Below are positions 1 through 64,000 of a stretch of 64,000 nucleotides of DNA, piece after piece. The notes below the pieces were generated by a model. That model made no database searches, was not told the origin of the DNA, and worked only from the letters and a program-made list of their open reading frames with translations. Each line of letters opens with the position of its first letter. Within the stretch, counting starts at the first letter, position 1. The DNA lies in assembly GCA_016790165.1 (NCBI GenBank), contig JAEUPL010000013.1:62001-126000 (forward strand), in the 5' to 3' direction. Source of the stretch: Burkholderiales bacterium. GTDB taxonomy: Bacteria > Pseudomonadota > Gammaproteobacteria > Burkholderiales > Casimicrobiaceae. Position numbers and translations under genes: made by a program.

Positions 1-2
1 CC

Positions 3-380
3 CGCACCGAATTCATCGAGTTGATCGCGGCCTGCGACGTGCTGCTCGACCCGTTTCCGGTGGGCGGCGGAATCAGCACCTGGGACGCGCTTGCGGCAGG
101 CACGCCCGTCGTGACCTGCCCGGGGGATCATCTGCGCAGTCGTTTTGCAGCCGCAGCGCTCGTTGCAGCCGGGGCCAGCGAGGTGATCGCCTCATCCGTC
201 GCAGATTACGTACGGCTGGTCCGCGACCTGCTGACGGACAAGGCGCTGGCGTATCGTCTGCGCGAGCGCATCGCAACCGCAGCGCCCGCGATTTACGCTG
301 ATCGCACTGCGGTCGAGGGCTGGGTGCGCGCGCTGCGCGGGGCGTGCGCTACGCCGTCGCCACCTTCGAGTGCCACTTGA
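3..380 (+). CDS. C-terminal part of a SPINDLY-type O-GlcNAc transferase family protein (5' end outside window)
   Basis: The frame is open from the left edge to the TGA at 378-380, giving the last 125 or so residues. The stretch DPFPVGGGISTWDALAAG, followed by GTPVVTCPGDHLRSRFAAA, resembles the nucleotide-sugar binding end of GT41 (SPINDLY/OGT-like) glycosyltransferases, where a glycine-rich turn precedes an acidic helix and a GxPVVT strand. Such proteins usually carry TPR repeats upstream and transfer a sugar to protein Ser/Thr; substrate and repeats cannot be seen here. Another GT-B glycosyltransferase is possible. The gene stands apart in orientation from the minus-strand genes that follow. 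Confidence 0.7.
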   Translation, partial: RTEFIELIAACDVLLDPFPVGGGISTWDALAAGTPVVTCPGDHLRSRFAAAALVAAGASEVIASSVADYVRLVRDLLTDKALAYRLRERIATAAPAIYADRTAVEGWVRALRGACATPSPPSSAT

Positions 381-408
381 CACCCGCCCCGTTCCCTCGG
401 AACGGCCC

Positions 409-2808
409 CTAGAAACTCAAACTCGCCATCGGAATGGGAGTGGTGTTGGATAGCGCCGGACGCGCGGCTTCGAGCGACCTTGGCGCGATGGGCTCACTCG
501 GGCTGCTTACCCAGTAGAACACGCGGCCACCGTTGTAGGGCATCGTCCGGTAGATCGGAAACAGTTGCGCGTTGAGCGTGCCTGCTTCGTCGTTGTAGTG
601 AAAGCGGCGCGTATATGCGAGCAATTCCGGCGGATCGCCCGGTGGGTAGTCATAGATGCCGTTTTGCGTGGTCGCATCGTCAAGATCGCCCAGCGCCACC
701 AGCACCGATTGACGAGCGTAGGGCAGCGATGCGGTTTGCGCCAGCAGGGTGCCGTTCCGGTTGCGCAGTTCAAAGACCTCCGACCTCGGAAGGTAGCAGG
801 AGATTTGGCTGATTGGGTTGAGCGCGTCCAGCGTCAACGTACCGTCGCTGCGCGTGTAGCGGCAATCACACTGGGAGATGAGCGATTGATTCGAGTTAAC
901 CTGAGAGCGCGTGTAGAACTGCTGGTTGATCAGGATATTGTCGGATTCGTTCACGAAGCGCAGTACCGATGGCGCGGACAGTTGCCGCGTTGCGACGACC
1001 ACGGCGTCGGTTTCGGCGCCCAGTGCGCCCCGGTAGACGAGTTGCAGGCGAATATTCCAGGCATTCACCGGGATGAGGTTGGCCGAGAAGTCCAGCACAA
1101 TTTCCCGCTCGGCGTCCGCAGCGAGGGTCAGGCCACCTGCCAGCGGGGCAGACATCACCATCTCTTCCACCGGCTCGGTGCCGCCAGCGTAGAGGCAGGC
1201 CGTCTTTTGGCCGCTCGAGTAAATGTTGAGCTCCGTAGCATCGCCGGTCCAGTCGGTCGTGTAGCAGCTGTTGCGCGAGAACTTCACCACACCGACCAGC
1301 GTGCCTCCAGCCATGCTTTGCGCCGAGCCATTGATCGCCGCTGTGGTGTTTTTTACCTTCAGCTTCAGCTTGCGGAAGCCACAGGCATCCTTGCAAATCG
1401 CGCCTGGATCGCCGCCATCAATCAAGCCATAGAGGCCATCCGCGCCGAGGCTGATCTGCATCTCACCGCGAAAGAAATAGTTGATCAAGCCTGCGCTGTA
1501 TTCCACCGCTTTGGGGATCAGTTTTCGCGCGGCGTCGTCGTAGGTGAAGTAGTTCTGCTGGAAGGCGCCAGAGCCGCCATACGTGCCGGCTGGCCGCAGT
1601 AGCAACTGCGAAAACGCCGATACCGACGTGGTGCGTGCCGCCGGGTCAACCTCGGTGCCCATGAAGCGCATCTTGCAATTGGCCAGACTTCCGCCGCAGA
1701 GGATGACGCGAACGTTTTCGCTCTGATCGGGAGGTAGCAGATCGGCCACGGGGACGTCGTTGAACACCTGCGACGGGCGCGGGAACGGCAAACCACTGGC
1801 GGGTTGAATGACGTTCGTTGTGGCGAAGGGGTTGATGCGGTAGTCCTTGCCTGCCGAGGTGAAATTGGTGCTGGTGTAGGCGGCCATTCCCTCGTTCGCC
1901 AGCATGGGGCGCGACGGATTGGTGGTGAACAGGCTGTCGTTGGTGTTGGCATTCCAGAATTCACGGGGCAGACCAAACATCATGGGGGTTGTAGCGGTCA
2001 TCGCGAGCGCCTGGACGAACTGGAAGCGATTGGGCGACTCCATGTGCGTCTCGTACCCGCTCGGCCGGTACAGGCCAAAGTACTGGCAAAGGGTCGCACT
2101 GCAGTGCTGGTCGTTGCGTGTGTGTTGCGGAGAGGCCATGTCCTGCAGATGATGCGATACATGACCGAGGGCCTGGAAGGTGAGGCCCCAATTCAACTCC
2201 CGGTTTGCTTTTGTCGTCGACGTCAGCGCGCGGTGGAAGTAGTCCCGCGCATCCATCCACGTGAAGTGGTTTTGCCCGGTGTTGCCATCAGGCATGGCGT
2301 TGCGCATGAGCATCCAGTGCAGCGAACTTGGGCCCGGTTGGATGATGCCGATGCTTAGTCCTTCACCGTTGTCTTGCGGGTTGTAGAAGTGGGCAAGCGG
2401 GCGCTTGCCGGGCGCCTCAGTATCTTCGAAGCAGGCACCATAGCGGAACAGCTGCGAGACCGTCAGTTTGGCTCCGCCGGCTGCGTTCCAGTTGGGTTGT
2501 GAAATGCTCGGGTCTTGCTGCGCGAGCACGTTGGTGGTGACAATTTCGAATGGATCGCCGCGCACCGACCCGAAGCAGTAGGGGATCGGCCCCTGGCCGG
2601 GATTCAACGGAAATGTCTGATTCGAATCAAAGATGCTCAGTTTCTTCAATCCTAGCTTCGCCTGCTTCGGGAAGCCAGCCACGTCCGGAAACCCCATGCT
2701 GGCCGCCATCTGCGTGAGATCGGCATGATTGTTGATCTCGTACGCGTACAGCGTCGGCGCTGCCAAGAGCAGGCTGGCAATCAGTGTTCGGGCGATGATG
2801 GGATGCAT
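409..2808 (-). CDS. Exported protein with a phospholipase C / P1-nuclease-like region
   Basis: The product has about 799 residues. The start at 2808 is preferred over the upstream ATG at 2862 because it gives a clean signal peptide (MHPIIARTLIASLLLAAPTL, cleaved near AYA) and begins just past the stop of the upstream gene. Around residues 205-230 the segment FQALGHVSHHLQDMASPQHT has the His-rich helix plus D-x3-P-x-H pattern of the zinc-dependent phospholipase C / S1-P1 nuclease fold, so a metal-dependent phosphodiesterase is a plausible inference. The last 400 residues look like beta-rich extracellular domains without a recognised signature; several Cys suggest disulfides. Substrate unknown. 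Confidence 0.6.
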   Translation of the reverse strand: MHPIIARTLIASLLLAAPTLYAYEINNHADLTQMAASMGFPDVAGFPKQAKLGLKKLSIFDSNQTFPLNPGQGPIPYCFGSVRGDPFEIVTTNVLAQQDPSISQPNWNAAGGAKLTVSQLFRYGACFEDTEAPGKRPLAHFYNPQDNGEGLSIGIIQPGPSSLHWMLMRNAMPDGNTGQNHFTWMDARDYFHRALTSTTKANRELNWGLTFQALGHVSHHLQDMASPQHTRNDQHCSATLCQYFGLYRPSGYETHMESPNRFQFVQALAMTATTPMMFGLPREFWNANTNDSLFTTNPSRPMLANEGMAAYTSTNFTSAGKDYRINPFATTNVIQPASGLPFPRPSQVFNDVPVADLLPPDQSENVRVILCGGSLANCKMRFMGTEVDPAARTTSVSAFSQLLLRPAGTYGGSGAFQQNYFTYDDAARKLIPKAVEYSAGLINYFFRGEMQISLGADGLYGLIDGGDPGAICKDACGFRKLKLKVKNTTAAINGSAQSMAGGTLVGVVKFSRNSCYTTDWTGDATELNIYSSGQKTACLYAGGTEPVEEMVMSAPLAGGLTLAADAEREIVLDFSANLIPVNAWNIRLQLVYRGALGAETDAVVVATRQLSAPSVLRFVNESDNILINQQFYTRSQVNSNQSLISQCDCRYTRSDGTLTLDALNPISQISCYLPRSEVFELRNRNGTLLAQTASLPYARQSVLVALGDLDDATTQNGIYDYPPGDPPELLAYTRRFHYNDEAGTLNAQLFPIYRTMPYNGGRVFYWVSSPSEPIAPRSLEAARPALSNTTPIPMASLSF

Positions 2809-2813
2809 GGGCT

Positions 2814-3662
2814 TCACGGACGGCGTCCTACAAATACCTGAACCGGACTGGCGCATTTCCACGCCGCCGGATCTTGTCTATATTGCTGCAATAGCCGGTC
2901 AACTGCAGACCGGGTGAGGAAGTCGACGAACGGCATCGGGTGTGGGCGACCGCTGCGGAGGTAACCGTCGGCGTCGCGATCGGTCTCAGGCACCGTGCGA
3001 CGGATGATCCCAAGCAATTCCTCGTGGAGAGCGCGGAGCACCGGCGCATAGCTCTCCCAGCCGCAATCACCGAGCATCGACACCCCCATGCTTGCGGCGC
3101 GCAGCGACTGGTACCGCTCCAGCTCGGAGCTCGCGAGAGCCAGCTCGTGCGGTGCATCTGTCCAGTCGATGCGCTCGTGGGCACCGGCGTTGCGACTGAA
3201 CGCGTCGGCTCGCGCGTTGGTTGGATACCACTGCGCAATGGTCTGGAGGCCACGCAGGTCGGTGCGATACCCTGGCTTGAAGACAGCGATCACCGGGAAA
3301 CGGTCGCGACGCACTCCAGGGGGCGCCTTCGCCTGCTGCCAACCGGGAACAATAAAGAGGCCCGTCTCGTTGGTCGTGACGGCGAAACTACGTAATTGCT
3401 CCGCAGTTACGTGTCCACCACCCAGTGACCCCGCAGCGGTCGCGTAGTAGCCGTATACGAGGGCGCCGGAAATCGGTGCTTTCGTCGTGGCATCAATGAT
3501 TTTTCCGCTGACCGTCGGCTCAACAATCGCTGCCGTGGACGCGCCTGCACCCATCACTCCCAGGCAAGCCGCGAGCGCAAGCGCCGCGCGATTGCTGGGC
3601 GTGCCGCGTCGCGTCGCGCGGCGGCGAACTCGGAGGACAAGACGCGAAAAAGGGGCACGCAC
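2814..3662 (-). CDS. Exported protein with a carboxypeptidase-regulatory-like domain
   Basis: The product has 282 residues. It begins with a very basic n-region and a hydrophobic segment (ALALAACLGVMGAGAS), consistent with export. Residues 47-130 (VSGKIIDATTKAPISGALVY ... FIVPGW) have the pattern of the transthyretin/carboxypeptidase-regulatory-like beta domain, common in extracellular carbohydrate- or peptide-interacting proteins. The rest has no family I recognise and lacks a visible catalytic motif. It ends 5 nt before the start of the phospholipase-like gene and begins 10 nt after the dockerin-like gene ends, so the three probably form one operon of secreted proteins. Confidence 0.6.
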   Translation of the reverse strand: MRAPFSRLVLRVRRRATRRGTPSNRAALALAACLGVMGAGASTAAIVEPTVSGKIIDATTKAPISGALVYGYYATAAGSLGGGHVTAEQLRSFAVTTNETGLFIVPGWQQAKAPPGVRRDRFPVIAVFKPGYRTDLRGLQTIAQWYPTNARADAFSRNAGAHERIDWTDAPHELALASSELERYQSLRAASMGVSMLGDCGWESYAPVLRALHEELLGIIRRTVPETDRDADGYLRSGRPHPMPFVDFLTRSAVDRLLQQYRQDPAAWKCASPVQVFVGRRP

Positions 3663-3672
3663 CGCGGCGCCT

Positions 3673-4449
3673 CTACATCGAGTCCACGCGCCAACTACCG
3701 TCGGCCATGCGCAGCAAGGTCACCAGATGCACTAGGCGTTGCCCAGTGGTGCTTCCGATGACCGGCACGCTGACCCAGTACTCCGCGATGTCGTTTTGCA
3801 CCAGTCGCGGCACCAGTTGACTGTAGCTGGCAATGAGCGCGGGCAAGTCTGTCGCGATTGCAGTGAGCGCGTCGGCATAATTTTCGACGGCCGTGTCGGT
3901 CATGTATTGCTTGGCGGCATTCACTCCCGCTGCGGTGCCAAGCGCGAGCTGCGCATTCATCGCATTCCACACCGTAATGCCGACCTGTGGATCCGGGCCG
4001 ACGACGCAGCCATTGTCCAGGAAGGCCTGGAGTTCCGCCCCAGTTTTTCGAACGGCATTCGCTGTTGCGGTGTACCCGGACATCAGTGCGTCACCGCGGA
4101 AACCGAACAGGTGGCGCGCGATGACAATGATGTCAATCGTTGAGATCACGCCATCGCCATCAACGTCCAGCCCGAGTCCGACCGACTGGAGGTAGGTCGC
4201 CACGTCGGAATCCGTTGCTCCCGGGTGCACCGCATTGGTGACACGGCTCGGCCCGGACAAGCCGCGCAAGGTGCGCAGCAGAATCAGGGCGTCGGTCGTC
4301 CCGGTTGCGGTGGACGGACCATGCTGGTCGGCGTTGAAATTGCACGCCGCATGAATCGTCGGCGTCGCCGCGAGCAACGTGAGCGTGGCCAACACGGTAG
4401 CCATGCGGTGAGGCAGACGCTTTGGGAATCGCAATCGACAGTCGTGCAT
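3673..4449 (-). CDS. Exported dockerin-type-I-like calcium-binding protein
   Basis: The product has 258 residues, with a signal peptide (ATVLATLTLLAATPTIHAA). Residues 35-115 hold two copies of a dockerin-like calcium loop and helix: a degenerate first copy (CNFNADQHGPSTATGTTDAL) and a well-formed second copy (DVDGDGVISTIDIIVIARHL, with Asp at loop positions 1, 3 and 5). In clostridia such pairs bind cohesins; in proteobacteria, isolated dockerin-like proteins occur without cellulosomes and their partner is unknown. The remaining 140 residues resemble no family I know. It is the first gene of the three-gene exported set running to 409. Confidence 0.6.
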   Translation of the reverse strand: MHDCRLRFPKRLPHRMATVLATLTLLAATPTIHAACNFNADQHGPSTATGTTDALILLRTLRGLSGPSRVTNAVHPGATDSDVATYLQSVGLGLDVDGDGVISTIDIIVIARHLFGFRGDALMSGYTATANAVRKTGAELQAFLDNGCVVGPDPQVGITVWNAMNAQLALGTAAGVNAAKQYMTDTAVENYADALTAIATDLPALIASYSQLVPRLVQNDIAEYWVSVPVIGSTTGQRLVHLVTLLRMADGSWRVDSM

Positions 4450-4796
4450 TGGAGGGCTCTAAGAGTTTCGTTTCCGCCCGTGGTGCACGAAGGTGCAGCG
4501 AGCAGAACGCGTTGCCGATTCTACGGAACCAATCGCTGCACCGATACCGCAGCGGACGCAAAGCGATCCGTCTGCGATGTGCGGTGTCGTACAACACACA
4601 AAGACGCTCTGGAATGCCCCTCAATTCAGACTGATCTGAAGCGACGGTGGTGGCCGCAACGATTCACGCAAACCGCGCGTCGTCAGCACGCGTTCAATTT
4701 CGCGTCATCCGACCACGTTGTGGCATGCGGGTGTCAATCCAATGCGAAGCTCGCGCAGATCGCACGCGCGAGGCACCCGCGCGCATGCGCAGTGCA
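4450..4796. other. Intergenic region, nothing identified
   Basis: These 347 bases separate the start of the dockerin-like gene from the end of the FAH gene, both on the minus strand. The stretch should contain the promoter of the exported-protein operon, but I cannot place -35/-10 boxes with confidence. No tRNA, convincing terminator or plausible small gene was seen. Confidence 0.4.
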
Positions 4797-5660
4797 TTAA
4801 CCTGCTTTCGGCGGCGAAAACTTGACGACCGATTGCCTGGCGTCGCCCAGCTTGTCGATGCCGAGGGTGATGACGTCGCCCGCCTTGAGGAAGGTCGCGG
4901 TCGGCTTCTTGCCCATTCCCACACCGGGTGGCGTGCCCGTGGTGATGATATCGCCGGGTTCGAGGGTCATCAGCGTCGAGCAGTACGCAACGATGGTGGC
5001 AACGTCGAAAATCATGGTCTTCGTGTTGCCGGTCTGCTGGCGCACGCCGTTCACATCCAGCCACATGTTGAGTTTTTGCGGGTTGCCCACTTCGTCCGCC
5101 GTCACCAGCCAGGGGCCGATTGGACCGAAAGTGTCGAAGCCCTTGCCCTTGTCCCAGGTCATGCCACGCTCAATCTGCCATTCGCGCTCCGAGACATCGT
5201 TCACGAGGCAGTAGCCGACCACGTGGTTCAGCGCGTCTTTCTTGCTGACGCTGCGGGCGCGGGTGCCGATGACGACGCCGAGCTCCACTTCCCAGTCGGT
5301 TTTGACCGAACCCTTGGGCAACATCACGTCGTCGTTCGGCCCCTGAATGCAGCTCGTCCATTTGTTGAAGACGACCGGCTCTTTCGGAATCGGCAGGTTC
5401 GATTCGGCGGCATGGTCTGCGAAGTTGAGGCCAATCGCCACGAATTTGGCGGGGCGCGCAATCGGCGGGCCAAGACGGGTCTTGGGCTTCACCAACGGCA
5501 GCTTGGCCGGATTGATTTTCGCGATCTTGGCCAGCACCTTGGCGGTCAGGTGCTCGCCATCCCAGTCGCTGATGAGATCAACGACCGAGCGGACGTTGCC
5601 ATCCGCGTCGATGATGCCGGGCTTTTCCTGCCCGGGTTTGCCGTAACGTACTAGTTTCAT
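4797..5660 (-). CDS. Fumarylacetoacetate hydrolase family protein, possibly 2,4-diketo-3-deoxy-L-fuconate hydrolase
   Basis: The product has 287 residues, the usual size for FAH-family enzymes, which cleave C-C bonds of diketo acids with a divalent metal. Family features are visible: KFVAIGLNFADHAAE, then VFNKWTSCIQGPND, the acidic metal-binding DWEVELGVVIG, and the C-terminal GDIITTGTPPGVGMGKKP. The next gene upstream encodes an SDR dehydrogenase resembling 2-keto-3-deoxy-L-fuconate dehydrogenase; in Xanthomonas and Burkholderia such a pair performs the last steps of non-phosphorylative L-fucose degradation, yielding pyruvate and lactate. The family is established; the substrate is an inference from that pairing. 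Confidence 0.85.
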   Translation of the reverse strand: MKLVRYGKPGQEKPGIIDADGNVRSVVDLISDWDGEHLTAKVLAKIAKINPAKLPLVKPKTRLGPPIARPAKFVAIGLNFADHAAESNLPIPKEPVVFNKWTSCIQGPNDDVMLPKGSVKTDWEVELGVVIGTRARSVSKKDALNHVVGYCLVNDVSEREWQIERGMTWDKGKGFDTFGPIGPWLVTADEVGNPQKLNMWLDVNGVRQQTGNTKTMIFDVATIVAYCSTLMTLEPGDIITTGTPPGVGMGKKPTATFLKAGDVITLGIDKLGDARQSVVKFSPPKAG

Positions 5661-5676
5661 TGCTTCTCTCCGAAAA

Positions 5677-5878
5677 AGGACGACGCGCCTTCGGCGCTAG
5701 GACGACGGCCAGCTTCGCGGCCTAGGACGGGACCGAACTAGAACAGAACAGACAGGACAAAAGGAAAATACTTTGCGCACCTGATTGGCCAACATCAAAC
5801 AAGACACACTGCCCACCTTTGCGTCATTCGTCCTAGGCGCGAAGCGCCGTCGTCCTAGCGCCGCAGGCGCGTCGTCCT
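5677..5878. repeat. Large inverted repeat between the FAH and SDR genes
   Basis: A 30-base arm at 5677-5706 (AGGACGACGCGCC...) is the reverse complement of 5849-5878 with a single mismatch. Similarity extends inward (GGCCTAGGACGG near 5722-5732 against CGTCCTAGGCGCGAAGC near 5829-5845). Each arm also contains smaller GC hairpins. In the mRNA the arms could fold into a stem of about 50 bp enclosing an A/T-richer loop with the FAH leader. The CGTCCTAG and CGTCATTCGTCCT words recur near 15950, 19380, 19490 and 24510, so this belongs to a dispersed repeat family. Confidence 0.75.
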
Positions 5879-5891
5879 CGATTTGACGCAG

Positions 5892-6632
5892 TCAAATCGT
5901 AATCCCGCCATCAATCATGTAGGCGTTTCCTGTTGCGAACGCTGATTCATCCGAGGCGAGAAAAACGACCAGTGGCGCAATTTCTTCTGCTTTCGCTAGG
6001 CGCCCCATGGGCTGACGCGACACAAACATCTTGCGCGCCTCGTCGATGTCACCCAATGCCGCCATGCGATCATGCAGCGACGGCGTATCGACCGTGCCGG
6101 GGCACACGGCATTGCAACGAATGCCGCCCTTCACGTAGTCCGCCGCAACACTTTTGGTCATGCCGATGACGGCAGCCTTGGTGGCGCCGTAGACAAAGCG
6201 GTTCGGCAGCCCCTTGATACTGCCGCAGACGCTGGCCATATTGATGATGGATCCGCCACCGTTGGCCACCATGCGCGGCAACGCCGCCTGTATCACCTTG
6301 AATGGGGCGCGAACGTTCAGATTGAACGAAAAATCCCAATCCTCGTCATGCGTCTCCATGATCGTGCCCTGATGCACGAAACCGGCGCAGTTGAAGAGAA
6401 TGTTGAGCGGCGGCAGGCCTTCGATGGTGAACTTGATCTGCAAGTCGTCAAGGACATCCAGTTTTTGCGCCACGATGCCCGGGTGGTCGTTGAGCGACTC
6501 CAGCAGTTTGAGGTTCACATCGGTGGCATAGACCGTGGCGCCTTCGTTTGCCATCGCCAGCGCGGACGCCCGGCCGATGCCTTGCCCGGCGGCGGTGACC
6601 AGCGCCACCTTGCCTTTGAGTCTGTCTCCCAT
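5892..6632 (-). CDS. SDR-family dehydrogenase, probable 2-keto-3-deoxy-L-fuconate dehydrogenase
   Basis: The product has 246 residues and is a classical short-chain dehydrogenase: the Rossmann motif TAAGQGIG at residues 13-20, NCAG at 81-84, a catalytic Ser near 134, and Y148-x3-K152 (YGATK). The ATG at 6632 is preferred to the upstream one at 6704 because it follows an AGAGGATC ribosome-binding sequence and starts right before the cofactor fold. The sequence resembles the DHRS6/BDH2-like group that includes bacterial 2-keto-3-deoxy-L-fuconate dehydrogenase, which makes the diketo acid cleaved by the FAH protein downstream. The large inverted repeat at 5677-5878 lies between the two genes. 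A different hydroxy-acid substrate is possible. Confidence 0.8.
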   Translation of the reverse strand: MGDRLKGKVALVTAAGQGIGRASALAMANEGATVYATDVNLKLLESLNDHPGIVAQKLDVLDDLQIKFTIEGLPPLNILFNCAGFVHQGTIMETHDEDWDFSFNLNVRAPFKVIQAALPRMVANGGGSIINMASVCGSIKGLPNRFVYGATKAAVIGMTKSVAADYVKGGIRCNAVCPGTVDTPSLHDRMAALGDIDEARKMFVSRQPMGRLAKAEEIAPLVVFLASDESAFATGNAYMIDGGITI

Positions 6633-6781
6633 GTGATCCTCTGATTGTTGTTCGCAGGTCGGCTGCCACCACGCCGCATGGCGACCAGGCACACCCTCGC
6701 GCATCGGTACCGATCACGCGGTAGCAGCCGATTATAGGAACGACGTAGCATTAGCAACTCGACAGATTTCGCTTGATTAAC

Positions 6782-8329
6782 ATGCATTCCGCGAGCCCGC
6801 CGCCCTTCGCAACGCCGACGATTCGCCTGCATCCCGCCGACGACGTCGTGATCGCTCGTGTTCAGCTGATGTCCGGGGCGACGCTCGCCAGCGAAGGCGT
6901 CACGGTGAAAGGGATGATTCCGCCAGGGCACAAGGTGGCAACGCGGAACATCGCTGTCGGCGCCCCGGTTCGCCGGTACAACCAGATCATTGGTTTCGCC
7001 AGCAAACCCATCGCGGCCGGCGAGCATGTGCACGTCAACAACCTTGCGATGCGCGATTTCGAACGCGACTACGCGTTTTCGGTCGACGTCCGCCCGGTCG
7101 CGCCCGCGGTCACGCCAGCGATGTTTCTCGGTATTCAGCGCGCGGATGGTCGAGTCGCCACGCGGAATTACATCGGCCTGCTCTCCACGGTGAACTGCTC
7201 AGCGACGGTTTGCAAGCTCATCGCCGACCATTTCCGGCCCGGACCCAACTCGCCACTCAACGCCTTCCCGAATGTCGACGGCGTGGTTGCCATTACGCAC
7301 TCGGTGGGCTGCGGCATGGATGTCCATGGCGAAGGCATGGCCCTTCTGCGCCGTACGCTCGCCGGTTATGCGCGGCACGCTAACTTTCACTCGGCGTTGG
7401 TGATTGGCCTCGGCTGCGAGGGTAACCAGATCTCCAGCTTCAAGGCGGCAGAAGGTCTGGACGATGGCCCCACGCTGCACAGCTACAACCTGCAGGACGC
7501 GGGCGGTACAGGCAAGGCCGTTGCCAAAGGTATCGCACTGGTCAACGAATTGCTGATTGAAGCCAACAAGGTCTCGCGCCAGCCGGTCTCCGCCGAGCAT
7601 CTCACCGTGGGCTTGCAATGCGGCGGAAGCGACGGCTACAGTGGTATCAGTGCCAATCCCGCGCTCGGCGCAGCGGTGGATTTGCTGGTGGCGCATGGTG
7701 GCACCGCGATCCTTTCGGAGACGCCGGAAATCTATGGCGCCGAGCACCTGCTGACGCGCCGTGCCGTATCGCGCGAAGTCGGTGAAAAGCTCGTGGCGCG
7801 CATCAAGTGGTGGGAAGAATACACGGCGCGACTCAAAGGCGAGATGAACAACAACCCGAGTCCAGGCAACAAGGCGGGCGGGCTCACGACCATTCTCGAG
7901 AAGTCACTCGGTGCGGTGGCCAAGGGCGGCACCACACCGCTGGTGGATGTGTACGAATACGCGCAGGCGGTGCGCCAGCACGGCTTTGTGTACATGGACA
8001 CACCGGGCTACGACCCGGTCAGCGCGACCGGGCAGGTTGCCGGTGGCGCCAACCTGATCTGCTTCACCACCGGCCGCGGCTCGGCTTACGGCTGCAAACC
8101 GTCTCCCTCGCTCAAACTGGCCACCAACAACGCGCTGTGGTCACGCCAGGAAGAGGATATCGACATCAACTGCGGCGATATCGTCGACGCGGGCGTGTCC
8201 ATCGCGGACAAAGGCCGCGAAATATTCGAACATATGCTCGCCACCGCGTCGGGGCAACCCAGCAAAAGCGAGCGCTGGGGCTATGGTGCTGACGAATTTG
8301 TGCCCTGGTACATCGGGGCCGTGATGTAG
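6782..8329 (+). CDS. UxaA-family sugar-acid dehydratase (altronate/galactarate dehydratase-like)
   Basis: The product has about 515 residues. It has an N-terminal SAF-like domain (residues 15-95) followed by the UxaA core, with Cys residues likely to serve as iron ligands in the segments NCSATVC, SVGCGMD, LQCGGSDGYSG and YGCKPSP. UxaA-type enzymes dehydrate altronate or related aldonates to 2-keto-3-deoxy acids. Its divergent pairing with the SDR and FAH genes suggests it supplies the 2-keto-3-deoxy acid of that pathway. A TTG at 6773 is also in frame; ATG at 6782 is preferred although no strong ribosome-binding site is visible. The stop overlaps the GTG start of the exporter adaptor gene (TAGTG). 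Confidence 0.85.
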   Translation: MHSASPPPFATPTIRLHPADDVVIARVQLMSGATLASEGVTVKGMIPPGHKVATRNIAVGAPVRRYNQIIGFASKPIAAGEHVHVNNLAMRDFERDYAFSVDVRPVAPAVTPAMFLGIQRADGRVATRNYIGLLSTVNCSATVCKLIADHFRPGPNSPLNAFPNVDGVVAITHSVGCGMDVHGEGMALLRRTLAGYARHANFHSALVIGLGCEGNQISSFKAAEGLDDGPTLHSYNLQDAGGTGKAVAKGIALVNELLIEANKVSRQPVSAEHLTVGLQCGGSDGYSGISANPALGAAVDLLVAHGGTAILSETPEIYGAEHLLTRRAVSREVGEKLVARIKWWEEYTARLKGEMNNNPSPGNKAGGLTTILEKSLGAVAKGGTTPLVDVYEYAQAVRQHGFVYMDTPGYDPVSATGQVAGGANLICFTTGRGSAYGCKPSPSLKLATNNALWSRQEEDIDINCGDIVDAGVSIADKGREIFEHMLATASGQPSKSERWGYGADEFVPWYIGAVM

Positions 8330-9639
8330 TGACTGCTGAGCGCGATGAAGCACTGAAACCCGCGTCGCCGCCACCGGCGAGGGAGTCGGCCGTGGCGCGT
8401 GCGCAGCTCTATCGCAAAGAGGCGATCGCGCACCAGCGTGAACGCGCATGGGGACAGTTGCTGGTTTCCACGCCCCGCCCGGCACGGTGGTTCACGCTGG
8501 TGGCTGCGGCGCTCGCGTTGGGCTTCGTTGCATTCATTCTCACGGCCGAGTACACGCGCCGCGCCCGTGCACCCGCGGTGCTCGCGTACGTGAACGATCC
8601 TGTGCTGGTGGCAGCCACCGAGCCCGGGATGCTGATGTCGGTGGAGGTCAAGGCGGGGGACGTGGTGAAGGCCGGGCAGCGACTGGCGACGGTGTCGACT
8701 GAACGGACAGCGGGCGGCGAGGCGGTGTTCGCTGCCGGCGAACGCGATGCCGAGACGCGCCGGCTGGCGATCCGTGCTGAGCGCAAGCAGGCCCGCGTAT
8801 TGCTCGGCGCGCAGGAGGCGCAGCAGCGCGCGCGGATTGACGCCATGACCACCGAGGTGGCGCAACTCGGGCGTGAGATCGATACCCAGAGCGATCGCGT
8901 CACCGCGCTCAAAGGCCAGGTAGAACGCTATCGGCAACTGGCGCGCGAGAAGTTTGCGCCCGAGCTTCAGGTGCAGCAGAAGCAGGACGACCTCGCCGAG
9001 CAGGCGGTGAAACTCGAGTCCCTCAAACGAACGCGAGCAGGCATTGAGCGCGATTTGGCTGTGGCGCGCGCCGAGTTGCCCACCCTGCGAGCGACGACCG
9101 AAGGCAAACTGGCCACCCTGGCGCGCGACGAGGCTCAACTCACGCAAACTGCGCGCGAGAACCTGGCGCGTCGCGCTTATGACATCACCGCGAGCAGCGA
9201 CGGGACGGTCGAACGTGTGATTGCCTTTGCCGGGCAGACGCTCGCCACCGGGGCGCCCGTGTTGCAGGTGCAAACGGGTTCGCGCCAGTTGCTCGCCGAC
9301 ATCTACGTGCCCACGCGCGCTGCCGGTTTTCTGAGCACCGGGCAAGCGGTGCGCCTGGCGGTGGACGCATTTCCGATGGAGCGGTACGGGCACGTGACGG
9401 CCACACTCGCCGACGTCGGCCGCGGCGTGCTGGCACCGGGCGACGCGGGCGTACCTGCGACGGTGCGTGAGCCGGTGTTTCGGGCGCGCGCAACGTTGAC
9501 ATCTACCGAAGTCACCGCCTATGGCGAGCGCTGGCCCCTGCGCAGCGGCTTGACCGCTCAGGCGGACATCGCGCTGGACCGACGCCCGCTCTACCTCTGG
9601 TTGGTCGAGCCGATTCTCCGGTTACGGGGGCGACTGTAA
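8329..9639 (+). CDS. HlyD/CvaA-type membrane fusion protein of a peptide exporter
   Basis: The product has 436 residues: a cytoplasmic N-terminus, one membrane segment at 53-75 (WFTLVAAALALGFVAFILTA), a lipoyl-like half motif (TEPGMLMSVEVKAGDVVKAG), a long coiled coil at about 120-270, then the second half (DGTVERVIAFAGQTLATGAP) and a beta-barrel. This is the adaptor that joins an inner-membrane ABC exporter to an outer-membrane channel; the CvaA group works with C39-peptidase transporters. Its GTG start overlaps the uxaA-like stop by one base, and its stop overlaps the ABC gene start (TAATG), so translation of all three may be coupled. No outer-membrane TolC gene is in the window. Confidence 0.88.
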   Translation: MTAERDEALKPASPPPARESAVARAQLYRKEAIAHQRERAWGQLLVSTPRPARWFTLVAAALALGFVAFILTAEYTRRARAPAVLAYVNDPVLVAATEPGMLMSVEVKAGDVVKAGQRLATVSTERTAGGEAVFAAGERDAETRRLAIRAERKQARVLLGAQEAQQRARIDAMTTEVAQLGREIDTQSDRVTALKGQVERYRQLAREKFAPELQVQQKQDDLAEQAVKLESLKRTRAGIERDLAVARAELPTLRATTEGKLATLARDEAQLTQTARENLARRAYDITASSDGTVERVIAFAGQTLATGAPVLQVQTGSRQLLADIYVPTRAAGFLSTGQAVRLAVDAFPMERYGHVTATLADVGRGVLAPGDAGVPATVREPVFRARATLTSTEVTAYGERWPLRSGLTAQADIALDRRPLYLWLVEPILRLRGRL

Positions 9640-11708
9640 TGGCAACGCTCAATTTCCGCCACCGCCGCGTCCCCCTCATCATGCAGACCGAGGCCGCGGA
9701 GTGCGGTCTGGCCTCGCTGGCGATGGTGGCTGGCTTCTACGGGCTGGTCTCCGATCTGCAATCCATGCGCCGCGAACATGCCGTGTCGCTCAAGGGCTCA
9801 ACACTCAAGAGCCTGATGGACATCGCCGCGAGCATGCAGCTCGGCACTCGGCCACTGCGCGTGGAGCTTGCCGCGCTTTCGCGCGTGCGGTTGCCGGCCA
9901 TCGTGCATCTCGACTTCAATCACTTCGCGGTGCTGACCGAAGTGACACCCCGCAGCGTCACGCTGAACGACCCGGCGCGGGGCACGCGTACGCTCTCGCT
10001 CGACGAATTTTCCAAACACTTTACCGGCGTGCTGCTGGAACTCACACCGACTGCGGCTTTCCAGCGCGGTCGGGTGGGCGAACGCTTTTCGATCACGCAC
10101 ATCGTTACGTCGGCACGTGGCATCAAGGCAGCACTGGCCCGCCTGCTGGCGCTGGCGCTCGCCTTCGAAGTGTTCGCACTCGCAACGCCCTGGCTGATGC
10201 AACTCACCGTTGATGAGGTGTTGGTGTCGGCGGATCGAGACTTGATGACGGTGCTGGCCGTGGGTTTCGCGCTGCTGGTGTTGGTGCAAACCGGCATCGG
10301 CGCGTTGCGCGGCTGGCTGTTGCTGCACCTGACGAGCACGCTGTCGCTCCAGGTGCTCACGCAGCTCTTCTCCCATTTGCTGCGCTTGCCGCTGGCCTTT
10401 TTTGAGAAGCGCCACGTCGGCGATCTGCTGTCGCGCTTCGCCTCGATGGACGCCATCCAGCGCACATTGACCGGCAGTTCGCTGGAAGTGCTGATCGACG
10501 GTGCGCTGGCGGTGTTGATGCTCGGCGTGATGCTGATCTACAGCACGCCGCTCACGCTGGTCGTGCTTGCGGTCGCACTTGCCTATGCGTTGCTGCGCTG
10601 GTGGCTATTCCGCCCGCTGCGTGAAGCGGTGAATGAGCAACTGGTATTCGCCGCGACCCAGCAGACGCAGTTCATCGAAAGTTTGCGCGGCGTGCAGACG
10701 ATCAAACTGCATCGCGGCGAGGCCGATCGGCTCTCGCGCTGGCAGAACGCGGTGGTCGACACCCTCAATGCGGGCATCCGCGCGCAGACCCTCACGCTGG
10801 GAGGGCGCTGGGCGAGCTTTGCGCTGTTTGGGCTGGAGAACGTGCTGATCGTGTGGCTCGGCGCGCGTGAGGTGATGGCGGGCGGCTTCAGCGTGGGCAT
10901 GCTGCTCGCATTCCTCGCCTACAAACTCGTGTTTGTCAGCCGCCTCTCGAATCTCATTGACAAATTCGCCGAGTTCAAACTGCTGGATTTGCACGCCGAG
11001 CGCGTGGCCGATGTGGCGCTCGCCGAAGCGGAGTCGCGCGGCGAAGCCCCGGCCCCCGACCTCGCGCGCGCGACCTGGGTGATTGAAGATTTGGGTTTTC
11101 GCTACGGCCCGCACGACCCCTTTGTTTTTCGTCACGTCAGCTTCACGGTGGCGCCGGGCGAAAGCGTTGCGCTGACCGGAAAGAGCGGCGCCGGCAAGAC
11201 GACGCTGGCGAAGGTGGTGGTCGGTCTGCTGCCGGCCACCGAGGGGCGCGTGCTGATAGACGGCCTCGACATTCGCGATATCGATCCCACGAGCCTGCGC
11301 GCGCAGCTCGCCGCCGTGATGCAGGAGGACTATGTGTTTGCCGGATCGATTGCGGACAACGTGAGCCTCTTCGATCCCGAGGTGGACGACGCGCGCGTCA
11401 CGCAATCGCTGCAGGCTGCCGGGCTCTGGGACGAAGTGAACCGCATGCCGATGGGCAGCGACTCGCTGGTGGGCAACACCGGCAGCGCGCTGTCAGGCGG
11501 CCAGCGCCAGCGGCTGTTGCTGGCGCGCGCGCTCTACCGGCAACCACGCTTCCTGCTGCTGGACGAGGCGACCAGCGCCCTCGACAACGAACGCGAACGC
11601 ACGGTGAACGAATCCGTACGCGCCCTCGGCATCACCACGCTCATCATCGCGCACCGTGACTCTACGGTGGGGATGGCGGGGAAGCGGGTGGGGTTGGGTG
11701 CGGTTTAG
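9639..11708 (+). CDS. Peptidase-containing ABC transporter (C39 protease, membrane domain, ATPase)
   Basis: The product has 689 residues. An N-terminal C39 peptidase carries all expected catalytic residues: Q16 and C22 in MQTEAAECGLASLAMV, H96 in FNHFAVL, D113 in LNDPARG. A six-helix exporter membrane domain follows (about 165-440), then an ATPase with Walker A GKSGAGKTT near 514, signature LSGGQRQR near 617 and Walker B LLLDEATSALD near 637. Such proteins cut double-glycine leaders and export the peptide (ComA, CvaB, LagD). Its stop overlaps by two bases the stop of the last of three convergent double-glycine peptide genes, the obvious substrates. Confidence 0.93.
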   Translation: MATLNFRHRRVPLIMQTEAAECGLASLAMVAGFYGLVSDLQSMRREHAVSLKGSTLKSLMDIAASMQLGTRPLRVELAALSRVRLPAIVHLDFNHFAVLTEVTPRSVTLNDPARGTRTLSLDEFSKHFTGVLLELTPTAAFQRGRVGERFSITHIVTSARGIKAALARLLALALAFEVFALATPWLMQLTVDEVLVSADRDLMTVLAVGFALLVLVQTGIGALRGWLLLHLTSTLSLQVLTQLFSHLLRLPLAFFEKRHVGDLLSRFASMDAIQRTLTGSSLEVLIDGALAVLMLGVMLIYSTPLTLVVLAVALAYALLRWWLFRPLREAVNEQLVFAATQQTQFIESLRGVQTIKLHRGEADRLSRWQNAVVDTLNAGIRAQTLTLGGRWASFALFGLENVLIVWLGAREVMAGGFSVGMLLAFLAYKLVFVSRLSNLIDKFAEFKLLDLHAERVADVALAEAESRGEAPAPDLARATWVIEDLGFRYGPHDPFVFRHVSFTVAPGESVALTGKSGAGKTTLAKVVVGLLPATEGRVLIDGLDIRDIDPTSLRAQLAAVMQEDYVFAGSIADNVSLFDPEVDDARVTQSLQAAGLWDEVNRMPMGSDSLVGNTGSALSGGQRQRLLLARALYRQPRFLLLDEATSALDNERERTVNESVRALGITTLIIAHRDSTVGMAGKRVGLGAV

Positions 11709-11827
11709 CCGTACATCTGCGCGGCTTCGCCGCCACCAACTAGCATCGTCTCTTGGTCGCGCAGGAGTTCAATGGCGGGGTCGTTGGCAAGAATTTCAAG
11801 AAGTTGGTTGATTGATTGTTGGCTCAT
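11705..11827 (-). CDS. Double-glycine leader peptide, copy 3 of 3 (promoter-distal)
   Basis: A 40-codon gene. The leader starts MSQQSINQLLEILANDPAIE, continues LLRDQETMLVGG, and ends in GEAAQMYG, identical to the ends of the two neighbouring peptides. With cleavage after the last Gly of the GGG run, the leader fits the usual register (L at -12, E at -8, V at -4, GG at -2/-1), leaving EAAQMYG; cleavage one residue earlier leaves GEAAQMYG. A weak ribosome-binding sequence (CCGGAA) precedes the ATG. The stop TAA overlaps the stop of the convergent ABC transporter gene. Length and C-terminus match the copies at 11886 and 12068, which supports a real gene despite its size. Confidence 0.85.
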   Translation of the reverse strand: MSQQSINQLLEILANDPAIELLRDQETMLVGGGEAAQMYG

Positions 11828-11885
11828 GATTAATTCCGGCTGAGTATCTGGCGATAGGGACAAATAGCGGGCGCGTGTGGGCTGG

Positions 11886-12008
11886 TTAGCCGTACATTTG
11901 CGCGGCTTCGCCGCCTCCGACGACCATCGCTTCCTGGTCGCAGAGGAGTTGGATAGAAAAGTCGTCAGTGGGCACTTCACCAGGTTGGTCGATCGCTTGC
12001 ATATTCAT
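11886..12008 (-). CDS. Double-glycine leader peptide, copy 2 of 3 (divergent leader)
   Basis: A 40-codon gene of the same length as its neighbours, beginning MNMQAIDQPGEVPTDDFSIQ, continuing LLCDQEAMVVGG and ending in the same GEAAQMYG. The helix-forming LLEILA of the other leaders is replaced by PGEVPT, and R23 by Cys, so peptidase docking may be weakened, yet the last eight residues are unchanged although their codons differ. No good ribosome-binding sequence is visible before the ATG, so expression may depend on coupling or be low. It sits between copies 1 and 3 with spacers of 59 and 58 nt that contain no obvious terminator. Confidence 0.8.
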   Translation of the reverse strand: MNMQAIDQPGEVPTDDFSIQLLCDQEAMVVGGGEAAQMYG

Positions 12009-12067
12009 GGTCGTTTGTAGTGGCGTAAATATTGACAGTTGGGTTAGGAGAGGGTTGTGAAATCTTG

Positions 12068-12190
12068 CTAACCGTACATCTGTGCGGCTTCGCCCCCACC
12101 GACGAGCATTAACTCTTGGTCGCGCAAGAGCTGGACGGACGTATCTTCGGCGAGGATTTCCAAAAGTTGATCGATTGCCTGTTGGCTCAT
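12068..12190 (-). CDS. Double-glycine leader peptide, copy 1 of 3 (promoter-proximal)
   Basis: A 40-codon gene beginning MSQQAIDQLLEILAEDTSVQ, continuing LLRDQELMLVGG and ending GEAAQMYG. The leader fits class II double-glycine consensus best if cut after the third Gly (L at -12, E and L at -8/-7, V at -4). AAGGA lies 6 nt before the ATG, the best ribosome-binding site of the three. It is the first gene downstream of the 91-bp divergent promoter region shared with the TPR/HD-GYP gene. The predicted product of 7-8 residues is far shorter than bacteriocins and in the size range of RRNPP-type signalling peptides; function is inferred. Confidence 0.87.
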   Translation of the reverse strand: MSQQAIDQLLEILAEDTSVQLLRDQELMLVGGGEAAQMYG

Positions 12191-12215
12191 GGTCGTTCCT
12201 TTTCGATGGCTTGAG

Positions 12216-12265
12216 TGATGTCGTGAAACACGGCGCAGTAATTAAGATAAATTATGACGACATCA
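12216..12265. promoter_or_regulatory. Perfect 9-bp inverted repeat in the divergent promoter region
   Basis: TGATGTCGT (12216-12224) and its exact reverse complement ACGACATCA (12257-12265) lie in the 91-bp gap between peptide copy 1 (minus strand) and the TPR/HD-GYP gene (plus strand). The half-sites are centred 41 bp apart, close to four helical turns, and the DNA between them includes an A/T-rich stretch (TAATTAAGATAAATTATG) suited to -10 elements. One half-site lies 26 nt upstream of the peptide start and the other about 17 nt upstream of the HD-GYP start, ending just before its AAGGA. It may be an operator controlling both genes, or a hairpin in the HD-GYP leader. Confidence 0.5.
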
Positions 12266-12281
12266 TAAGGAAAAGCAAAAT

Positions 12282-14171
12282 ATGGAACGCGCTGCGCTGA
12301 TGGGATTGCTTGATACCTGCGTTCAGGATCTGGACAGCGAAGGACTTGGCGATCTGCTCCCAGAGTTGAAGGAGCACTTGCCGGGACTATTGCAGTCGTC
12401 GGATGATGGCGATTTCGATACGTTGTCTCGTGCGGCGAGATTGATCAGTTTCAGCTCCAAACCCGAACCAGTTCCCGTTGCAATCTCGATCTTGCTGGAT
12501 ATTTCGGCTGCGCACGTTCCCCGCGGTCGCGTCGCTGATGCGTTGCCGTTCGCTGAACGCGCCCATGACCTCGCAGAGGACCACGACTTGAAGCCTGAGT
12601 TGCGACGCGCCAGTAGTGTTTACGCGGCGTTGAGCACCGAGGCTGGCGCGCCCTCTCGTGGACTTGAGTACGCAACCAAAGCTGCGCGAATCGCGCGTGA
12701 GTTGGGCGACCGAGTTAGCACAGCGATGGCGTGCGTAAACGTAACTGCGGCCTTGTTTAGTATGGGCCTGTACCGCGAGACCATCTCCGTTGGCCTCCGC
12801 ACGATTTCGGAGTTCAAGGACTACTCCGATTGCGCACTTTGTGTGGCGAACACGCGTTCAAATATGGCGAACGCGGCTTTGGCTATGTCGCACTTCGCGT
12901 TGGCCGCAGACGCGGCCCGCGAATCGGTTTCTGTCCTGGGGCTGCCTCGTGACGCTATCAGTTTGTTGAATCGCGTAATCGCTGAGACTGTTTGGATGAA
13001 AGCTGCTATCGGTTTGGAGCAGCGCGCTGTGGTTGACGAACGCATTGCATTCATCCGCAGTATTTCGGCAGCCTTCAAAGCACCACGTCTCCAACTAAAT
13101 CATCAGCTCGCGGAGGCGGGATACGAGATGTACGCCGGCGACCTAACCGTTGCTGTGGCAAAACTGATGGAGTTACTCAAACACACGAAAGCAATCCCGA
13201 ATCTGTATCGCGATAACCTCGCCATGCTCGTGCGGGCATACGAGAAAGCGCAGGACCATGCTGGGGCATTGATTTTTCTTGGGGAGCTGGTTGAATTTTT
13301 GCGAGAAAAACAGGTCGCCGCGGTTAAGGCAGGCCTAGCGTCGATAGAAGCACGACACACTACGTTGCTACCTGGTAAAGATGATGTGCGCGACGTCATC
13401 AAGGCAATACAGCAAACCGTGCCCGGAGCGTCCTCCAGGAATGTTCGCAACACCACTAAGGGAGAGGTGCCGGAGCGCGAGTATCGAGAAGCGTTCGAGC
13501 GACTCGCTGTTTCCGCCGAACTAAAAGAAGACGTCGGTGGCCGCCACGCGTATCGCATGGGGCGACTGGCGGGTTTGTTGGCCGCGAAGTTGGGCTATGA
13601 CCGCAAGTTCTGTGACGAGGTTGAGAAAGGCGCTCGCCTGCATGACATCGGCAAGCTGGGCATTCCGGACGGCTTGTTGTTGAAGTCTGGTGAGCTCACG
13701 CCGGCCGAGTGGACCGTGATGAAGCGACACACGCTGATTGGTGCGCAGATCATTCGCCAGTGTCCGCATCCGGCATTTCGTGTTGGCGAGCAGATTGCTC
13801 TATGTCATCACGAGAAGTGGGATGGATCGGGCTATCCCAAGGGGCTGCGCGGTGACAACATCCCGGTGCCCGCGCGCATCGTGATGCTTGCTGATGTGTA
13901 TGACGCACTGACACACGCACGGCCCTACAAACACGCATGGACGCATGAAGACGTGGTGGCCTACATTCTTGATCGTGCGGGATCGCAGTTTGACCCCACG
14001 TACGCGCGGCTATTCGTCGGCATGGTGGACGCGCTGCGCCGCGAGCACGGCGACAAGCTCGATGACTACCTGGCCGAACCGAGCAAGGCATCGAGCTTTA
14101 TTCAGGCGCGTGATCGCATGCAGGAGATGCTCTCGGAGATGGCACCGCTGCAGCCGGGAGAATTCCTGTAG
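12282..14171 (+). CDS. TPR-like sensor protein with C-terminal HD-GYP phosphodiesterase domain
   Basis: The product has 629 residues and is soluble, with no signal peptide or membrane segment. Residues 1-390 are all helical with TPR-like repeats (for example GLEYATKAARIARELGDRVS and the repeats after it), as in peptide-sensing Rap/PlcR/NprR proteins. Residues 420-610 form a complete HD-GYP domain: the HD motif in RLHDIGKLGIPDG near 453-465 and HHEKWDGSGYPKGLRG near 508-523, so c-di-GMP hydrolysis is expected. There is no receiver domain; the TPR part stands in the sensor position. AAGGA at 12267 precedes the ATG. Divergent from the exported-peptide genes, it is the best candidate receptor for their product (inference). 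Confidence 0.88.
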   Translation: MERAALMGLLDTCVQDLDSEGLGDLLPELKEHLPGLLQSSDDGDFDTLSRAARLISFSSKPEPVPVAISILLDISAAHVPRGRVADALPFAERAHDLAEDHDLKPELRRASSVYAALSTEAGAPSRGLEYATKAARIARELGDRVSTAMACVNVTAALFSMGLYRETISVGLRTISEFKDYSDCALCVANTRSNMANAALAMSHFALAADAARESVSVLGLPRDAISLLNRVIAETVWMKAAIGLEQRAVVDERIAFIRSISAAFKAPRLQLNHQLAEAGYEMYAGDLTVAVAKLMELLKHTKAIPNLYRDNLAMLVRAYEKAQDHAGALIFLGELVEFLREKQVAAVKAGLASIEARHTTLLPGKDDVRDVIKAIQQTVPGASSRNVRNTTKGEVPEREYREAFERLAVSAELKEDVGGRHAYRMGRLAGLLAAKLGYDRKFCDEVEKGARLHDIGKLGIPDGLLLKSGELTPAEWTVMKRHTLIGAQIIRQCPHPAFRVGEQIALCHHEKWDGSGYPKGLRGDNIPVPARIVMLADVYDALTHARPYKHAWTHEDVVAYILDRAGSQFDPTYARLFVGMVDALRREHGDKLDDYLAEPSKASSFIQARDRMQEMLSEMAPLQPGEFL

Positions 14172-14256
14172 CGCCGACGTTCGCTGTGGTGCGGCACGCG
14201 AATTCGCCATCGCAGGCGGCAGTCGTTGGCGGGAATTCGCTCTCAGACTGTCTTAT

Positions 14257-14372
14257 GACTTTTATTAAATAGCGACGGCTGAATGGGCGTTTGCGGGGCA
14301 GTTCACCGCTAGTCGCGTTGGTGAAAAATTGCGCTGAAAGCGTTATGCAGCCGTCGTTAGAGCGCAAAAGCT
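14257..14372. repeat. 116-bp palindromic element, copy D (most diverged)
   Basis: This copy lies just downstream of the HD-GYP gene. The right arm is CAAAAGCTGTT (14365-14375), the left arm a degenerate GACTTTTATT (14257-14266), and the centre GTCGCG (14312-14317). Arm-to-arm length is 116 bp, as in the copies at 56074 and 60211. Internal landmarks sit at the family positions counted from each arm: CGAC at +17 to +20 on both sides and GGCGTT or ACGCTT at +30 to +35. It is assigned to the family by spacing more than by identity. Confidence 0.55.
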
Positions 14373-14488
14373 GTTGAATCAATGTTGCAGAAATACAACA
14401 CCGCGGAGCGTTTGAATTGCCGCAATGTTGCTGGTCAAAGATTAGTCTGATAAGAAAAATCTTGGCGGCACGCGCGACGAGTTGTTCA

Positions 14489-14564
14489 GCGCACCGGCGG
14501 CATCGTTTGGTCGCCGAGGCGTAGGTTAAGGGCTCGCCCAACCCGCAGGTTGCCGCCGGCACGC
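14489..14564 (+). ncRNA. Potential structured leader upstream of the metY-like gene
   Basis: A perfect 9-bp stem pairs CCGGCGGCA (14494-14502) with TGCCGCCGG (14551-14559) and can be extended by GCG/CGC beyond a 2-nt mismatch. Inside is a second hairpin, GGTT/AACC plus GGG/CCC closed by CTCG (14524-14543). The element ends about 40 nt before the metY-like start codon. It does not match a SAM riboswitch class I can recall, but genes of this pathway are often riboswitch-controlled. It could also be only a GC-rich hairpin. Confidence 0.35.
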
Positions 14565-14605
14565 GACAATAGCGGTTCCAGAGACCCGCCTTCGTGCCCC
14601 GACCT

Positions 14606-15898
14606 ATGTACCAACCCGACACCCTGGCCGTGCACGCCGGCGCCCGGCCCGATCCGGCGACCGGCGCCCGCGCGACGCCCATTTACCAAACCTCATCCTT
14701 TGTGTTTGAGGACTCGGATCACGCGGCCGCGCTTTTCAATATGGAGCGCGCCGGTCACGTGTATTCGCGGCTTTCGAACCCGACCAACGCGGTGCTGGAG
14801 GAGCGCATCGCGGCGCTGGAGGGCGGCATCGGCGCCATCGCGGTCGCTTCCGGCCAGGCGGCGCTGCATCTGGCCATCGTCACCCTGATGGGCGCCGGGA
14901 GCCACATCGTTGCCAGCCGCGCGCTTTACGGCGGCTCGCACAACCTGCTCGACTACACGCTGCCGCGCTTCGGCATTGAGACTACGTTTGTTGATCCGTG
15001 GGACGTGGACGGCTGGCGCGCTGCCGTGCGCCCAAACACGCGGCTGTTTTTCGGTGAGACACTGGGCAACCCCGGCAACCTGCTGATCGACATCGAGGCG
15101 GTCGCTGCTGTGGCGCACGAAGCCGGGGTGCCGCTGATGCTCGATTCAACGCTGACCACGCCGTACCTGATCCGCCCGTTCGAGCATGGTGCGGATATCG
15201 TGTTTCATTCGGCCACCAAGTTTCTGCAAGGGCACGGCGTCGTGATCGGCGGCCTGCTGGTGGACAGCGGGCGCTTCGACTGGCTGTCGGACCAAGGGCG
15301 CGCACACTTCCCGACGCTCTCGGCGCCGTATCACGGTTTTCATGACATGGTGTTTGCGGAGGAGTCGTCGACCGCCGCGTTTCTGCTGCGCTGCCGCCGA
15401 GAGGGCCTGCGCGACTTCGGCGCCTGCATGGCGCCGATGAGCGCCTGGCAAATTCTGCAGGGCATCGAAACGCTGCCGGTGCGCATGGAGCGGCACGTCA
15501 CCAACACGCGCAAGGTGGTGGAATTCCTGCGCTCGCATCCGTTCGTCGGCAGCATTCATCATCCCGAATTGCCGGAGCATCGCGACCATGCGCTCGCGAA
15601 GAAGTATTTCCCCAAGGGCACCACGGCCGTGTTCTCGTTCGACCTGAAAGGGACGAGGGCACAGGGCAAAGCCTTCATCGACAACCTGCGCCTGTTCTCG
15701 CATCTCGCCAACGTTGGCGACGCGAAATCACTGGTGATTCATCCTGCCAGCACGACGCATTCGCGCATGAGCGCCGATGCGCTGGCGAAGGCCGGCATCA
15801 CGGAAGGCACCATCCGCCTGTCGATTGGGCTGGAGGACGCGAAGGATCTGATTGACGATCTGGCGCGGGCGCTGAAAGCGGCGGAGAAGGTGAAATGA
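14606..15898 (+). CDS. metY: O-acetylhomoserine sulfhydrylase-like PLP enzyme
   Basis: The product has about 430 residues and belongs to the Cys/Met metabolism PLP family. Visible are the N-terminal TLAVHAGARPDPATGARATP, the SRLSNPTNAVLEERIAALEGG segment, and the PLP-binding Lys in DIVFHSATKFLQGHG. The pattern fits O-acetylhomoserine aminocarboxypropyltransferase (direct sulfhydrylation to homocysteine) better than cystathionine synthase, though specificity cannot be proven by eye. ATG at 14606 matches the usual short N-terminus; GTG at 14594 is an alternative. A stable hairpin element lies upstream at 14489-14564. Confidence 0.82.
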   Translation: MYQPDTLAVHAGARPDPATGARATPIYQTSSFVFEDSDHAAALFNMERAGHVYSRLSNPTNAVLEERIAALEGGIGAIAVASGQAALHLAIVTLMGAGSHIVASRALYGGSHNLLDYTLPRFGIETTFVDPWDVDGWRAAVRPNTRLFFGETLGNPGNLLIDIEAVAAVAHEAGVPLMLDSTLTTPYLIRPFEHGADIVFHSATKFLQGHGVVIGGLLVDSGRFDWLSDQGRAHFPTLSAPYHGFHDMVFAEESSTAAFLLRCRREGLRDFGACMAPMSAWQILQGIETLPVRMERHVTNTRKVVEFLRSHPFVGSIHHPELPEHRDHALAKKYFPKGTTAVFSFDLKGTRAQGKAFIDNLRLFSHLANVGDAKSLVIHPASTTHSRMSADALAKAGITEGTIRLSIGLEDAKDLIDDLARALKAAEKVK

Positions 15899-15943
15899 AC
15901 GCCCGATGCACACGAGCACAGATGCAACAGCAAGCAAGCGTTG

Positions 15944-16012
15944 GCATACCTTTGCGTCCTAGCGCGAAGCGCGACGTCATTCGTCCTTCGTCCTGCGGTG
16001 GCGCGCCCACCG
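15944..16012. repeat. Dispersed CGTCATTCGTCCT-type intergenic repeat
   Basis: Between the metY-like gene and the alpha/beta hydrolase gene lies CCTTTGCGTCCTAGCGCGAAGC, GACGTCATTCGTCCTTCGTCCT, then a GC palindrome (GCGGTGGCGCGCCCACCGC). The same words occur at 5815-5878, 19366-19400, 19484-19512 and 24507-24545, always at gene boundaries. No coding capacity or target-site duplication is seen. Confidence 0.6.
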
Positions 16013-16037
16013 CGCCAGCTACCGCTGGAGCGTACCA

Positions 16038-16835
16038 ATGAGACTGCAAATAAATGGCGCCACCGCCTACGCCTACACGGGTACTCGTGCCTTCGTCGCC
16101 ACACAACCGACAGCCGTCTTCATCCATGGCGCCGCGAACGACCACAGCGTGTGGTCGCTGCAGTCGCGCTACTTCGCGTTCCACGGGTGGAACGTGCTGG
16201 CCGTGGATCTTCCAGGCCATGGCCAGAGCGAGGGGCCGTTGTGTACGAGCGTGCCTGCGCTCGCCGCATGGATGGCCGCGTTCCTCGATGCGCTTGCGGT
16301 CAAGAATGCGGTGGTGATTGGTCACAGCATGGGGTCGCTCACCGCGCTGGAACTGGCCTCGCAGCGGGCCGACCTCGTCGGGAAACTGGCACTGGTCGGC
16401 ACCGCCGTTCCGATGGCGGTGGGTGATGCGTTACTCGACGCCGCGCTGAATGACGAGGAAAAAGCGCGCCGGATGATTGTTGAGTGGTCGTTTGCGCCCG
16501 CGAGCCAACTCGGCAACAACCAGAAAGTGCCGGGTTCCTGGTTGCCGGGCAACAGCATGGCGCTGATGCAGCGCATGGCGAAAGGCGTGCTGCACAACGA
16601 CCTCGCTGCGTGCAAAGCCTACGCTACCGGCCTCGACGCCGCGACGAAAGTAGAAGCACCGTCGCTGGTCGTCATCGGAGAACGCGACATGATGACGCCG
16701 CCGAAGGCTGCTCAGGCAGTGCTTGGGGCGCTGCGTGACTCCCGCGCCGAGACAATTCGCGACGCCGGCCACAACATGACAGCTGAGGCACCGGATGCGG
16801 TGCTCCGCGTGTTGTGGAGATTTGCCAATGCCTGA
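16038..16835 (+). CDS. Alpha/beta-fold hydrolase
   Basis: The product has 265 residues with no signal peptide. It shows FIHGAANDHSVW (oxyanion-hole region near residue 29), LAVDLPGHGQSEG, the nucleophile elbow GHSMGS (Ser near residue 97), a late acid (IGERDMMTP) and the catalytic His in RDAGHNMTAEAPD. Small esterases and related hydrolases have this layout; nothing indicates the substrate. It lies downstream of metY on the same strand, which could recall homoserine acetyltransferase (MetX), also an alpha/beta hydrolase, but the protein is shorter and looks like a generic hydrolase. Confidence 0.82.
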   Translation: MRLQINGATAYAYTGTRAFVATQPTAVFIHGAANDHSVWSLQSRYFAFHGWNVLAVDLPGHGQSEGPLCTSVPALAAWMAAFLDALAVKNAVVIGHSMGSLTALELASQRADLVGKLALVGTAVPMAVGDALLDAALNDEEKARRMIVEWSFAPASQLGNNQKVPGSWLPGNSMALMQRMAKGVLHNDLAACKAYATGLDAATKVEAPSLVVIGERDMMTPPKAAQAVLGALRDSRAETIRDAGHNMTAEAPDAVLRVLWRFANA

Positions 16836-16849
16836 CTGCGATGCCGACG

Positions 16850-16936
16850 TCACCTCGATGCAGCAACGCGGAATCGAGGGCGCAACGCGGCTCGATCAAA
16901 AAATGCCGCGATTCCGCTGCGCGGCATCGCGGCTAC
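16850..16936. repeat. Degenerate copy of the palindromic repeat flanking rsmE (left)
   Basis: The stretch starts CCTCGATGCAGCAACGCGGA and ends ATTCCGCTGCGCGGCATCGC followed by GGCTACG. These are imperfect mirror images and match the better-preserved element at 17651-17735. It occupies almost the whole gap between the hydrolase stop and the rsmE start. Confidence 0.65.
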
Positions 16937-16960
16937 GATGTTTACTTCAGGTTTGACGAC

Positions 16961-17653
16961 ATGCCACGGTTCTTCTGCCCGCAACCGGTCGCGCCCGAGG
17001 CAACGTTCGCGCTGGACGTCGATGTCGCGCAGCACGTGCGCGTGCTGCGCCTGCGCGAGGGTGATGGCATCGTGCTCTTCGACGGCGCTGGCGGCGAAAC
17101 GCCGGCCACCATCGTCAGCATTGGCAAGCGCGAGGTCACCGTCGCCACCGGCCAGCATCTCGATGTCGAGCGCGAAGCAGCACGGCAAGTTACGGTGTAC
17201 GCGGGGCTGATTGCCAACGACCGCATGGACTGGATGATTCAGAAGGCGACCGAGCTGGGCGTCGCGGCGATTCAGCCAATCTACACCGACCGCTCACAAC
17301 GCATCCCGGGCGATATCGCCAAACGCGTCGATCACTGGCGCGCCGTGGCGATCGCGGCGTGCGAACAGTGCGGGCGCAACCGCATCCCCAACGTGCATGC
17401 TCCGCAGCGTTTGGTTGAAGCGCTTGCGGGGACGCAGGGAGCGACCAATGCGCTGCTCGATGCCGACGGCGAACACGGCTGCTCACCAGGCACAGACGCA
17501 ATGAACGTATTCATCGGCCCGGAAGGCGGCTTTGCGCCGCATGAACGTGACGCCCTGCTCGCACACTGCGGGCACAAGCTGCGCATCGGGGCGACGGTGC
17601 TACGCGCCGAAACAGCGGCTGTGGCGGCGATGGCCTTGTTGGGCAGCCCGTAG
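16961..17653 (+). CDS. rsmE: 16S rRNA (uracil(1498)-N3)-methyltransferase
   Basis: The product has 230 residues. ATG at 16961 is chosen because it starts the family N-terminus MPRFFCPQPV; the longer frame upstream only reads through a repeat. RsmE methylates U1498 in the decoding region of 16S rRNA with SAM. The SPOUT-fold signatures are present: GLIANDRMDWMIQKATELGV, the knot-region motif FIGPEGGFAPHE near residues 185-196, and LRIGATVLRAETAAVAAMA at the C-terminus. Its stop codon TAG forms the first three bases of the repeat at 17651, and a related repeat precedes the gene. Confidence 0.9.
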   Translation: MPRFFCPQPVAPEATFALDVDVAQHVRVLRLREGDGIVLFDGAGGETPATIVSIGKREVTVATGQHLDVEREAARQVTVYAGLIANDRMDWMIQKATELGVAAIQPIYTDRSQRIPGDIAKRVDHWRAVAIAACEQCGRNRIPNVHAPQRLVEALAGTQGATNALLDADGEHGCSPGTDAMNVFIGPEGGFAPHERDALLAHCGHKLRIGATVLRAETAAVAAMALLGSP

Positions 17654-17735
17654 CCTCGATGCAGCAACGCGGAGTCGGGGCATTTGTTCACCGAGCCGGG
17701 GCTGACCTCGAATCCGCTGCGCTGCATCGAGGCTA
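17651..17735. repeat. 85-bp element with 15-bp perfect terminal inverted repeats
   Basis: TAGCCTCGATGCAGC at 17651-17665 is the exact reverse complement of 17721-17735, and imperfect pairing continues inward for about 12 more bases. It looks like a REP/MITE-type palindromic unit. The first TAG is the stop codon of rsmE. A diverged copy lies at 16850-16936 on the other side of the gene. Confidence 0.8.
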
Positions 17736-17772
17736 CGTGGGTGACACCGGCGCCAGTCGCGGCAACCCGCGT

Positions 17773-18786
17773 CTACAGACTCACCGCCCCATGCGCCTGC
17801 GCCGCGAGGCCACCCAGCGTCAGCCAGGCATCGCCCGGCGCCTGGCCCTTGCTCTGCGCGTCGAGTGTGGCGCACTGTTTGAGCAGCCCGCCAATTCGGC
17901 GTTGATCAATCTGGTTGGCCGCGATCTCCATCGCCTTCTGCCGCTTGCCCCACACCCGCGCGTTGCGCAGCGCCTGCGCCATGGGGATGCCTTCGCGGCG
18001 CGCCATAAAAATGCTGCCGAGCGCGTGCACATCCTCGGAAAGTTGCCACGACAGGCGTGGTGCCTGTTCGCCTTCCGCCTGTAGCCCCGACAGCACGCGT
18101 CCGTAGCGCGGCAGGTCGCCACGCAGGAAGGCCTCGGACAACTCGCTCACGTCGTAGCGCGCCACGTCGGCCACCGCGCCCAACACGTCGTCGACATCCA
18201 GCTTGCCGGGTTTGATGAGCAGCGAGAGTTTCTCGATTTCCTGTTTTGCCGCGAGCAGATTGCCTTCGCAGCGTTCGCAGATCAACTCAATCACGTCGCG
18301 CGAACCGTCGAATCCGAACGCGCTTAACCGCGCCTTGACCCAGCGGGGCAGCGCTTCGCGTTCCACCAGGGGGGCGGGGACGTTGCAGCCAGCGCGGTCG
18401 CAGGCGGCGAACCACGCGCTTTCAGTCGCCGCACGATCCAGCTTGGGGAGCGTGATGATGAACAGCGTATCGGGTGGCGGATCGGCGGCGATGCCGGCCA
18501 TGAACTCAGCCGCATCGGCAGACGGTTTGGCCGTGTTGACGGTGATTTCCACGATGCGCTGCGTTGCGAACAGCGAGAGGTTATCACTCGACTGCGTGAT
18601 CAGACTCCAGTCGAAATGCGCTTCGACCACGAAGTGCTCGCGCTCGCTGTAGCCGACCTTGCGCGCCGCGGCGCGGATCGCATCGGCGGCTTCGAGTTTG
18701 GTGAGCGTTTCTTCGCCGTGGATCAGGTAGATCGGCTTGAGTGCTTCGCTGAGACGCGCGGCGAGATGGTCGATAGAGACTTGCAT
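17773..18786 (-). CDS. holA: DNA polymerase III subunit delta
   Basis: The product has 337 residues, matching HolA, which opens the beta clamp within the clamp loader. Family features include KPIYLIHGEETLTKLEAADA near the N-terminus, the central VKARLSAFGFDGSRDVIELI and CEGNLLAAKQEIEKLSLL in the lid region, and the C-terminal collar domain. It follows lptE and leuS on the same strand; leuS-lptE-holA is a conserved proteobacterial order. The stretch from 18787 to 18866 contains a small palindromic repeat (GCGGGTCGCTGCGACCCG). Confidence 0.93.
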   Translation of the reverse strand: MQVSIDHLAARLSEALKPIYLIHGEETLTKLEAADAIRAAARKVGYSEREHFVVEAHFDWSLITQSSDNLSLFATQRIVEITVNTAKPSADAAEFMAGIAADPPPDTLFIITLPKLDRAATESAWFAACDRAGCNVPAPLVEREALPRWVKARLSAFGFDGSRDVIELICERCEGNLLAAKQEIEKLSLLIKPGKLDVDDVLGAVADVARYDVSELSEAFLRGDLPRYGRVLSGLQAEGEQAPRLSWQLSEDVHALGSIFMARREGIPMAQALRNARVWGKRQKAMEIAANQIDQRRIGGLLKQCATLDAQSKGQAPGDAWLTLGGLAAQAHGAVSL

Positions 18787-18866
18787 CGCGACGATTTTAG
18801 GAGCGGGTCGCTGCGACCCGAGCGATCGAGGGCAATCAGGGAACGCGGCAAGGCGTTCCTACCGGA

Positions 18867-19496
18867 TCAACCGGGTCGTTTGACCGACTGCAAGCGGCGC
18901 AGGATCTGAGCGGCGGCATCGAGCTGCATGTCGCGCACGAGTTGGCGCTCTTCAGCTTCTTTTGCTAGCGCCTGTGATTCCGCGAACGAGAAGTCACGAC
19001 GGATGGTGATCTCACCCGGTTCGCCCCACAGGCCACCCTTGGCGTCGACAAACTCGTAGCGAACCCGGTACTCCAGTTCGAACTCGCGCGCCCGGCCCCC
19101 GCCAGACAGCGAAAGCACACGCTTGTCGAAAAAAACTTGCAGGAAGCGCACCGAGAAGTCGGCCTCGTCAATTCTTGACTTCAAGTCAATGCCGCTGTTC
19201 TTCAGGCCGAGGATGACGTCGGGCACCACCGGTGCCCCGGCTCCCGCCACGGTCGACGTGCCAACGCCGAACGTGGTCGGTGCCTGCACGTACACGCTCT
19301 TGAACGGGTAGCTGGCGCTGCCACGCAGGTGAAAGCCGCAGGCGCTCATCATCGTCGTTGCGACGATGAGCAGGACGAATGACGAGAGACGAGTGACGAA
19401 AGAGAGCCAACGCGTGTCAGAAGCATAGGTAGCTGCAGCCGGTGGGTTCGTCGACAGGTATGACCCTCTTTGCTGAAGCTTTGCGTCATTCGTCAT
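18867..19496 (-). CDS. lptE: LPS-assembly lipoprotein LptE
   Basis: The product has up to 209 residues. The lipobox MMSAC, with Cys at 53, is followed by GFHLRG, a hallmark of LptE/RlpB, which plugs the LptD beta-barrel during LPS insertion into the outer membrane. The annotated start gives an unusually long signal region; residues 1-45 read through DNA belonging to the CGTCATTCGTC repeat family, so the true start may be an internal non-ATG codon that I cannot fix. The mature part has the expected length. It is located between leuS and holA, as in other proteobacteria. Confidence 0.85.
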   Translation of the reverse strand: MTNDAKLQQRGSYLSTNPPAAATYASDTRWLSFVTRLSSFVLLIVATTMMSACGFHLRGSASYPFKSVYVQAPTTFGVGTSTVAGAGAPVVPDVILGLKNSGIDLKSRIDEADFSVRFLQVFFDKRVLSLSGGGRAREFELEYRVRYEFVDAKGGLWGEPGEITIRRDFSFAESQALAKEAEERQLVRDMQLDAAAQILRRLQSVKRPG

Positions 19497-19512
19497 TGGT
19501 CATTCGTCCTTG
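19366..19512. repeat. CGTCATTCGTC-type repeat words in and before the lptE 5' region
   Basis: GGACGAATGACGAGAGACGA at 19374-19393 lies inside the predicted signal-peptide coding part of lptE, and TTTGCGTCATTCGTCATTGG with TCATTCGTCCTT at 19484-19512 covers the junction with leuS. The same words occur at 5815, 15950 and 24507. The repeat thus supplies part of the N-terminal coding sequence of lptE, if the long start is used. Confidence 0.5.
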
Positions 19513-19514
19513 CC

Positions 19515-22142
19515 TCAAACCACCACATTGACCAGTCTTCCAGGTACCACGATGATTTTCTTCGGTGTCCGGCCTTCGCCGAACTTGGCGACGTCGGGCG
19601 CCGCTGCGGCGACCGCTTCAATGGTCGCCTTGTCGGCGCTGGATGGCACGACGATTTCGCCGCGGGTCTTGCCGTTCACCTGGAGGGCCAGTTTGATCTG
19701 ATCCTGTACCAGTGCCGCCGCGTCGGGTTGTGGCCACTTCGCATCGAGCAGGCTGCCTTCGCTCTGCTCGAAGCCCAAGTCAACCCAGAGCTGGCACGTG
19801 ATGTGCGGCGCCACCGGGTAGAGCGTCCGCAACAGCACCGATGCGCCCTCGCGCGACAGTGCCGGGCAGGCGCCGCGCTTCACGGTTTCGAGTGCGTTGA
19901 GCATCTTCATGGTGGCGGACACCACCGTGTTGTACTGTTGACGCTCGTAGTCGAAGTTCGACTGCTTGAGCGCGTTGTGTAGCTCGAAGCGTGCTGACTT
20001 CTGTTCCGCGCTCAGCGTGGCCACGTCCACCGTGCCGCTGGTGGCGATTTCTTCCGCGCGATCGGCACAGTACGCCCACACGCGGCGCAAAAAGCGCATG
20101 GCGCCCTCAACGGCGGTGTCGGACCACACGGCCGGATCTTCCGGGCCGCCGACGAACATCACGTAGAGCCGCGCGGTGTCGGCGCCATACTTGTCGATCA
20201 GGTCTTGCGGGTCAACGCCGTTGCGCTCGGTCTTGCCCATCTTGCCGATTCCGCCGTACTCAACGCGGGTGCCGTCGGCCAGCGTGCCGCCGTTGATGTG
20301 GCCCTTGTCGTCGTGCGTGACCTTCACCTCGGTCGGCGGGATGAAGTTCTTGGCGCCGTGGCTGCCCGGCGTGTAGAAGATGTGGTTGAGCAGCATGCCG
20401 TGGTTGGTCATGCGCTTGAACGGCTCGTCGAACTTGAGCAGGCCGAGGTCGCGCATCGCCTTGGTCCAGAAGCGTGCGTAGAGCAGATGCAGTACCGCGT
20501 GCTCAATGCCGCCGATGTACTGGTCCATCGGCATCCAGTAGTCGTTGCGGGCGTCCACCATGGTTTCTGCGTTGGCCGAGGCGTAGCGCATGTAATACCA
20601 CGCCGAATCGACAAAGGTGTCCATGGTGTCGGTCTCGCGCCGCGCCGGCTTGCCGCACTTCGGGCACGAGCACTTCAGGAAGGCTTCGTCTTTGTTGAGC
20701 GGGTTGCCGCTACCGTCGGGGATGTGATGCTCGGGCAGCACGACCGGCAAATCTTTCTCTGGCACCGGCACCACGCCGCAATCGTCACAGTGGATCACCG
20801 GGATCGGCGTGCCCCAGTAGCGCTGGCGCGAGATGCCCCAGTCGCGCAGGCGGAAGGTGGCTTTCTTTTCACCGAGGCCCTTGGCCGCGAGATCGGCCGC
20901 GACGGCGTCGACGCAGTCCTTGAACTTGAGGCCGTCGTACTTGCCGCTGTTGACGCCGGTGCCTTCGCCTTTGGCGCCGTACCACTCTTGCCATGCGGCG
21001 ATGTCGAAGCTGTGGTTGCCGACAGCGACCACTTGCTTGATTGGCAAGTTGTATTTCTTTGCGAACGCAAAGTCGCGCTCGTCATGCGCAGGTACGCCCA
21101 TCACGGCGCCATCGCCGTAGGTGATCAGCACATAGTTGCCGACCCATACTTCGACCTTGTCGCCGGTCAGAGGATGCGTCACGAACAACCCAGTCGCCAC
21201 GCCTTCTTTTTCCTTCAGCGCGAGCTCGGCCTCGGTGGTGCCGCCCTGTTTGAGCGCCTCGATCTTCGGCGCCAAGACCGGGTTCAGCTCGCCCGCGCGC
21301 ACGGCGAGCGGATGCTCGGGCGCAACCGCCACGAAGGTGACGCCCATGATGGTGTCGGCACGCGTGGTGAACACGTACATGCGGCCGTCCTGGATCGGCT
21401 TGCCAGCCGCGTCCTTGATGTCGTGCGGGAAGGCAAAACGCACGCCTTCGCTCTTGCCGATCCAGTTTTCCTGAATCAGGCGCAGGCGGTCTGACCAGCC
21501 GGGCAGGCTGTTCAACGTGGCGTCGAGCAGCTCGTCGGCGTACTTGGTGATGTTGAGGTAGTAGCCCGGGATCTCGCGCTTCTCGACGACGGCGCCCGAG
21601 CGCCAGCCGCGACCGTCGATCACCTGCTCGTTGGCGAGCACGGTCTGGTCCACCGGGTCCCAGTTCACGATCTGCGTCTTGCGATAGGCGAGACCGTTCT
21701 CCAGCATCTTGACGAAAAACCACTGGTTCCACTTGTAGTACGCCGGGTCACAGGTCGCGAGCTCGCGCGACCAGTCGATGGCGAGCCCGAGCGCCTGGCA
21801 CTGGCTCTTCATCACGCGGATGTTTTCGTAGGTCCAGGCGGCGGGCGCGACCTTGCCTTTCATCGCGGCGTTCTCGGCGGGCAGGCCGAAGGCGTCCCAC
21901 CCCATCGGCATCAGCACGTTGTGGCCCTGCATGCGCAGGTAGCGCACCAGCATGTCGTTGATCGTGTAGTTGCGCACATGGCCCATGTGCAGCTTGCCCG
22001 ACGGATACGGCAGCATCGAGCAGGCGTAGTACTTGCCTTTCGGAAAACGCGGGTCATTCTCGACGGCGCGGTAGGCATCGGTCGCCGACCAATGGGTTTG
22101 AGCGGCAGTTTCAACTGCCTTGTGGTTGTAAGTGGGTTCCAT
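19515..22142 (-). CDS. leuS: Leucyl-tRNA synthetase
   Basis: The product has 875 residues. ATG at 22142 gives the family N-terminus [18 protein letters not shown]; an ATG at 22235 would add unrelated residues. It charges tRNA-Leu in the cytoplasm. The HIGH-equivalent motif is [15 protein letters not shown], the editing domain contains [16 protein letters not shown], and a zinc-binding segment has paired Cys (CDDCG and CSCPKCG). The second ATP-binding motif reads KMGKTERNG instead of the usual KMSKSKNNG, a notable departure in an otherwise regular protein. It leads the leuS-lptE-holA set. Confidence 0.96.
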
Positions 22143-22274
22143 GACTTGCACGTGCCGCGAGCTGGCGCAGCGCACTAAAATTGGCTCTAAACCGTTGAAT
22201 TGTAAGGTTCGCGGGCTGACGCAGGACGGAACCAACGGGGGTTCATCGAGTTCCTAGTACTTCCTGATTTTCAT

Positions 22275-22385
22275 TTCGGCGCTCCCGCGCAGGCAGGAGC
22301 CCAGCGGCTTTTCCTCTATGCACGTTGACACTTCTGCGGTGAAGCGACACCGGGTTCCTGCCTTCGCGGGGCCGACGTCGTTTGT
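22275..22385. repeat. CCCGCGCAGGCAGGAG...CCTGCCTTCGCGGGG-type repeat overlapping the dsbD start
   Basis: CTCCCGCGCAGGCAGGAG at 22282-22299 and GGTTCCTGCCTTCGCGGGG at 22351-22369 are imperfect mirror images about 50 nt apart. This resembles the widely dispersed palindromic unit seen in many beta- and gammaproteobacteria. The right arm lies inside the first codons of the dsbD reading frame. Confidence 0.6.
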
Positions 22386-24504
22386 CACCGCCTTGATTGG
22401 CCTGCTGGGTGCGACGGTGCTTCACGCTGCACCGGTCAAGACTGAGCACGCCGAAGTTGAATTGATCGCCGAGAAGACAGCCCTCGTCGTCGGCGGGAAG
22501 AACAGCATCGGCCTTTCGATCAAGCACGCACCGCACTGGCACACCTACTGGAAGAACCCCGGCGATTCTGGCTACCCGACCAAGGTGACGTGGCAGCTGC
22601 CTGAAGGCTACGGCGTTGGTGAGTTCGACTGGCCAACGCCGAAGCGTCTGGCCACCGGGCCGATCGTCAACTTTGGCTACGAGGGCGAGGTGCTTCTGCC
22701 ACTCAACGTGAGTGTGCCAGCCTCGGCGAAGCCGGGCGAGCGGATCACCCTGAAGGGCAAAGCCGAGTGGCTGGTCTGCAAGGACGTGTGCATTCCGGAG
22801 GAGGGTGACGTTGCCGTCACGCTGCCGGTGGCCGAAAGCGGCAAAGACGTTTCTTCCGGCGCCGCCGCGGCGCGCTTCACGGCGGCCCGCGCTGCGCAAC
22901 CCGGTGATGCCAGCGCGTGGAAAGCAACCTTGTTCGCTGCACCCAACGCGGCCCGCGACGCCTGGCTCGACATCACGGCGCCCGCGGGCGCCGGCAAACT
23001 CGTCGCGCTCGACGCATTTCCCGTGCAGGAGCAGGTCAGCGATCCGTCGGTGCAGCAGGTGTATCGCACCGAACGCGGCTACGCCGTGAAGATCAAATTG
23101 GTCGACGGTGCCAAGCTTGCGGAGGGCTTTCCGGTGCTGCTTGCCGCAACCGGCGCCGCTGTCGGATCGAAGGGCGAATCCTCAGGCACCACGCTGGCAA
23201 CGGTCTCGACCGCTTCGTTCACGCTGCCTGCGGGCGCTACGGCGATGACTGCGGTTGCTGCCGCGACCGGCGCGACCGCGGGTCGTACCGATCTCACATT
23301 CTGGTCAGCCCTCGCGCTCGCCTTCGTTGGCGGCATGATCCTGAATCTGATGCCTTGTGTGTTCCCAGTGCTGTCGCTGAAGATTCTTTCGTTTGCGCAG
23401 CATTCCGCCCATTCTGCCGCCGGTACCCGGCGGATGCGTCAGCACGGCGTGTTCTACGCGGTAGGCGTTGTACTTTCGTTTCTCGCGCTGGCAGGCGCAT
23501 TGCTCGCGCTCAAGAGTGCCGGTAGCGCCATCGGCTGGGGCTTTCAACTTCAGAACCCCGGCGTGGTGTGGGCGCTGGCGGTGATCTTCTTCCTGATCGG
23601 ACTGAACCTGATGGGCGCGTTCGAGGTGGGGCAACTGGCGCCGTCGTCGCTGCTCTCGATGCAGGCAAAGCATCCCGGTGTGGATGCCTTCTTCGCCGGC
23701 GTGCTGGCGGTGATTGCGGCGAGTCCGTGCACGGCGCCTTTCATGGGCGCAGCCCTTGGGTTTGCGTTGACGCAGTCGGCCGCCGCCGCGCTCGCGGTGT
23801 TTGCGGCGCTCGGGCTTGGCATGGCGCTGCCGTATGTGTTGCTGGCATGGTTCCCGAAATGGCTCGACCGTCTGCCTCGACCGGGGCCGTGGATGGTCAC
23901 CTTCAAGCAGGTACTGGCGTTTCCGATGTTCGTCACTGTGGTCTGGTTGGTCTGGGTGCTGTCACTGCAGGCCGGCGCGGACGGCGCGGCGATTGGACTT
24001 CTCGGCCTGGTCGGGCTCGCGTTCGGCGCCTGGCTGATCGGCTCGATGCGACCGTCGGTGCGCTGGGCCGGCGTCGCCGCCGCGCTGGTGGCCGCCGTGC
24101 TCGCGTGGCCCGCCGGCGAACTGGCACAGACTGCGACCACGGCACCGGCAGGCAAGTCCAGCACCGCACAATGGCAGGCTTGGGACCCGGCGCTGGTTGC
24201 CAAACTCAACGGGGAAGGCAAACCCGTGTTCGTGGATTTCACGGCGGCGTGGTGCGTGAGCTGTCAGGCCAACAAGCGGTTGGTGCTCACTCGCGCTGAA
24301 ATCGAGCAGGCGTTTGCCGCGAAGAACGTAACCCTGATGCGCGCCGACTGGACCAATCGCGACGAACGCATCACCCAGGCGCTCGCCGCGATGGGCCGCT
24401 CGGGCGTGCCGGTGTACGTGCTGCACGCTCCCGGAAAACCCGCACAGCTCTTGCCGGAACTGCTCACAACCGGCATCGTCAAAGAAGCGTTGGCGAAGCT
24501 CTAG
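22318..24504 (+). CDS. dsbD: Thiol:disulfide interchange protein DsbD (ScsB-like)
   Basis: The product has up to 728 residues. DsbD carries electrons from cytoplasmic thioredoxin across the inner membrane to periplasmic partners. Visible are an N-terminal periplasmic domain with a Cys pair (WLVCKDVCIPEEG near residues 145-160), eight or so membrane segments with the redox Cys in LMPCVFPVLSLK and ASPCTAPFMGAALG, and a C-terminal thioredoxin domain with WCVSC (DFTAAWCVSCQANKR). The start is uncertain: ATG at 22318 or GTG at 22339, because the first 20 codons read through a dispersed repeat. The gene is followed 58 nt later by a secreted redoxin, a possible client. Confidence 0.92.
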   Translation: MHVDTSAVKRHRVPAFAGPTSFVTALIGLLGATVLHAAPVKTEHAEVELIAEKTALVVGGKNSIGLSIKHAPHWHTYWKNPGDSGYPTKVTWQLPEGYGVGEFDWPTPKRLATGPIVNFGYEGEVLLPLNVSVPASAKPGERITLKGKAEWLVCKDVCIPEEGDVAVTLPVAESGKDVSSGAAAARFTAARAAQPGDASAWKATLFAAPNAARDAWLDITAPAGAGKLVALDAFPVQEQVSDPSVQQVYRTERGYAVKIKLVDGAKLAEGFPVLLAATGAAVGSKGESSGTTLATVSTASFTLPAGATAMTAVAAATGATAGRTDLTFWSALALAFVGGMILNLMPCVFPVLSLKILSFAQHSAHSAAGTRRMRQHGVFYAVGVVLSFLALAGALLALKSAGSAIGWGFQLQNPGVVWALAVIFFLIGLNLMGAFEVGQLAPSSLLSMQAKHPGVDAFFAGVLAVIAASPCTAPFMGAALGFALTQSAAAALAVFAALGLGMALPYVLLAWFPKWLDRLPRPGPWMVTFKQVLAFPMFVTVVWLVWVLSLQAGADGAAIGLLGLVGLAFGAWLIGSMRPSVRWAGVAAALVAAVLAWPAGELAQTATTAPAGKSSTAQWQAWDPALVAKLNGEGKPVFVDFTAAWCVSCQANKRLVLTRAEIEQAFAAKNVTLMRADWTNRDERITQALAAMGRSGVPVYVLHAPGKPAQLLPELLTTGIVKEALAKL

Positions 24505-24562
24505 TCGTCGCCATTGGACGTTCGTCACTTCTCACTCGTCATCGAATCCAAAAGGAGCCAAC

Positions 24563-25162
24563 ATGATCCGAACGCTTGCCACCCTGCTGCTTTCCGCCCT
24601 AGTTGCAGCGGCGCACGCGGCCACCGTCGGCCAGCCCGCGCCCGACTTTGCACTGACCGATGTCAACGGCAAGACCGTGAAACTCTCCGATTTCAAAGGC
24701 AAGCACGTGGTGCTGGAGTGGACCAACCCCGGCTGCCCATTTGTGGTCAAACACTACGGCTCAGGCAACATGCAGTCGCTGCAGAAGGATGCAACGGCGA
24801 AGGGTGTGGTCTGGCTGTCAATCAACAGCACCAACAAGTCTGCAAGCGACTACCTGGAGCCCACCAGGCTGAACGCCAAGATGAATGGCGAGTGGAAGGG
24901 CGCGTCGAGTTATCTGTTGATGGACGAGAGCGGCAAGGCGGGCATGGCTTACGAGGCGAAGACCACGCCGCACATGTATGTGATTGACCCGTCCGGCAAG
25001 CTCGTTTTCGCCGGCGGCATCGACGACAAACGCAGCGCCAACCCTGCGGATGTCAAGACGGCGAAAAACTTTGTCCGCGCCGCCCTTGATGAAACCCTTG
25101 CCGGCAAACCGGTCTCGGTGGCGACTTCGACGCCGTACGGCTGCAGTATCAAATACCTCTAG
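24563..25162 (+). CDS. Periplasmic redoxin (AhpC/TSA family)
   Basis: The product has 199 residues with a cleavable signal peptide (TLATLLLSALVAAAHAA). The thioredoxin-fold redoxin domain shows PAPDFALTDVNGKTVKLSDF, then WTNPGCPFVVKHY, where one Cys occupies the peroxidatic position; no adjacent resolving Cys is present, leaving only a second Cys near the C-terminus (YGCSIKYL). It may act as a peroxiredoxin-like or thiol-exchange protein fed by DsbD. GGAG precedes the ATG. CGTCATTCG-like repeat words occupy 24507-24545 between dsbD and this gene, and a strong terminator follows it. Confidence 0.82.
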   Translation: MIRTLATLLLSALVAAAHAATVGQPAPDFALTDVNGKTVKLSDFKGKHVVLEWTNPGCPFVVKHYGSGNMQSLQKDATAKGVVWLSINSTNKSASDYLEPTRLNAKMNGEWKGASSYLLMDESGKAGMAYEAKTTPHMYVIDPSGKLVFAGGIDDKRSANPADVKTAKNFVRAALDETLAGKPVSVATSTPYGCSIKYL

Positions 25163-25184
25163 GCCTTCGCTCGCTGTCAGTAAT

Positions 25185-25207
25185 GGCCCGGCGTTGCCGG
25201 GCCTTTT
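25185..25207 (+). terminator. Rho-independent terminator after the redoxin gene
   Basis: GGCCCGGC (25185-25192) pairs perfectly with GCCGGGCC (25196-25203) around a GTT loop and is followed by TTTT. It starts 22 nt after the redoxin stop. Confidence 0.85.
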
Positions 25208-25562
25208 CGTTCCGGGCCACGGCGGCGGACAGGCTGCGCCTTGCAATAAGACCGCTCTGTAGCGACAGCGACTGCGGGATCCGTCGCTAAAAGCCCAGGC
25301 TACGCTCAGGTGCCTCGGGAGTGTTTGTCTGCTTTGATGTGCTCCCGCTACGTTGTGTCGTGGTCGGTCGATGCACGCGATTCGCGCTCGCCATTCCCTT
25401 CCCGACGGGACGGACTGTTTTGGCTTTGAGACCTGAGCGACAGCCTGCTGGGCCTGGTAGCACGATTACGAGGGAAGTCGACTTTCACGATTTTCGCCTT
25501 GAGACGGTTGTTCTACGGCCGTAGAAGACAAGAAGCCGTTAGCGTGTGATCGCGTGAGTCAT
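25208..25562. other. Intergenic region before the Sox regulator, nothing identified
   Basis: About 350 bases between the redoxin terminator and the palindromes at 25563. An open frame at 25321-25524 has no family resemblance or ribosome-binding site and is probably chance. No repeat unit or RNA gene was recognised. Confidence 0.4.
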
Positions 25563-25604
25563 TAGGGTATACCCTAGTATTGCATATATGCGCGTACGCG
25601 CATA
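25563..25604. promoter_or_regulatory. Two perfect palindromes upstream of the ArsR-type regulator
   Basis: TAGGGTATACCCTA (25563-25576, 14 bp) and TATGCGCGTACGCGCATA (25587-25604, 18 bp) are both perfect dyads, centred 26 bp apart, ending 45 nt before the regulator start. ArsR-family repressors bind dyads in their own promoters, so these are likely autoregulatory operators that also control the sox operon downstream. The assignment is an inference from position. Confidence 0.6.
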
Positions 25605-25649
25605 ATTGCATCTACTGAGATCAAATGACGCAGAGAGGAGGTGGCGCAA

Positions 25650-26072
25650 GTGGAGGAGCTCGAACCCGTCTTCGACAAAGTCGCCCGATATTTCTCACTG
25701 CTGTCGGATTCGTCACGGCTCAAAGTCATTCACACCATCTGCAATCTCGAGAAGAGTGTGAATGATGTGGTGACGACGACCGGCCTCTCGCAAAGCACCG
25801 TGTCGCGGCACCTGGCCAATCTGCACGTGGCCGGTGTGGCATCCCGCCGCAAGGTGGGTGCGCAAGCGCTCTACACCATCACCGACCGCATGCTGACCGA
25901 GATTTGCCGCAACGCCTGCGTGAGCCTCGTTGCCCGCGAAATGGAGCAGACCGACGCGCAGTCTCTGCAGCGCGGTGCCTCGCAATTTATGCGCGACAGG
26001 GAGGCCGCTGTTCGCGCGGAATCCCGCGCGCCCACTTATGCCGCCCTGGCAGCACAGCAAGAAGGACGATAA
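25650..26072 (+). CDS. ArsR-family regulator of the sox operon
   Basis: The product has about 140 residues. GTG at 25650 is preferred over GTG at 25641 because AGGAGG occupies 25636-25641 and would leave no spacing for the earlier codon. The winged helix is clear: SLLSDSSRLKVIHTI, then the recognition helix GLSQSTVSRHLANL and the wing ASRRKVGAQALYTI. The ELCVCDL metal site of arsenic sensors is absent (EKSVNDV instead), while Cys at about 31, 86 and 90 are present (numbered from the GTG at 25650), which leaves room for persulfide sensing as in SqrR/BigR/SoxR-type relatives. It ends 7 nt before soxC, so it is probably co-transcribed with the sox genes. Confidence 0.82.
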   Translation: MEELEPVFDKVARYFSLLSDSSRLKVIHTICNLEKSVNDVVTTTGLSQSTVSRHLANLHVAGVASRRKVGAQALYTITDRMLTEICRNACVSLVAREMEQTDAQSLQRGASQFMRDREAAVRAESRAPTYAALAAQQEGR

Positions 26073-26079
26073 GGCCGCC

Positions 26080-27417
26080 ATGACTTTCAACCACCGACCC
26101 GGTCGCCTGCAAAAGGCGCCCGAATTCTTCCTGACGCGCGAGGCCATGACGCTTTCGCGCGATGATCGACGCAGCTTTCTGCGCAAGGCCTTTCTCGCAG
26201 CGGGCGGCGCCGCCGGTACGCTGGCGCTGTCCAAAGGCGCAGTTGCCGCCGACGGCGATCCCGCGATCCTGAATCTGCCGGCGCATACGAAAGGCCTTGG
26301 CCAACCGGTTGCAGCGCGTCCGTACGGTCTGCCCTCGAAGCATGAGGAAAACCTGCAACGTCGCGAAAGTCCCGGCCTCACCCGGGTGGGCGCGGCGAGC
26401 GTGAGCTTTGCGCCGCTGCAAGGCTTCTTCGGCATCATCACGCCGAGCGGTCTGCACTTTGAGCGCCATCATCAGGGTTGGTGGGATATCGATCCGGCGC
26501 AGCATCGCTTCATGATTAACGGGTTGGTCAAGAACCCGAAGGTCTACACGATGGACGACCTCATGCGCATGCCCTCCATCTCGCGCATGCACTTCATCGA
26601 GTGCGGCGCCAACACCGGCATGGAGTGGGGCAATGTCGCTGTGCCGACGGTGCAGTACACGCATGGCATGCTCTCCTGCTGCGAGTTCACTGGTGTGCCG
26701 CTCAAGTGGTTGCTGGACGACTGCGGCGCCGATTTCAAGAAGGGTAAGTTCGTGCTCGCTGAGGGGGCGGATGGCAGCAGCATGACGCGCACCATCAACA
26801 TGGCCAACGTACTCGACGATGTGATGGTGGCCTACGCGATGAACGGCGAAATGCTGCGCCCGGAGAACGGCTACCCGCTGCGCCTTGTGGTTCCTGGTGT
26901 GCAGGGGGTGTCGTGGGTCAAGTACCTGCGCCGCATCGAAGTCGGCGACATGCCGTATGCGGCGAAGGACGAGACGATTCACTATGTTGACCTGATGCCC
27001 GACGGGCAGCATCGCCAGTACACCAGCATTCAGGAAGTGAAGAGCGTCATCACGTCGCCCTCGGGCGGTCAGGTGCTCATTGACAAAGGTTTCTTCAACA
27101 TCACCGGCATTGCCTGGAGCGGTCGCGGCAAGATCCAGAAGGTCGATGTCTCGGTCGACGGCGGCAAGAACTGGAAGTCGGCGCGTCTGGAGACGCCGAT
27201 CCTGGACAAGTGCCTGACTCGCTTCAATATTGACTGGACCTGGAACGGCGGCGACGCCATCCTGATGTCGCGGGCAACCGACTCGACCGGCCACGTTCAG
27301 CCAACCATGACGGCGTTGCGCAAGGTGCGCGGCACCAAGTCGATTTATCACAACAACTCGATTCAAAGCTGGCTCGTCTCGGCGAATGGGGAGGTCAGCA
27401 ATGTACAAATCGGTTAA
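26080..27417 (+). CDS. soxC: Sulfane dehydrogenase molybdopterin subunit SoxC
   Basis: The product has 445 residues. ATG at 26080 gives MTFNHRPGRLQ and a twin-arginine signal around residues 27-55 (DDRRSFLRKAFLAAGGAAG). SoxC is the molybdenum subunit of the periplasmic Sox(CD)2 complex that oxidises the SoxY-bound sulfane sulfur. The sulfite-oxidase fold is evident: GLVKNPKVYTMDDLMRMPSI, the molybdenum-ligand Cys in HFIECGANTG near 175, and the C-terminal dimerisation domain (ITGIAWSGRGKIQKVDVSVD). AAGG precedes the start. The 3' end overlaps soxD by 17 nt. Confidence 0.95.
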   Translation: MTFNHRPGRLQKAPEFFLTREAMTLSRDDRRSFLRKAFLAAGGAAGTLALSKGAVAADGDPAILNLPAHTKGLGQPVAARPYGLPSKHEENLQRRESPGLTRVGAASVSFAPLQGFFGIITPSGLHFERHHQGWWDIDPAQHRFMINGLVKNPKVYTMDDLMRMPSISRMHFIECGANTGMEWGNVAVPTVQYTHGMLSCCEFTGVPLKWLLDDCGADFKKGKFVLAEGADGSSMTRTINMANVLDDVMVAYAMNGEMLRPENGYPLRLVVPGVQGVSWVKYLRRIEVGDMPYAAKDETIHYVDLMPDGQHRQYTSIQEVKSVITSPSGGQVLIDKGFFNITGIAWSGRGKIQKVDVSVDGGKNWKSARLETPILDKCLTRFNIDWTWNGGDAILMSRATDSTGHVQPTMTALRKVRGTKSIYHNNSIQSWLVSANGEVSNVQIG

Positions 27418-28510
27418 CACCAGGGTGCAGCGTCGCGGCGCGACACTGTGGACCATCGCTACCCTGCTCGCCATCGGGTTGACCAGTCCGGTGTCTGCTC
27501 AAACCACCGCATGGGGGAAGTTGGGCCGCACTGCAACACCTGCCGAGATCAAGGCCTGGGACATTGACGTGCGCCCGGATTTTGCAGGGCTGCCTGCGGG
27601 CTCCGGCGCGGTGTCCAAGGGGCAGGACGTTTGGGAATCACGCTGCGAAAGCTGCCACGGCACGTTCGGTGAATCCAACGAAGTGTTCACGCCAATCATT
27701 GGCGGCACCACGGCCGAGGACATCAAGACGGGCCACGTGGCCGCGCTGCGTAACGACAGTCAACCGCAGCGCAGCACCATGATGAAGGTGTCGCAACTGT
27801 CCGTGCTTTGGGACTACATCAATCGCGCGATGCCGTGGAATCAGCCCAAGAGCCTGTCAACGGACGAGGTGTATGCCGTCGTGGCCTACATCCTGAACAT
27901 GGCCGGAGTGGTGCCAAACGACTTTGTGCTCTCGGACAAAAACATCGCAGCCACCCAGGGCAGACTGCCCAACCGCAACGGCACGACGCTGGCGCACGGC
28001 ATGTGGGATGTCGCGGCCAAGCCGGATGTCCAGGGCTCGAACTGCATGACGAACTGCGCCACGAGTGTCACCATCAGCAGCCGTTTGCCGGACTACGCCC
28101 GCAATGCCCACGGCGACATCGCCACGCAAAATCGCCTGATCGGCAGCGTCCGGGGCGCGGACACGTTGCGCCCTGCGGCGAAGACGTTTGTCAGTCCGGC
28201 GGAACGCAAACCTGCCACCGCCGGCCCGGCCGCTGCGGCTGGCGCCAAGCCTGATCCGGTCAAACTCGCGAACCAGCACGCCTGCATGGCCTGCCACGGA
28301 GTCGCCAACAAAGTCGTCGGCCCGGCGCTTCAGGACGTTCACAAGAAATACTCGGGTCAACCCGCGGCGGATGTGGCGCGTCAATTAGCCGCTCGTATCA
28401 AAGCCGGTGGCACAGGTACGTGGGGCAACATCCCGATGCCGCCCCAGGGGCATGTTCCCGACGCCGACATCCAGGCGATTGCAGAATGGATAGCGAACGG
28501 GAAATTTTGA
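27401..28510 (+). CDS. soxD: Diheme cytochrome c subunit SoxD of sulfane dehydrogenase
   Basis: The product has 369 residues from ATG 27401, which follows GGGAGG and yields a signal peptide (LWTIATLLAIGLTSPVSAQ). Two heme c sites are present: CESCH near residue 82 and CMACH near 294, joined by an Ala/Pro-rich linker, the expected diheme layout. SoxD takes the electrons released by SoxC to the respiratory chain. Its start overlaps the soxC end, implying translational coupling. The SoxCD pair lets the organism oxidise thiosulfate fully to sulfate without storing sulfur. Confidence 0.93.
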   Translation: MYKSVNTRVQRRGATLWTIATLLAIGLTSPVSAQTTAWGKLGRTATPAEIKAWDIDVRPDFAGLPAGSGAVSKGQDVWESRCESCHGTFGESNEVFTPIIGGTTAEDIKTGHVAALRNDSQPQRSTMMKVSQLSVLWDYINRAMPWNQPKSLSTDEVYAVVAYILNMAGVVPNDFVLSDKNIAATQGRLPNRNGTTLAHGMWDVAAKPDVQGSNCMTNCATSVTISSRLPDYARNAHGDIATQNRLIGSVRGADTLRPAAKTFVSPAERKPATAGPAAAAGAKPDPVKLANQHACMACHGVANKVVGPALQDVHKKYSGQPAADVARQLAARIKAGGTGTWGNIPMPPQGHVPDADIQAIAEWIANGKF

Positions 28511-28566
28511 TCGACTCGCCGCATCGCGGCCTAAAATTTGTAATGTCTACTTCTGGAGAGAACACC

Positions 28567-29040
28567 ATGCAAACCATGAACCGTGGACGTCGGCAGACGC
28601 TCCAGTCCGGTGGCGCTTTCGCCATCATCGCCGCGGCGGTCAGCGCCGGCATCCTGCCAGCCTCGGCGTTCGCCGACTGGAACAAGGCGGCTTTCGATGC
28701 CAAGACGGTCAATGACGTTGTCAAGGCCCTGGGTGGCAGCGGCATCGAAAAGTCCGCCGACATCACGATTACCGCCCCCGACATTGCCGAAAACGGCGCG
28801 GTTGTTCCGGTCGCGGTTGCCAGCAAGATTGCCGGAACGCAGTCGATTGCCATCGTCGTTGAAAAAAACCCCTACGCGCTCGCCGCGCAGTTCGACATCC
28901 CCGCCGGCACCGAGGCAAACATCGGCACCCGCGTGAAGATGGGGCAGAGCTCCAACGTGCATGCGGTGGTCAAAGCGGGCGGCAAATATTTTGTCGCCAC
29001 CAAGGAAGTCAAAGTCACCCTCGGCGGCTGCGGCGGCTAA
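28567..29040 (+). CDS. soxY: Sulfur carrier subunit SoxY
   Basis: The product has 157 residues. ATG at 28567 follows CTGGAGAG; a second in-frame ATG nine bases later is an alternative. SoxY with SoxZ carries thiosulfate-derived sulfur on a C-terminal swinging arm; here the protein ends LGGCGG, the expected GGCGG-type arm with its Cys. The N-terminus (NRGRRQTLQSGGAFAIIAAA) looks like a Tat-type signal, in line with export of SoxYZ as a folded heterodimer. It lies 56 nt after soxD and 35 nt before soxZ. Confidence 0.95.
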   Translation: MQTMNRGRRQTLQSGGAFAIIAAAVSAGILPASAFADWNKAAFDAKTVNDVVKALGGSGIEKSADITITAPDIAENGAVVPVAVASKIAGTQSIAIVVEKNPYALAAQFDIPAGTEANIGTRVKMGQSSNVHAVVKAGGKYFVATKEVKVTLGGCGG

Positions 29041-29075
29041 GCGCCAGCGCCCATTGCGGACATAGGAGAAAGATC

Positions 29076-29390
29076 ATGGCAGACCCGATGCGCATTCGCG
29101 CACAACTCAAGGACGGCGGTGTGACGGAAGTGCGCGTGCTGATGGCGCACGTCATGGAGACCGGGCAGCGCAAAGACGGTGCCGGCAATACGGTGCCTGC
29201 GCACCATATTCAGGGCATCACCGCAACGTGGAACGGCAAACCAGTCCTCGCCGCTCAGTTCGGCCCATCTGTCTCGCAGAACCCGGTGCTGAACTTCAGC
29301 TTCAAGGGTGGCGCGAAAGGTGAGAAGGTGATCATCACCTGGACGGACAACAAGGGTGACAAACGGACTGACGAGGCCACCATCTCGTAA
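29076..29390 (+). CDS. soxZ: Sulfur carrier partner subunit SoxZ
   Basis: The product has 104 residues, the standard SoxZ length, with MRIRAQLKDGGVTEVRVLMA, HVMETGQRKD, PAHHIQGITATWNGKPVLAA and a C-terminal WTDNKGD segment. It has no signal peptide and no Cys, as expected for a protein exported in complex with SoxY. GGAGAAAG precedes the ATG. A terminator-like hairpin follows the stop, so distal genes soxA and soxX may be transcribed at lower level or from their own start. Confidence 0.95.
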   Translation: MADPMRIRAQLKDGGVTEVRVLMAHVMETGQRKDGAGNTVPAHHIQGITATWNGKPVLAAQFGPSVSQNPVLNFSFKGGAKGEKVIITWTDNKGDKRTDEATIS

Positions 29391-29407
29391 GCACGTTGCA
29401 GCAAACA

Positions 29408-29436
29408 CGGCGGAGCGATCCGCCGTTTTCTTTTTC
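29408..29436 (+). terminator. Terminator or attenuator between soxZ and soxA
   Basis: CGGCGGA (29408-29414) pairs with TCCGCCG (29419-29425) around GCGA, followed by TTTTCTTTTTC. It sits inside the sox operon, 17 nt after soxZ and ending 19 nt before soxA, where partial termination would set the ratio of SoxYZ to SoxAX. Confidence 0.75.
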
Positions 29437-29455
29437 ATTTGGGAGGAGCGAGGAG

Positions 29456-30274
29456 ATGAAAAAGTGCAGAGTCGCGGCAATCGCCGTGATCGCCGCAGCA
29501 GTCTGGCTGCCGGCTGGGCCGTCGCTGGCGCAGGACACAACAAAGGAAATTGAGCGCTATCGGCAGATGCTCGCCGACGGCAATCCGGCGGAATTGCTCG
29601 AGATGCGCGGCGAGGGCTTGTGGAAAGAAAAACGCGGCCCGAAAAACGTGTCACTCGAAGCCTGTGATCTCGGTCTGGGCGCCGGCAAGGTGCAAGGCGT
29701 CAACGCCGTGTTGCCGCGCTACTTTGCCGATGTAAACCGCGTGATGGATCTCGAGTCGCGGCTGGTGCATTGTCAGGTCACCCTGCAGGGGCTCAATCGT
29801 GCCGATCTCGTCAAGCGACCGTACTCACTCGCGGCAGGTGAGCGGCAAACCGATCATGAAGCGCTGGTGGCCTATCTCGTCGGACAATCGCGCGGCGCGA
29901 AGGTCAACGTACCGCAGGCGCATCCGCTCGAACAAGCCGCCTTCAAGCGTGGTGAGCAGATGTTCCACTTCCGCGGCGGACCCTACGACTTCTCGTGCGC
30001 CACCTGCCATGGCGAAGAGGGCCAGCGTATCCGTTTGCAGGACCTGCCGAATTTCGGCACGCCTGCGGACGCGCAGCGCGCATTTACCACCTGGCCCGCG
30101 TATCGCGTGAGCCAGGGGGCAATGCGCACGATGCAGTGGCGGATATTCGACTGCTTCCGCCAGCAGCGCATGCCGGAACTGATCTTTCTGTCGCAAGCTT
30201 CCATCGACCTGATCACCTACATGGGCGTCAAGGCGAAGGACGGCACGATGGACGTACCGGCCATCAAACGCTAA
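29456..30274 (+). CDS. soxA: L-cysteine S-thiosulfotransferase subunit SoxA (monoheme type)
   Basis: The product has 272 residues. ATG at 29456 is preceded by GGAGGAGCGAGGAG and gives a signal peptide (VIAAAVWLPAGPSLAQ). SoxAX joins thiosulfate to the SoxY Cys. Only one CxxCH is present (CATCH near residue 181); the N-terminal domain has isolated Cys (EACDLGLG and LVHCQ) as in monoheme SoxA, where they form a disulfide. The active-site Cys ligand is in RIFDCFRQQRMPEL near 232. soxX follows 18 nt later. Confidence 0.94.
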   Translation: MKKCRVAAIAVIAAAVWLPAGPSLAQDTTKEIERYRQMLADGNPAELLEMRGEGLWKEKRGPKNVSLEACDLGLGAGKVQGVNAVLPRYFADVNRVMDLESRLVHCQVTLQGLNRADLVKRPYSLAAGERQTDHEALVAYLVGQSRGAKVNVPQAHPLEQAAFKRGEQMFHFRGGPYDFSCATCHGEEGQRIRLQDLPNFGTPADAQRAFTTWPAYRVSQGAMRTMQWRIFDCFRQQRMPELIFLSQASIDLITYMGVKAKDGTMDVPAIKR

Positions 30275-30292
30275 GCACGAGGGGACATCATC

Positions 30293-30955
30293 ATGAAACC
30301 TATCACCCTTGCTCTTGGTGCGGCCACTGGCGCAGTGCTAGTGCTGAGCCTCGCAGGATGCGTCGCCACGCCGCCCGCGGCCACGGATGCCAAACCGGCG
30401 GCCGCACCCGCGGCCACAACGGTTGACGCCGTGATGCGTGAATCGTTCAAGGAAACGGGCATCGCCAAGCTCGATCGCCTCAACCAGTCCGACTTGCAGC
30501 GCGCGTGCAGCGCCGCCTCAGCCACCGGCAAAACGGTCGACGGAAAAACTGCGGTCGCGCTGCAGAACGCGGCGCGCGCGGCCATCAAATACCCCGCCGA
30601 CGGCAAGTACCTCGGCGACTGGAAGCGCGGTGAAGCCATCGCCCAGAACGGTCGCGGCCTGCAATTCACCGATACGGCGACGACCGTCAACGGCGGCAAC
30701 TGCTACGCCTGCCACCAAATCGACAAAGCCGAGCTCGCCTACGGCAACATCGGGCCCTCGCTCACCGCCTATGGCAAGAAAAAGGGCAACAGTGAAGCGG
30801 CGCTCAAAGCGGCGTGGGGACGGATCTGGAACAGCCACTCCGTCACCGCCTGCAACGCGATGCCCCGCTTCGGCGATGCCGGCATCCTGACCGAAGCGCA
30901 GATCAAGGATGTGATGGCGCTGCTCTTCGACCCGGCGTCACCGGTGAACAAGTAG
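30293..30955 (+). CDS. soxX: Cytochrome c subunit SoxX, apparently a lipoprotein
   Basis: The product has 220 residues. A lipobox LAGC at residues 20-23 suggests lipid anchoring, unlike the soluble SoxX of Paracoccus. After an Ala/Pro-rich linker comes a SoxX region with heme site CYACH near 137 (NGGNCYACHQID) and the likely Met ligand in CNAMPRFGDAG near 190. The extension at 45-110 before the heme domain fits the longer SoxX versions. It forms the SoxAX complex with the preceding gene and closes the soxCDYZAX run; a palindromic repeat (CCCGGATGCGAGCATCCGGG, 31105-31124) follows. Confidence 0.92.
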   Translation: MKPITLALGAATGAVLVLSLAGCVATPPAATDAKPAAAPAATTVDAVMRESFKETGIAKLDRLNQSDLQRACSAASATGKTVDGKTAVALQNAARAAIKYPADGKYLGDWKRGEAIAQNGRGLQFTDTATTVNGGNCYACHQIDKAELAYGNIGPSLTAYGKKKGNSEAALKAAWGRIWNSHSVTACNAMPRFGDAGILTEAQIKDVMALLFDPASPVNK

Positions 30956-31135
30956 CGCCTGATCGTAGTGATCCTCCTACAGGCTCGGGTGTGAACGCCG
31001 ACAACGCATCGTGGACCGCGAAACGCCCTCGCTCCTCGAGGCCGGATGCACGGGGACTCTACGAACCAATGCTTGATCGCTTCGCGATGATGCCTACGGG
31101 AACCCGGATGCGAGCATCCGGGCTACGAATCTAAC

Positions 31136-31615
31136 GTGGACACCAACCACAAACTGCCAAACGCGAAGGCACCTGATTGGTCTAAGTCACGTGCGCTGCG
31201 TGATGTCATCCAAGAGTCGGATCTGCATGATTTTTTGCTCGAATCGATTCAACTGGATGTGAACTTTTGCGCAGAAGCACTTCTATCACTCCGAGTTCCG
31301 CCTAGCTGGTTTGGCGTTGAAAGTGTGGGCTGGACAGACCATTGGCCATACGCACACGTCAGATTGTCCAAGATCACAAAATTTACGGGAACACAATTCG
31401 ATTTGCTGGACGACGGCCCGGCGGAGATTGCAGGCGCTTCAATACGTGACGGCGTGACGAACAGCGTGATCGAGATGGCAATTCGAGGAAATCGCGCGGA
31501 ACAAAGTTACGGGTATGACGAGGGTGTTTCGATTGAGTTTTCATTTTCAGGCGATGCCGTCGCTGCATTCTCTGACAGGGATGGACGTGTCTTGGAGTGG
31601 CCTGCAACCAAGTAG
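31136..31615 (+). CDS. Hypothetical protein inserted between soxX and soxB
   Basis: The product has 159 residues from a GTG start. It has no signal peptide or membrane segment and no family I recognise. The composition is acidic with aromatic residues (WFGVESVGWTDHWPYAHVRL), suggesting a small beta-rich cytoplasmic protein. Codon use is less GC-biased than in the sox genes (more A/T at third positions), and the gene is bordered by palindromic repeats on both sides, so it is probably a later insertion into the sox cluster. No ribosome-binding site is obvious. Confidence 0.5.
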   Translation: MDTNHKLPNAKAPDWSKSRALRDVIQESDLHDFLLESIQLDVNFCAEALLSLRVPPSWFGVESVGWTDHWPYAHVRLSKITKFTGTQFDLLDDGPAEIAGASIRDGVTNSVIEMAIRGNRAEQSYGYDEGVSIEFSFSGDAVAAFSDRDGRVLEWPATK

Positions 31616-32035
31616 CCGGGCCGCGCGTCGTCGGGTTGCGGTGAATGCATCGCGGAGCGATCAAATTTTGGTTCGGCGGGGTCCCCGTGCATTCGACCCC
31701 GAGGAGCGGAGTGTTTCGCGGTCCAAGATGCGTTGTCGGCGCGTACTGGCGATGCATGAGCATCGCGTCTGCGCGCCGTTCAACGCATCCCGCGAAACGC
31801 GAGCACCGCAGGATCAGGGCGAATGTCGGGGTCGCCTTTCTTTGGTTCCTTTCTTTGGCGAAGCAAAGAAAGGAACTGGCCCCGCGCGGCCAAAGAGCGC
31901 GCTGGTGGCACACGCACCAACACGGCGAGAGGACTGCAACCAGCACCCTCTCTCCCCAACCCCTCTCCCCTCAAGGGCAAGGGGTGCAGTAATGGCTGAC
32001 GGTCCACCACCGTCCATTTGCGATCAAAGACAATC
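31616..32035. repeat. Repeat-rich intergenic region before soxB
   Basis: This 420-base stretch contains several dispersed-repeat types: TTTCTTTGGTTCCTTTCTTT and GCAAAGAAAGGAACT (31838-31876), a hairpin-forming pair common between proteobacterial genes; the low-complexity CCCTCTCTCCCCAACCCCTC (31947-31966); and GCATGAGCATCGCGTCTGCG-type palindromes near 31760. No coding region seems real. The soxB promoter may lie in the last 50 bases. Confidence 0.6.
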
Positions 32036-33760
32036 ATGCAACGTAGAGAATTCCTGAATATCCTCGCCATCGCCGCCGCAGCCGGCGCCGCGCTTGACAG
32101 CAAGGCGCTGCTGGCCGCCACGCCCTCGGCGGTTGACAAGTTCTACGACCTGCCGCGATTCGGTAACGTGCACTTTCTGCACATGACCGACTGCCATGCG
32201 CAGCTGAAGCCGATCTACTTCCGCGAACCCAACGTGAACCTGGGCTTCGGCAGTGCGCTCGACAAGCCGCCGCACCTCGTGGGCGAACACCTGCTTAAGG
32301 CGTTCAACGTCGCGCGCGGTGGTCGTGAAGCGCATGCCTTCACCTACCTCGATTTCGAAGCCAGCGCCAAGACCTACGGCAAGGTCGGCGGCTTTGCTCA
32401 TCTCGCCACGCTGGTGAAGCAGCTGAAAGCCTCGCGTCCCGGCGCATTGCTGCTGGACGGCGGCGACACCTGGCAAGGCTCTGCGACCGCGCTGTGGACC
32501 AACGGGCAGGACATGGTGGACGCCTGCCTCGCGCTCGGTGTGGATGTGATGACGGGCCATTGGGAATTCACGCTCGGTGCCAAGCGCGTGCAGGAAGTCG
32601 TTGAAAAAGACTTCAAGGGCAAGCTGGATTTCGTGGCGCAGAACGTCAAGACCACGGATTTTGAGGACCTCGTCTTCAAGCCCTACACGTTGAAGGAGAT
32701 GAACGGCGTGAAGGTGGCCGTCGTCGGGCAAGCCTTTCCCTACACACCCATCGCCAATCCGCGCTACATGACGCCGGACTGGAGCTTTGGCATTCGCGAC
32801 GAGGACATGCAGAAGGTCGTCGACGAGGCGCGCAGCAAAGGCGCAAAGGTGGTCGTGGTGGTGTCGCACAATGGCATGGATGTCGACCTCAAAATGGCGT
32901 CACGCGTGCGCGGCATCGATGCCATTTTGGGGGGCCACACGCACGACGGCGTGCCCGGCGCGATCCCCGTGAAAAACCCCGGCGGCGTGACGCTCGTCAC
33001 CAACGCCGGCTCGAACAGCAAGTTCCTCGGTGTGCTTGACTTCGATGTCAAGGACGGCAAGGTGGCGGACTTCCGCTACAAATTGCTCCCGGTGTTCGCC
33101 AATCTGCTCAAGGCCGATCCGGCGATGGAGGCACTGATCCAGAAAATTCGCGCGCCCTATGAGGCCAAGCTCGGCGAGACGCTTGCCGTCACCGATGCCA
33201 CGCTGTACCGCCGTGGCAACTTCAACGGCTCGTTCGACCAGATGATCCTCGACGCGCTGATGGAGGTGAAGAACACGGAAATCGCCTTCTCGCCCGGCTT
33301 CCGCTGGGGCACCTCGCTGCTCTCGGGGCAGGCTATCACGCGCGAGCACCTGATGGACCAGACCGCGATCACTTATCCCTACACCACCGTCACCGAAATG
33401 AGCGGCGAGATGATCAAGACGGTGCTGGAGGACGTGGCCGACAACCTGTTCAACCCCGACCCGTACTACCAGCAGGGCGGCGACATGGTGCGCGTGGGCG
33501 GCCTGCAATACACGATCGACCCGCTCGCCACCCAAGGCAAGCGCATCACCGAGATGCGGCTCAAAGGCGCGCCGATTGACGCCACCAAGACGTACAAGGT
33601 GGCCGGCTGGGCGCCGGTGTCTGAGGCGGCGCGAGACGCCAAGACCGAGCCGGTGTGGGACGTGGTTGAAACCTGGCTGAAAGCGAAGAAGCGCATTCCC
33701 GCCCGCACACTCAACATGCCCCGCATCCTGAACGCCGAGGGCAACAAGGGCATCGCCTGA
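32036..33760 (+). CDS. soxB: Thiosulfohydrolase SoxB
   Basis: The product has 574 residues. ATG at 32036 gives a twin-arginine-like signal (MQRREFLNILAIAAAAGAAL). SoxB is a dimanganese enzyme of the 5'-nucleotidase family that hydrolyses sulfate from the S-thiosulfonate on SoxY. Metal-binding and family motifs are intact: HMTDCHAQLKP near residue 50, LDGGDTWQGS, MTGHWEF, VSHNGMDVD and GGHTHDG. The SoxYZ interaction region (VGGLQYTIDP) is also present. It is separated from soxX by an orphan ORF and a repeat-rich gap, so it probably has its own promoter. Confidence 0.96.
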   Translation: MQRREFLNILAIAAAAGAALDSKALLAATPSAVDKFYDLPRFGNVHFLHMTDCHAQLKPIYFREPNVNLGFGSALDKPPHLVGEHLLKAFNVARGGREAHAFTYLDFEASAKTYGKVGGFAHLATLVKQLKASRPGALLLDGGDTWQGSATALWTNGQDMVDACLALGVDVMTGHWEFTLGAKRVQEVVEKDFKGKLDFVAQNVKTTDFEDLVFKPYTLKEMNGVKVAVVGQAFPYTPIANPRYMTPDWSFGIRDEDMQKVVDEARSKGAKVVVVVSHNGMDVDLKMASRVRGIDAILGGHTHDGVPGAIPVKNPGGVTLVTNAGSNSKFLGVLDFDVKDGKVADFRYKLLPVFANLLKADPAMEALIQKIRAPYEAKLGETLAVTDATLYRRGNFNGSFDQMILDALMEVKNTEIAFSPGFRWGTSLLSGQAITREHLMDQTAITYPYTTVTEMSGEMIKTVLEDVADNLFNPDPYYQQGGDMVRVGGLQYTIDPLATQGKRITEMRLKGAPIDATKTYKVAGWAPVSEAARDAKTEPVWDVVETWLKAKKRIPARTLNMPRILNAEGNKGIA

Positions 33761-33796
33761 GTCGCAGGCGCGTCCATTGGCTGCCCGGTGCGTTAC

Positions 33797-33911
33797 AGCT
33801 TTTTGCACGTATCGACCGGCCGGCGGTCGTTACAGGTCAATTTGAAACTATGTCGATATCATGACGAATCACGCTGAAAGCAAGCAGCAACAGTCGATGA
33901 ACGAAAAAGCT
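33797..33911. repeat. 115-bp palindromic element, copy C, overlapping a start codon
   Basis: The left arm ACAGCTTTTTGC (33795-33806) and right arm GAAAAAGCTGT (33903-33913) mirror each other; the centre is TGTCGATA (33851-33858). Counted from the left arm, ATCGAC is at +15 to +20 and GTCGTT at +30 to +35, the same positions as in copies A and B. The right half lies inside the coding sequence of the thioredoxin-like protein that starts at 33861 (or 33897). Confidence 0.7.
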
Positions 33912-34412
33912 GTATTCGGGGCACGGCGCAGCGTGTTGCGCGGACTCACGATCGGCGCACTGGCCTTCGTTGCGACCGGTGGCGCGGGCGTGCACGCAGC
34001 GAGCGTCGGCGACGCGGTGGCGCTGCCCGCCGTCACACTCATCGACGGCACCGTGCTCAAGCCCGAGCACTGGAAGGGCAAGGTGCTCATCGTTCAACGC
34101 TTCGCCACGTGGTGCCCGTTCTGCAAGGTGCAAAACCCGAAGCTAGAAAAGCTGCTCAAGGCGAACAAGGCCAGAGGCCTTGAAGTGCTCTCGCTGTCCA
34201 TCGACAAGAACGCCGCCGAAGTGCCGAAATACATGCAGCAGCACGGCTACACCTTCAACGCCGCGATGATGACGCCCGAGTGGCAACGCGTGCTGGGCGA
34301 CATCAAGGGCCTGCCGGTGATCTGGGTGATCGGTCGCGACGGCAAGGTCAAACAGGTCGAAGCCGGAGAACTGCTCGACGAAGACGTGGCCGAACTCGCC
34401 CGCTGGCTATAA
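33861..34412 (+). CDS. TlpA/SoxW-like periplasmic thioredoxin
   Basis: The product has 183 residues, or 171 if translation starts at ATG 33897. A Tat-like signal (GARRSVLRGLTIGALAFVAT) precedes a TlpA-type thioredoxin domain with the active site WCPFC (FATWCPFCKVQNPKLEKLL) and the cis-Pro segment GLPVIWVIGRDGKV. Next to soxB it is likely to keep Sox proteins, for example the SoxY Cys, reduced, as SoxW does; electrons could come from the DsbD upstream. The upstream half of the gene start lies within a 115-bp palindromic repeat, so the N-terminal 12 residues of the longer form may not be real. Confidence 0.82.
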   Translation: MTNHAESKQQQSMNEKAVFGARRSVLRGLTIGALAFVATGGAGVHAASVGDAVALPAVTLIDGTVLKPEHWKGKVLIVQRFATWCPFCKVQNPKLEKLLKANKARGLEVLSLSIDKNAAEVPKYMQQHGYTFNAAMMTPEWQRVLGDIKGLPVIWVIGRDGKVKQVEAGELLDEDVAELARWL

Positions 34413-34450
34413 TTTCTGGCTCAACTGGGTGCTCACCCAGACGCGCTCTA

Positions 34451-34537
34451 GCCGGGGTGGCGGAATTGGTAGACGCAGCGGATTCAAAATCCGCCGCTAG
34501 TGATAGTGTGCGGGTTCGAGTCCCGCCCTCGGCACCA
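34451..34537 (+). tRNA. tRNA-Leu (anticodon CAA)
   Basis: An 87-nt cloverleaf: acceptor GCCGGGG pairs with CCTCGGC (one G-T), the anticodon stem GCGGA/TCCGC holds loop TTCAAAA with anticodon CAA, there is a long type-II variable arm, and the T-arm contains GGTTCGAGTCC. The CCA tail is encoded. A small hairpin (CTGGGT/ACCCAG, 34425-34440) lies just upstream and may terminate the thioredoxin transcript. Confidence 0.95.
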
Positions 34538-34578
34538 ATCGGACTTCAAATGTCCGGTGGACATTTGAAGTCCGATTG
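34535..34578. repeat. Long perfect inverted repeat starting in the CCA end of tRNA-Leu
   Basis: AATCGGACTTCAAATGTCC (34537-34555) is followed by GGT and its exact reverse complement (34559-34577), with pairing extended into the CC of the tRNA's CCA. A related fragment (GGCCGGTGGACAATCAAAGC and CCGATCGGG) occurs at about 34733-34761. The rest of the gap to 34834 holds nothing identifiable. It could terminate or protect the tRNA transcript, although no T-run follows. Confidence 0.7.
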
Positions 34579-34834
34579 GGTCAAAAGAAGCGCTCCAAAG
34601 CCTCCCCCTATCTGCCGGTGAAGGACGCAATAAAGCGTCCCAAGAGTTACGCCCATTGCAGCGTGCAAGGTCCGCGCGCAGCGCGCTAACTAAGGCGAGA
34701 GCGCCAGCGAGCGCCGCATTGGCTCGCAAGAATGGCCGGTGGACAATCAAAGCCCGATCGGGCAGAGCGTGACGCCCTACCAGTGACACGTGGAATTGTG
34801 ACGGGCCAGCCGCGACTGGCCCGATCTCAAGTCA

Positions 34835-35938
34835 CTAAGCCGTCACTTCCTTCGCCGAAATCACGTACTTGAACGTGTCCGGGGACAGTGAATCGAACGC
34901 GCCGGACGCGTTTTCGCCGTTCGGGTACATCAGGAACGGCAGGGTGCCCTTGGCGCTGCTGCCGGGCAGGCGGATGTCGTGCGCGGTGTTCCAGCCGACC
35001 CAGTTGCCTTCCCAGCGGCCAAACAGGTTGGCGTAGACAGGGGCTACGATGGGGTGCTTCGGGTCCTTGATCCAGTCGGCGGTTTCCTGGCGCATCACCT
35101 TCAGCACATCGGCCGGGTCCATCGCCACCCAGCCGTGCGACTTGAGATGCACCTCAGCTCGGCAGTGCTGCGCGCCTTTGAGGTTGGCCGAGTTGGCGCC
35201 CAGCTCCTTGTAGGGGAAGGCGGACGGCGCAAGGCGCAGGCCATACACGTCGCGCGCCGGAATGCCCACTGCACGGCAGAGACCGACGAACAGCGCATTC
35301 AGGTCGGCACACTTGCCGCCCAGGTTGCCGGTTTCCAGCATCGTCTTGATGTCGCCCGTGCCGCAGCCGCGTGTGGTCGGTTCGCGGTGGCCGTTGGCGA
35401 TGACCCATGCGTACAGCGCGCGGACTTTTTCCAGCTCGGTCTGGGCATTTTTCGTGGCTTCAAGCGCTGTCTTGCCTACGATGCCATCAACCGGTTGCAG
35501 CTCCGTCGGGCCGAGGTATGGCTTCAGGCTGGCGGCATCGGCATCGGCCACGGTGCCTGGCTTGGACAGATCCACCGCGCGGTTGCGTGTTTGCAGCTTG
35601 CTGGTGACGGTGAGTGTCGGTGCAGCGACGCCGGCGTCGAACTCCGCGTGCACCATGCGCACGCCACGCGCCGGGTCGTTCGCAAGGCTTGCCCGCGTTG
35701 CGTTGCCGCTCCATTGGTTGTTCAGCGTTTTCTGCCAGTCGGTGTCGAGATCGGGTACCGGCAGCCAGAGTTTGGTGACGCCCTTCGGCTCGGCGACGGT
35801 GACCGTGGTGGTCAGCTCAAACGTGCGCCACGGCCCGACGGCAGGCTCGAATTTGCGCTCCTGCGCGAAAGCGGGGATCGGCAGGGCAGAGATCAGGCCA
35901 GCTTGCAGCAGCTGGCGGCGTGTCAGACTGATTTTCAT
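34835..35938 (-). CDS. Exported transglutaminase-like (cysteine protease fold) protein
   Basis: The product has 367 residues with a signal peptide (TRRQLLQAGLISALPIPAFA; RR suggests possible Tat export). Residues 165-275 form a transglutaminase-core domain: the catalytic Cys in GGKCADLNALFVGLCRAVGIPAR, the His in HCRAEVHLKSHGWVAMDPAD followed by the acidic residue of that motif. Such periplasmic proteins may act as peptidases or amidases; the substrate is unknown. It is the last gene of the minus-strand run that includes the TlpA-like and DsrE genes, 74 nt after the former. Confidence 0.8.
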   Translation of the reverse strand: MKISLTRRQLLQAGLISALPIPAFAQERKFEPAVGPWRTFELTTTVTVAEPKGVTKLWLPVPDLDTDWQKTLNNQWSGNATRASLANDPARGVRMVHAEFDAGVAAPTLTVTSKLQTRNRAVDLSKPGTVADADAASLKPYLGPTELQPVDGIVGKTALEATKNAQTELEKVRALYAWVIANGHREPTTRGCGTGDIKTMLETGNLGGKCADLNALFVGLCRAVGIPARDVYGLRLAPSAFPYKELGANSANLKGAQHCRAEVHLKSHGWVAMDPADVLKVMRQETADWIKDPKHPIVAPVYANLFGRWEGNWVGWNTAHDIRLPGSSAKGTLPFLMYPNGENASGAFDSLSPDTFKYVISAKEVTA

Positions 35939-36012
35939 GAGTTACTCCGTAGGTCAATCGTTAGGACGGGGAATCGGGGGTGCAGACGATGCGGCCGCGA
36001 ATGGGGCCTCGC

Positions 36013-36543
36013 TTACGTCACGCGCGAGTCGAGCAATGGCCGAAGCCATCGCGCCGCATCGGGGCCAAGCCAATCGATTTCGCCAATGACCGCGAAACGG
36101 GCGCGACCCGTGCGATCAACGGCGATGGTCGTTGGGTAAATTTTGACACCGTAGTCGCGCGCCACGCCGCCATCGCGGTCGCGCAGCACGGTGAGCGAAA
36201 GGCCGGTCTGCTCGACAAACCGCTTCACGGTGCCGTCGGTCTCGCGAAAGTTGATCGCCAGCACCTTGAGTCCGGCGCTGGCATGACGAGACTCGAGCAA
36301 CTCAAGCGACGGCATCTCGGCGCGGCAGGGCTCGCACCAGCTCGCCCAGAAGTTCAGCAGCAACGGCCTGCCGCGCAGCGCGGCGAGAGACACGGGTTGA
36401 CCACCCAGTGCATCCAGTTCGAACGCTGGCGTCGCCTGCGTGCGCGGCCACGGCACGGGCACCGGCTTCGCCGTGGCGACGTTCGGCAACCCCAATGGCA
36501 AACCAGCGGCCGCCAGCATGGTCAGCGCTGCGCGTCGGTTCAT
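36013..36543 (-). CDS. TlpA/ResA-family thiol-disulfide oxidoreductase
   Basis: The product has 176 residues, exported (MNRRAALTMLAAAGLPLGLP then ATA-K). The redoxin domain shows FELDALGGQPVSLAALRGRP, the active site WCEPC in NFWASWCEPCRAEMPSLELL, and the cis-Pro loop KIYPTTIAVDRTGRAR. Such proteins reduce Cys residues for cytochrome maturation or specific periplasmic partners. It sits between the transglutaminase-like gene and the DsrE/GcvH-like pair, 87 nt after DsrE. Confidence 0.85.
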   Translation of the reverse strand: MNRRAALTMLAAAGLPLGLPNVATAKPVPVPWPRTQATPAFELDALGGQPVSLAALRGRPLLLNFWASWCEPCRAEMPSLELLESRHASAGLKVLAINFRETDGTVKRFVEQTGLSLTVLRDRDGGVARDYGVKIYPTTIAVDRTGRARFAVIGEIDWLGPDAARWLRPLLDSRVT

Positions 36544-36630
36544 CTGCCTGCTCCAGCGCGCGCCCGCGAAAAGCGTCCGAACGATCTTGCATCGGCCGAT
36601 GCGCAGAGTGGGGGCAGGGCAGCCATGACG

Positions 36631-37032
36631 TCAAAACACCAGTACCGACCAGTTCGCATCCATCGCGCGTGACATGAACTGCACGGCGCCACCGAAGCGG
36701 GAGCATTCTGGAATTAGATGATCGGCATCCATACGCTGTGCGACCAGCGCGTCGCGGCATGCGTACAGCACGGCACCGTGCTCGACCGCTTCGCGCAGCG
36801 TATCGAGGATGGTTTTGGGGTGATCTGACGCGCGCAGGGACGCGGCGACGCCCGGCCGGAGCAACTGCACGCTGGCGGCCGTGAAATAAATTTCAACCGG
36901 CGCGTCCATCGCCGCCGCCGCCGCCGCGCAGAAGAAGGGCGTTGCCAGTCGGTGCGGCGCGGATGGATCGGCGCTCCACAACAGGATGGCCACGCCGCGG
37001 GCGTCGGGAGGAGACTTGCAGGTGTCAGCCAT
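36631..37032 (-). CDS. DsrE-family protein
   Basis: The product has 133 residues from ATG 37032, which overlaps the end of the GcvH-like gene by 8 nt; longer frames upstream only read through that gene. Features of the DsrE/DsrF-like fold are visible: GVAILLWSADPSAPHRLATP near the N-terminus, the Ala-rich helix FFCAAAAAAMDAPVEIYFTA, and VLYACRDALVAQRMDADHLI, with a Cys at the position often used for persulfide transfer. DsrE proteins hand sulfur between partners in the cytoplasm. Coupling with a lipoyl carrier is discussed in the findings. Confidence 0.75.
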   Translation of the reverse strand: MADTCKSPPDARGVAILLWSADPSAPHRLATPFFCAAAAAAMDAPVEIYFTAASVQLLRPGVAASLRASDHPKTILDTLREAVEHGAVLYACRDALVAQRMDADHLIPECSRFGGAVQFMSRAMDANWSVLVF

Positions 37033-37471
37033 CGGTCCAGCGATCCGGGCGTTGCGTGGTCGCCACGTACTCGAGCGTAGCGTTGACTGCATGCGCAGGT
37101 TGTTGCAGATTCGCCTGATCGGCTGCCCAATCGCCGCATCGCAGGCGCGCCAGCCAGCCCGCGCCGTAAGGGTCGCTGCGCAGCAATTCAGGCATGGCTT
37201 CAACGTCACGGTTGATTGCAAGCACGGTGCCGCTGACGGCCGACTTCACCGAGACAATGGTTTTGGCGAGCTCGACGACGCCGATGCTGCGACCCTGTTC
37301 AAGCACCGTGTCGACCGGCTTGAGTCGGCACATGTAGATTTCGCCCGCGAGGTGAATGCCGAGCGATGTGATGCCGACCGTGACCGTGTTGTCGGCTTCC
37401 GGGCGCGCCCAGACCTGATGCTCGACGAGCAACCAGAGGTCGTCCGGAAAATCGTGGTCGGCGATGATCAT
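37025..37471 (-). CDS. GcvH-like lipoyl carrier protein (possible sulfur-transfer LbpA type)
   Basis: The product has 148 residues. ATG at 37471 starts the conserved N-terminus, and longer frames run through the tRNA-Sec gene. The H-protein fold is recognisable: VTVGITSLGIHLAGEIYMCR, then the lipoylation site in VVELAKTIVSVKSAVSGTVL, where Lys of ELAK aligns with the lipoyl-Lys of ESVK in GcvH, and YGAGWLARLR at the C-terminus. No glycine decarboxylase genes are nearby; instead it overlaps a DsrE gene and lies near formate/sulfur genes, so it may be a lipoate-binding protein of the kind associated with sulfur oxidation. That role is inferred. Confidence 0.75.
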   Translation of the reverse strand: MIIADHDFPDDLWLLVEHQVWARPEADNTVTVGITSLGIHLAGEIYMCRLKPVDTVLEQGRSIGVVELAKTIVSVKSAVSGTVLAINRDVEAMPELLRSDPYGAGWLARLRCGDWAADQANLQQPAHAVNATLEYVATTQRPDRWTDG

Positions 37472-37508
37472 CGCGCTCGATACCCGCCGCGCGCCGCGCC
37501 GAAAGGGG

Positions 37509-37604
37509 TGGCGGAAGGGAATGGGAGTCGAACCCACCCGGCAACGCGTGGCGTCGCCCACCGGGTTTGAAGCCCGGCCGATCCACCAGGATCGTTTCCC
37601 TTCC
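37509..37604 (-). tRNA. selC: tRNA-Sec (anticodon UCA)
   Basis: A 96-nt gene with the features of bacterial tRNA-Sec: long acceptor arm beginning GGAAGGGA and ending TCCCTTCC-GCCA, an extended D-stem, anticodon stem CCGGG/CCCGG with loop CTTCAAA containing TCA, a long variable arm and T-loop GGTTCGACTCC. It begins 15 nt after the selB stop codon on the same strand, so it may be part of the selB transcript. It reads the UGA in fdnG nearby. Confidence 0.95.
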
Positions 37605-37619
37605 ATGAAATCGTTGCCT

Positions 37620-39605
37620 TCACAGTGCTGGCCCTTCGGTGAACAGCGCACAATCGGCGCGTACCTTGTGGCTGTCGCCGACGCGGCGGCAGAGTCCAAT
37701 ACGGTCGAAGTACTCCAGAATCTGTATCGCGCGCTTGCGGCCTAATTTTGTCGCATCACGCAGTTGAGCCGCTGTGATCTCGGCGTCCTCCTTGTTCGCA
37801 AGCTGCCGCACCATCGTGGCCAGCACCTGCATCGTGGCGGCAGGGTACACAAGATCGCGCACGACCTGATGCACGTCGCCTACCTGCGCCAGCCTCGCAA
37901 TCGAGGTGCGCATGATGGATTCGGCAATCCCTGCGTCGCGCGCAAGGTCCCGCACCCAGACCCCTTCAAAGCCAGCCGAAGACAACGGGACGGCAATCTG
38001 CTGCGCGATGCGCTGGTCGACGTCGGACAGGCGCACCGCATGCTCCGGCAGGTGCAGGCACGCACCACGCTGCGCCAGGCGCGGCGCGTCCGCCGCCACG
38101 CCCGCCGCGAGCCCGTGGCCGCGCAGGCAGCGTTCAACCAGCGCATCGAACAGCGGCTGCGGCAGTCGCGGTGTCGCCATCCGGCGCAAGCGACCACGGT
38201 CGAGCCCAAGCTCATCGGGGCGCGCGGCGTGGTACTCGGCGAGCGTACCGAGGATCGACTGTTCGGCGTGCTGCGCGAATGGGCTAGCCAGCGCGTACTG
38301 GGCAGCGCCCGACGTGACCAGTGCGTTGTCGAGCTGTGGCTGCCACGCCGCGGTCAGACCCTCAGCCCGGCGAAATGCGTCCAGTTCGACGCCATGTTCA
38401 CAGACGTCAAGCAACGCCTGCAAACGTGCCGCCGGTGTGTCGCGTTGCAGGGCATCGAGTTCGGCAAGGCGTTGCGGCGTGCGGCGATAGCGGGCTGGCG
38501 CTACCGGTGCCAGCACACGACCGCCGGCGATCGTGCGCGACGCCGATGCGTCGCGGAGCACTACGCGATCGCCATGCCACGCGCCGATGGGTTGGCGCAG
38601 CACCAGTTGAGCCAGCGCGCGGCCGCCGGGTGCGATGGTGTCGCCGCCATCGGCGGCCAGCACCGCGACGCTGCCCATGACGGTGGCGGCGCCCAGATGC
38701 ACGTGTACTGGCGTGCCGGACCGGAGTGCGGTGGTTTCACCCTGCCACACGTCGAGCAACACATCGATGCGTGCCGACGAACTGCCCGACCCGGTCGCCA
38801 CCAGCCACTGGCCGCGCGCAATGTCGTCCTTCACGGCGCCGACCAGGGCAACGGCGCACCGCTGGCCGGCCGAGCCTTCGTCGGTGGCAGTGTTTTGCGC
38901 ATGCAGACTGCGCACGCGGAACGCCCGCGCGCTTGCTGCCGGAATCACTTGCACCATGTCATCAACGCGCACGCGGCCCGCATGCGCGGTGCCGGTGACC
39001 ACAGTGCCGACGCCGGCCAGCGTGAACGCCCGGTCGACCGCAAGGCGGAAGCCGTGTTCGGCGCTGTCACGGGCTGCGACAGGGCGAGCCTTCTCAAACA
39101 ACCACGCGCGCAACGCATCGATGCCGTCGCCGGTGGTGGCCGCCGTGGCAAAGCAGGGGGCGTCGTGCAGCGCCGTTCCATGCAGGAGCGCCCGCACGTC
39201 AGCCGCAACCGCCGCCACTCGCTCCGCATCAACGCGATCCGTTTTGGTGATGACAATGGCTCCCCGCGAAATGCCGAGCAATGAAAGCACAGCGAGATGC
39301 TCGCGCGTTTGCGGCATGACTCCATCGTCCGCTGCGACCAGAAGCAGCGCGACATCGATGCCAGTGGCACCGGCCAGCATCGTGTGCACCAGCCGTTCGT
39401 GGCCCGGCACATCGATGAAGCCAATGCGATCAGGGACTCCACTTGCAGGCGCCTCCTGCGTGGGGACGGGCAGGTAGGCATAGCCCAGCTCGATGCTGAT
39501 GCCGCGCGCCTTTTCCTCCGGCAGACGATCGGTGTCAACGCCCGTGAGCGCGCGCACCAGGGTGGTCTTGCCGTGGTCGATGTGGCCTGCGGTGCCGACG
39601 ATCAT
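37620..39605 (-). CDS. selB: Selenocysteine-specific elongation factor SelB
   Basis: The product has 661 residues. It brings Sec-tRNA to UGA codons marked by a SECIS hairpin. The GTPase begins at the first codon: [20 protein letters not shown] (P-loop), [13 protein letters not shown] and TKTDRV. Beta-barrel domains follow, then about 270 C-terminal residues of winged-helix repeats that bind the SECIS RNA ([20 protein letters not shown]). The size is slightly larger than E. coli SelB. It lies between the fccB-like flavoprotein gene (24 nt gap) and selC. Confidence 0.95.
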
Positions 39606-39629
39606 GCGAGGTCTGGGTTTCTCGATGGG

Positions 39630-40961
39630 TCAGGCGAAGAGATCGTCAACCATGCGCGCGAACCAGCGGAAGTCTTCGCGCACGAGGTCAGCCCGGCGTA
39701 CGTTGTCGTCGAGCTGCGTCTGTTCGATGATGCCTTCGCCATTAATCTTGTAGTCGAACTGCACCGCGATGGCTTCGCGCGGTTCGCCATTGACCAGCAT
39801 GTAGCACAGGTTGTCGGGCAGCTCACCTTTCGGTGTGCGGCCGGCGATGCGCTCTGCAATGTACTTGGCGACAATCCGGCCATGCTGATTGGCCACGTGA
39901 CCTGCCTTGGGATAGAAGAGGAACTGCGGCGACACCAGCCCAACCGCATCGCCGATCACGTACACATTCGGATCGCTCTTCAGATTGAGCATCAAGGGAT
40001 CAACGCCCGCCCAGCCTGTGGGTTTGCCCTCGGCGTTGTTGCCAATCGCACCTGCCTTCCAGGCCAGATCGCCCGCTTGATGCGGCGCCATGAGCACCGC
40101 GTGGTCGAACTTGAGGTCGCCCGCAGCCGTCTTGATCCGCTTGGCAAACGGATCGATCTCCTTGACGTGGGCATTGGGCACGTAGGTGATGATGTCCTTG
40201 TAGAGTTCCTCGAACGCAGTCCGGAAGCCGAGGCCGATGGGACGCACGCCGTCTTTATGGTCAAGGATGGTGATGTGCCCCTTGATGTTGTGCTTCTTGA
40301 ACCACCACGCCACCAGACATGCGCGCTCATACGGGCTCGGCGGGCAGCGTTGCGGCGGCGGGGGCAAGTTCATCACCCATTCGCCACCCTTGAAGTCGTG
40401 CAGCGCGCGTTTGAGCGCGAAATGCTCGGCGTTGGGCATGTACGCGGACGGGAAGCGCGCCTTGGTCGCCTCGGCCGCGCGCCGGTCGTTGCCGAACCAG
40501 GCTTCGTAGTTGTAGCGAATGCCCGGAGAGAGCACGAGGTAGTCGTAATCGAGCCAGCCAAGACTGGTGGTCACGCGCTTGGCGTCGCGCTCGATGTTGA
40601 GTATCTCGCACTGAATGAAGCGATAGCCGTGGCGCTCGGAGACTCGCAGGTACTCGTACGTCAGAAACTGTGTGTCGACGACATCGATGAGCCACTTGTT
40701 GCTCATCGGGCACGAGAAGAACGTGCTGTGGCGTTCGAGCATGATGACTTCAGCGTTCGGGGCGAGCTGGCGCAAATACTTGCTGACCGTCAGGCCACCC
40801 CAACCGCCACCACAGACGACGATGCGGGGTACTTTCCCCTTGGCGAGCAGCGGCTGGGTTTGGCCGCCAATCAGGAAGGGCAGCGACGCGTTCTGGGCGG
40901 CTGCGGCACCGGCGAGCGCGGCGCTACCGGACGCAATGAATTGGCGGCGATTGATACTCAC
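39630..40961 (-). CDS. fccB: Flavocytochrome c sulfide dehydrogenase flavoprotein (FccB/SoxF-like)
   Basis: The product has 443 residues. A Tat signal ([20 protein letters not shown]) precedes an FAD-binding fold ([20 protein letters not shown]), the redox segment with Cys in [16 protein letters not shown], the second FAD motif ([10 protein letters not shown]) and the C-terminal FCSD domain ([20 protein letters not shown]). This family oxidises sulfide in the periplasm with a small diheme cytochrome partner, which is not encoded nearby. It is unusual that the gene sits between selA and selB, 20 and 24 nt from them, apparently in the same transcript. Confidence 0.88.
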
Positions 40962-40981
40962 GTCGGGGTCTCCTCAGAAAG

Positions 40982-42499
40982 TTAGGCAATGTTCGGGTTG
41001 CCGGCGTCGGCAAGCAGCAGGCGACGCAGGTCGGGGAGTTGCACAAGCACATCCTCGGCGTCATCCACGCAGCGCAGGTCAAGACAAAGTGTGTCGTCAG
41101 CGATGCGACCGATGATGGGGCGCGGCAAGGCCCGCAAGGCGGTGGCCAGTTCGTCGAGCGCTCGCCCGATCCCCTTGCGCAGGGTGGCCGCAGGCGCGAC
41201 CCGCAGGCCGGCGGACGGTAGCCGGTCAACCGGCAATGAACCGGAGCCAATCTGGCTCATGAGCGCGACAACACTCACGGTGAAGCGAGGTGACACGGCC
41301 TGCGCAAACGCCGGTGCCAGGATTTGCGCGGTGGCTTCGATCTGTGCCGGTGGCCGCGTCAGATGCCGCAATGTCGGCAAATCCTGCGTGAGTCGCTCGG
41401 GTTGCAGATAGAGCCGCAATGTGGCTTCCAGCGCAGCAAGCGGCAGCTTGCTCATCCGCAGCGCGCGTTTCATCGGAAACTTGCGAATGCGACCAATGGC
41501 CGCCTTGCTCCCCACGATCAGCCCCGCCTGCGGGCCGCCGAGCAGTTTGTCGCCGGAGAAGGTGACCACATCACAGCCCGCGCGCAGCATTTCCTGCGGG
41601 GTTGGCTCATGCGGCAGCCCCCACTGCGCCAGATCAACCAGCGCACCGCTGCCGAGGTCGGTGGCGACAGGAAGGCCACGTGAATGGGCGAGCGTGGCCA
41701 GTGTCGCTTCATCGACCGAGGAGGTGAAACCCTGTACGGCGTAGTTGCTGGTGTGTACCTTCATCAGCAGCGCCGTGCGCTCAGTGATGGCCCGTTCGTA
41801 GTCGTGCAAATGGGTGCGATTGGTGGTGCCGACCTCGATCATGTTCGCGCCGGCACTGGCCATCACGTCCGGCATGCGAAAGGCGCCGCCAATTTCGACC
41901 AGCTCACCGCGAGAGACGATGACCTCGCGATCACGCGCCAGTGCGGCGATGGTGAGCAGCACGGCGGCCGCGTTGTTGTTAACCACGGTGGCAGCTTCGG
42001 CGCCAGTCAACGTACACAGCAGTTCTTCGACGACGCTGTCGCGGTCGCCGCGACTGCCCGTCGCGAGGTCGTACTCGAGATTGTTGGGGCCGGCCATGAC
42101 AGCCAGCAGATGATGCAGCGCGCTGTCCGCGAGCAGCGCGCGGCCAAGATTGGTGTGAATGACGGTGCCGGTGAGGTTCAGGACGGACCGCATGCGTGGC
42201 CGCAGCGCATGCTCTACGCGAGCCTCGATCGCGTCGCTGAGTGCTTCGTCGGTGAGTCCTCCGGTCGTCAGATGGCCATCACGCACAGCGGACCGCCATG
42301 CATCCATTTGTGCACGCACTGCCGCCACGACCAGCGTGCGGCCGTTTTGGGCCACGCGCGTGGCAATGCGGGGCAGCCGCAGTACGCGATCGACGGCGGG
42401 AATGTCCTTGGCTTGCGCGAGCGACGCCCCGGCTTGACCGGGGGCTGTTCGTGGGGCGCCGCTTGAACCGTGAACCACGGATTCGTTGGGCGGCGCCAT
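40982..42499 (-). CDS. selA: L-seryl-tRNA(Sec) selenium transferase SelA
   Basis: The product has 505 residues. SelA converts seryl-tRNA(Sec) to selenocysteinyl-tRNA using selenophosphate. Family features: the N-terminal VLRLPRIATRVAQNGRTLVV, then NLTGTVIHTNLGRALL and TVVNNNAAAVLL, and the PLP Lys in VTFSGDKLLGGPQAGLIVG. The first 30 residues are a low-complexity extension; a later start is possible. Its ATG overlaps the fdhE stop (ATGA), coupling the two. selD is not in the window. Confidence 0.95.
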   Translation of the reverse strand: MAPPNESVVHGSSGAPRTAPGQAGASLAQAKDIPAVDRVLRLPRIATRVAQNGRTLVVAAVRAQMDAWRSAVRDGHLTTGGLTDEALSDAIEARVEHALRPRMRSVLNLTGTVIHTNLGRALLADSALHHLLAVMAGPNNLEYDLATGSRGDRDSVVEELLCTLTGAEAATVVNNNAAAVLLTIAALARDREVIVSRGELVEIGGAFRMPDVMASAGANMIEVGTTNRTHLHDYERAITERTALLMKVHTSNYAVQGFTSSVDEATLATLAHSRGLPVATDLGSGALVDLAQWGLPHEPTPQEMLRAGCDVVTFSGDKLLGGPQAGLIVGSKAAIGRIRKFPMKRALRMSKLPLAALEATLRLYLQPERLTQDLPTLRHLTRPPAQIEATAQILAPAFAQAVSPRFTVSVVALMSQIGSGSLPVDRLPSAGLRVAPAATLRKGIGRALDELATALRALPRPIIGRIADDTLCLDLRCVDDAEDVLVQLPDLRRLLLADAGNPNIA

Positions 42500-43539
42500 C
42501 AGGTGGCTCCGGGGTCAGCTGGCACCGGTGGTGCGGCGCGCGCTTCGTCTGAAAACAGCAGCATCAGATTGCGTCCAAAACGGTGTTTGCCCGTCTCGCT
42601 GACGAGCAAGTCGAGTGTAACGCCTGCGAGATCATCCGCACCGACTTCGACCATCGGGTCGCGATCCGTGTGCATGATTTTGACGTAGTGCTGGCAGGCG
42701 TCGCAGGTTTCGGCCTGGACGGCGGCCAGTGACGCGCGCGCGGCCTCCTGGGAAGCGACGTCGCTTCCGCCGTCGGCGTAGTCGAGGCTCTGATAGGCGA
42801 GGGCGGTACTGGCGCCACAGCAGGTGCAATCGGTACGTACCCGATGCCATTCGCCGCTGCAAAGCGAGCAATGCAGGTAACGATGCCCCGGCGTATTGTT
42901 GATGGTGCGCGTGATACTGGCGATGGGTCGACTGCCGCAGGCCGGGCAATGAGAGAGATCAGCGCCGGGGACGATGGCGTCCCCGTGCTCGGCCGCGACA
43001 CGAGCGTGCAGTTGCGACAGGGCGTGTACCCAATACACCTGCAGCGCGGCGCCTACGAACGGCGCAGCCGCAAGGTCGACATCGGCAACGTGCTCGCGCA
43101 GCACGTCGTCGGCACGGCGTTCCAGCGTGTCGTCCGGCTCGTTGCGTAGCGCGCTCAACGCCGCGCGCGTGGCTACGGGTGCCGTTGGCGCGACGTCGTC
43201 AATGATCGCGCGTAGTACGTCGCGCCACCATGATGTGCGTGGGAGCCGCTCGATGGCGAGGGCTGGTTTTCCGGCGGCTCGCGCGGCGGCGAGCGTCGCC
43301 GCATCGGGCAGCACCACTGAGCCACCGGCCGCCAACAGTCGATGTTGCGACTTTGCAACCGCTGCCATCAGCAACAGGTAGTCAGCAAGTGCGTGCCCGC
43401 GCGCCAGTTGTGTCAGGCGCATTTGCCGTTCGGCAAACAGCGTTGCCGGTTCTGGTGCCCGAAAGAACGGAACCTCGCCACCACCCAGGGTGGCGATTTC
43501 TTCCGCGGACATGATCCGAATGGTGGCCGATGCAGTCAT
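42499..43539 (-). CDS. fdhE: Formate dehydrogenase accessory protein FdhE
   Basis: The product has 346 residues from ATG 43539 (43512 is another candidate). FdhE binds the formate dehydrogenase catalytic subunit in the cytoplasm before Tat export. It is recognised by VPFFRAPEPATLFAERQMRL and by the paired zinc-binding Cys motifs CPACGSRP, CSLCSGEW, CTCCGAS and CDACQHY in the C-terminal half. It starts 12 nt after a terminator that closes the fdnGHI transcript, and its stop overlaps the selA start. Confidence 0.93.
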   Translation of the reverse strand: MTASATIRIMSAEEIATLGGGEVPFFRAPEPATLFAERQMRLTQLARGHALADYLLLMAAVAKSQHRLLAAGGSVVLPDAATLAAARAAGKPALAIERLPRTSWWRDVLRAIIDDVAPTAPVATRAALSALRNEPDDTLERRADDVLREHVADVDLAAAPFVGAALQVYWVHALSQLHARVAAEHGDAIVPGADLSHCPACGSRPIASITRTINNTPGHRYLHCSLCSGEWHRVRTDCTCCGASTALAYQSLDYADGGSDVASQEAARASLAAVQAETCDACQHYVKIMHTDRDPMVEVGADDLAGVTLDLLVSETGKHRFGRNLMLLFSDEARAAPPVPADPGAT

Positions 43540-43550
43540 TTCTACCCCAC

Positions 43551-43587
43551 AAAACAAACGCGGGAGCCGTGACTACCAGCTCCCGCG
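43551..43587 (-). terminator. Rho-independent terminator between fdnI and fdhE
   Basis: On the minus strand CGCGGGAGC pairs perfectly with GCTCCCGCG (43559-43567 with 43579-43587, 11-nt loop), followed by TTTGTTTTG. It should end or attenuate the formate dehydrogenase transcript before fdhE-selA. Confidence 0.8.
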
Positions 43588-43646
43588 TCGACAAGACCCC
43601 GCTGCCCAATAGCGAGGCTACCGGACCGGAGGTGTCGCCATCATAA

Positions 43647-44270
43647 CTACGACCGGCGCTTCACCGCCTCGTCATACCAGAGGCGATGATTGACCTTGGC
43701 CCAGTCTTCGCTGACGGTGCCGCGAGTCATGGCGCGGACGGTACCCTTGACCCAGATCGCGGCGTAAACGTGCACGATCGTGGTGAGGATCAGCACGACC
43801 GCCGCAACGGAGTGCAGCAGTACAGCCGCACGCATCACCGGAATCGGAAAGTACGGCGCGAACCACGGACGCCAGAACATGAACCCCGTTATGACGAGCA
43901 CCAGCAGGCTGAGCGTCATCAGCCAGAACACCATCTTCTGTCCATAGTTGTACTTGCCCACGGGCGGCATGCTGGCCTTGTCGCCTTTGAGCATGTCGCC
44001 CATGTGCTTCTTCCACTCACGGTCGGCGTCGGTAATGCGGTTCTCCGCTCGCAAGCGGACGAATAGCGCACCGAACGAGATCACCATCAGCAAACCCAGG
44101 AAGGGATGCAGGATGCGCGTCCACGGCCCGCCGCCGAACAGGTTGGTCAGGAAGAAAAACGCAGGATGGAAGAACGCGAGGCCGGAGAGCCCTGCGAGCA
44201 CGAACATCAGCGCGATGAACCAGTGGTTCATGCGCTCGCGATCGTTGTAGCGTTGCAGCAACTTGGCCAT
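43647..44270 (-). CDS. fdnI: Formate dehydrogenase-N gamma subunit, cytochrome b556
   Basis: The product has 207 residues with four membrane helices (for example WFIALMFVLAGLSGLAFFHP and VFWLMTLSLLVLVITGFMFW). Conserved His in MNHWF, ILHPFLGL, LLHSVAAV and TIVHVYAAIW are the expected heme b ligands. FdnI passes electrons from the beta subunit to quinone on the cytoplasmic side. Its start overlaps the fdxH stop (TAATG). Confidence 0.93.
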   Translation of the reverse strand: MAKLLQRYNDRERMNHWFIALMFVLAGLSGLAFFHPAFFFLTNLFGGGPWTRILHPFLGLLMVISFGALFVRLRAENRITDADREWKKHMGDMLKGDKASMPPVGKYNYGQKMVFWLMTLSLLVLVITGFMFWRPWFAPYFPIPVMRAAVLLHSVAAVVLILTTIVHVYAAIWVKGTVRAMTRGTVSEDWAKVNHRLWYDEAVKRRS

Positions 44271-45145
44271 TACGCATTCTCCTTCTCGTCGTTCTTCTCC
44301 TCAACCGGGCCCACCTTCATGTAGTGGAAGAAGCCGGCCACAACCGCGCCGATCATGCCGGCAACGGCGAGTGGTTTGGCGATGCCTTTCCACACTGACA
44401 CCATCGGGCTGATCGTCGGGTCTTTCGGCAGACCTTCCAGCTCGGGCTGGTCGGCGTGCTTCATCACGTACATGACATGCGTGCCGCCGACGCCTTGCGG
44501 GTTGTACAGCCCGGCGTTCTGGAAGCCCCGCTCTTTCAGCTCGCCCACGCGCTTCTCACCGTAGGCGACCATGTCGTCCTTGGTGCCGAAGCCGATGGCG
44601 CCGGTCGGGCAGGTCTTCACACAGGCGGGCTCGAGCCCCACCGCGACGCGGTCGGAACACAGCGTGCATTTGTACGCTTTGTTGTCCTTCGCGCTGATCC
44701 GCGGTACGTCAAACGGGCAGCCTTTCACGCAATAGCCGCAGCCGATGCAGTTCTCGCTCATGAAATCAACGATGCCATTGGCGCGCTTCACGATGGCACC
44801 GGGCGAGGGACAGGCCTTGAGGCAGCCCGGGTCTTCGCAGTGCATGCAGCCGTCCTTGCGGATCAGCCACTCGAGATTGCCCTGCTTTGGTTCCACTTCG
44901 TAGAACTTCATCACCGTCCAGCTATTGGCGGTGAGATCGGCCGGGTTGTCGTACACGCCGACGTTATTGCCGACGTCGTCGCGCAGGTCGTTCCAGTTCA
45001 TGCACGCGACCTGGCAGGCCTTGCAGCCAATGCACTTGGACTCGTCGATGAGCTTGGCGACTTGCGGTACCGCAGAACGTGCCTGCGGGGTAGCGGTGGT
45101 GGTGGCAGAACGCGCCACCACGTCTTGTGATTGCAGACTGGCCAT
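44270..45145 (-). CDS. fdxH: Formate dehydrogenase-N beta subunit, four [4Fe-4S] ferredoxin-like
   Basis: The product has 291 residues from ATG 45145, preceded by AGGGAGGA. Ferredoxin Cys groups are visible: [37 protein letters not shown] and CTLCSDR with CVKTCP, enough for four [4Fe-4S] clusters. A C-terminal membrane helix ([18 protein letters not shown]) anchors it to the gamma subunit. It transfers electrons from the alpha subunit's molybdenum site to heme b. Confidence 0.95.
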
Positions 45146-45158
45146 TCTCGCGTCCTCC

Positions 45159-48100
45159 CTATGCCTTTTCGATGTTGACGAGGAACGCCTTGAACTCCGG
45201 CGTCTGCGAGTTGGCGTCACCCACGTAAGGCGTCAACGCGTTGGCCACGTAGCCATTCTGCGCCACCCCCTTGAAGCCCCAGTGAATGGGGATACCGACG
45301 TGATGCACCTTCTTGCCGTTGACGTCGAGCGCCTTCATGCGTTTGGTGACCACGCAGGCGGCGACCACTTCGCCGCGATTGCTGCGCACCTTGACCCGAT
45401 CCCCCATCTTGATGCCTTTCTCCCTGGCCAGTTCTTCGCCAATTTCGACGAAGGCCTGGGGTTGGGTGATGGCGTTGCTGCGCGCGTGCTTGGTCCAGTA
45501 GTGGAAGTGTTCGGTCAGTCGGTACGTTGTCGCGGCATACGGGAACTCCGCGGCCTTGCCGAACGCCTCCATGTCGCCCTTGTATACCCGAGCGGCCGGA
45601 TTGCTGACCGCCTTGGGATTGTTAGGGCACATCAGATTCACGCCGACGGGCGTCTCGAACGGCTCATAGTGCTCGGGGAACGGGCCTTCATTCATGCCGA
45701 TCGCGTGCAGACGTGCCACGCCTTCGGGGTTCATGATGAACGCACCGACGCCTTGTTCCGGTGCCGCGTCGGGACGCATGTCCGGAATGTCTGCACCGCC
45801 CGCCCATGAACTGCCGTTCCAGGCAAGGTATTTGCGGCTTGGGTCCCACGGCTTGCCGTCTTTATCCGCACTGGCGCGGTTGTAGAGGATGCGGCGGTTG
45901 GCCGGCCACGAGAAACCCCAGTTCGGAAACACGCCGAGTCCGGTGGGGTCACTGTTGTCGCGTCGCGCCGTCAGGTTGCCTGCTTGACTCCAGCAACCGG
46001 CGTAGATCCAGTTGCCGCAGGCGGTCGTACCGTCGTCGCGCAGCACAGCAAAACCCGGAACTTGCTCGCCAGCCTTGACCAGCGGTGCAGGCGGAGCCGC
46101 CCCTGGCGCGGGTGTCGGCACCGGGATCGGTTTGCCCTTGGCGTCAAGTTTCGGCGCTGGGGGCGGTGGCATCAGGTCGGCGAGTGCCTTGCCGGATATT
46201 TCGCGCAACAGCTCGCTGTTTTGCGGCAGATTGGCGTTGATGTACGGCCAGGTGAGTGCGGCCACCGGCTCTGGCAGTGTGCCGCCGTCCTTGGCATACA
46301 TCCCGCGAAGTTTCTGGAACAACCGCGCCATGATCTCGACGTCGGTTTTTGCCTCACCCGGCGGATCAACCGCCTTCTCCTTCCAGCTAATGACGCGGCT
46401 GGAATTGGTGAATGTGCCGCTGTCTTCAGCGAAACATGCGGTGGGGAAGCGGAACACTTCAGTCTGGATTTTGGAGGCATCCACGTCGTTCAGCGCCCCG
46501 TAGTTCTTCCAGAATTCGCTGGTTTCCGTCTCCAGCGGATCCATGATCACGAGGTACTTCAGCTTCGCGAGCGCTGCAGAGAGCTTCTTCTTGTTCGGCA
46601 CCGCAGCGAGGGGATTAAAGCCCTGCACCACAAAGCCGTTGACCTTGCCCTGATGCATGCGTTCGAAGATCGCCAGGATGTCGTACGCCCCGTCCCGCTT
46701 GGGGAACCAGTCGTAGGCGAAGTCGTTTTCTTTGGTGGCTGCGTTGCCGTAATACGCCTTCATCAGGCTGGTGTGCCATTTCGGGAAGTTCTGCGTGAAC
46801 GCCATCTGGTTCGGGCGCAGGGGTTTGCCGGTGCGGACTTTGAGGAACGTCTCACGGTCCACATCGGCATCGGTCGGCGCCGAGAGGTAACCAGACATCA
46901 CTTCCGAGTAGGCGCACATGTCGGTGATGCCCTGCACATTCGCATGGCCGCGCAGCGCATTGATGCCGCCACCCGGGCGACCCATGTTGCCGAGCAGCAA
47001 CTGGATCATCGCCATAGTGCGGATGTTTTGCGAGCCCACGCTGTGTTGCGTCCAGCCCAGCGCATAGCAGATGGTCATGACCTTGTCACGCGCCGACGTG
47101 GCCGCGAGCATTTCGCAGATCTTGACGAACTGGTCTTTCGGCGTACCCGTGATCTGGCTGACCAGCTCGGGCGTGTAGCGGGCGTAGTGCTTCTTCATCT
47201 GCTGGAACACGCAGAGCGGGTCCTGCAGACTGTCGTCCACCTTCACGAAGCCGTCTTCACCCACCTGGTAGCCCCAGGTTGACTTGTCGTAGCTGCGTTT
47301 GTCGACGTTGTAGCCGCTGAAAAAGCCGTTGTCGAACTTGAAATCGGGCTTGGTCAGGAACGTGGCATCAGTGTTCATTTTGACGTAATCAAGATGCACC
47401 TTGCCCGTGCTTAGCAGGTGATTGATCACGCCCGACAGGAACGCGATGTCGGTCCCGACACGAATCGGGGCGTAAACGTCCGCCACGGCCGCACTGCGCG
47501 TGAAGCGCGGATCGACCACGATCAGTTTTGCCTTGCGCTGCTGCTGCGCCTCTACCACCCACTTGAATCCGCATGGGTGTGCTTCGGCGGCATTGCCGCC
47601 CATGACCAACACCAAGTCTGTGTTCTTGATGTCGGTCCACGAATTGGTCATCGCTCCGCGACCGAAAGTCGGGCCCAGACTGGACACCGTCGGTGCGTGT
47701 CAGATACGTGCTTGTGTATCTAGAGCGACCATGCCAAGGCCGCGAGCGACCTTGACCGAGAGATAACCTGCTTCGTTGGAGGATGCCGATGAAATCAGGA
47801 ACGCCGAGGTGTTCCAGCGATTCACGGTGATCGACTTGCCGTCCTTTTCGATCGTTTTGATCAGGTTGGCATCGCGATCTGCCTTCATGTGCTTTGCCAC
47901 ACGATTGAGCGCGTCGTCCCACGAGATGGTTTTCCACTCGTTGCTGCCGGGCTCACGCACCTGCGGCCGCTTCACGCGATTGGGTGACTGGATCATGTCC
48001 ATTACCCCGGCGCCCTTCGGGCAGAGCGTGCCGCGGTTCACCGGATGATCGGGGTCGCCCTCAATGTGCACGATGCTCGACTTGACGTTTTTCGCCTTGT

Positions 48101-48290
48101 CGCCGAGCGTATAGATCACCACGCCGCAGCTCACTGAGCAGTACGGGCAGATGCTTCGCGCTTCCGTGGTTCGGGCCAATTTGAAGTTTCGCGTCTCGGC
48201 GTGTGCCGCCGTCGGCGAAAAACCAAGCGCAACGAGACTGGATCCCACCAGTCCTGCGCCCGAGGCCCGAAGGAAATCCCTTCGGTTCAT
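45159..48290 (-). CDS. fdnG: Formate dehydrogenase-N alpha subunit, selenocysteine-containing
   Basis: The product has 1043 residues, with an in-frame UGA at 47702-47700 read as selenocysteine 197 ([20 protein letters not shown]). This is the conserved site of FdnG/FdoG, where Sec coordinates molybdenum. The start at 48290 gives a Tat signal ([20 protein letters not shown]). The N-terminal [4Fe-4S] cluster Cys are in [13 protein letters not shown] and GTLCPKGAG, and the molybdopterin domain follows. Automatic annotation would split it into two genes at 47700. SelA, SelB and tRNA-Sec are encoded downstream. It oxidises formate in the periplasm. Confidence 0.95.
47660..47702 (-). promoter_or_regulatory. 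Selenocysteine insertion sequence (bSECIS) after the fdnG UGA
   Basis: Downstream of the UGA the mRNA can form a hairpin whose tip contains UCCAGUCUGGG, a short stem around AGUCU. The AGU-CU lies 21 nt after the UGA, the same position as in E. coli fdnG (GCAAGUCUUGC), where SelB binds the exposed GU. Confidence 0.8.
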
Positions 48291-48443
48291 TTGCACGTGA
48301 ATTCCTCCAGCTTTGTGGTAACGGTCCGGTACTTCCCCGCGCCCTCGCAGGGCGGGCGTCGCAAGATTATGCGGTAGGTTCTCCGCTTCTCGCAACGCGG
48401 ATTTCAGCGCCGGCCATGATGCGGCGCAGCAAAGAGAGGTGCG

Positions 48444-49484
48444 TTACGCCGAAACGCCTGCAAGCTGTCGCGTCATGCGATCCGCCGGAATGGTGCGACA
48501 TCCCGACGCGTTCTGCCCGCTCCAAAGTGGTGAGAAGTCACCGCTGCCGATGGCCTCTGCCTTGGCGCGCAATGGTGCCACTGCCGAAGTGGCCAGTGGG
48601 AACGCCGGCGCGAGTGCGCTGATCGGGCCGAGTTCGCGCATGAGGCGATTGACGATGCCACGGGCGGGTCGCCCGGTGAACAGATTGGTCAGGGCAGTGT
48701 GCTCGGTGGCGGCGCTGGTGAGCGCCTGGCGGTGGATTGCGCTGGTGGTGGCCTCGTCACACAGCAGATAAGCGGTGCCAACTTGCGCGGCGACGGCACC
48801 TAACTGCAACACGGCGGCAACTCCTGCGGCGTCAGCAATGCCACCGGCCGCGATCACCGGCTTGTCGACGTCGCGAACGATCTGGCGAACCAGCGGCAGC
48901 GTGCCGACCTGGGTGGTGAGATCGTCGCTCAGGAACATGCCGCGATGACCACCCGCCTCAAGTCCTTGCGCAATGATGGCGTCGACACCGCGTGCGGAAA
49001 GCCAGTGCGCCTCGGCGAGCGTGGTGGCCGACGACAGAATCTTGCCGCCCCAGGCGCGGATGGGGGCCAGCAATTCATCGGCGGGCAGGCCAAAGTGAAA
49101 ACTCACTACGGGTGGCCGGAACGGGGCAATGAGATCGAGTGCCTCGCGGCTAAACGGCATTCGGCCCGGCCCCGTCGGGATCGTCCCCGGATCGATGCCA
49201 AATTCCGCGTAGTACGGCGCCAGCGCAGTGCGCCATGCCCGTTCCCGCGAGGCGTTGGGCGTGGGCGGCGTGTGCGCAAAAAAGTTGATCTGGTACGGCC
49301 GGATGGAAGATGCGGCAATGGCCGCGAGCTCGGCGCGCAGCGCATCGTGCGTGAGCATCGCGCAAGGCAGGCTGCCGAGGCCACCCGCCTGCGACACGGC
49401 GATGGTCAGCGCACTGGTCTGCACGCCTGCCATCGGTGCCTGAAGGATGGGGAGCTGGATGCCGAAAAGTTCTTGCGCGTTCAT
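48444..49484 (-). CDS. Nitronate monooxygenase-like FMN enzyme (NPD family)
   Basis: The product has 346 residues. It has the 2-nitropropane dioxygenase TIM-barrel pattern: FGIQLPILQAPMAGVQTSAL at the N-terminus, GGLGSLPCAML, the likely catalytic His in EAGGHRGMF, and the FMN-phosphate site in VIAAGGIADAAGVAAVLQLG and AAQVGTAYLL. It detoxifies propionate-3-nitronate or acts on related compounds; some members are enoyl-reductase-like. It is a separate unit 153 nt upstream of fdnG on the same strand. Confidence 0.83.
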   Translation of the reverse strand: MNAQELFGIQLPILQAPMAGVQTSALTIAVSQAGGLGSLPCAMLTHDALRAELAAIAASSIRPYQINFFAHTPPTPNASRERAWRTALAPYYAEFGIDPGTIPTGPGRMPFSREALDLIAPFRPPVVSFHFGLPADELLAPIRAWGGKILSSATTLAEAHWLSARGVDAIIAQGLEAGGHRGMFLSDDLTTQVGTLPLVRQIVRDVDKPVIAAGGIADAAGVAAVLQLGAVAAQVGTAYLLCDEATTSAIHRQALTSAATEHTALTNLFTGRPARGIVNRLMRELGPISALAPAFPLATSAVAPLRAKAEAIGSGDFSPLWSGQNASGCRTIPADRMTRQLAGVSA

Positions 49485-49551
49485 ACGGCGATGCTAATGC
49501 AGCGCGGCGGCGGTGCCATACCACGCGACCTACTGGTGCGACGCCAGCTAC

Positions 49552-50553
49552 CTACGGTCGCGACTCAAAGTCCACGAATACGCGGTTCATGTTGGCGCGA
49601 TGCAATTCTGGAAAGTTCCGCAGCGCCCTGAACTGCGAGGGGTTGGCGAAGCGATCCAGTGTCTCGGTCAGCGCGTCAAGGTTGCGCGCCGCAGCACCGA
49701 CGTTGTCGATCAAAAAGGCGTAGTAGTCACCGCTTTCGCGTTGCGCCCGCGCAAGATCGGTGACGCGTCCGTGGCCGGGTACTGTGTACTTCGGCGCAAA
49801 CTGGCGCAGTCGGGCGAACGCCGCATGGGCCTTGCGCACGTCTGATTGCGGCAGCACACCAAGCAGGCGATCGACATAGACGAGATCACCGGTGAACGCC
49901 ACCGATTGCTCCGGCAACAGGATCATGCTGTCGCCGGGATAGTGTGCGCTGATGTCCACCCAGCGCAGACGCACACCACCGATGCGCACCTCGACGTCTG
50001 GCCCGGGGTGCAGCGCGATGGCGTGGCGCGGCACGGTATCGCGCAGCTGGGTGCCGACGAACCCGCGCAGATTGTTCAACTGTTGTTCAGCGACGGCGCG
50101 CTGCGTGTGCACGGTCGCCGCCAGCGCGTGCACCTCCGCGCCTTTGCGCGCGAAGTAGTCGTTTCCCAGCCAGCGGTGGTCCTGAGCGCCAGTGTTGAGT
50201 ACCCAGCGGATCGGCTTTGGCGTGACAGCGTGCACCGTCCGCTCCAGCAGCGCGGCGCTGTGCGCACTGGCGCCGCTGTCGATCAGGATCACGCCGTCGG
50301 CAGCCACCACGAAGCCGTAGTTGGCGTTCAGCCCGGCATTGGCTTCGCTGCGCTGACCGAGCGGGCCGATGATGGCGTAAACGTTGTCGGTTACGGCCAA
50401 GGCGCTTGGGTGGTACGGCAGTTCGGTGGCGCCGGCGGGCATCGCCAGCACTGCCAGCAAAGTCAGCAGCGGCAGCAAAAGATTCTGCCAAAGCGTCCGG
50501 GTACGTGTTGCTAGGGCAAACACAGGGTTTCTGATCGCGCGGTGAAAAAGCAT
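49552..50553 (-). CDS. Metallo-beta-lactamase fold protein with a degenerate metal motif
   Basis: The product has 333 residues from ATG 50553. After an N-terminal hydrophobic segment (LLPLLTLLAVLAMPAGATEL) the fold is recognisable (GFVVAADGVILIDSG, then FTGDLVYVDRLLG and VPGHGRV). However, the hallmark HxHxDH motif reads TGAQDH: the first two His are replaced by Gly and Gln, while the Asp, third His and later ligands (AHYPGD, TGD, PGHG) remain. Relatives in the SoxH / quinoprotein relay group keep both His, so this protein may bind a single metal or none. It overlaps the upstream cytochrome gene (ATGA). Confidence 0.78.
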   Translation of the reverse strand: MLFHRAIRNPVFALATRTRTLWQNLLLPLLTLLAVLAMPAGATELPYHPSALAVTDNVYAIIGPLGQRSEANAGLNANYGFVVAADGVILIDSGASAHSAALLERTVHAVTPKPIRWVLNTGAQDHRWLGNDYFARKGAEVHALAATVHTQRAVAEQQLNNLRGFVGTQLRDTVPRHAIALHPGPDVEVRIGGVRLRWVDISAHYPGDSMILLPEQSVAFTGDLVYVDRLLGVLPQSDVRKAHAAFARLRQFAPKYTVPGHGRVTDLARAQRESGDYYAFLIDNVGAAARNLDALTETLDRFANPSQFRALRNFPELHRANMNRVFVDFESRP

Positions 50554-51035
50554 CAACGTAACCGATAACCTGCGTGACACGCAACACAAGTGGAGGTCAC
50601 CTGCGCCAGCGCGTGGACGGCGGGCTTGAGGTCACCAGTAGCAGCGCTGTTTTGTGCTTCGATGGCGAAGCGACTGGCGCTGCGGTGCATCGCCTCCCCG
50701 GCCGCCTGCATGCCGACTGGCATGTAGCGCGCCACGTCGTGGGCGCCGTGGGATTTGAGCGAAGACATGCCGAGCCGCTGTTCGGCAACGCTGGACGCCA
50801 CATCGTACCTGCCTTCGGCAAGCGCAGCCTGAATTTCGGCGAGTGCCTTCAGGTGGTCGCGCATGTTGCTCAGCGTGTGCGCACGCATTGATTCAGGAAA
50901 CACCACCTCGGCGCGGGCGTCGACCTCAGGGGCGGCGCCATGACTGTGCGCGCTGGCATCACCCGCGCCAGGCGTATGACTGCAGGCGGCGAGGGCGAGC
51001 GCGGTCGTGACCGTGGCCAGGGTGTGAGGCTTCAT
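50553..51035 (-). CDS. Cytochrome c lipoprotein, class-II-like with C-terminal heme
   Basis: The product has 160 residues from ATG 51035. A lipobox LAAC (residues 15-18: ATVTTALALAACSHTP) points to a lipoprotein, followed by a His/Ala-rich linker and a helical bundle. The only heme motif, CVACHAGYRLR, is at the extreme C-terminus as in cytochrome c'/c556. Its stop overlaps the start of the MBL-fold gene, and the two may work together. It diverges from the Crp/Fnr gene with 77 nt between starts. Confidence 0.8.
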   Translation of the reverse strand: MKPHTLATVTTALALAACSHTPGAGDASAHSHGAAPEVDARAEVVFPESMRAHTLSNMRDHLKALAEIQAALAEGRYDVASSVAEQRLGMSSLKSHGAHDVARYMPVGMQAAGEAMHRSASRFAIEAQNSAATGDLKPAVHALAQVTSTCVACHAGYRLR

Positions 51036-51112
51036 GAGTGGAATGCGGGAGTGTTGAACATACCGCAACGATAGTGCTTATCGGTGCTGACGCGTATGAT
51101 CGCAGTCATATC

Positions 51113-51769
51113 ATGGCCTGGCGGGATTTGCGGATGAGGATACCGGAGCCTTTGGTGACCAAACCTGAGATCGACCCACTGCAAACTGCGCTTACAGCGG
51201 CACTGGCCAGCGTCGGGCAGGTGCCGCAAACCATGAACGTCGAGGCCGGCAAGGCGCTGGCGCGCGCGGGCCAGACACCTGCGTCGCTCTATTTCGTGTT
51301 GAGCGGCGAAGTGCGACTGATCCGCCACACGCCGGACGGGCGGGTTGCCGTGATGCAGCGGGTGCAGCGTGGCCCGGTGGCCGAGGCCAGTCTGGACAGC
51401 CGCCGCTATCACTGTGACGTGGTGTGCTCCCGCGCGTCCCGCGTGCTGCGGCTGCCGCTTGATGCCGTTCGGTCAGTGATTGAGACCGAACCCGAGCTGC
51501 GCAGGTTGTGGACGCAGCGCCTGACGCGCGAAGTGATCCGCCTGCGAGCGACGGTGGAACGCCTGAACCTCGACACCGCGGCAGAGCGCATTGCCCATGC
51601 CATCACGCTGGATGGCAGTCACTTCCGCCTGACGATGTCGAGTACCCGCAGGCAGTGGGCGGAAGAATTGGGTCTCAGTCACGAAGCGCTGTATCGCGCG
51701 CTGCGCCGAATGAAGAATGACGGCCGGTTGGCCGAGCCGGAACCCGGAACGTTTCAGCTGTTGCGCTGA
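51113..51769 (+). CDS. Crp/Fnr-family transcription regulator
   Basis: The product has about 218 residues. The cyclic-nucleotide-binding-like beta barrel is visible (LARAGQTPASLYFVLSGEVR then RVAVMQRVQRGPVAEASL), followed by a dimer helix and a winged helix (TRRQWAEELGLSHEALYRAL as recognition helix). No N-terminal Cys cluster for an FNR-type iron-sulfur centre is present. ATG at 51113 is chosen; 51038 would overlap the divergent cytochrome gene start and 51134 is also possible. It probably controls that divergent cytochrome/MBL-fold operon. Confidence 0.8.
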   Translation: MAWRDLRMRIPEPLVTKPEIDPLQTALTAALASVGQVPQTMNVEAGKALARAGQTPASLYFVLSGEVRLIRHTPDGRVAVMQRVQRGPVAEASLDSRRYHCDVVCSRASRVLRLPLDAVRSVIETEPELRRLWTQRLTREVIRLRATVERLNLDTAAERIAHAITLDGSHFRLTMSSTRRQWAEELGLSHEALYRALRRMKNDGRLAEPEPGTFQLLR

Positions 51770-51843
51770 GGCGGGCATGGGCCATCTGCTTTTGGGACCG
51801 GCCAAGGCCGCTCCCACGAGATGCGACGGCGATGTGACGCGCC

Positions 51844-52710
51844 TCAGCCGTCGAGCCCCAGCAGCCGCACCGCGTTACCTTTCAGAATTCCCGGCATCAC
51901 GTCGGGTTTGAACCCGGCCTCTTCGAAATCTTTCATCCAGCGCTCCGGCGTGATCAGCGGATAGTCGCTGCCGAAGAGCACGCGGTCTTTGAGCAGGGAG
52001 TTGGCGTATTGCACGAGCTGCTTTGGGAAGTACTTCGGGCTCCAACCTGAGAGGTCGATCCACACGTTGGGCTTGTGCGTCGCCACCGAGAGCGCCTCGT
52101 CCTGCCACGGGAAACTCGGGTGCGCCATCACGATCTGCATGTCGCCGAAGTTCACGGCGACGTCGTCGAGGTGCATCGGGTTGGAGTATTCGAGCCGGAG
52201 CTTGCCGCCGCAGTACATGCCCGAGCCGATGCCGCTGTGCCCGGTGTGAAAAATCACCGGCATCTTGTGGGCGTTGATCACTTCGTACAGTGGCCAGCAC
52301 ATGCGGTCGTTCGGATGGAAGCCCTGCACGGTCGGGTGCAGCTTGAAGCCCTTGATGCCTTCTTCCTTGATCAACCGCTCGGCCTCACGGGCGCCCATCT
52401 TGCCTTTGTGCGGATCGATGCTGGCGAACGCGATCATCATGTCGCTGTTTTCCTTCGCGGCGGCGGCGATCTCCTCATTGGGAATGCGCTTGCGGCCGAG
52501 ATTGGCTTCAGCATCTACCGTGAACATGACGAGACCAATCTTGCGTTCGCGATAGTACGCAACCGTCTCGGCAATCGTCGGCCGACGGCTGGAGCGGAAG
52601 TACTTATCGGCGGCGCGGTCGTATTCTTCGCCGTAGGCGTCGAAGGGGTTCCAGCAACTCACTTCGGCGTGGGTGTGGATGTCAATGGCGATGAGGTCTT
52701 CGTGCTTCAT
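51844..52710 (-). CDS. Amidohydrolase-family protein of the hydroxycinnamate cluster
   Basis: The product has 288 residues. Metal-site signatures of the amidohydrolase-2 group are visible: AIDIHTHAE at residues 8-16, a His in GFKLHPTVQGFHP, VIFHTGHSG, the AHPSFPW segment and the late Asp in LFGSDYPLITPERW. In Rhodopseudomonas-type p-coumarate clusters, members of this group act as beta-keto-acyl-CoA hydrolases, releasing the aromatic acid. Here the gene overlaps the MarR gene (ATGA) and follows feruloyl-CoA synthase and a crotonase, consistent with that role. Decarboxylase activity is another known possibility for the family. Confidence 0.8.
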   Translation of the reverse strand: MKHEDLIAIDIHTHAEVSCWNPFDAYGEEYDRAADKYFRSSRRPTIAETVAYYRERKIGLVMFTVDAEANLGRKRIPNEEIAAAAKENSDMMIAFASIDPHKGKMGAREAERLIKEEGIKGFKLHPTVQGFHPNDRMCWPLYEVINAHKMPVIFHTGHSGIGSGMYCGGKLRLEYSNPMHLDDVAVNFGDMQIVMAHPSFPWQDEALSVATHKPNVWIDLSGWSPKYFPKQLVQYANSLLKDRVLFGSDYPLITPERWMKDFEEAGFKPDVMPGILKGNAVRLLGLDG

Positions 52711-53240
52711 GGCGTTGATCCTGAGGCTGTGTCGGGGGCACTGGGGTCGGGTTGGTAGATTTTGCGGAGCAGGCGCATCAGAGTTGCCCGTTCATCCGCC
52801 GAGAGCGGCGACGAAACGCGGTTTTCCAGATCGCACGCGGCGGCTTCGGCTTCGCGCATCAGTTTTTTGCCATCGGCGCTGAGGTAAAGGCCGATCGCCC
52901 GACCATCCTCGGGGTGAGGTTTGCGCAACAGCAGGCCGCGCTTGTCGAGGTCTGCGATCAGTTTGACCAGGTTCGGCGGCAGGATGCCCAGCGCTGCGCA
53001 GAGCTGCCGCGACGTGATGCCGGGGTTATGCGTGATGAGCGAAAGCACCGAAAAATCTACCGGTCGGAGACCATAGACCGACATCCGTTCGAGAAACGCC
53101 TCGATGATGGTGAGAGCCGCTCGCCGCGCGTTGTACCCGAGAAGCGATTCCAGAAACGATGCGTCGATCGGGAGCTCACCACCGGCGCTGACGGGCGCAT
53201 CAGCAGCGGTGCGATTGAAGGTGCGGATGCGTCGGCCCAT
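52707..53240 (-). CDS. MarR-family regulator
   Basis: The product has 177 residues. It shows the MarR winged helix: DFSVLSLITHNPGITSRQLC, then the recognition helix ALGILPPNLVKLIADLDKRG and the wing LLLRKPHPEDGRAIGLYLSA. MarR proteins near hydroxycinnamate genes (CouR, FerR, FerC) are released from DNA by hydroxycinnamoyl-CoA thioesters, so feedback from the adjacent synthase is likely. It starts 11 nt after the feruloyl-CoA synthase gene, so it is inside the operon it presumably controls. Confidence 0.88.
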   Translation of the reverse strand: MGRRIRTFNRTAADAPVSAGGELPIDASFLESLLGYNARRAALTIIEAFLERMSVYGLRPVDFSVLSLITHNPGITSRQLCAALGILPPNLVKLIADLDKRGLLLRKPHPEDGRAIGLYLSADGKKLMREAEAAACDLENRVSSPLSADERATLMRLLRKIYQPDPSAPDTASGSTP

Positions 53241-53251
53241 GGCGGTGGTCG

Positions 53252-55135
53252 CTATGCTTCTGGCTTCAAGATGTTCGCCAGCGAACCGGCATACAGTGCG
53301 GCCACCGTGGTGGCGCGATGGCTGAGCACCGCACGCTGATTGATTGAGCCTTTGTCGGTGACTTCGCCCTTATCGAGCGACGGCGGGTCGGCGAGCAGGC
53401 ACAGTCGCGCCACGCGGTTGGCGCTACCCGTGGCGCTTTCAGCGAGCTTGTTCACGACGCCTTGAAAGTGTTCCAGTACGGGTTTCGACGCCAATACCTC
53501 CGTCAGCGCCGCGCTGTCCGGCAGGCCGGAGAGCTTGCGTATGGCGGGGACGATAGGGATCAGCATGGCGCCCACTTCGTGCTCGCCGTGACCGGTGATC
53601 ACCGCGTCCTGCACGTAAGGCGCGCCAGCGGCGATGATCTTGCCGCGCAACGGGCCCACACTGACAAACGTTCCGGTGGCGAGCTTGAAATCCTCCGCGA
53701 TGCGGCCATCGAAGCGGATGCCGCGATGCAGATCATCGGGGTCGCTCCATTGCACTGCATCACCCGAGCAGAAGAAGCCTTCGTCGTCGAACGCCTCTCG
53801 CGTGGCCTCCGGGTTGCGCCAGTAACCCGGCGTGATGTTCGGTCCCTTGTAGCGCAACTCCAGCTTGCCGCTGTTCGGCGCGAGCTTGATTTCCATGCCG
53901 GGCGTCGGCAATCCGAGCTCGCCAGCCCGGATGTTGGGGCTGGTGACAAAGATTGAGAACGGCGCCGATTCGGTCATGCCCATACTGGTGGTCATTACGA
54001 TGCGCTCGCCGACTTCCTTTTCGGCGCTGGCGTACAGGCTGTCCCAGATCGGCTGCGCAAGGGACGCGCCGGCATAGAAGAACATGCGGACACGCGACAG
54101 GAGCGTGCGACGTAGCTGATCGTCGCTCTGCATCGCGTGGGCAATCAGCTCGAAACCGTTGGGCACGTTAAAGTAAAGCGTCGGTGCCACTTCGCGCAGA
54201 TTGCGCAGTGTTTCGTGCATCAGCGCGGCGGTCGGCTTGCCATCGTCGATGTAGAGGGTGCCACCGTTGTAGAGCACCATGCCGAAGTTGTGGTTTCCAC
54301 CGAACGTGTGGTTCCACGGCAGCCAGTCCACCAGCACGGGCGGGTTGTCCGCGTCGGTCAGCACCGGCATCGACTGCCGCATCTGCTGCTGGTTGGCGCA
54401 GAGCATGCGCTGGGTGTTGATCACCCCTTTGGGCAGCTTGGTGGAGCCGCTGGTGAACAGAAATTTCGCGATGGTGTCCGGCCCGGTGGCGGCGTGGGCA
54501 GCGTCCACCGCAGCTGCCGGCGTGGTGGCCAGCCAGTCCGCCAGCGCGACGACCTTTCCTGCCTTGCGTGTACCCGCTGCCGGATCGTCGCAGACCACCG
54601 GCACCTCGGCCGCTACCGTCGCGTCGATGGCGCGGCTGTACTTGCCAAGGTCGGCGGCGTACACCACCCCCGGGGTAATGGTGCCAAGCACGTGGCGCAA
54701 CTTCTCGAAGTCCTGGCTCACCAGGGAGTAGGGCGTCGACACTGGGCAGTACGGTACCCCCACATACATTGCGCCCAATCCGAGCAGCGCGTGCTCAATG
54801 CTGTTCTCCGAAAGGATCGCCAACGGGCGCTCGACGCTGGCACCCGCATCAAGCAACGCTTGCCCGATGCTGCGGGCTGCTTTGAGTGCCTCGCCATAGG
54901 TGACCACGCGCCAGTCGCCACGGCTACCGTCAGCGTTTTGCGCGCGGCGAGCGAGGAAGGGGCGATCCGGCGCGACGCTCGCCCAATGCGTCAGGCGGTC
55001 GGTGATGCGAACGGCGTGTTCGCCCAGCGACTGATCGGCGCGCGCGTAGGTGTGGCCGTTGTTCTCACGCACCAGCACGCGGGTGACACCGAACGAGAGC
55101 GGGCGGTAGCGGGGGCCGCTGGTTTGCGCACTCAT
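53252..55135 (-). CDS. Feruloyl-CoA synthase-like acyl-CoA ligase
   Basis: The product has 627 residues, typical of bacterial feruloyl-CoA synthases (600-630). AMP-binding family motifs: KFLFTSGSTKLPKGVINTQR (P-loop), the SMGMTESAPFS adenine-binding segment, and the hinge region around FDGRIAEDFKLATGTFVSVG. The N-terminal MSAQTSGPRYRPLSFGVTRV and DWLPWNHTFGGNHNFG patterns are those I associate with this subgroup. It activates ferulate, p-coumarate or caffeate with ATP and CoA. It follows the crotonase gene by 79 nt. Confidence 0.88.
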   Translation of the reverse strand: MSAQTSGPRYRPLSFGVTRVLVRENNGHTYARADQSLGEHAVRITDRLTHWASVAPDRPFLARRAQNADGSRGDWRVVTYGEALKAARSIGQALLDAGASVERPLAILSENSIEHALLGLGAMYVGVPYCPVSTPYSLVSQDFEKLRHVLGTITPGVVYAADLGKYSRAIDATVAAEVPVVCDDPAAGTRKAGKVVALADWLATTPAAAVDAAHAATGPDTIAKFLFTSGSTKLPKGVINTQRMLCANQQQMRQSMPVLTDADNPPVLVDWLPWNHTFGGNHNFGMVLYNGGTLYIDDGKPTAALMHETLRNLREVAPTLYFNVPNGFELIAHAMQSDDQLRRTLLSRVRMFFYAGASLAQPIWDSLYASAEKEVGERIVMTTSMGMTESAPFSIFVTSPNIRAGELGLPTPGMEIKLAPNSGKLELRYKGPNITPGYWRNPEATREAFDDEGFFCSGDAVQWSDPDDLHRGIRFDGRIAEDFKLATGTFVSVGPLRGKIIAAGAPYVQDAVITGHGEHEVGAMLIPIVPAIRKLSGLPDSAALTEVLASKPVLEHFQGVVNKLAESATGSANRVARLCLLADPPSLDKGEVTDKGSINQRAVLSHRATTVAALYAGSLANILKPEA

Positions 55136-55214
55136 GATTCCTCCTTGGGTTCTGCAATGCGCTCGCCTGTCCTCTCAGCTCGGGCGCGATGGGTTGGGTA
55201 GCGGTTTGCCGCGC

Positions 55215-56000
55215 TCAGGCCTTTACTTTCGGCCCGCGTCCTTCAAGGAACTCGAGGACGCGTTCTTTCGCTTCCGGCGCGCTTTGTGCGATGGCGGAAA
55301 TCAGCCCTTCCGTCAGATAGCCGTGATCGGCGGGCTGCTCGGCGATGCGCGGCAGCGCGTGCATCAGCGAATAGTTGGTCATCGGCGCGTTGGTGGCGAT
55401 GCGTTCAGCGAGCGCGATGGCTTTCTCCAAGGCCTGGCCAGCCGGCACGTGATACTGCGCAAAGCCGAGCGGCACGGCGTCGGCGGCCTTGTAGACGCGC
55501 CCGGTGAGCATCATGTCGAGCATTCGGTGGGCGCCGATCAGCTTGGGTATGCGCACCGAACCGCCGCCGCCCACAAAGATGCCGCGTGAGCCTTCCGGCA
55601 ATGCGAAGAACGCCGTATCGTCGGCGACGCGGATGTGGCAGCTCGACGCCAGCTCCAGCCCGCCTCCGACGACGGCGCCGTGCAATGCTGCGACGATCGG
55701 AATGCGGCCAAATTCAAGATTGCCCAGAATGCGGTGCCAGCTGCGTGAATGATGCAGACCTTCCACGGCATCGCGTTCGCGAATCTCTGACAGATCAAGC
55801 CCTGCGCTGAAATGATCACCGCTGCCGGTCAGAACGGCGGCGCCGACTGACTTGGGCAGGCCGGCAAAGGTGGCGTCAATCTCGGCCATCAGCGCGTCGC
55901 TCAGCGCGTTGCGTTTCTCCGTCCGCATCAGGCGCACGATGCCGATGGCGCCACGAATTTCGACCGCGACGCCACTACGGTTCGCTGGTGTTGCGCTCAT
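55215..56000 (-). CDS. Crotonase / enoyl-CoA hydratase family protein
   Basis: The product has 261 residues. The crotonase fold is clear: RTEKRNALSDALMAEIDATF, the oxyanion hole segment SAGLDLSEI and AALHGAVVGGGLELASSCHI, and an acidic residue in LPEGSRGIFVGGGGSVRI at the catalytic Glu position. With feruloyl-CoA synthase it should hydrate the cinnamoyl side chain, either as lyase (Ech/HCHL type) or as hydratase; the amidohydrolase downstream favours the hydratase/beta-keto route. It is the first gene of the minus-strand operon, whose promoter lies upstream of 56000. Confidence 0.88.
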   Translation of the reverse strand: MSATPANRSGVAVEIRGAIGIVRLMRTEKRNALSDALMAEIDATFAGLPKSVGAAVLTGSGDHFSAGLDLSEIRERDAVEGLHHSRSWHRILGNLEFGRIPIVAALHGAVVGGGLELASSCHIRVADDTAFFALPEGSRGIFVGGGGSVRIPKLIGAHRMLDMMLTGRVYKAADAVPLGFAQYHVPAGQALEKAIALAERIATNAPMTNYSLMHALPRIAEQPADHGYLTEGLISAIAQSAPEAKERVLEFLEGRGPKVKA

Positions 56001-56073
56001 GGTTCCTCCTGTAATTGATTATGAAATGTAACTAAATGCCGGGGTTGGGGCAAGGGTTGAGTGTCCGGATAAC

Positions 56074-56189
56074 AGCTTTTTGTTTGGACCGACACCTAAA
56101 TGAGGCGTTGGCGCTCAATTTGTTGGAAGTCGACTTGAAGAAATTAGCAATCGCAACGACTGTTCTCCGGTGCAAAAGCACAAAAAGCT
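56074..56189. repeat. 116-bp palindromic element, copy A (best preserved)
   Basis: Arms AACAGCTTTTTGT (56071-56083) and ACAAAAAGCTGTT (56180-56192) are exact reverse complements; the centre is the 10-bp dyad AAGTCGACTT (56127-56136), exactly midway. Each half carries an A/T patch (AATTT) at about +43 to +48 from its arm. The element lies in the 369-bp gap between the hydroxycinnamate operon and the exported-protein gene at 56370; the rest of the gap shows nothing else recognisable. Confidence 0.85.
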
Positions 56190-56369
56190 GTTAAACGAGT
56201 CAAGGTGGGAACGCCAACTGCCCGCCGCTCCGCTCATTCGCGGCCTTGAAATCGCGTTTCGTCGCAACGCGCGTGCATGCATGCCGCGACACGGCAACAC
56301 TTCGTCCCGTCCTGCAACTGATCAGCGCCGCGCTGCTCAGGCATTCCGAGGTACACGCGAAGGATTCTC

Positions 56370-57284
56370 ATGCGCACCCGTTCCCAGCTCCACTACGCCT
56401 CCCTGTTGATCAGTATTCCGCTCATCGCGCTGGTCGGTCTGGCTGTACCACCCACGCTGGCGCAAGCGCCCGCCGCAGCTCCGGCGCCGGCGAGTGTCGC
56501 AGCGGCGCCCGCCACAGCCGCGCCCAAGGTGTTTGCGCTGGTGGCGGCGGTGGGTGATCAATTTCAGTACGTCCGGCAAAAGGAATCCGTCGGGTCGCAC
56601 TTCGAACCCTTTGTCCGGCAAACGCTGGTGGTGCCCGATCATTCGCTGAACCATGCCGTGTTGCGCGGGCTGGACCGTGCCGTGGAGCAGCAATACCCAC
56701 AGTCCGAACGCATTTTTATGGCCGTTCGCGGTGACCCCGCGATTCAGAACGCACTGCCTCAGGAACGCGAGGCACTCACCACGCAGCGCGTCCTTTCGCT
56801 GCTTGAGGCCAACCCTGACCGCCAGCGCTGGGATCAGATCATCATGGTCGTGCCGAAGTGGCTGATGAGCGAACGCCAGGGCATGGGCAGCAAACTCACG
56901 GGCATCGGCCTCTACGTACAGCCGCTCGGCAACGAGTGGGACACCAGCGGCGAAATCGTTGAGGATCTGGTTGAAGACACCACGCGCGCCAGCGTCCGGT
57001 CGCGCAAGTTCATCGCGCCGTTCTTTTACGTGCAGGTGACTACGCTCGATGCGCGGACGCTCAAAGTGATCCGCTCCGAATCGCGATATGACTTCCGGAA
57101 GATCGTTGACAAAGAGTCCACAGCGCTCGATGTGCAGGCCCAGTTCAGCCCCGAGCAACTGGCCTCGCACATGCAACGCTTCGTGGAAACGTCGGCATTG
57201 AAAGCGGTGAACGAAAAGGCGGATACTGGCACGGTTCAGGTGGGCCCGGTCAGGACGATCAGCAGCGATCCCCCGAAAAAGTGA
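56370..57284 (+). CDS. Hypothetical exported protein
   Basis: The product has 304 residues with a signal peptide (YASLLISIPLIALVGLAVPP, cleavage near LAQA) and an Ala/Pro-rich linker at 31-51. The mature part (PKVFALVAAVGDQFQYVRQK ... IIMVVPKWLMSERQGMGSKL) is mixed alpha/beta, lacks Cys and has no motif I recognise. It is a single gene between palindromic element A and queA. A periplasmic or outer-membrane-associated role is likely from the signal alone. Confidence 0.65.
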   Translation: MRTRSQLHYASLLISIPLIALVGLAVPPTLAQAPAAAPAPASVAAAPATAAPKVFALVAAVGDQFQYVRQKESVGSHFEPFVRQTLVVPDHSLNHAVLRGLDRAVEQQYPQSERIFMAVRGDPAIQNALPQEREALTTQRVLSLLEANPDRQRWDQIIMVVPKWLMSERQGMGSKLTGIGLYVQPLGNEWDTSGEIVEDLVEDTTRASVRSRKFIAPFFYVQVTTLDARTLKVIRSESRYDFRKIVDKESTALDVQAQFSPEQLASHMQRFVETSALKAVNEKADTGTVQVGPVRTISSDPPKK

Positions 57285-57367
57285 CTGCTGCGCCCCAGTG
57301 CGGCACGCTTCGTATGAACGGAACCACCCCATAAAATCAGGTGCTTCACTCATGGAGCGCCTGTCAA

Positions 57368-59568
<2,201 letters not shown>

Positions 59569-59835
59569 CGAACTGAGTGTCGTTTCAGGGCCACAGTGAG
59601 CACGTGGCCACTTTCGTGCAGGATTTGCGGAGAATTTCACACGTACCAGGAAAATTCTGATCAGACTACGCTTGCGCGGTATCGTTCATGTGATCGACGT
59701 GCTCCTCCGTCGTCGCCCCACCGGAAACACGATCAACTCACCTCCGCGCTCGCCGTGAAAAGTCAAAACGCGCCGCATCACTAAAGTCACAACGACACAG
59801 CGAGACGTCACGCGAGTTCGGGCGCGTTCGCACTT

Positions 59836-60173
59836 GTGCTCAGGGTGATGGGGGGCAGTGCCGTCGCGGGCGGTGTCGACCCCGACACGTTGCCACTCGT
59901 CGCCCACTACACGGATCGTCTGATTGTCAAACTGACGCCGTCCTCGGCGAAAGGCCCGTCGATCTCGGCAGCCGACGGGGCGCAGATGGCCACAACGCTG
60001 AGCGCTACGAGAGGGCGCGCGCTGTGCTTTTCGCACCAGGCCGGCATGGGGCCGCGATCCTCAAGACGGCTTCGCGCATGACGCTCGCGGAGGCGGCCGC
60101 CGTCGCGGCACAGACTTCCGCGCAGGCGGATGTCGACTACGCTGAGCCGGACTGCGGCACCAACTACCCGTAG
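59836..60173 (+). pseudogene. Remnant of an S8 serine protease (propeptide region only)
   Basis: Translation from GTG 59836 gives HYTDRLIVKLTPSSAKG and then LSATRGRALCFSHQAGMG, after which the frame is lost at about 60047. In the next frame the sequence continues AAILKTASRMTLAEAAAVAA followed by QADVDYAEPD up to a TAG at 60171-60173. The order and wording match the inhibitor-I9 propeptide that precedes subtilisin-like catalytic domains (RLIVKY... VEYAEPD). The catalytic domain is absent, and one base appears to be missing, so the fragment is not functional. Confidence 0.6.
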
Positions 60174-60210
60174 CCCGCTGTGCGGCCGTGGGGGAACCCC
60201 GGATCGGTAT

Positions 60211-60326
60211 AGCTTTTTAGCCTGATCCGCCGCCGTTTGGTCATTTGGATGTAGTTTTTCTGTAGGTCGACATTCAGAAAAACGCATGCCAAACGACCGG
60301 CTGGCGGTCGGTAGCTGGACAAAGCT
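60211..60326. repeat. 116-bp palindromic element, copy B
   Basis: The arms are ATAGCTTTTTAG (60209-60220) and ACAAAGCTGTT (60319-60329); the centre is GTCGAC (60266-60271), exactly midway. TTTTTCTG lies in the left half and CAGAAAAA in the right, so inner parts also mirror each other. CCGAC and GTCG pairs within the right half (60285-60311) could form a secondary hairpin. It lies between the protease remnant and yajC. Confidence 0.8.
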
Positions 60327-60442
60327 GTTTAGCGCGCCGGTGTGCACCGCCGATGTGCGCAGAGTGGCGTGCAGGGCAATTCGGGGCCACCTTGCGCCGC
60401 TACAATTCAAAGTTAACTTTTTGATTTGTCGAGGGTTTCCCC

Positions 60443-60763
60443 ATGATTGGCACTGCACATGCACAGGCAGCGGGTGGCGCGGCGGGCGGCGAAATGCTGT
60501 CGCTGCTGCCGATGATCGGTATCTTTGTCGTTTTTTACTTTCTTCTGATCCGCCCGCAACAAAAGCGAGCCAAGGAGCAGAAGGCCATGATGGAAGCCCT
60601 GCAAAAGGGTGACGAAGTCGTGACTGCCGGTGGCGCGGTGGGCAAGGTCGTCAAACTCGACGACAACTACGTCACGCTGAACGTGGGCGGTAGCACCGAG
60701 ATCTCCTTTCAGCGCAACGCCGTGACGGCGCTTCTGCCCAAGGGATCCCTCAAGCAGATCTGA
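60443..60763 (+). CDS. yajC: Sec translocon accessory protein YajC
   Basis: The product has 106 residues with one N-terminal membrane helix (LLPMIGIFVVFYFLLIRPQQ), then a basic segment and the conserved GDEVVTAGGAVGKVVKLDDN. YajC associates with SecD and SecF in the inner membrane. It begins 135 nt before secD and is the first gene of yajC-secD-secF; the queA-tgt genes lie just upstream, as in other proteobacteria, here separated by a protease remnant and palindromic element B. Confidence 0.94.
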   Translation: MIGTAHAQAAGGAAGGEMLSLLPMIGIFVVFYFLLIRPQQKRAKEQKAMMEALQKGDEVVTAGGAVGKVVKLDDNYVTLNVGGSTEISFQRNAVTALLPKGSLKQI

Positions 60764-60897
60764 TTCACGGCGGTCCTCGGCGCGATCTTGCAATCCCCTG
60801 ATCGCGCCCCACCTAGTTTTGACCGCGGAAGCCCGCCCCCGACTCGTTCCCTTTGCGCCGTGCACTGGGACATCCCCTCACCCACCGAGCGTTTGCC

Positions 60898-62826
60898 ATG
60901 AATCGCTACCCCCTGTGGAAATACCTGATCATGATCGTTGCGGTCGTGATCGGTTTGTTCTACACGCTGCCCAACATCTTCCCGCAGGTGCCTGCGGTGC
61001 AGGTGTCGACCAACAAATCCGCCGTCAAACTCGATGCGCCGCTGCTCGATCGCGTCGAAAAAACGCTCAAAGGCGCGGGCGTCAGCTTCACCTCCAGCGA
61101 ACTCGACCCGGCCAACGGGGTTCATATTCGCTTCGCCAAGGGCGACACCACGGGTCAGGTGAAAGCCAAAGAGCTGTTGCTCAAGGATTTGAATGGTGGC
61201 GCGCCCGAGGGCAGCTACATCATTGCGCTGACAGCGGAATCGACCACGCCGCACTGGATGCAAAATCTCAACGCCAAGCCGATGGCGCTGGGCCTCGACC
61301 TGCGTGGCGGTGTGCACTTCCTGATGCAGGTGGACATGAAAGGCGCACTGGAGCGTGCCGCGGATCGGAACGCGGCTGACATCCGCTCGCTGCTGCGCGA
61401 GAAAAAGATTCAGTACGGCGGCGTGGACAAGGCGGGCGAGACCATTGCCGTGAAGTTCAGTGACGCCGCTGAGCGCGAGAAGGCCTCGCGCGCCCTGACC
61501 GACAGCAACAAGGATCTGCTGCTCAAGGAAGACGGCGCCGCGCAGGATCTGCGGGTGGTGATCACGCTCAAGGAGGAGGCCAAACGCAAGCTGGCGGACT
61601 CCGCGATCGAGCAAAACCAGAAGGTGCTCGGCAACCGCATCAACGCGTTGGGCCTGACCGAGCCGATCATTCAGCGTCAGGGTGCCGACCGCATCGTGAT
61701 TCAGGTGCCGGGTGCGTCCGATCCCGCGCGCCTGAAAGACGTGATCGGCCGCACCGGTACGCTGGAACTGCGCATGGTCGAGGCCGACAACCAGAAGAAC
61801 AGCGGTGCACTGCTTGCAGCGCAAAGCGGCAACGTGCCCTACGGCACCGAGCTGATGAACGACCGCGACGGCGGCCAGATTCTGGTCAAGAAGCAGTACG
61901 TCATCACTGGCGAGCGCATCAACGGCGCGGAACCTGCATTTGATGGCCAGAACAATCAGCCGATCGTGCGAGTAAGCACGGACGGCCAGGGTGCGCGCAT
62001 CCTGCGCGAAGTCACCGGCCAGAACGTGGGTAACCGCATGGCCATCGTGCTGATCGAGAAGGGCAAGCCCGAAGTGATCACCGCGCCGACGATTCAGAGC
62101 GAATTGGGAAGCAACTTTCAGATCAGCGGTCGCATGACCACGCGCGAGACGAGTGATATCGCGCTGCTGATTCGGTCCGGTTCGATTGCGGCGCCGATGG
62201 AAATCATCGAAGAACGCACCGTCGGGCCCAGCCTCGGTGCCGAGAACATCGAGCGTGGCTTTAACTCCGTGCTCTGGGGCTTCGTCGCGCTGGCGGCGTT
62301 CATCTGTGTGTATTACATGGTGATGGGCCTGATCTCGACGCTGGCGCTGTCGGTCAACCTGCTGTTGCTGATTGCAATTCTCTCGATGCTGCAAGCCACA
62401 CTCACATTGCCCGGCATCGCGGCGATCGCGCTCACGCTCGGTATGGCGATTGACGCCAACGTGCTGATCAATGAACGCATCCGTGAAGAACTGCGTCGCG
62501 GCCTGAAACCGCAGGAGGCGATCTCGGCAGGTTTTGAGCATGCGTGGGCCACGATTCTTGACTCAAACATCACCACACTCATCGCGGGTCTGGCGCTATT
62601 CATGTTTGGCTCGGGACCGGTGAAGGGCTTCGCGGTTGTGCACTGTCTTGGCATCCTGACATCGATGTTCTCCGCCGTGTTCTTCTCGCGCGGCATCGTA
62701 AATCTGGTGTACGGAGCGAAGAAAAAGCTCGAATCGATCTCCATCGGCACGATCTGGCGACCCGACTCGGTGGTCACCCGCAACGCCGCTGCCGACGACG
62801 ACGTGGTCGCGACGAATTCGAAGTAA
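60898..62826 (+). CDS. secD: Protein translocase subunit SecD
   Basis: The product has 642 residues from ATG 60898 (MNRYPLWKYLIMIVAVVIGL). SecD/F use the proton gradient to help pull proteins out of SecYEG. Visible are the first membrane helix, the LGLDLRGGVHFLMQVDMKGA segment (D1 motif), the large periplasmic domain, and the C-terminal five membrane helices including ATLTLPGIAAIALTLGMAID and NVLINERIREELRRG (D4-type Asp). secF follows 24 nt later. Confidence 0.96.
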   Translation: MNRYPLWKYLIMIVAVVIGLFYTLPNIFPQVPAVQVSTNKSAVKLDAPLLDRVEKTLKGAGVSFTSSELDPANGVHIRFAKGDTTGQVKAKELLLKDLNGGAPEGSYIIALTAESTTPHWMQNLNAKPMALGLDLRGGVHFLMQVDMKGALERAADRNAADIRSLLREKKIQYGGVDKAGETIAVKFSDAAEREKASRALTDSNKDLLLKEDGAAQDLRVVITLKEEAKRKLADSAIEQNQKVLGNRINALGLTEPIIQRQGADRIVIQVPGASDPARLKDVIGRTGTLELRMVEADNQKNSGALLAAQSGNVPYGTELMNDRDGGQILVKKQYVITGERINGAEPAFDGQNNQPIVRVSTDGQGARILREVTGQNVGNRMAIVLIEKGKPEVITAPTIQSELGSNFQISGRMTTRETSDIALLIRSGSIAAPMEIIEERTVGPSLGAENIERGFNSVLWGFVALAAFICVYYMVMGLISTLALSVNLLLLIAILSMLQATLTLPGIAAIALTLGMAIDANVLINERIREELRRGLKPQEAISAGFEHAWATILDSNITTLIAGLALFMFGSGPVKGFAVVHCLGILTSMFSAVFFSRGIVNLVYGAKKKLESISIGTIWRPDSVVTRNAAADDDVVATNSK

Positions 62827-62850
62827 GCGCGGAAAAGACAGGAGACAGAC

Positions 62851-63837
62851 ATGGAATTTTTCCGCATCAAGCGCGACCTGCCATTCATGAAGTACGCGTT
62901 GATCTTCAACGCGATTTCACTGATTACTTTTTTGATTGCGGTCGGCGCACTTTTCTACAAAGGGCTGCACTACGGAATTGACTTCACCGGCGGCACGGTC
63001 GCCGAGCTGCGCTATGCCAAGCCGGCCGACATGACGCAAGCCCGTGCTGCCGTCGAAAGCCTGAAAACCGGCGAGGCGGTCGTGCAGAACTTCGGGACGC
63101 CGCAGGACGTGCTGGTACGCCTGCCGCTGGTGCAGGGGGTGACCAACGCGCAGATGAGTGAAAACCTGTTCAGAGCGCTGTGCGGTTCACGTACCATCGC
63201 GGACACGAAAACGGCGTGCGGCGACGGTGCGGAAAAGATTGAGCTCACGCGCGTCGAATTCGTCGGCCCGCAGGTCGGCAAAGAGCTGTTCGAGAGCGGC
63301 GCGCTGGCCCTCGTGCTCGTGATCGCCGGCATCATGCTGTATCTCGCGATTCGATTTGAATGGCGCTTTGCCGTCGCTGCGATCATCGCGAACCTGCACG
63401 ACATCATCATCATTCTTGGGTTGTTCGCAATCTTCGGCTGGGAATTCAACCTCCCGGTGCTCGCCGGTGTACTCGCGATTCTCGGCTACTCCGTGAATGA
63501 ATCGGTGGTGATCGCCGACCGGGTACGCGAGAACTTCCGCAAGATGCGCAAGGCGAGTGTGGATGAGGTGATTGACAACGCAATCACCAGCACCATCAGC
63601 CGCACGATCATCACCCACGGTTCGACCCAGATCATGGTGCTCGCGATGCTGTTCTTCGGTGGCGAAACGCTGCACTACTTCGCCCTGGCGCTGACGATCG
63701 GCATCTGCTTCGGTATCTACTCGTCCGTGCTGGTGATGGCGCCCCTAGTGCGTTGGTTGGGCACGTCGCGCGAGAATCTCGTCAAGCCGGAAACCAAGCC
63801 GAAAGACGCGCTCGAGGCGGAAAAAATCCTGCCTTAG
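62851..63837 (+). CDS. secF: Protein translocase subunit SecF
   Basis: The product has 328 residues, with GGAG before the ATG. Family features include IDFTGGTVAELRYAKPADMT, the first periplasmic domain, then membrane helices with LAGVLAILGYSVNESVVIAD and RVRENFRKM, and SRTIITHGSTQIMVLAMLFF. It completes the SecDF complex with the preceding gene. A hairpin without a T-run (63867-63891) follows and may separate it from the convergent gene at the window end. Confidence 0.96.
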   Translation: MEFFRIKRDLPFMKYALIFNAISLITFLIAVGALFYKGLHYGIDFTGGTVAELRYAKPADMTQARAAVESLKTGEAVVQNFGTPQDVLVRLPLVQGVTNAQMSENLFRALCGSRTIADTKTACGDGAEKIELTRVEFVGPQVGKELFESGALALVLVIAGIMLYLAIRFEWRFAVAAIIANLHDIIIILGLFAIFGWEFNLPVLAGVLAILGYSVNESVVIADRVRENFRKMRKASVDEVIDNAITSTISRTIITHGSTQIMVLAMLFFGGETLHYFALALTIGICFGIYSSVLVMAPLVRWLGTSRENLVKPETKPKDALEAEKILP

Positions 63838-63866
63838 CAGCCTGCTAGCTGAGCCTGCCGTGCCAA

Positions 63867-63891
63867 GGCGTCTGGCATTCGGCTAGACGCC
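63867..63891. terminator. Hairpin between convergent secF and the following gene
   Basis: GGCGTCT (63867-63873) pairs with AGACGCC (63885-63891) around an 11-nt loop. No T-run follows on either strand, so termination efficiency is uncertain; the hairpin includes the stop codon of the convergent partial gene. Confidence 0.4.
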
Positions 63892-63999
63892 CTGCCGTCC
63901 GCCGCCGGTCACCGTCACCTCGCCGCGCTCGTGCTCGACAGCGCGAAGGCGGCTCTCCGACAGCGCGCCGGCGGCTTCCAGAATTGGGTACGCCACAGA
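63883..63999 (-). CDS. C-terminal end of an unidentified gene (5' end outside window)
   Basis: On the minus strand the frame is open from the right edge for 38 codons to TAG at 63885-63883, ending HERGEVTVTGGGRQGV. Codon use (GC at third positions) looks coding, and the other minus frames are less plausible. Too little is present to name a family; it would be convergent with secF. Confidence 0.35.
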   Translation of the reverse strand, partial: SVAYPILEAAGALSESRLRAVEHERGEVTVTGGGRQGV

Positions 64000-64000
64000 G

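Follow-up and report, generated by a model that had tools for sequence, protein, structure and literature searches.

What joint function could three mini-peptide genes with one shared ending, a peptide exporter and a TPR/HD-GYP protein have when they lie side by side in a Gram-negative bacterium? The available portions of the literature ascribe short linear peptide pheromones, and the cytosolic TPR receptors that read them, to Gram-positive bacteria (Firmicutes). The available text of a 2024 paper considers roles other than toxin export probable for Gram-negative C39 exporters, without evidence (PMC10986499). The locus in the window (the whole stretch of 64,000 nucleotides analysed here) probably encodes a self-contained system in which an exported heptapeptide pheromone is sensed by a TPR-HD-GYP phosphodiesterase. 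This reading is drawn from sequence: the architecture of the locus and its conservation, the leader register, the length of the peptide tails, their variability and restraint, the TPR fold, and the HD-GYP motifs.

The forward strand carries the gene of an HlyD-type membrane-fusion protein (MFP; 8329..9639, 436 aa, GTG start), which matches the Pfam models HlyD_3 (1.5e-13) and HlyD_D23 (1e-11) and has syntenic counterparts in related loci. It is followed on the same strand by a peptidase C39 ABC exporter (PCAT; 9639..11708, 689 aa) with Peptidase_C39 (7.7e-31), ABC_membrane and ABC_tran domains in Pfam. Three peptide precursors of 40 aa are encoded on the reverse strand at 12068..12190 (copy 1), 11886..12008 (copy 2) and 11705..11827 (copy 3), forming a 123-nt unit repeated three times at spacings of 181 and 182 bp. 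Each precursor ends in VGGG/EAAQMYG, where the slash marks the predicted cut after the third Gly. Copy 3 appears in the ORF list as 91 aa from an upstream GTG, and its 40-aa form starts at the ATG at 11827. A divergent intergenic region of 91 bp (12191..12281), in which a sigma-70-like consensus was sought and not found, separates copy 1 from the candidate receptor gene on the forward strand (12282..14171, 629 aa). The receptor consists of an N-terminal TPR superhelix (about aa 1-358, 12282..13355, forward strand), which is the putative peptide-binding part, and a C-terminal HD-GYP domain (aa 414-573, 13521..14000, forward strand). The original prediction had described three 40-codon double-Gly-leader genes with common GEAAQMYG ends, the C39 exporter and MFP beside them, and a TPR/HD-GYP gene divergent from them by 91 bp; all of these parts were located, the HD-GYP domain by Pfam and the TPR part by fold. 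A pattern search of the bacterium's own genome for GGG-EAAQMYG followed by a stop gave three occurrences, all at the window array, and the reversed pattern gave 0 matches.

The position of the cut was assessed from the leaders. In a co-crystal of a C39 domain with a leader, the available text names Val-4, Leu-7 and Leu-12 (PMC6363468). We recounted the ORFs upstream of receptors that end in GGG plus 3-14 residues, with no rule on the leader residues (n = 54). The C39 register at -4, -7 and -12 was fitted by 52 of these 54 ORFs in the unfiltered recount, with a hydrophobic residue at -4 in 53, a hydrophobic residue at -7 in 53 and Leu at -12 in 53. Exceptions are Thr at -7 (window copy 3) and Ser at -4 (the sixth copy of strain GR16-43, with the tail SGDTVWA). 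The tails after GGG have 6-7 residues in 52/54 ORFs of the same recount (7 in 43, 6 in 9); the other two are L063, with a 13-residue tail, which looks unrelated, and one 10-residue tail. Among 67 other C39 loci (902,286 bp), which served as a control, 32 ORFs ending in GGG plus 3-14 residues were found, and the register occurred in 0 of the 32. Eight of the 75 loci had been left out of this control: L131, L137, L147, L155 and L177 carry the system, and L133, L144 and L170, in which GGG ORFs are absent too, had been set aside beforehand. An earlier leader-pattern search of the control loci gave three weak matches. Because the leader-plus-tail pattern is missing from the 32 control ORFs, chance was rejected as an explanation of the window array. 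Since the hydrophobic leader positions match the co-crystal register, the originally proposed cleavage after the third Gly, giving EAAQMYG, is supported as the predicted cut; a cut after the second Gly (GEAAQMYG) is less likely because these positions fit the third-Gly cut.

A list of precursors was compiled with a pattern that demanded hydrophobic residues at -7 and -4 and admitted only 6-, 7- and 10-residue tails; it has 61 entries and 44 different tails. One window copy was added to it by hand, and its figures for -4, -7 and length were not used. Seven rows with 3-, 4-, 8- or 11-residue tails were dropped, as were PRVGGA and RLTACFA as unrelated; the dropped 8-residue GGT variant of G146 does adjoin a receptor gene.

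The exporter has the C39, TMD and NBD architecture with Cys, His and Asp found in C39 PCATs. C22, H95 and D111, which we take to be the catalytic residues of the C39 domain, are invariant columns among 12 aligned sequences. The triad had been predicted as C22/H96/D113; C22 stands, whereas His and Asp are residues 95 and 111 if numbering starts at the ATG at 9639. The cargo of C39 exporters that have HlyD partners consists mostly of toxins or bacteriocins, and the top NCBIfam match of this exporter is a bacteriocin-export model, at a score under that model's cut-off. Both points speak for a rival explanation: the secreted peptides could be antimicrobials of very small size or modified natural products (microcin/RiPP-like), with the TPR/HD-GYP protein doing no more than regulating their production. 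However, the cores of class II microcins and bacteriocins are tens of residues long, a length not matched by tails of 6-7 residues in 52/54 ORFs, and inspection of the window locus by eye revealed no modification or immunity gene. Moreover, at L037, L039 and L117 the flank retrieved around a peptide-receptor pair contains no C39 gene, which makes the receptor, not the exporter, the more constant partner of the peptides. We therefore regard an antimicrobial role as unlikely.

The tails vary in a manner expected of signals. Between species, they show 20% identity compared with 50% for the leaders (13 of 14 genomes; one was left out because its leader is partly N); EAVGTTY and DVSLGLY are examples from other species. 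Inside the window array, the leaders have diverged, whereas the 6 codon differences among the tails are all synonymous. This combination led us to reject recent duplication for the window array. Recent duplication is a fitting explanation of some other arrays, such as that of G005, whose six leaders are identical; among its tails, 10 codon differences are synonymous and 5 non-synonymous. The within-array codon comparison passed over pairs containing N, those with short leaders and those whose tails were unequal, and it used a single one of the two overlapping L117 listings. More than one tail occurs in 8 of 18 arrays. In the genome G006 (contamination 4%), a second array lies on another contig and may be foreign; it was counted as an array of its own. 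The alignments support the view that the tails behave like pheromones, being variable between species and mostly constant inside arrays.

A second rival dispenses with the cell-to-cell step: the receptor would read the precursor or the cleaved peptide inside the producer, as a monitor of export or production. The receptor and the C39 domain are both expected to be cytosolic, and the locus showed neither a dedicated importer nor an outer-membrane receptor. On the other hand, species-variable tails of conserved length are hard to explain without strain discrimination, and SBPs of general peptide permeases exist in the bacterium's own genome (8 SBP_bac_5 matches of the Opp/Dpp type); SBP_bac_5 genes are present also in 2 genomes without the system, which counts against the pheromone reading. 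Such internal monitoring appears as improbable as an antimicrobial role.

An exported pheromone would need a receptor, for which the TPR part is the candidate. In the full window protein, Pfam detected only HD/HD_5 domains and no TPR above cut-off (TPR_12 at 0.0093); TPR_12 matches 21 of the 28 members of the receptor family. The AlphaFold2 model of the N-terminus is a confident TPR superhelix (mean pLDDT 86.1, pTM 0.82), and the protein is presumably soluble, as judged from its sequence. Among the 50 Foldseek matches listed, Rap and NprR structures appear with TM (query) of 0.45-0.62 and MalT with 0.63, and LGN leads by E-value. Because eukaryotic LGN and designed TPRs have better E-values than Rap, the TPR fold alone is not diagnostic. 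N153 and N194 are invariant in 28 sequences and were placed on the concave side of the model. The available text on RapF describes its Asn227 as a conserved Asn by which the backbone of the peptide is held (PMC3601957). The concave face of the model carries both invariant and variable positions, in agreement with the conserved pocket looked for in the TPR region; its variability is not higher overall than that of other helix-A positions (p 0.57). Mean identity among 12 receptors is 60% for the TPR part compared with 74% for the HD-GYP part.

The HD-GYP domain is recognised by PF13487 (2.5e-32) and by similarity to the solved HD-GYP structure 4mcw (3.3e-42), and the HD, HHE and GYP motifs of c-di-GMP phosphodiesterases are present. 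In the alignment to 4mcw, Val takes the place of Glu at the fourth residue ahead of the first conserved His, a position that we take to be the third-metal glutamate site of the trinuclear HD-GYP type; 4r8z likewise has no Glu there. The bacterium's own genome has 13 GGDEF matches.

The gene set is kept together in related genomes, as had been asked of the peptide genes: it recurs in the genus, in a second family, and in one genome of a third family. Of the 16 other genomes of the genus, 12 contain an orthologous receptor, and the exporter occurs in 15 of 17 same-genus genomes; if only the 13 genomes with a completeness of 90% or more are counted, both genes occur in 11 and both are lacking in 2. 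In G008 and G014, the exporter is present and the receptor was not found, and the contigs end near the array. In the second family, TPR homologues occur in 25/28 genomes and GG peptides were seen in 14/28, one of them a GGT variant. In the loci read, a divergent GG-peptide ORF lies within 700 bp of 28 of 44 HD-GYP-type genes and none was found at the other 16; the 44 include L117:3502, which was matched to the window protein in the HD part only. The best 80 C39 loci contain GGG peptides in L122, L124, L125, L126, L131, L137, L155 and L177, a GGT variant in L147, and one further same-genus locus with a receptor and a partly N array. The searches behind the 28/44, 14/28 and best-80-loci peptide counts used leader patterns, and off-pattern copies may be missed. 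The complete genome record of Betaproteobacteria bacterium GR16-43 (CP019169.1) also carries the system. With up to 4-5 candidates scored per genome, so that misses are possible, a class sample (n = 369) gave 2 matches, of which one is the own genome and the other a frame with internal stops, and a phylum sample (n = 398) gave 3, of which one is again the own genome and two are histidine-kinase-like proteins with no GGG peptide in their short flanks.

Tails and receptors were compared by Mantel tests in the genus (11 pairs; raw r 0.37, p 0.008), where the partial r beyond relatedness, 0.15, is not significant (p 0.15), and in the second family (7 pairs with 7-residue tails; raw r 0.49, p 0.011), where the partial r of 0.40 is marginal (p 0.04); one tail was used per genome. 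Neither these tests nor site screens for covarying tail and receptor positions gave anything firm. R274 was rejected as a partner of the acidic first tail residue in the genus, since it merely tracks clade and is Ala in two second-family receptors with acidic tails. These partial correlations and the generic TPR fold leave some room for a merely inherited synteny, in which the peptides serve the exporter for another purpose and a different input is sensed by the TPR/HD-GYP protein, but this is very improbable given that the association is maintained in two further families, that the three pairs noted above do without an exporter, and that exporter and receptor are jointly absent from 2 near-complete genomes.

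For the pheromone reading, we propose the following pathway. The three precursors with double-Gly leaders would be substrates of the adjoining exporter, whose C39 domain would cut them after the third Gly to release EAAQMYG, and the ABC/MFP pair would secrete the heptapeptide together with a TolC-like channel, which is absent from the locus. EAAQMYG may then re-enter sensitive cells, most likely via an Opp/Dpp-type permease, and bind the TPR superhelix on its concave side, and binding would alter the HD-GYP phosphodiesterase and thereby c-di-GMP, locally or globally. Cleavage, secretion, import and binding, as well as the sign of the c-di-GMP effect and the behaviour controlled, are what we infer. 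The original prediction of a peptide signal that alters c-di-GMP thus gains from the conserved locus, the register and the pheromone-like tails, while TPR reception, re-import and the c-di-GMP effect keep the standing of proposals. Peptide signalling and c-di-GMP would be joined within one protein, and the system is compact and testable: dozens of peptide variants occur in nature, often next to their candidate receptor. We lean slightly towards a wider proposal, namely a Gram-negative class of cytosolic quorum sensing, of separate origin from RRNPP, in which C39-matured, strain-specific linear peptides of 6-7 residues directly switch TPR-gated HD-GYP phosphodiesterases. If true, cell-to-cell peptide signals are wired directly into c-di-GMP.

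Among known systems, the competence and bacteriocin pheromones that streptococci export through C39 transporters share the double-Gly leader, the C39 exporter and the secreted linear signal proposed here, but they are longer and are sensed by membrane histidine kinases. The EbfG products of Synechococcus are also longer than the window heptapeptide. RRNPP(A) systems (Rap-Phr, NprR-NprX, PlcR-PapR) resemble the locus in that a small propeptide gene adjoins the gene of a soluble TPR receptor and the mature signal is short, and the fold search listed Rap and NprR. Their output is an HTH or Rap-type phosphatase module, whereas here it is a C-terminal HD-GYP domain in a Gram-negative host. In the available text on EbfG/PteB, small secreted GG-motif proteins require a C39-type peptidase transporter and are linked to biofilms, but no TPR/HD-GYP receptor is described (PMC4997328). 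The cyanobacterial PCAT HetC of Nostoc was likewise proposed to export a signalling peptide; in the available text, its substrate is not known, no double-Gly gene was found near hetC, and a TPR receptor is not described (PMC10986499). As far as the available text on RRNPP(A) goes, propeptides are exported by Sec or PptAB and receptors have 250-500 aa (PMC10075063); the window precursors have double-Gly leaders that suggest C39 export, and the window receptor has 629 aa. If our reading holds, a pheromone system of the Gram-positive kind has been made of other parts in a Gram-negative bacterium. A further difference from RRNPP(A) is that the cores form arrays of near-identical copies, and some genomes carry a tandem pair of receptors.

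The gene set opens on the plus strand with an HlyD-type membrane-fusion protein (MFP; 8329-9639, Pfam HlyD_3) and a C39 ABC exporter (9639-11708; Pfam Peptidase_C39 at 7.7e-31, ABC_membrane and ABC_tran). Three 40-aa peptide ORFs follow on the minus strand (11705-11827, 11886-12008 and 12068-12190), all ending in VGGGEAAQMYG. The 123-nt peptide unit is repeated at spacings of 181 and 182 bp, and a pattern search of the source genome found GGG-EAAQMYG-stop three times, each at this locus. The candidate receptor gene (629 aa; 12282-14171, plus strand; Pfam HD_5, 2.5e-32) is divergent from the peptide ORFs across a gap of 91 bp. A search of 11650-12400 found no sigma-70-like site. The original prediction of three tandem 40-codon genes with a common core, beside a C39 exporter and its MFP, is confirmed by these ORF ends and Pfam matches. 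Judged by its sequence, the peptide-exporter-receptor set is a real, conserved and pheromone-like module.

Precursors were recounted with leader residues unconstrained, as divergent ORFs at most 2.5 kb upstream of a receptor and ending in GGG plus a tail of 3-14 residues. The 54 unique ORFs carry 38 distinct tails, of seven residues in 43 ORFs, six in 9, ten in 1 and 13 in 1, the last being probably unrelated to the precursors. With numbering set by cleavage after the third Gly, -4 and -7 are each hydrophobic in 53/54 and -12 is Leu in 53/54; -15 is hydrophobic in 51/54 and -8 is Glu in 39/54. In contrast, the -4/-7/-12 pattern occurs in none of the 32 control ORFs with a GGG-plus-tail end from 67 other C39 loci (902,286 bp). 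In a C39-leader co-crystal, the recognition groove holds -4, -7 and -12 (PMC6363468). Because these leader positions fit the C39 register for a cut after the third Gly, the site favored from the outset, the mature peptide of the window is most likely EAAQMYG. A broader list (61 precursors, 44 distinct tails) was selected by leader pattern and includes arrays with no receptor on the contig; its register figures in part reflect that selection, and the recount figures stand instead. One copy with the ten-residue tail GGDVFVGTTH (L102:10819-10956) lies alongside seven-residue copies. In genome G146 (L093/L147), a variant precursor ends in WVGGTSGCDNLGQ, with GGT replacing GGG, and is divergent from a 582-aa TPR/HD-GYP gene with a C39 exporter close by.

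The TPR N-terminus has orthologues (46-60% identity) in 12 of the 16 further genomes of the genus and in none of 19 from other genera of the family. The syntenic row is MFP-C39-peptides-receptor-metZ-like gene (the last labeled by eye). MFP, C39, receptor and metZ-like gene share one contig in 7 of 12 extended same-genus loci (L024, L027, L028, L030, L033, L034 and L035; the array is partly N in one), and the remaining five show a contig border or, in G004, an exporter remnant adjoining the receptor. In that genome, four intact-looking peptide ORFs and the receptor adjoin the remnant (L026:8695-10384), and a different contig carries a long open frame for the exporter. With the source genome counted, 15 of 17 genomes of the genus carry the exporter (71-100% identity). 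At a completeness of 90% or more (13 genomes), exporter and receptor occur together in 11 and are both absent from two. In G008 and G014, which are 79-80% complete, exporter and peptides are present; the receptor was not found there, and a contig end lies near the array. An order-wide sample gave matches in 15 of 399 genomes (5 same genus, 9 second family, 1 third family). In the second family, which includes the named strain GR16-43 (CP019169.1), 25 of 28 genomes have a TPR match and 14 of 28 have GG peptides adjoining receptor or exporter, one being the GGT variant. The peptide genes are retained next to exporter and receptor in relatives, as expected. Several other second-family matches are TPR proteins with LuxR-like neighbors and without a peptide; at L052, L053 and L068, relatives of the receptor N-terminus adjoin a LuxR-like HTH gene (read by eye), with no GG peptide seen. 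At L060:1390-2421 (G412), a 343-aa protein is related to the TPR part only and lacks the HD-GYP motif. The class and phylum samples, with few candidates scored per genome, yielded nothing more of this kind.

The loci read contain 44 distinct HD-GYP-type genes (ORFs of 440 aa or longer). For 28 of them, a GG-peptide ORF lies divergent at a distance of no more than 700 bp. The other 16, sorted by hand, comprise seven second receptors beside an array (L036, L102, L103, L104, L107, L108, L109), three genes truncated by a contig border or by N (L019, L051, L030) and six with no peptide ORF found (L063, L117:3502, L118, L120, L121, L209). A second TPR/HD-GYP gene often accompanies the array in the second family; therefore, a single set of peptides may serve two receptors. 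The GR16-43 array (L103:6680-7664 and L047:227-367) has at least four tails, CGDVIWG, GGDIHWG, GGDIVWG and SGDTVWA, and may encode more than one signal for a pair of receptors. Pairs without a C39 gene within the fetched flank are L037:7228-9408, L039:6889-8637 and L117:5470-10087, with the tails TGHGSGV, EVVIGTK, SGIYLF and SGIFVLA.

Between same-genus genomes (13 of 14 usable), mean identity is 50% for the last 12 leader residues and 20% for the tails; all 14 have an acidic residue, Glu or Asp, at the start of the tail. Within arrays, this relation is largely inverted. Over the three pairs of the window array, tail codons show 6 synonymous and 0 non-synonymous differences, and the 17 leader codons show 15 and 21. 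In 18 arrays of at least two copies, whose pairs are not independent, the counts are 105 versus 40 for tails and 189 versus 300 for leaders. Ten of these arrays have one single tail and eight have several. G005 runs opposite: all six of its leaders are the same, and its tails show 5 non-synonymous differences. On the whole, the within-array codon pattern fits selection for a common mature peptide. The tail-TPR correlation beyond HD-GYP distance is not significant in the same genus, with a partial r of 0.15 (p 0.15) over 11 pairs, and marginal in the second family, with 0.40 (p 0.04) over 7 pairs. Arg274, considered as a complement of the acidic tail start, tracks clade only.

TPR_12 matches 21 of 28 receptor N-termini, and AlphaFold2 models the N-terminus as a regular helical superhelix up to about residue 358 (pLDDT 86.1, pTM 0.82), in line with the proposed TPR-like helices. 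The full-length model (pLDDT 85.1, pTM 0.80) has a low-confidence linker at 361-394. Among the best 50 Foldseek matches listed are LGN, first by E-value, Rap proteins, RapJ, RapI, NprR and MalT, with query TM scores of 0.45-0.62 for Rap/NprR; a PDB-sequence profile search ranked RapJ (1.3e-7) after LGN and designed TPRs. Asn153 and Asn194 are invariant across 28 sequences and occupy the TPR position-6 Asn (assigned by hand from the motif). In RNPP receptors, a conserved Asn holds the peptide backbone, as described for RapF Asn227 (PMC3601957). Mean identity over 12 receptors is lower in the TPR part (60%) than in HD-GYP (74%). G007 and G010, which have different tails, are 93-100% identical at 271-390 and 30% at 31-60 and 181-210. 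Concave helix-A positions are no more variable than others (p 0.57).

The HD-GYP domain is complete, as first proposed: it aligns with 4mcw, an HD-GYP protein of solved structure (3.3e-42), and the HD, HHE and GYP motifs are present. What we take to be the third-metal Glu of 4mcw is Val in the window protein and is likewise not Glu in 4r8z, suggesting that the site binds two metals.

What the sequence shows is the gene set and its conservation, the register of the leader, the behavior of the tails, the TPR fold and the HD-GYP motifs. In the proposed mechanism, the precursor would be cleaved and exported, and the peptide would re-enter cells, bind the receptor and thereby alter c-di-GMP. The source genome has eight SBP_bac_5 matches, a family also found in genomes without the system, and 13 GGDEF matches. 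By analogy, the module would work in the manner of RRNPP signaling, with putative binding and c-di-GMP effect; however, the size and output of the receptor place it outside RRNPP, as the export route probably does too. Among the matches listed from titles and abstract openings (open literature, few subscription papers or preprints), we found neither a TPR-HD-GYP peptide receptor nor RRNPP-like sensing in Proteobacteria. In Undibacterium pigrum (L201, NZ_QJKB01000002.1; about 3617-9249, minus strand), where no HD-GYP or GGDEF ORF was flagged, eight small double-Gly ORFs surround a C39 exporter; their tails start with AGGPE, marking a different peptide array.
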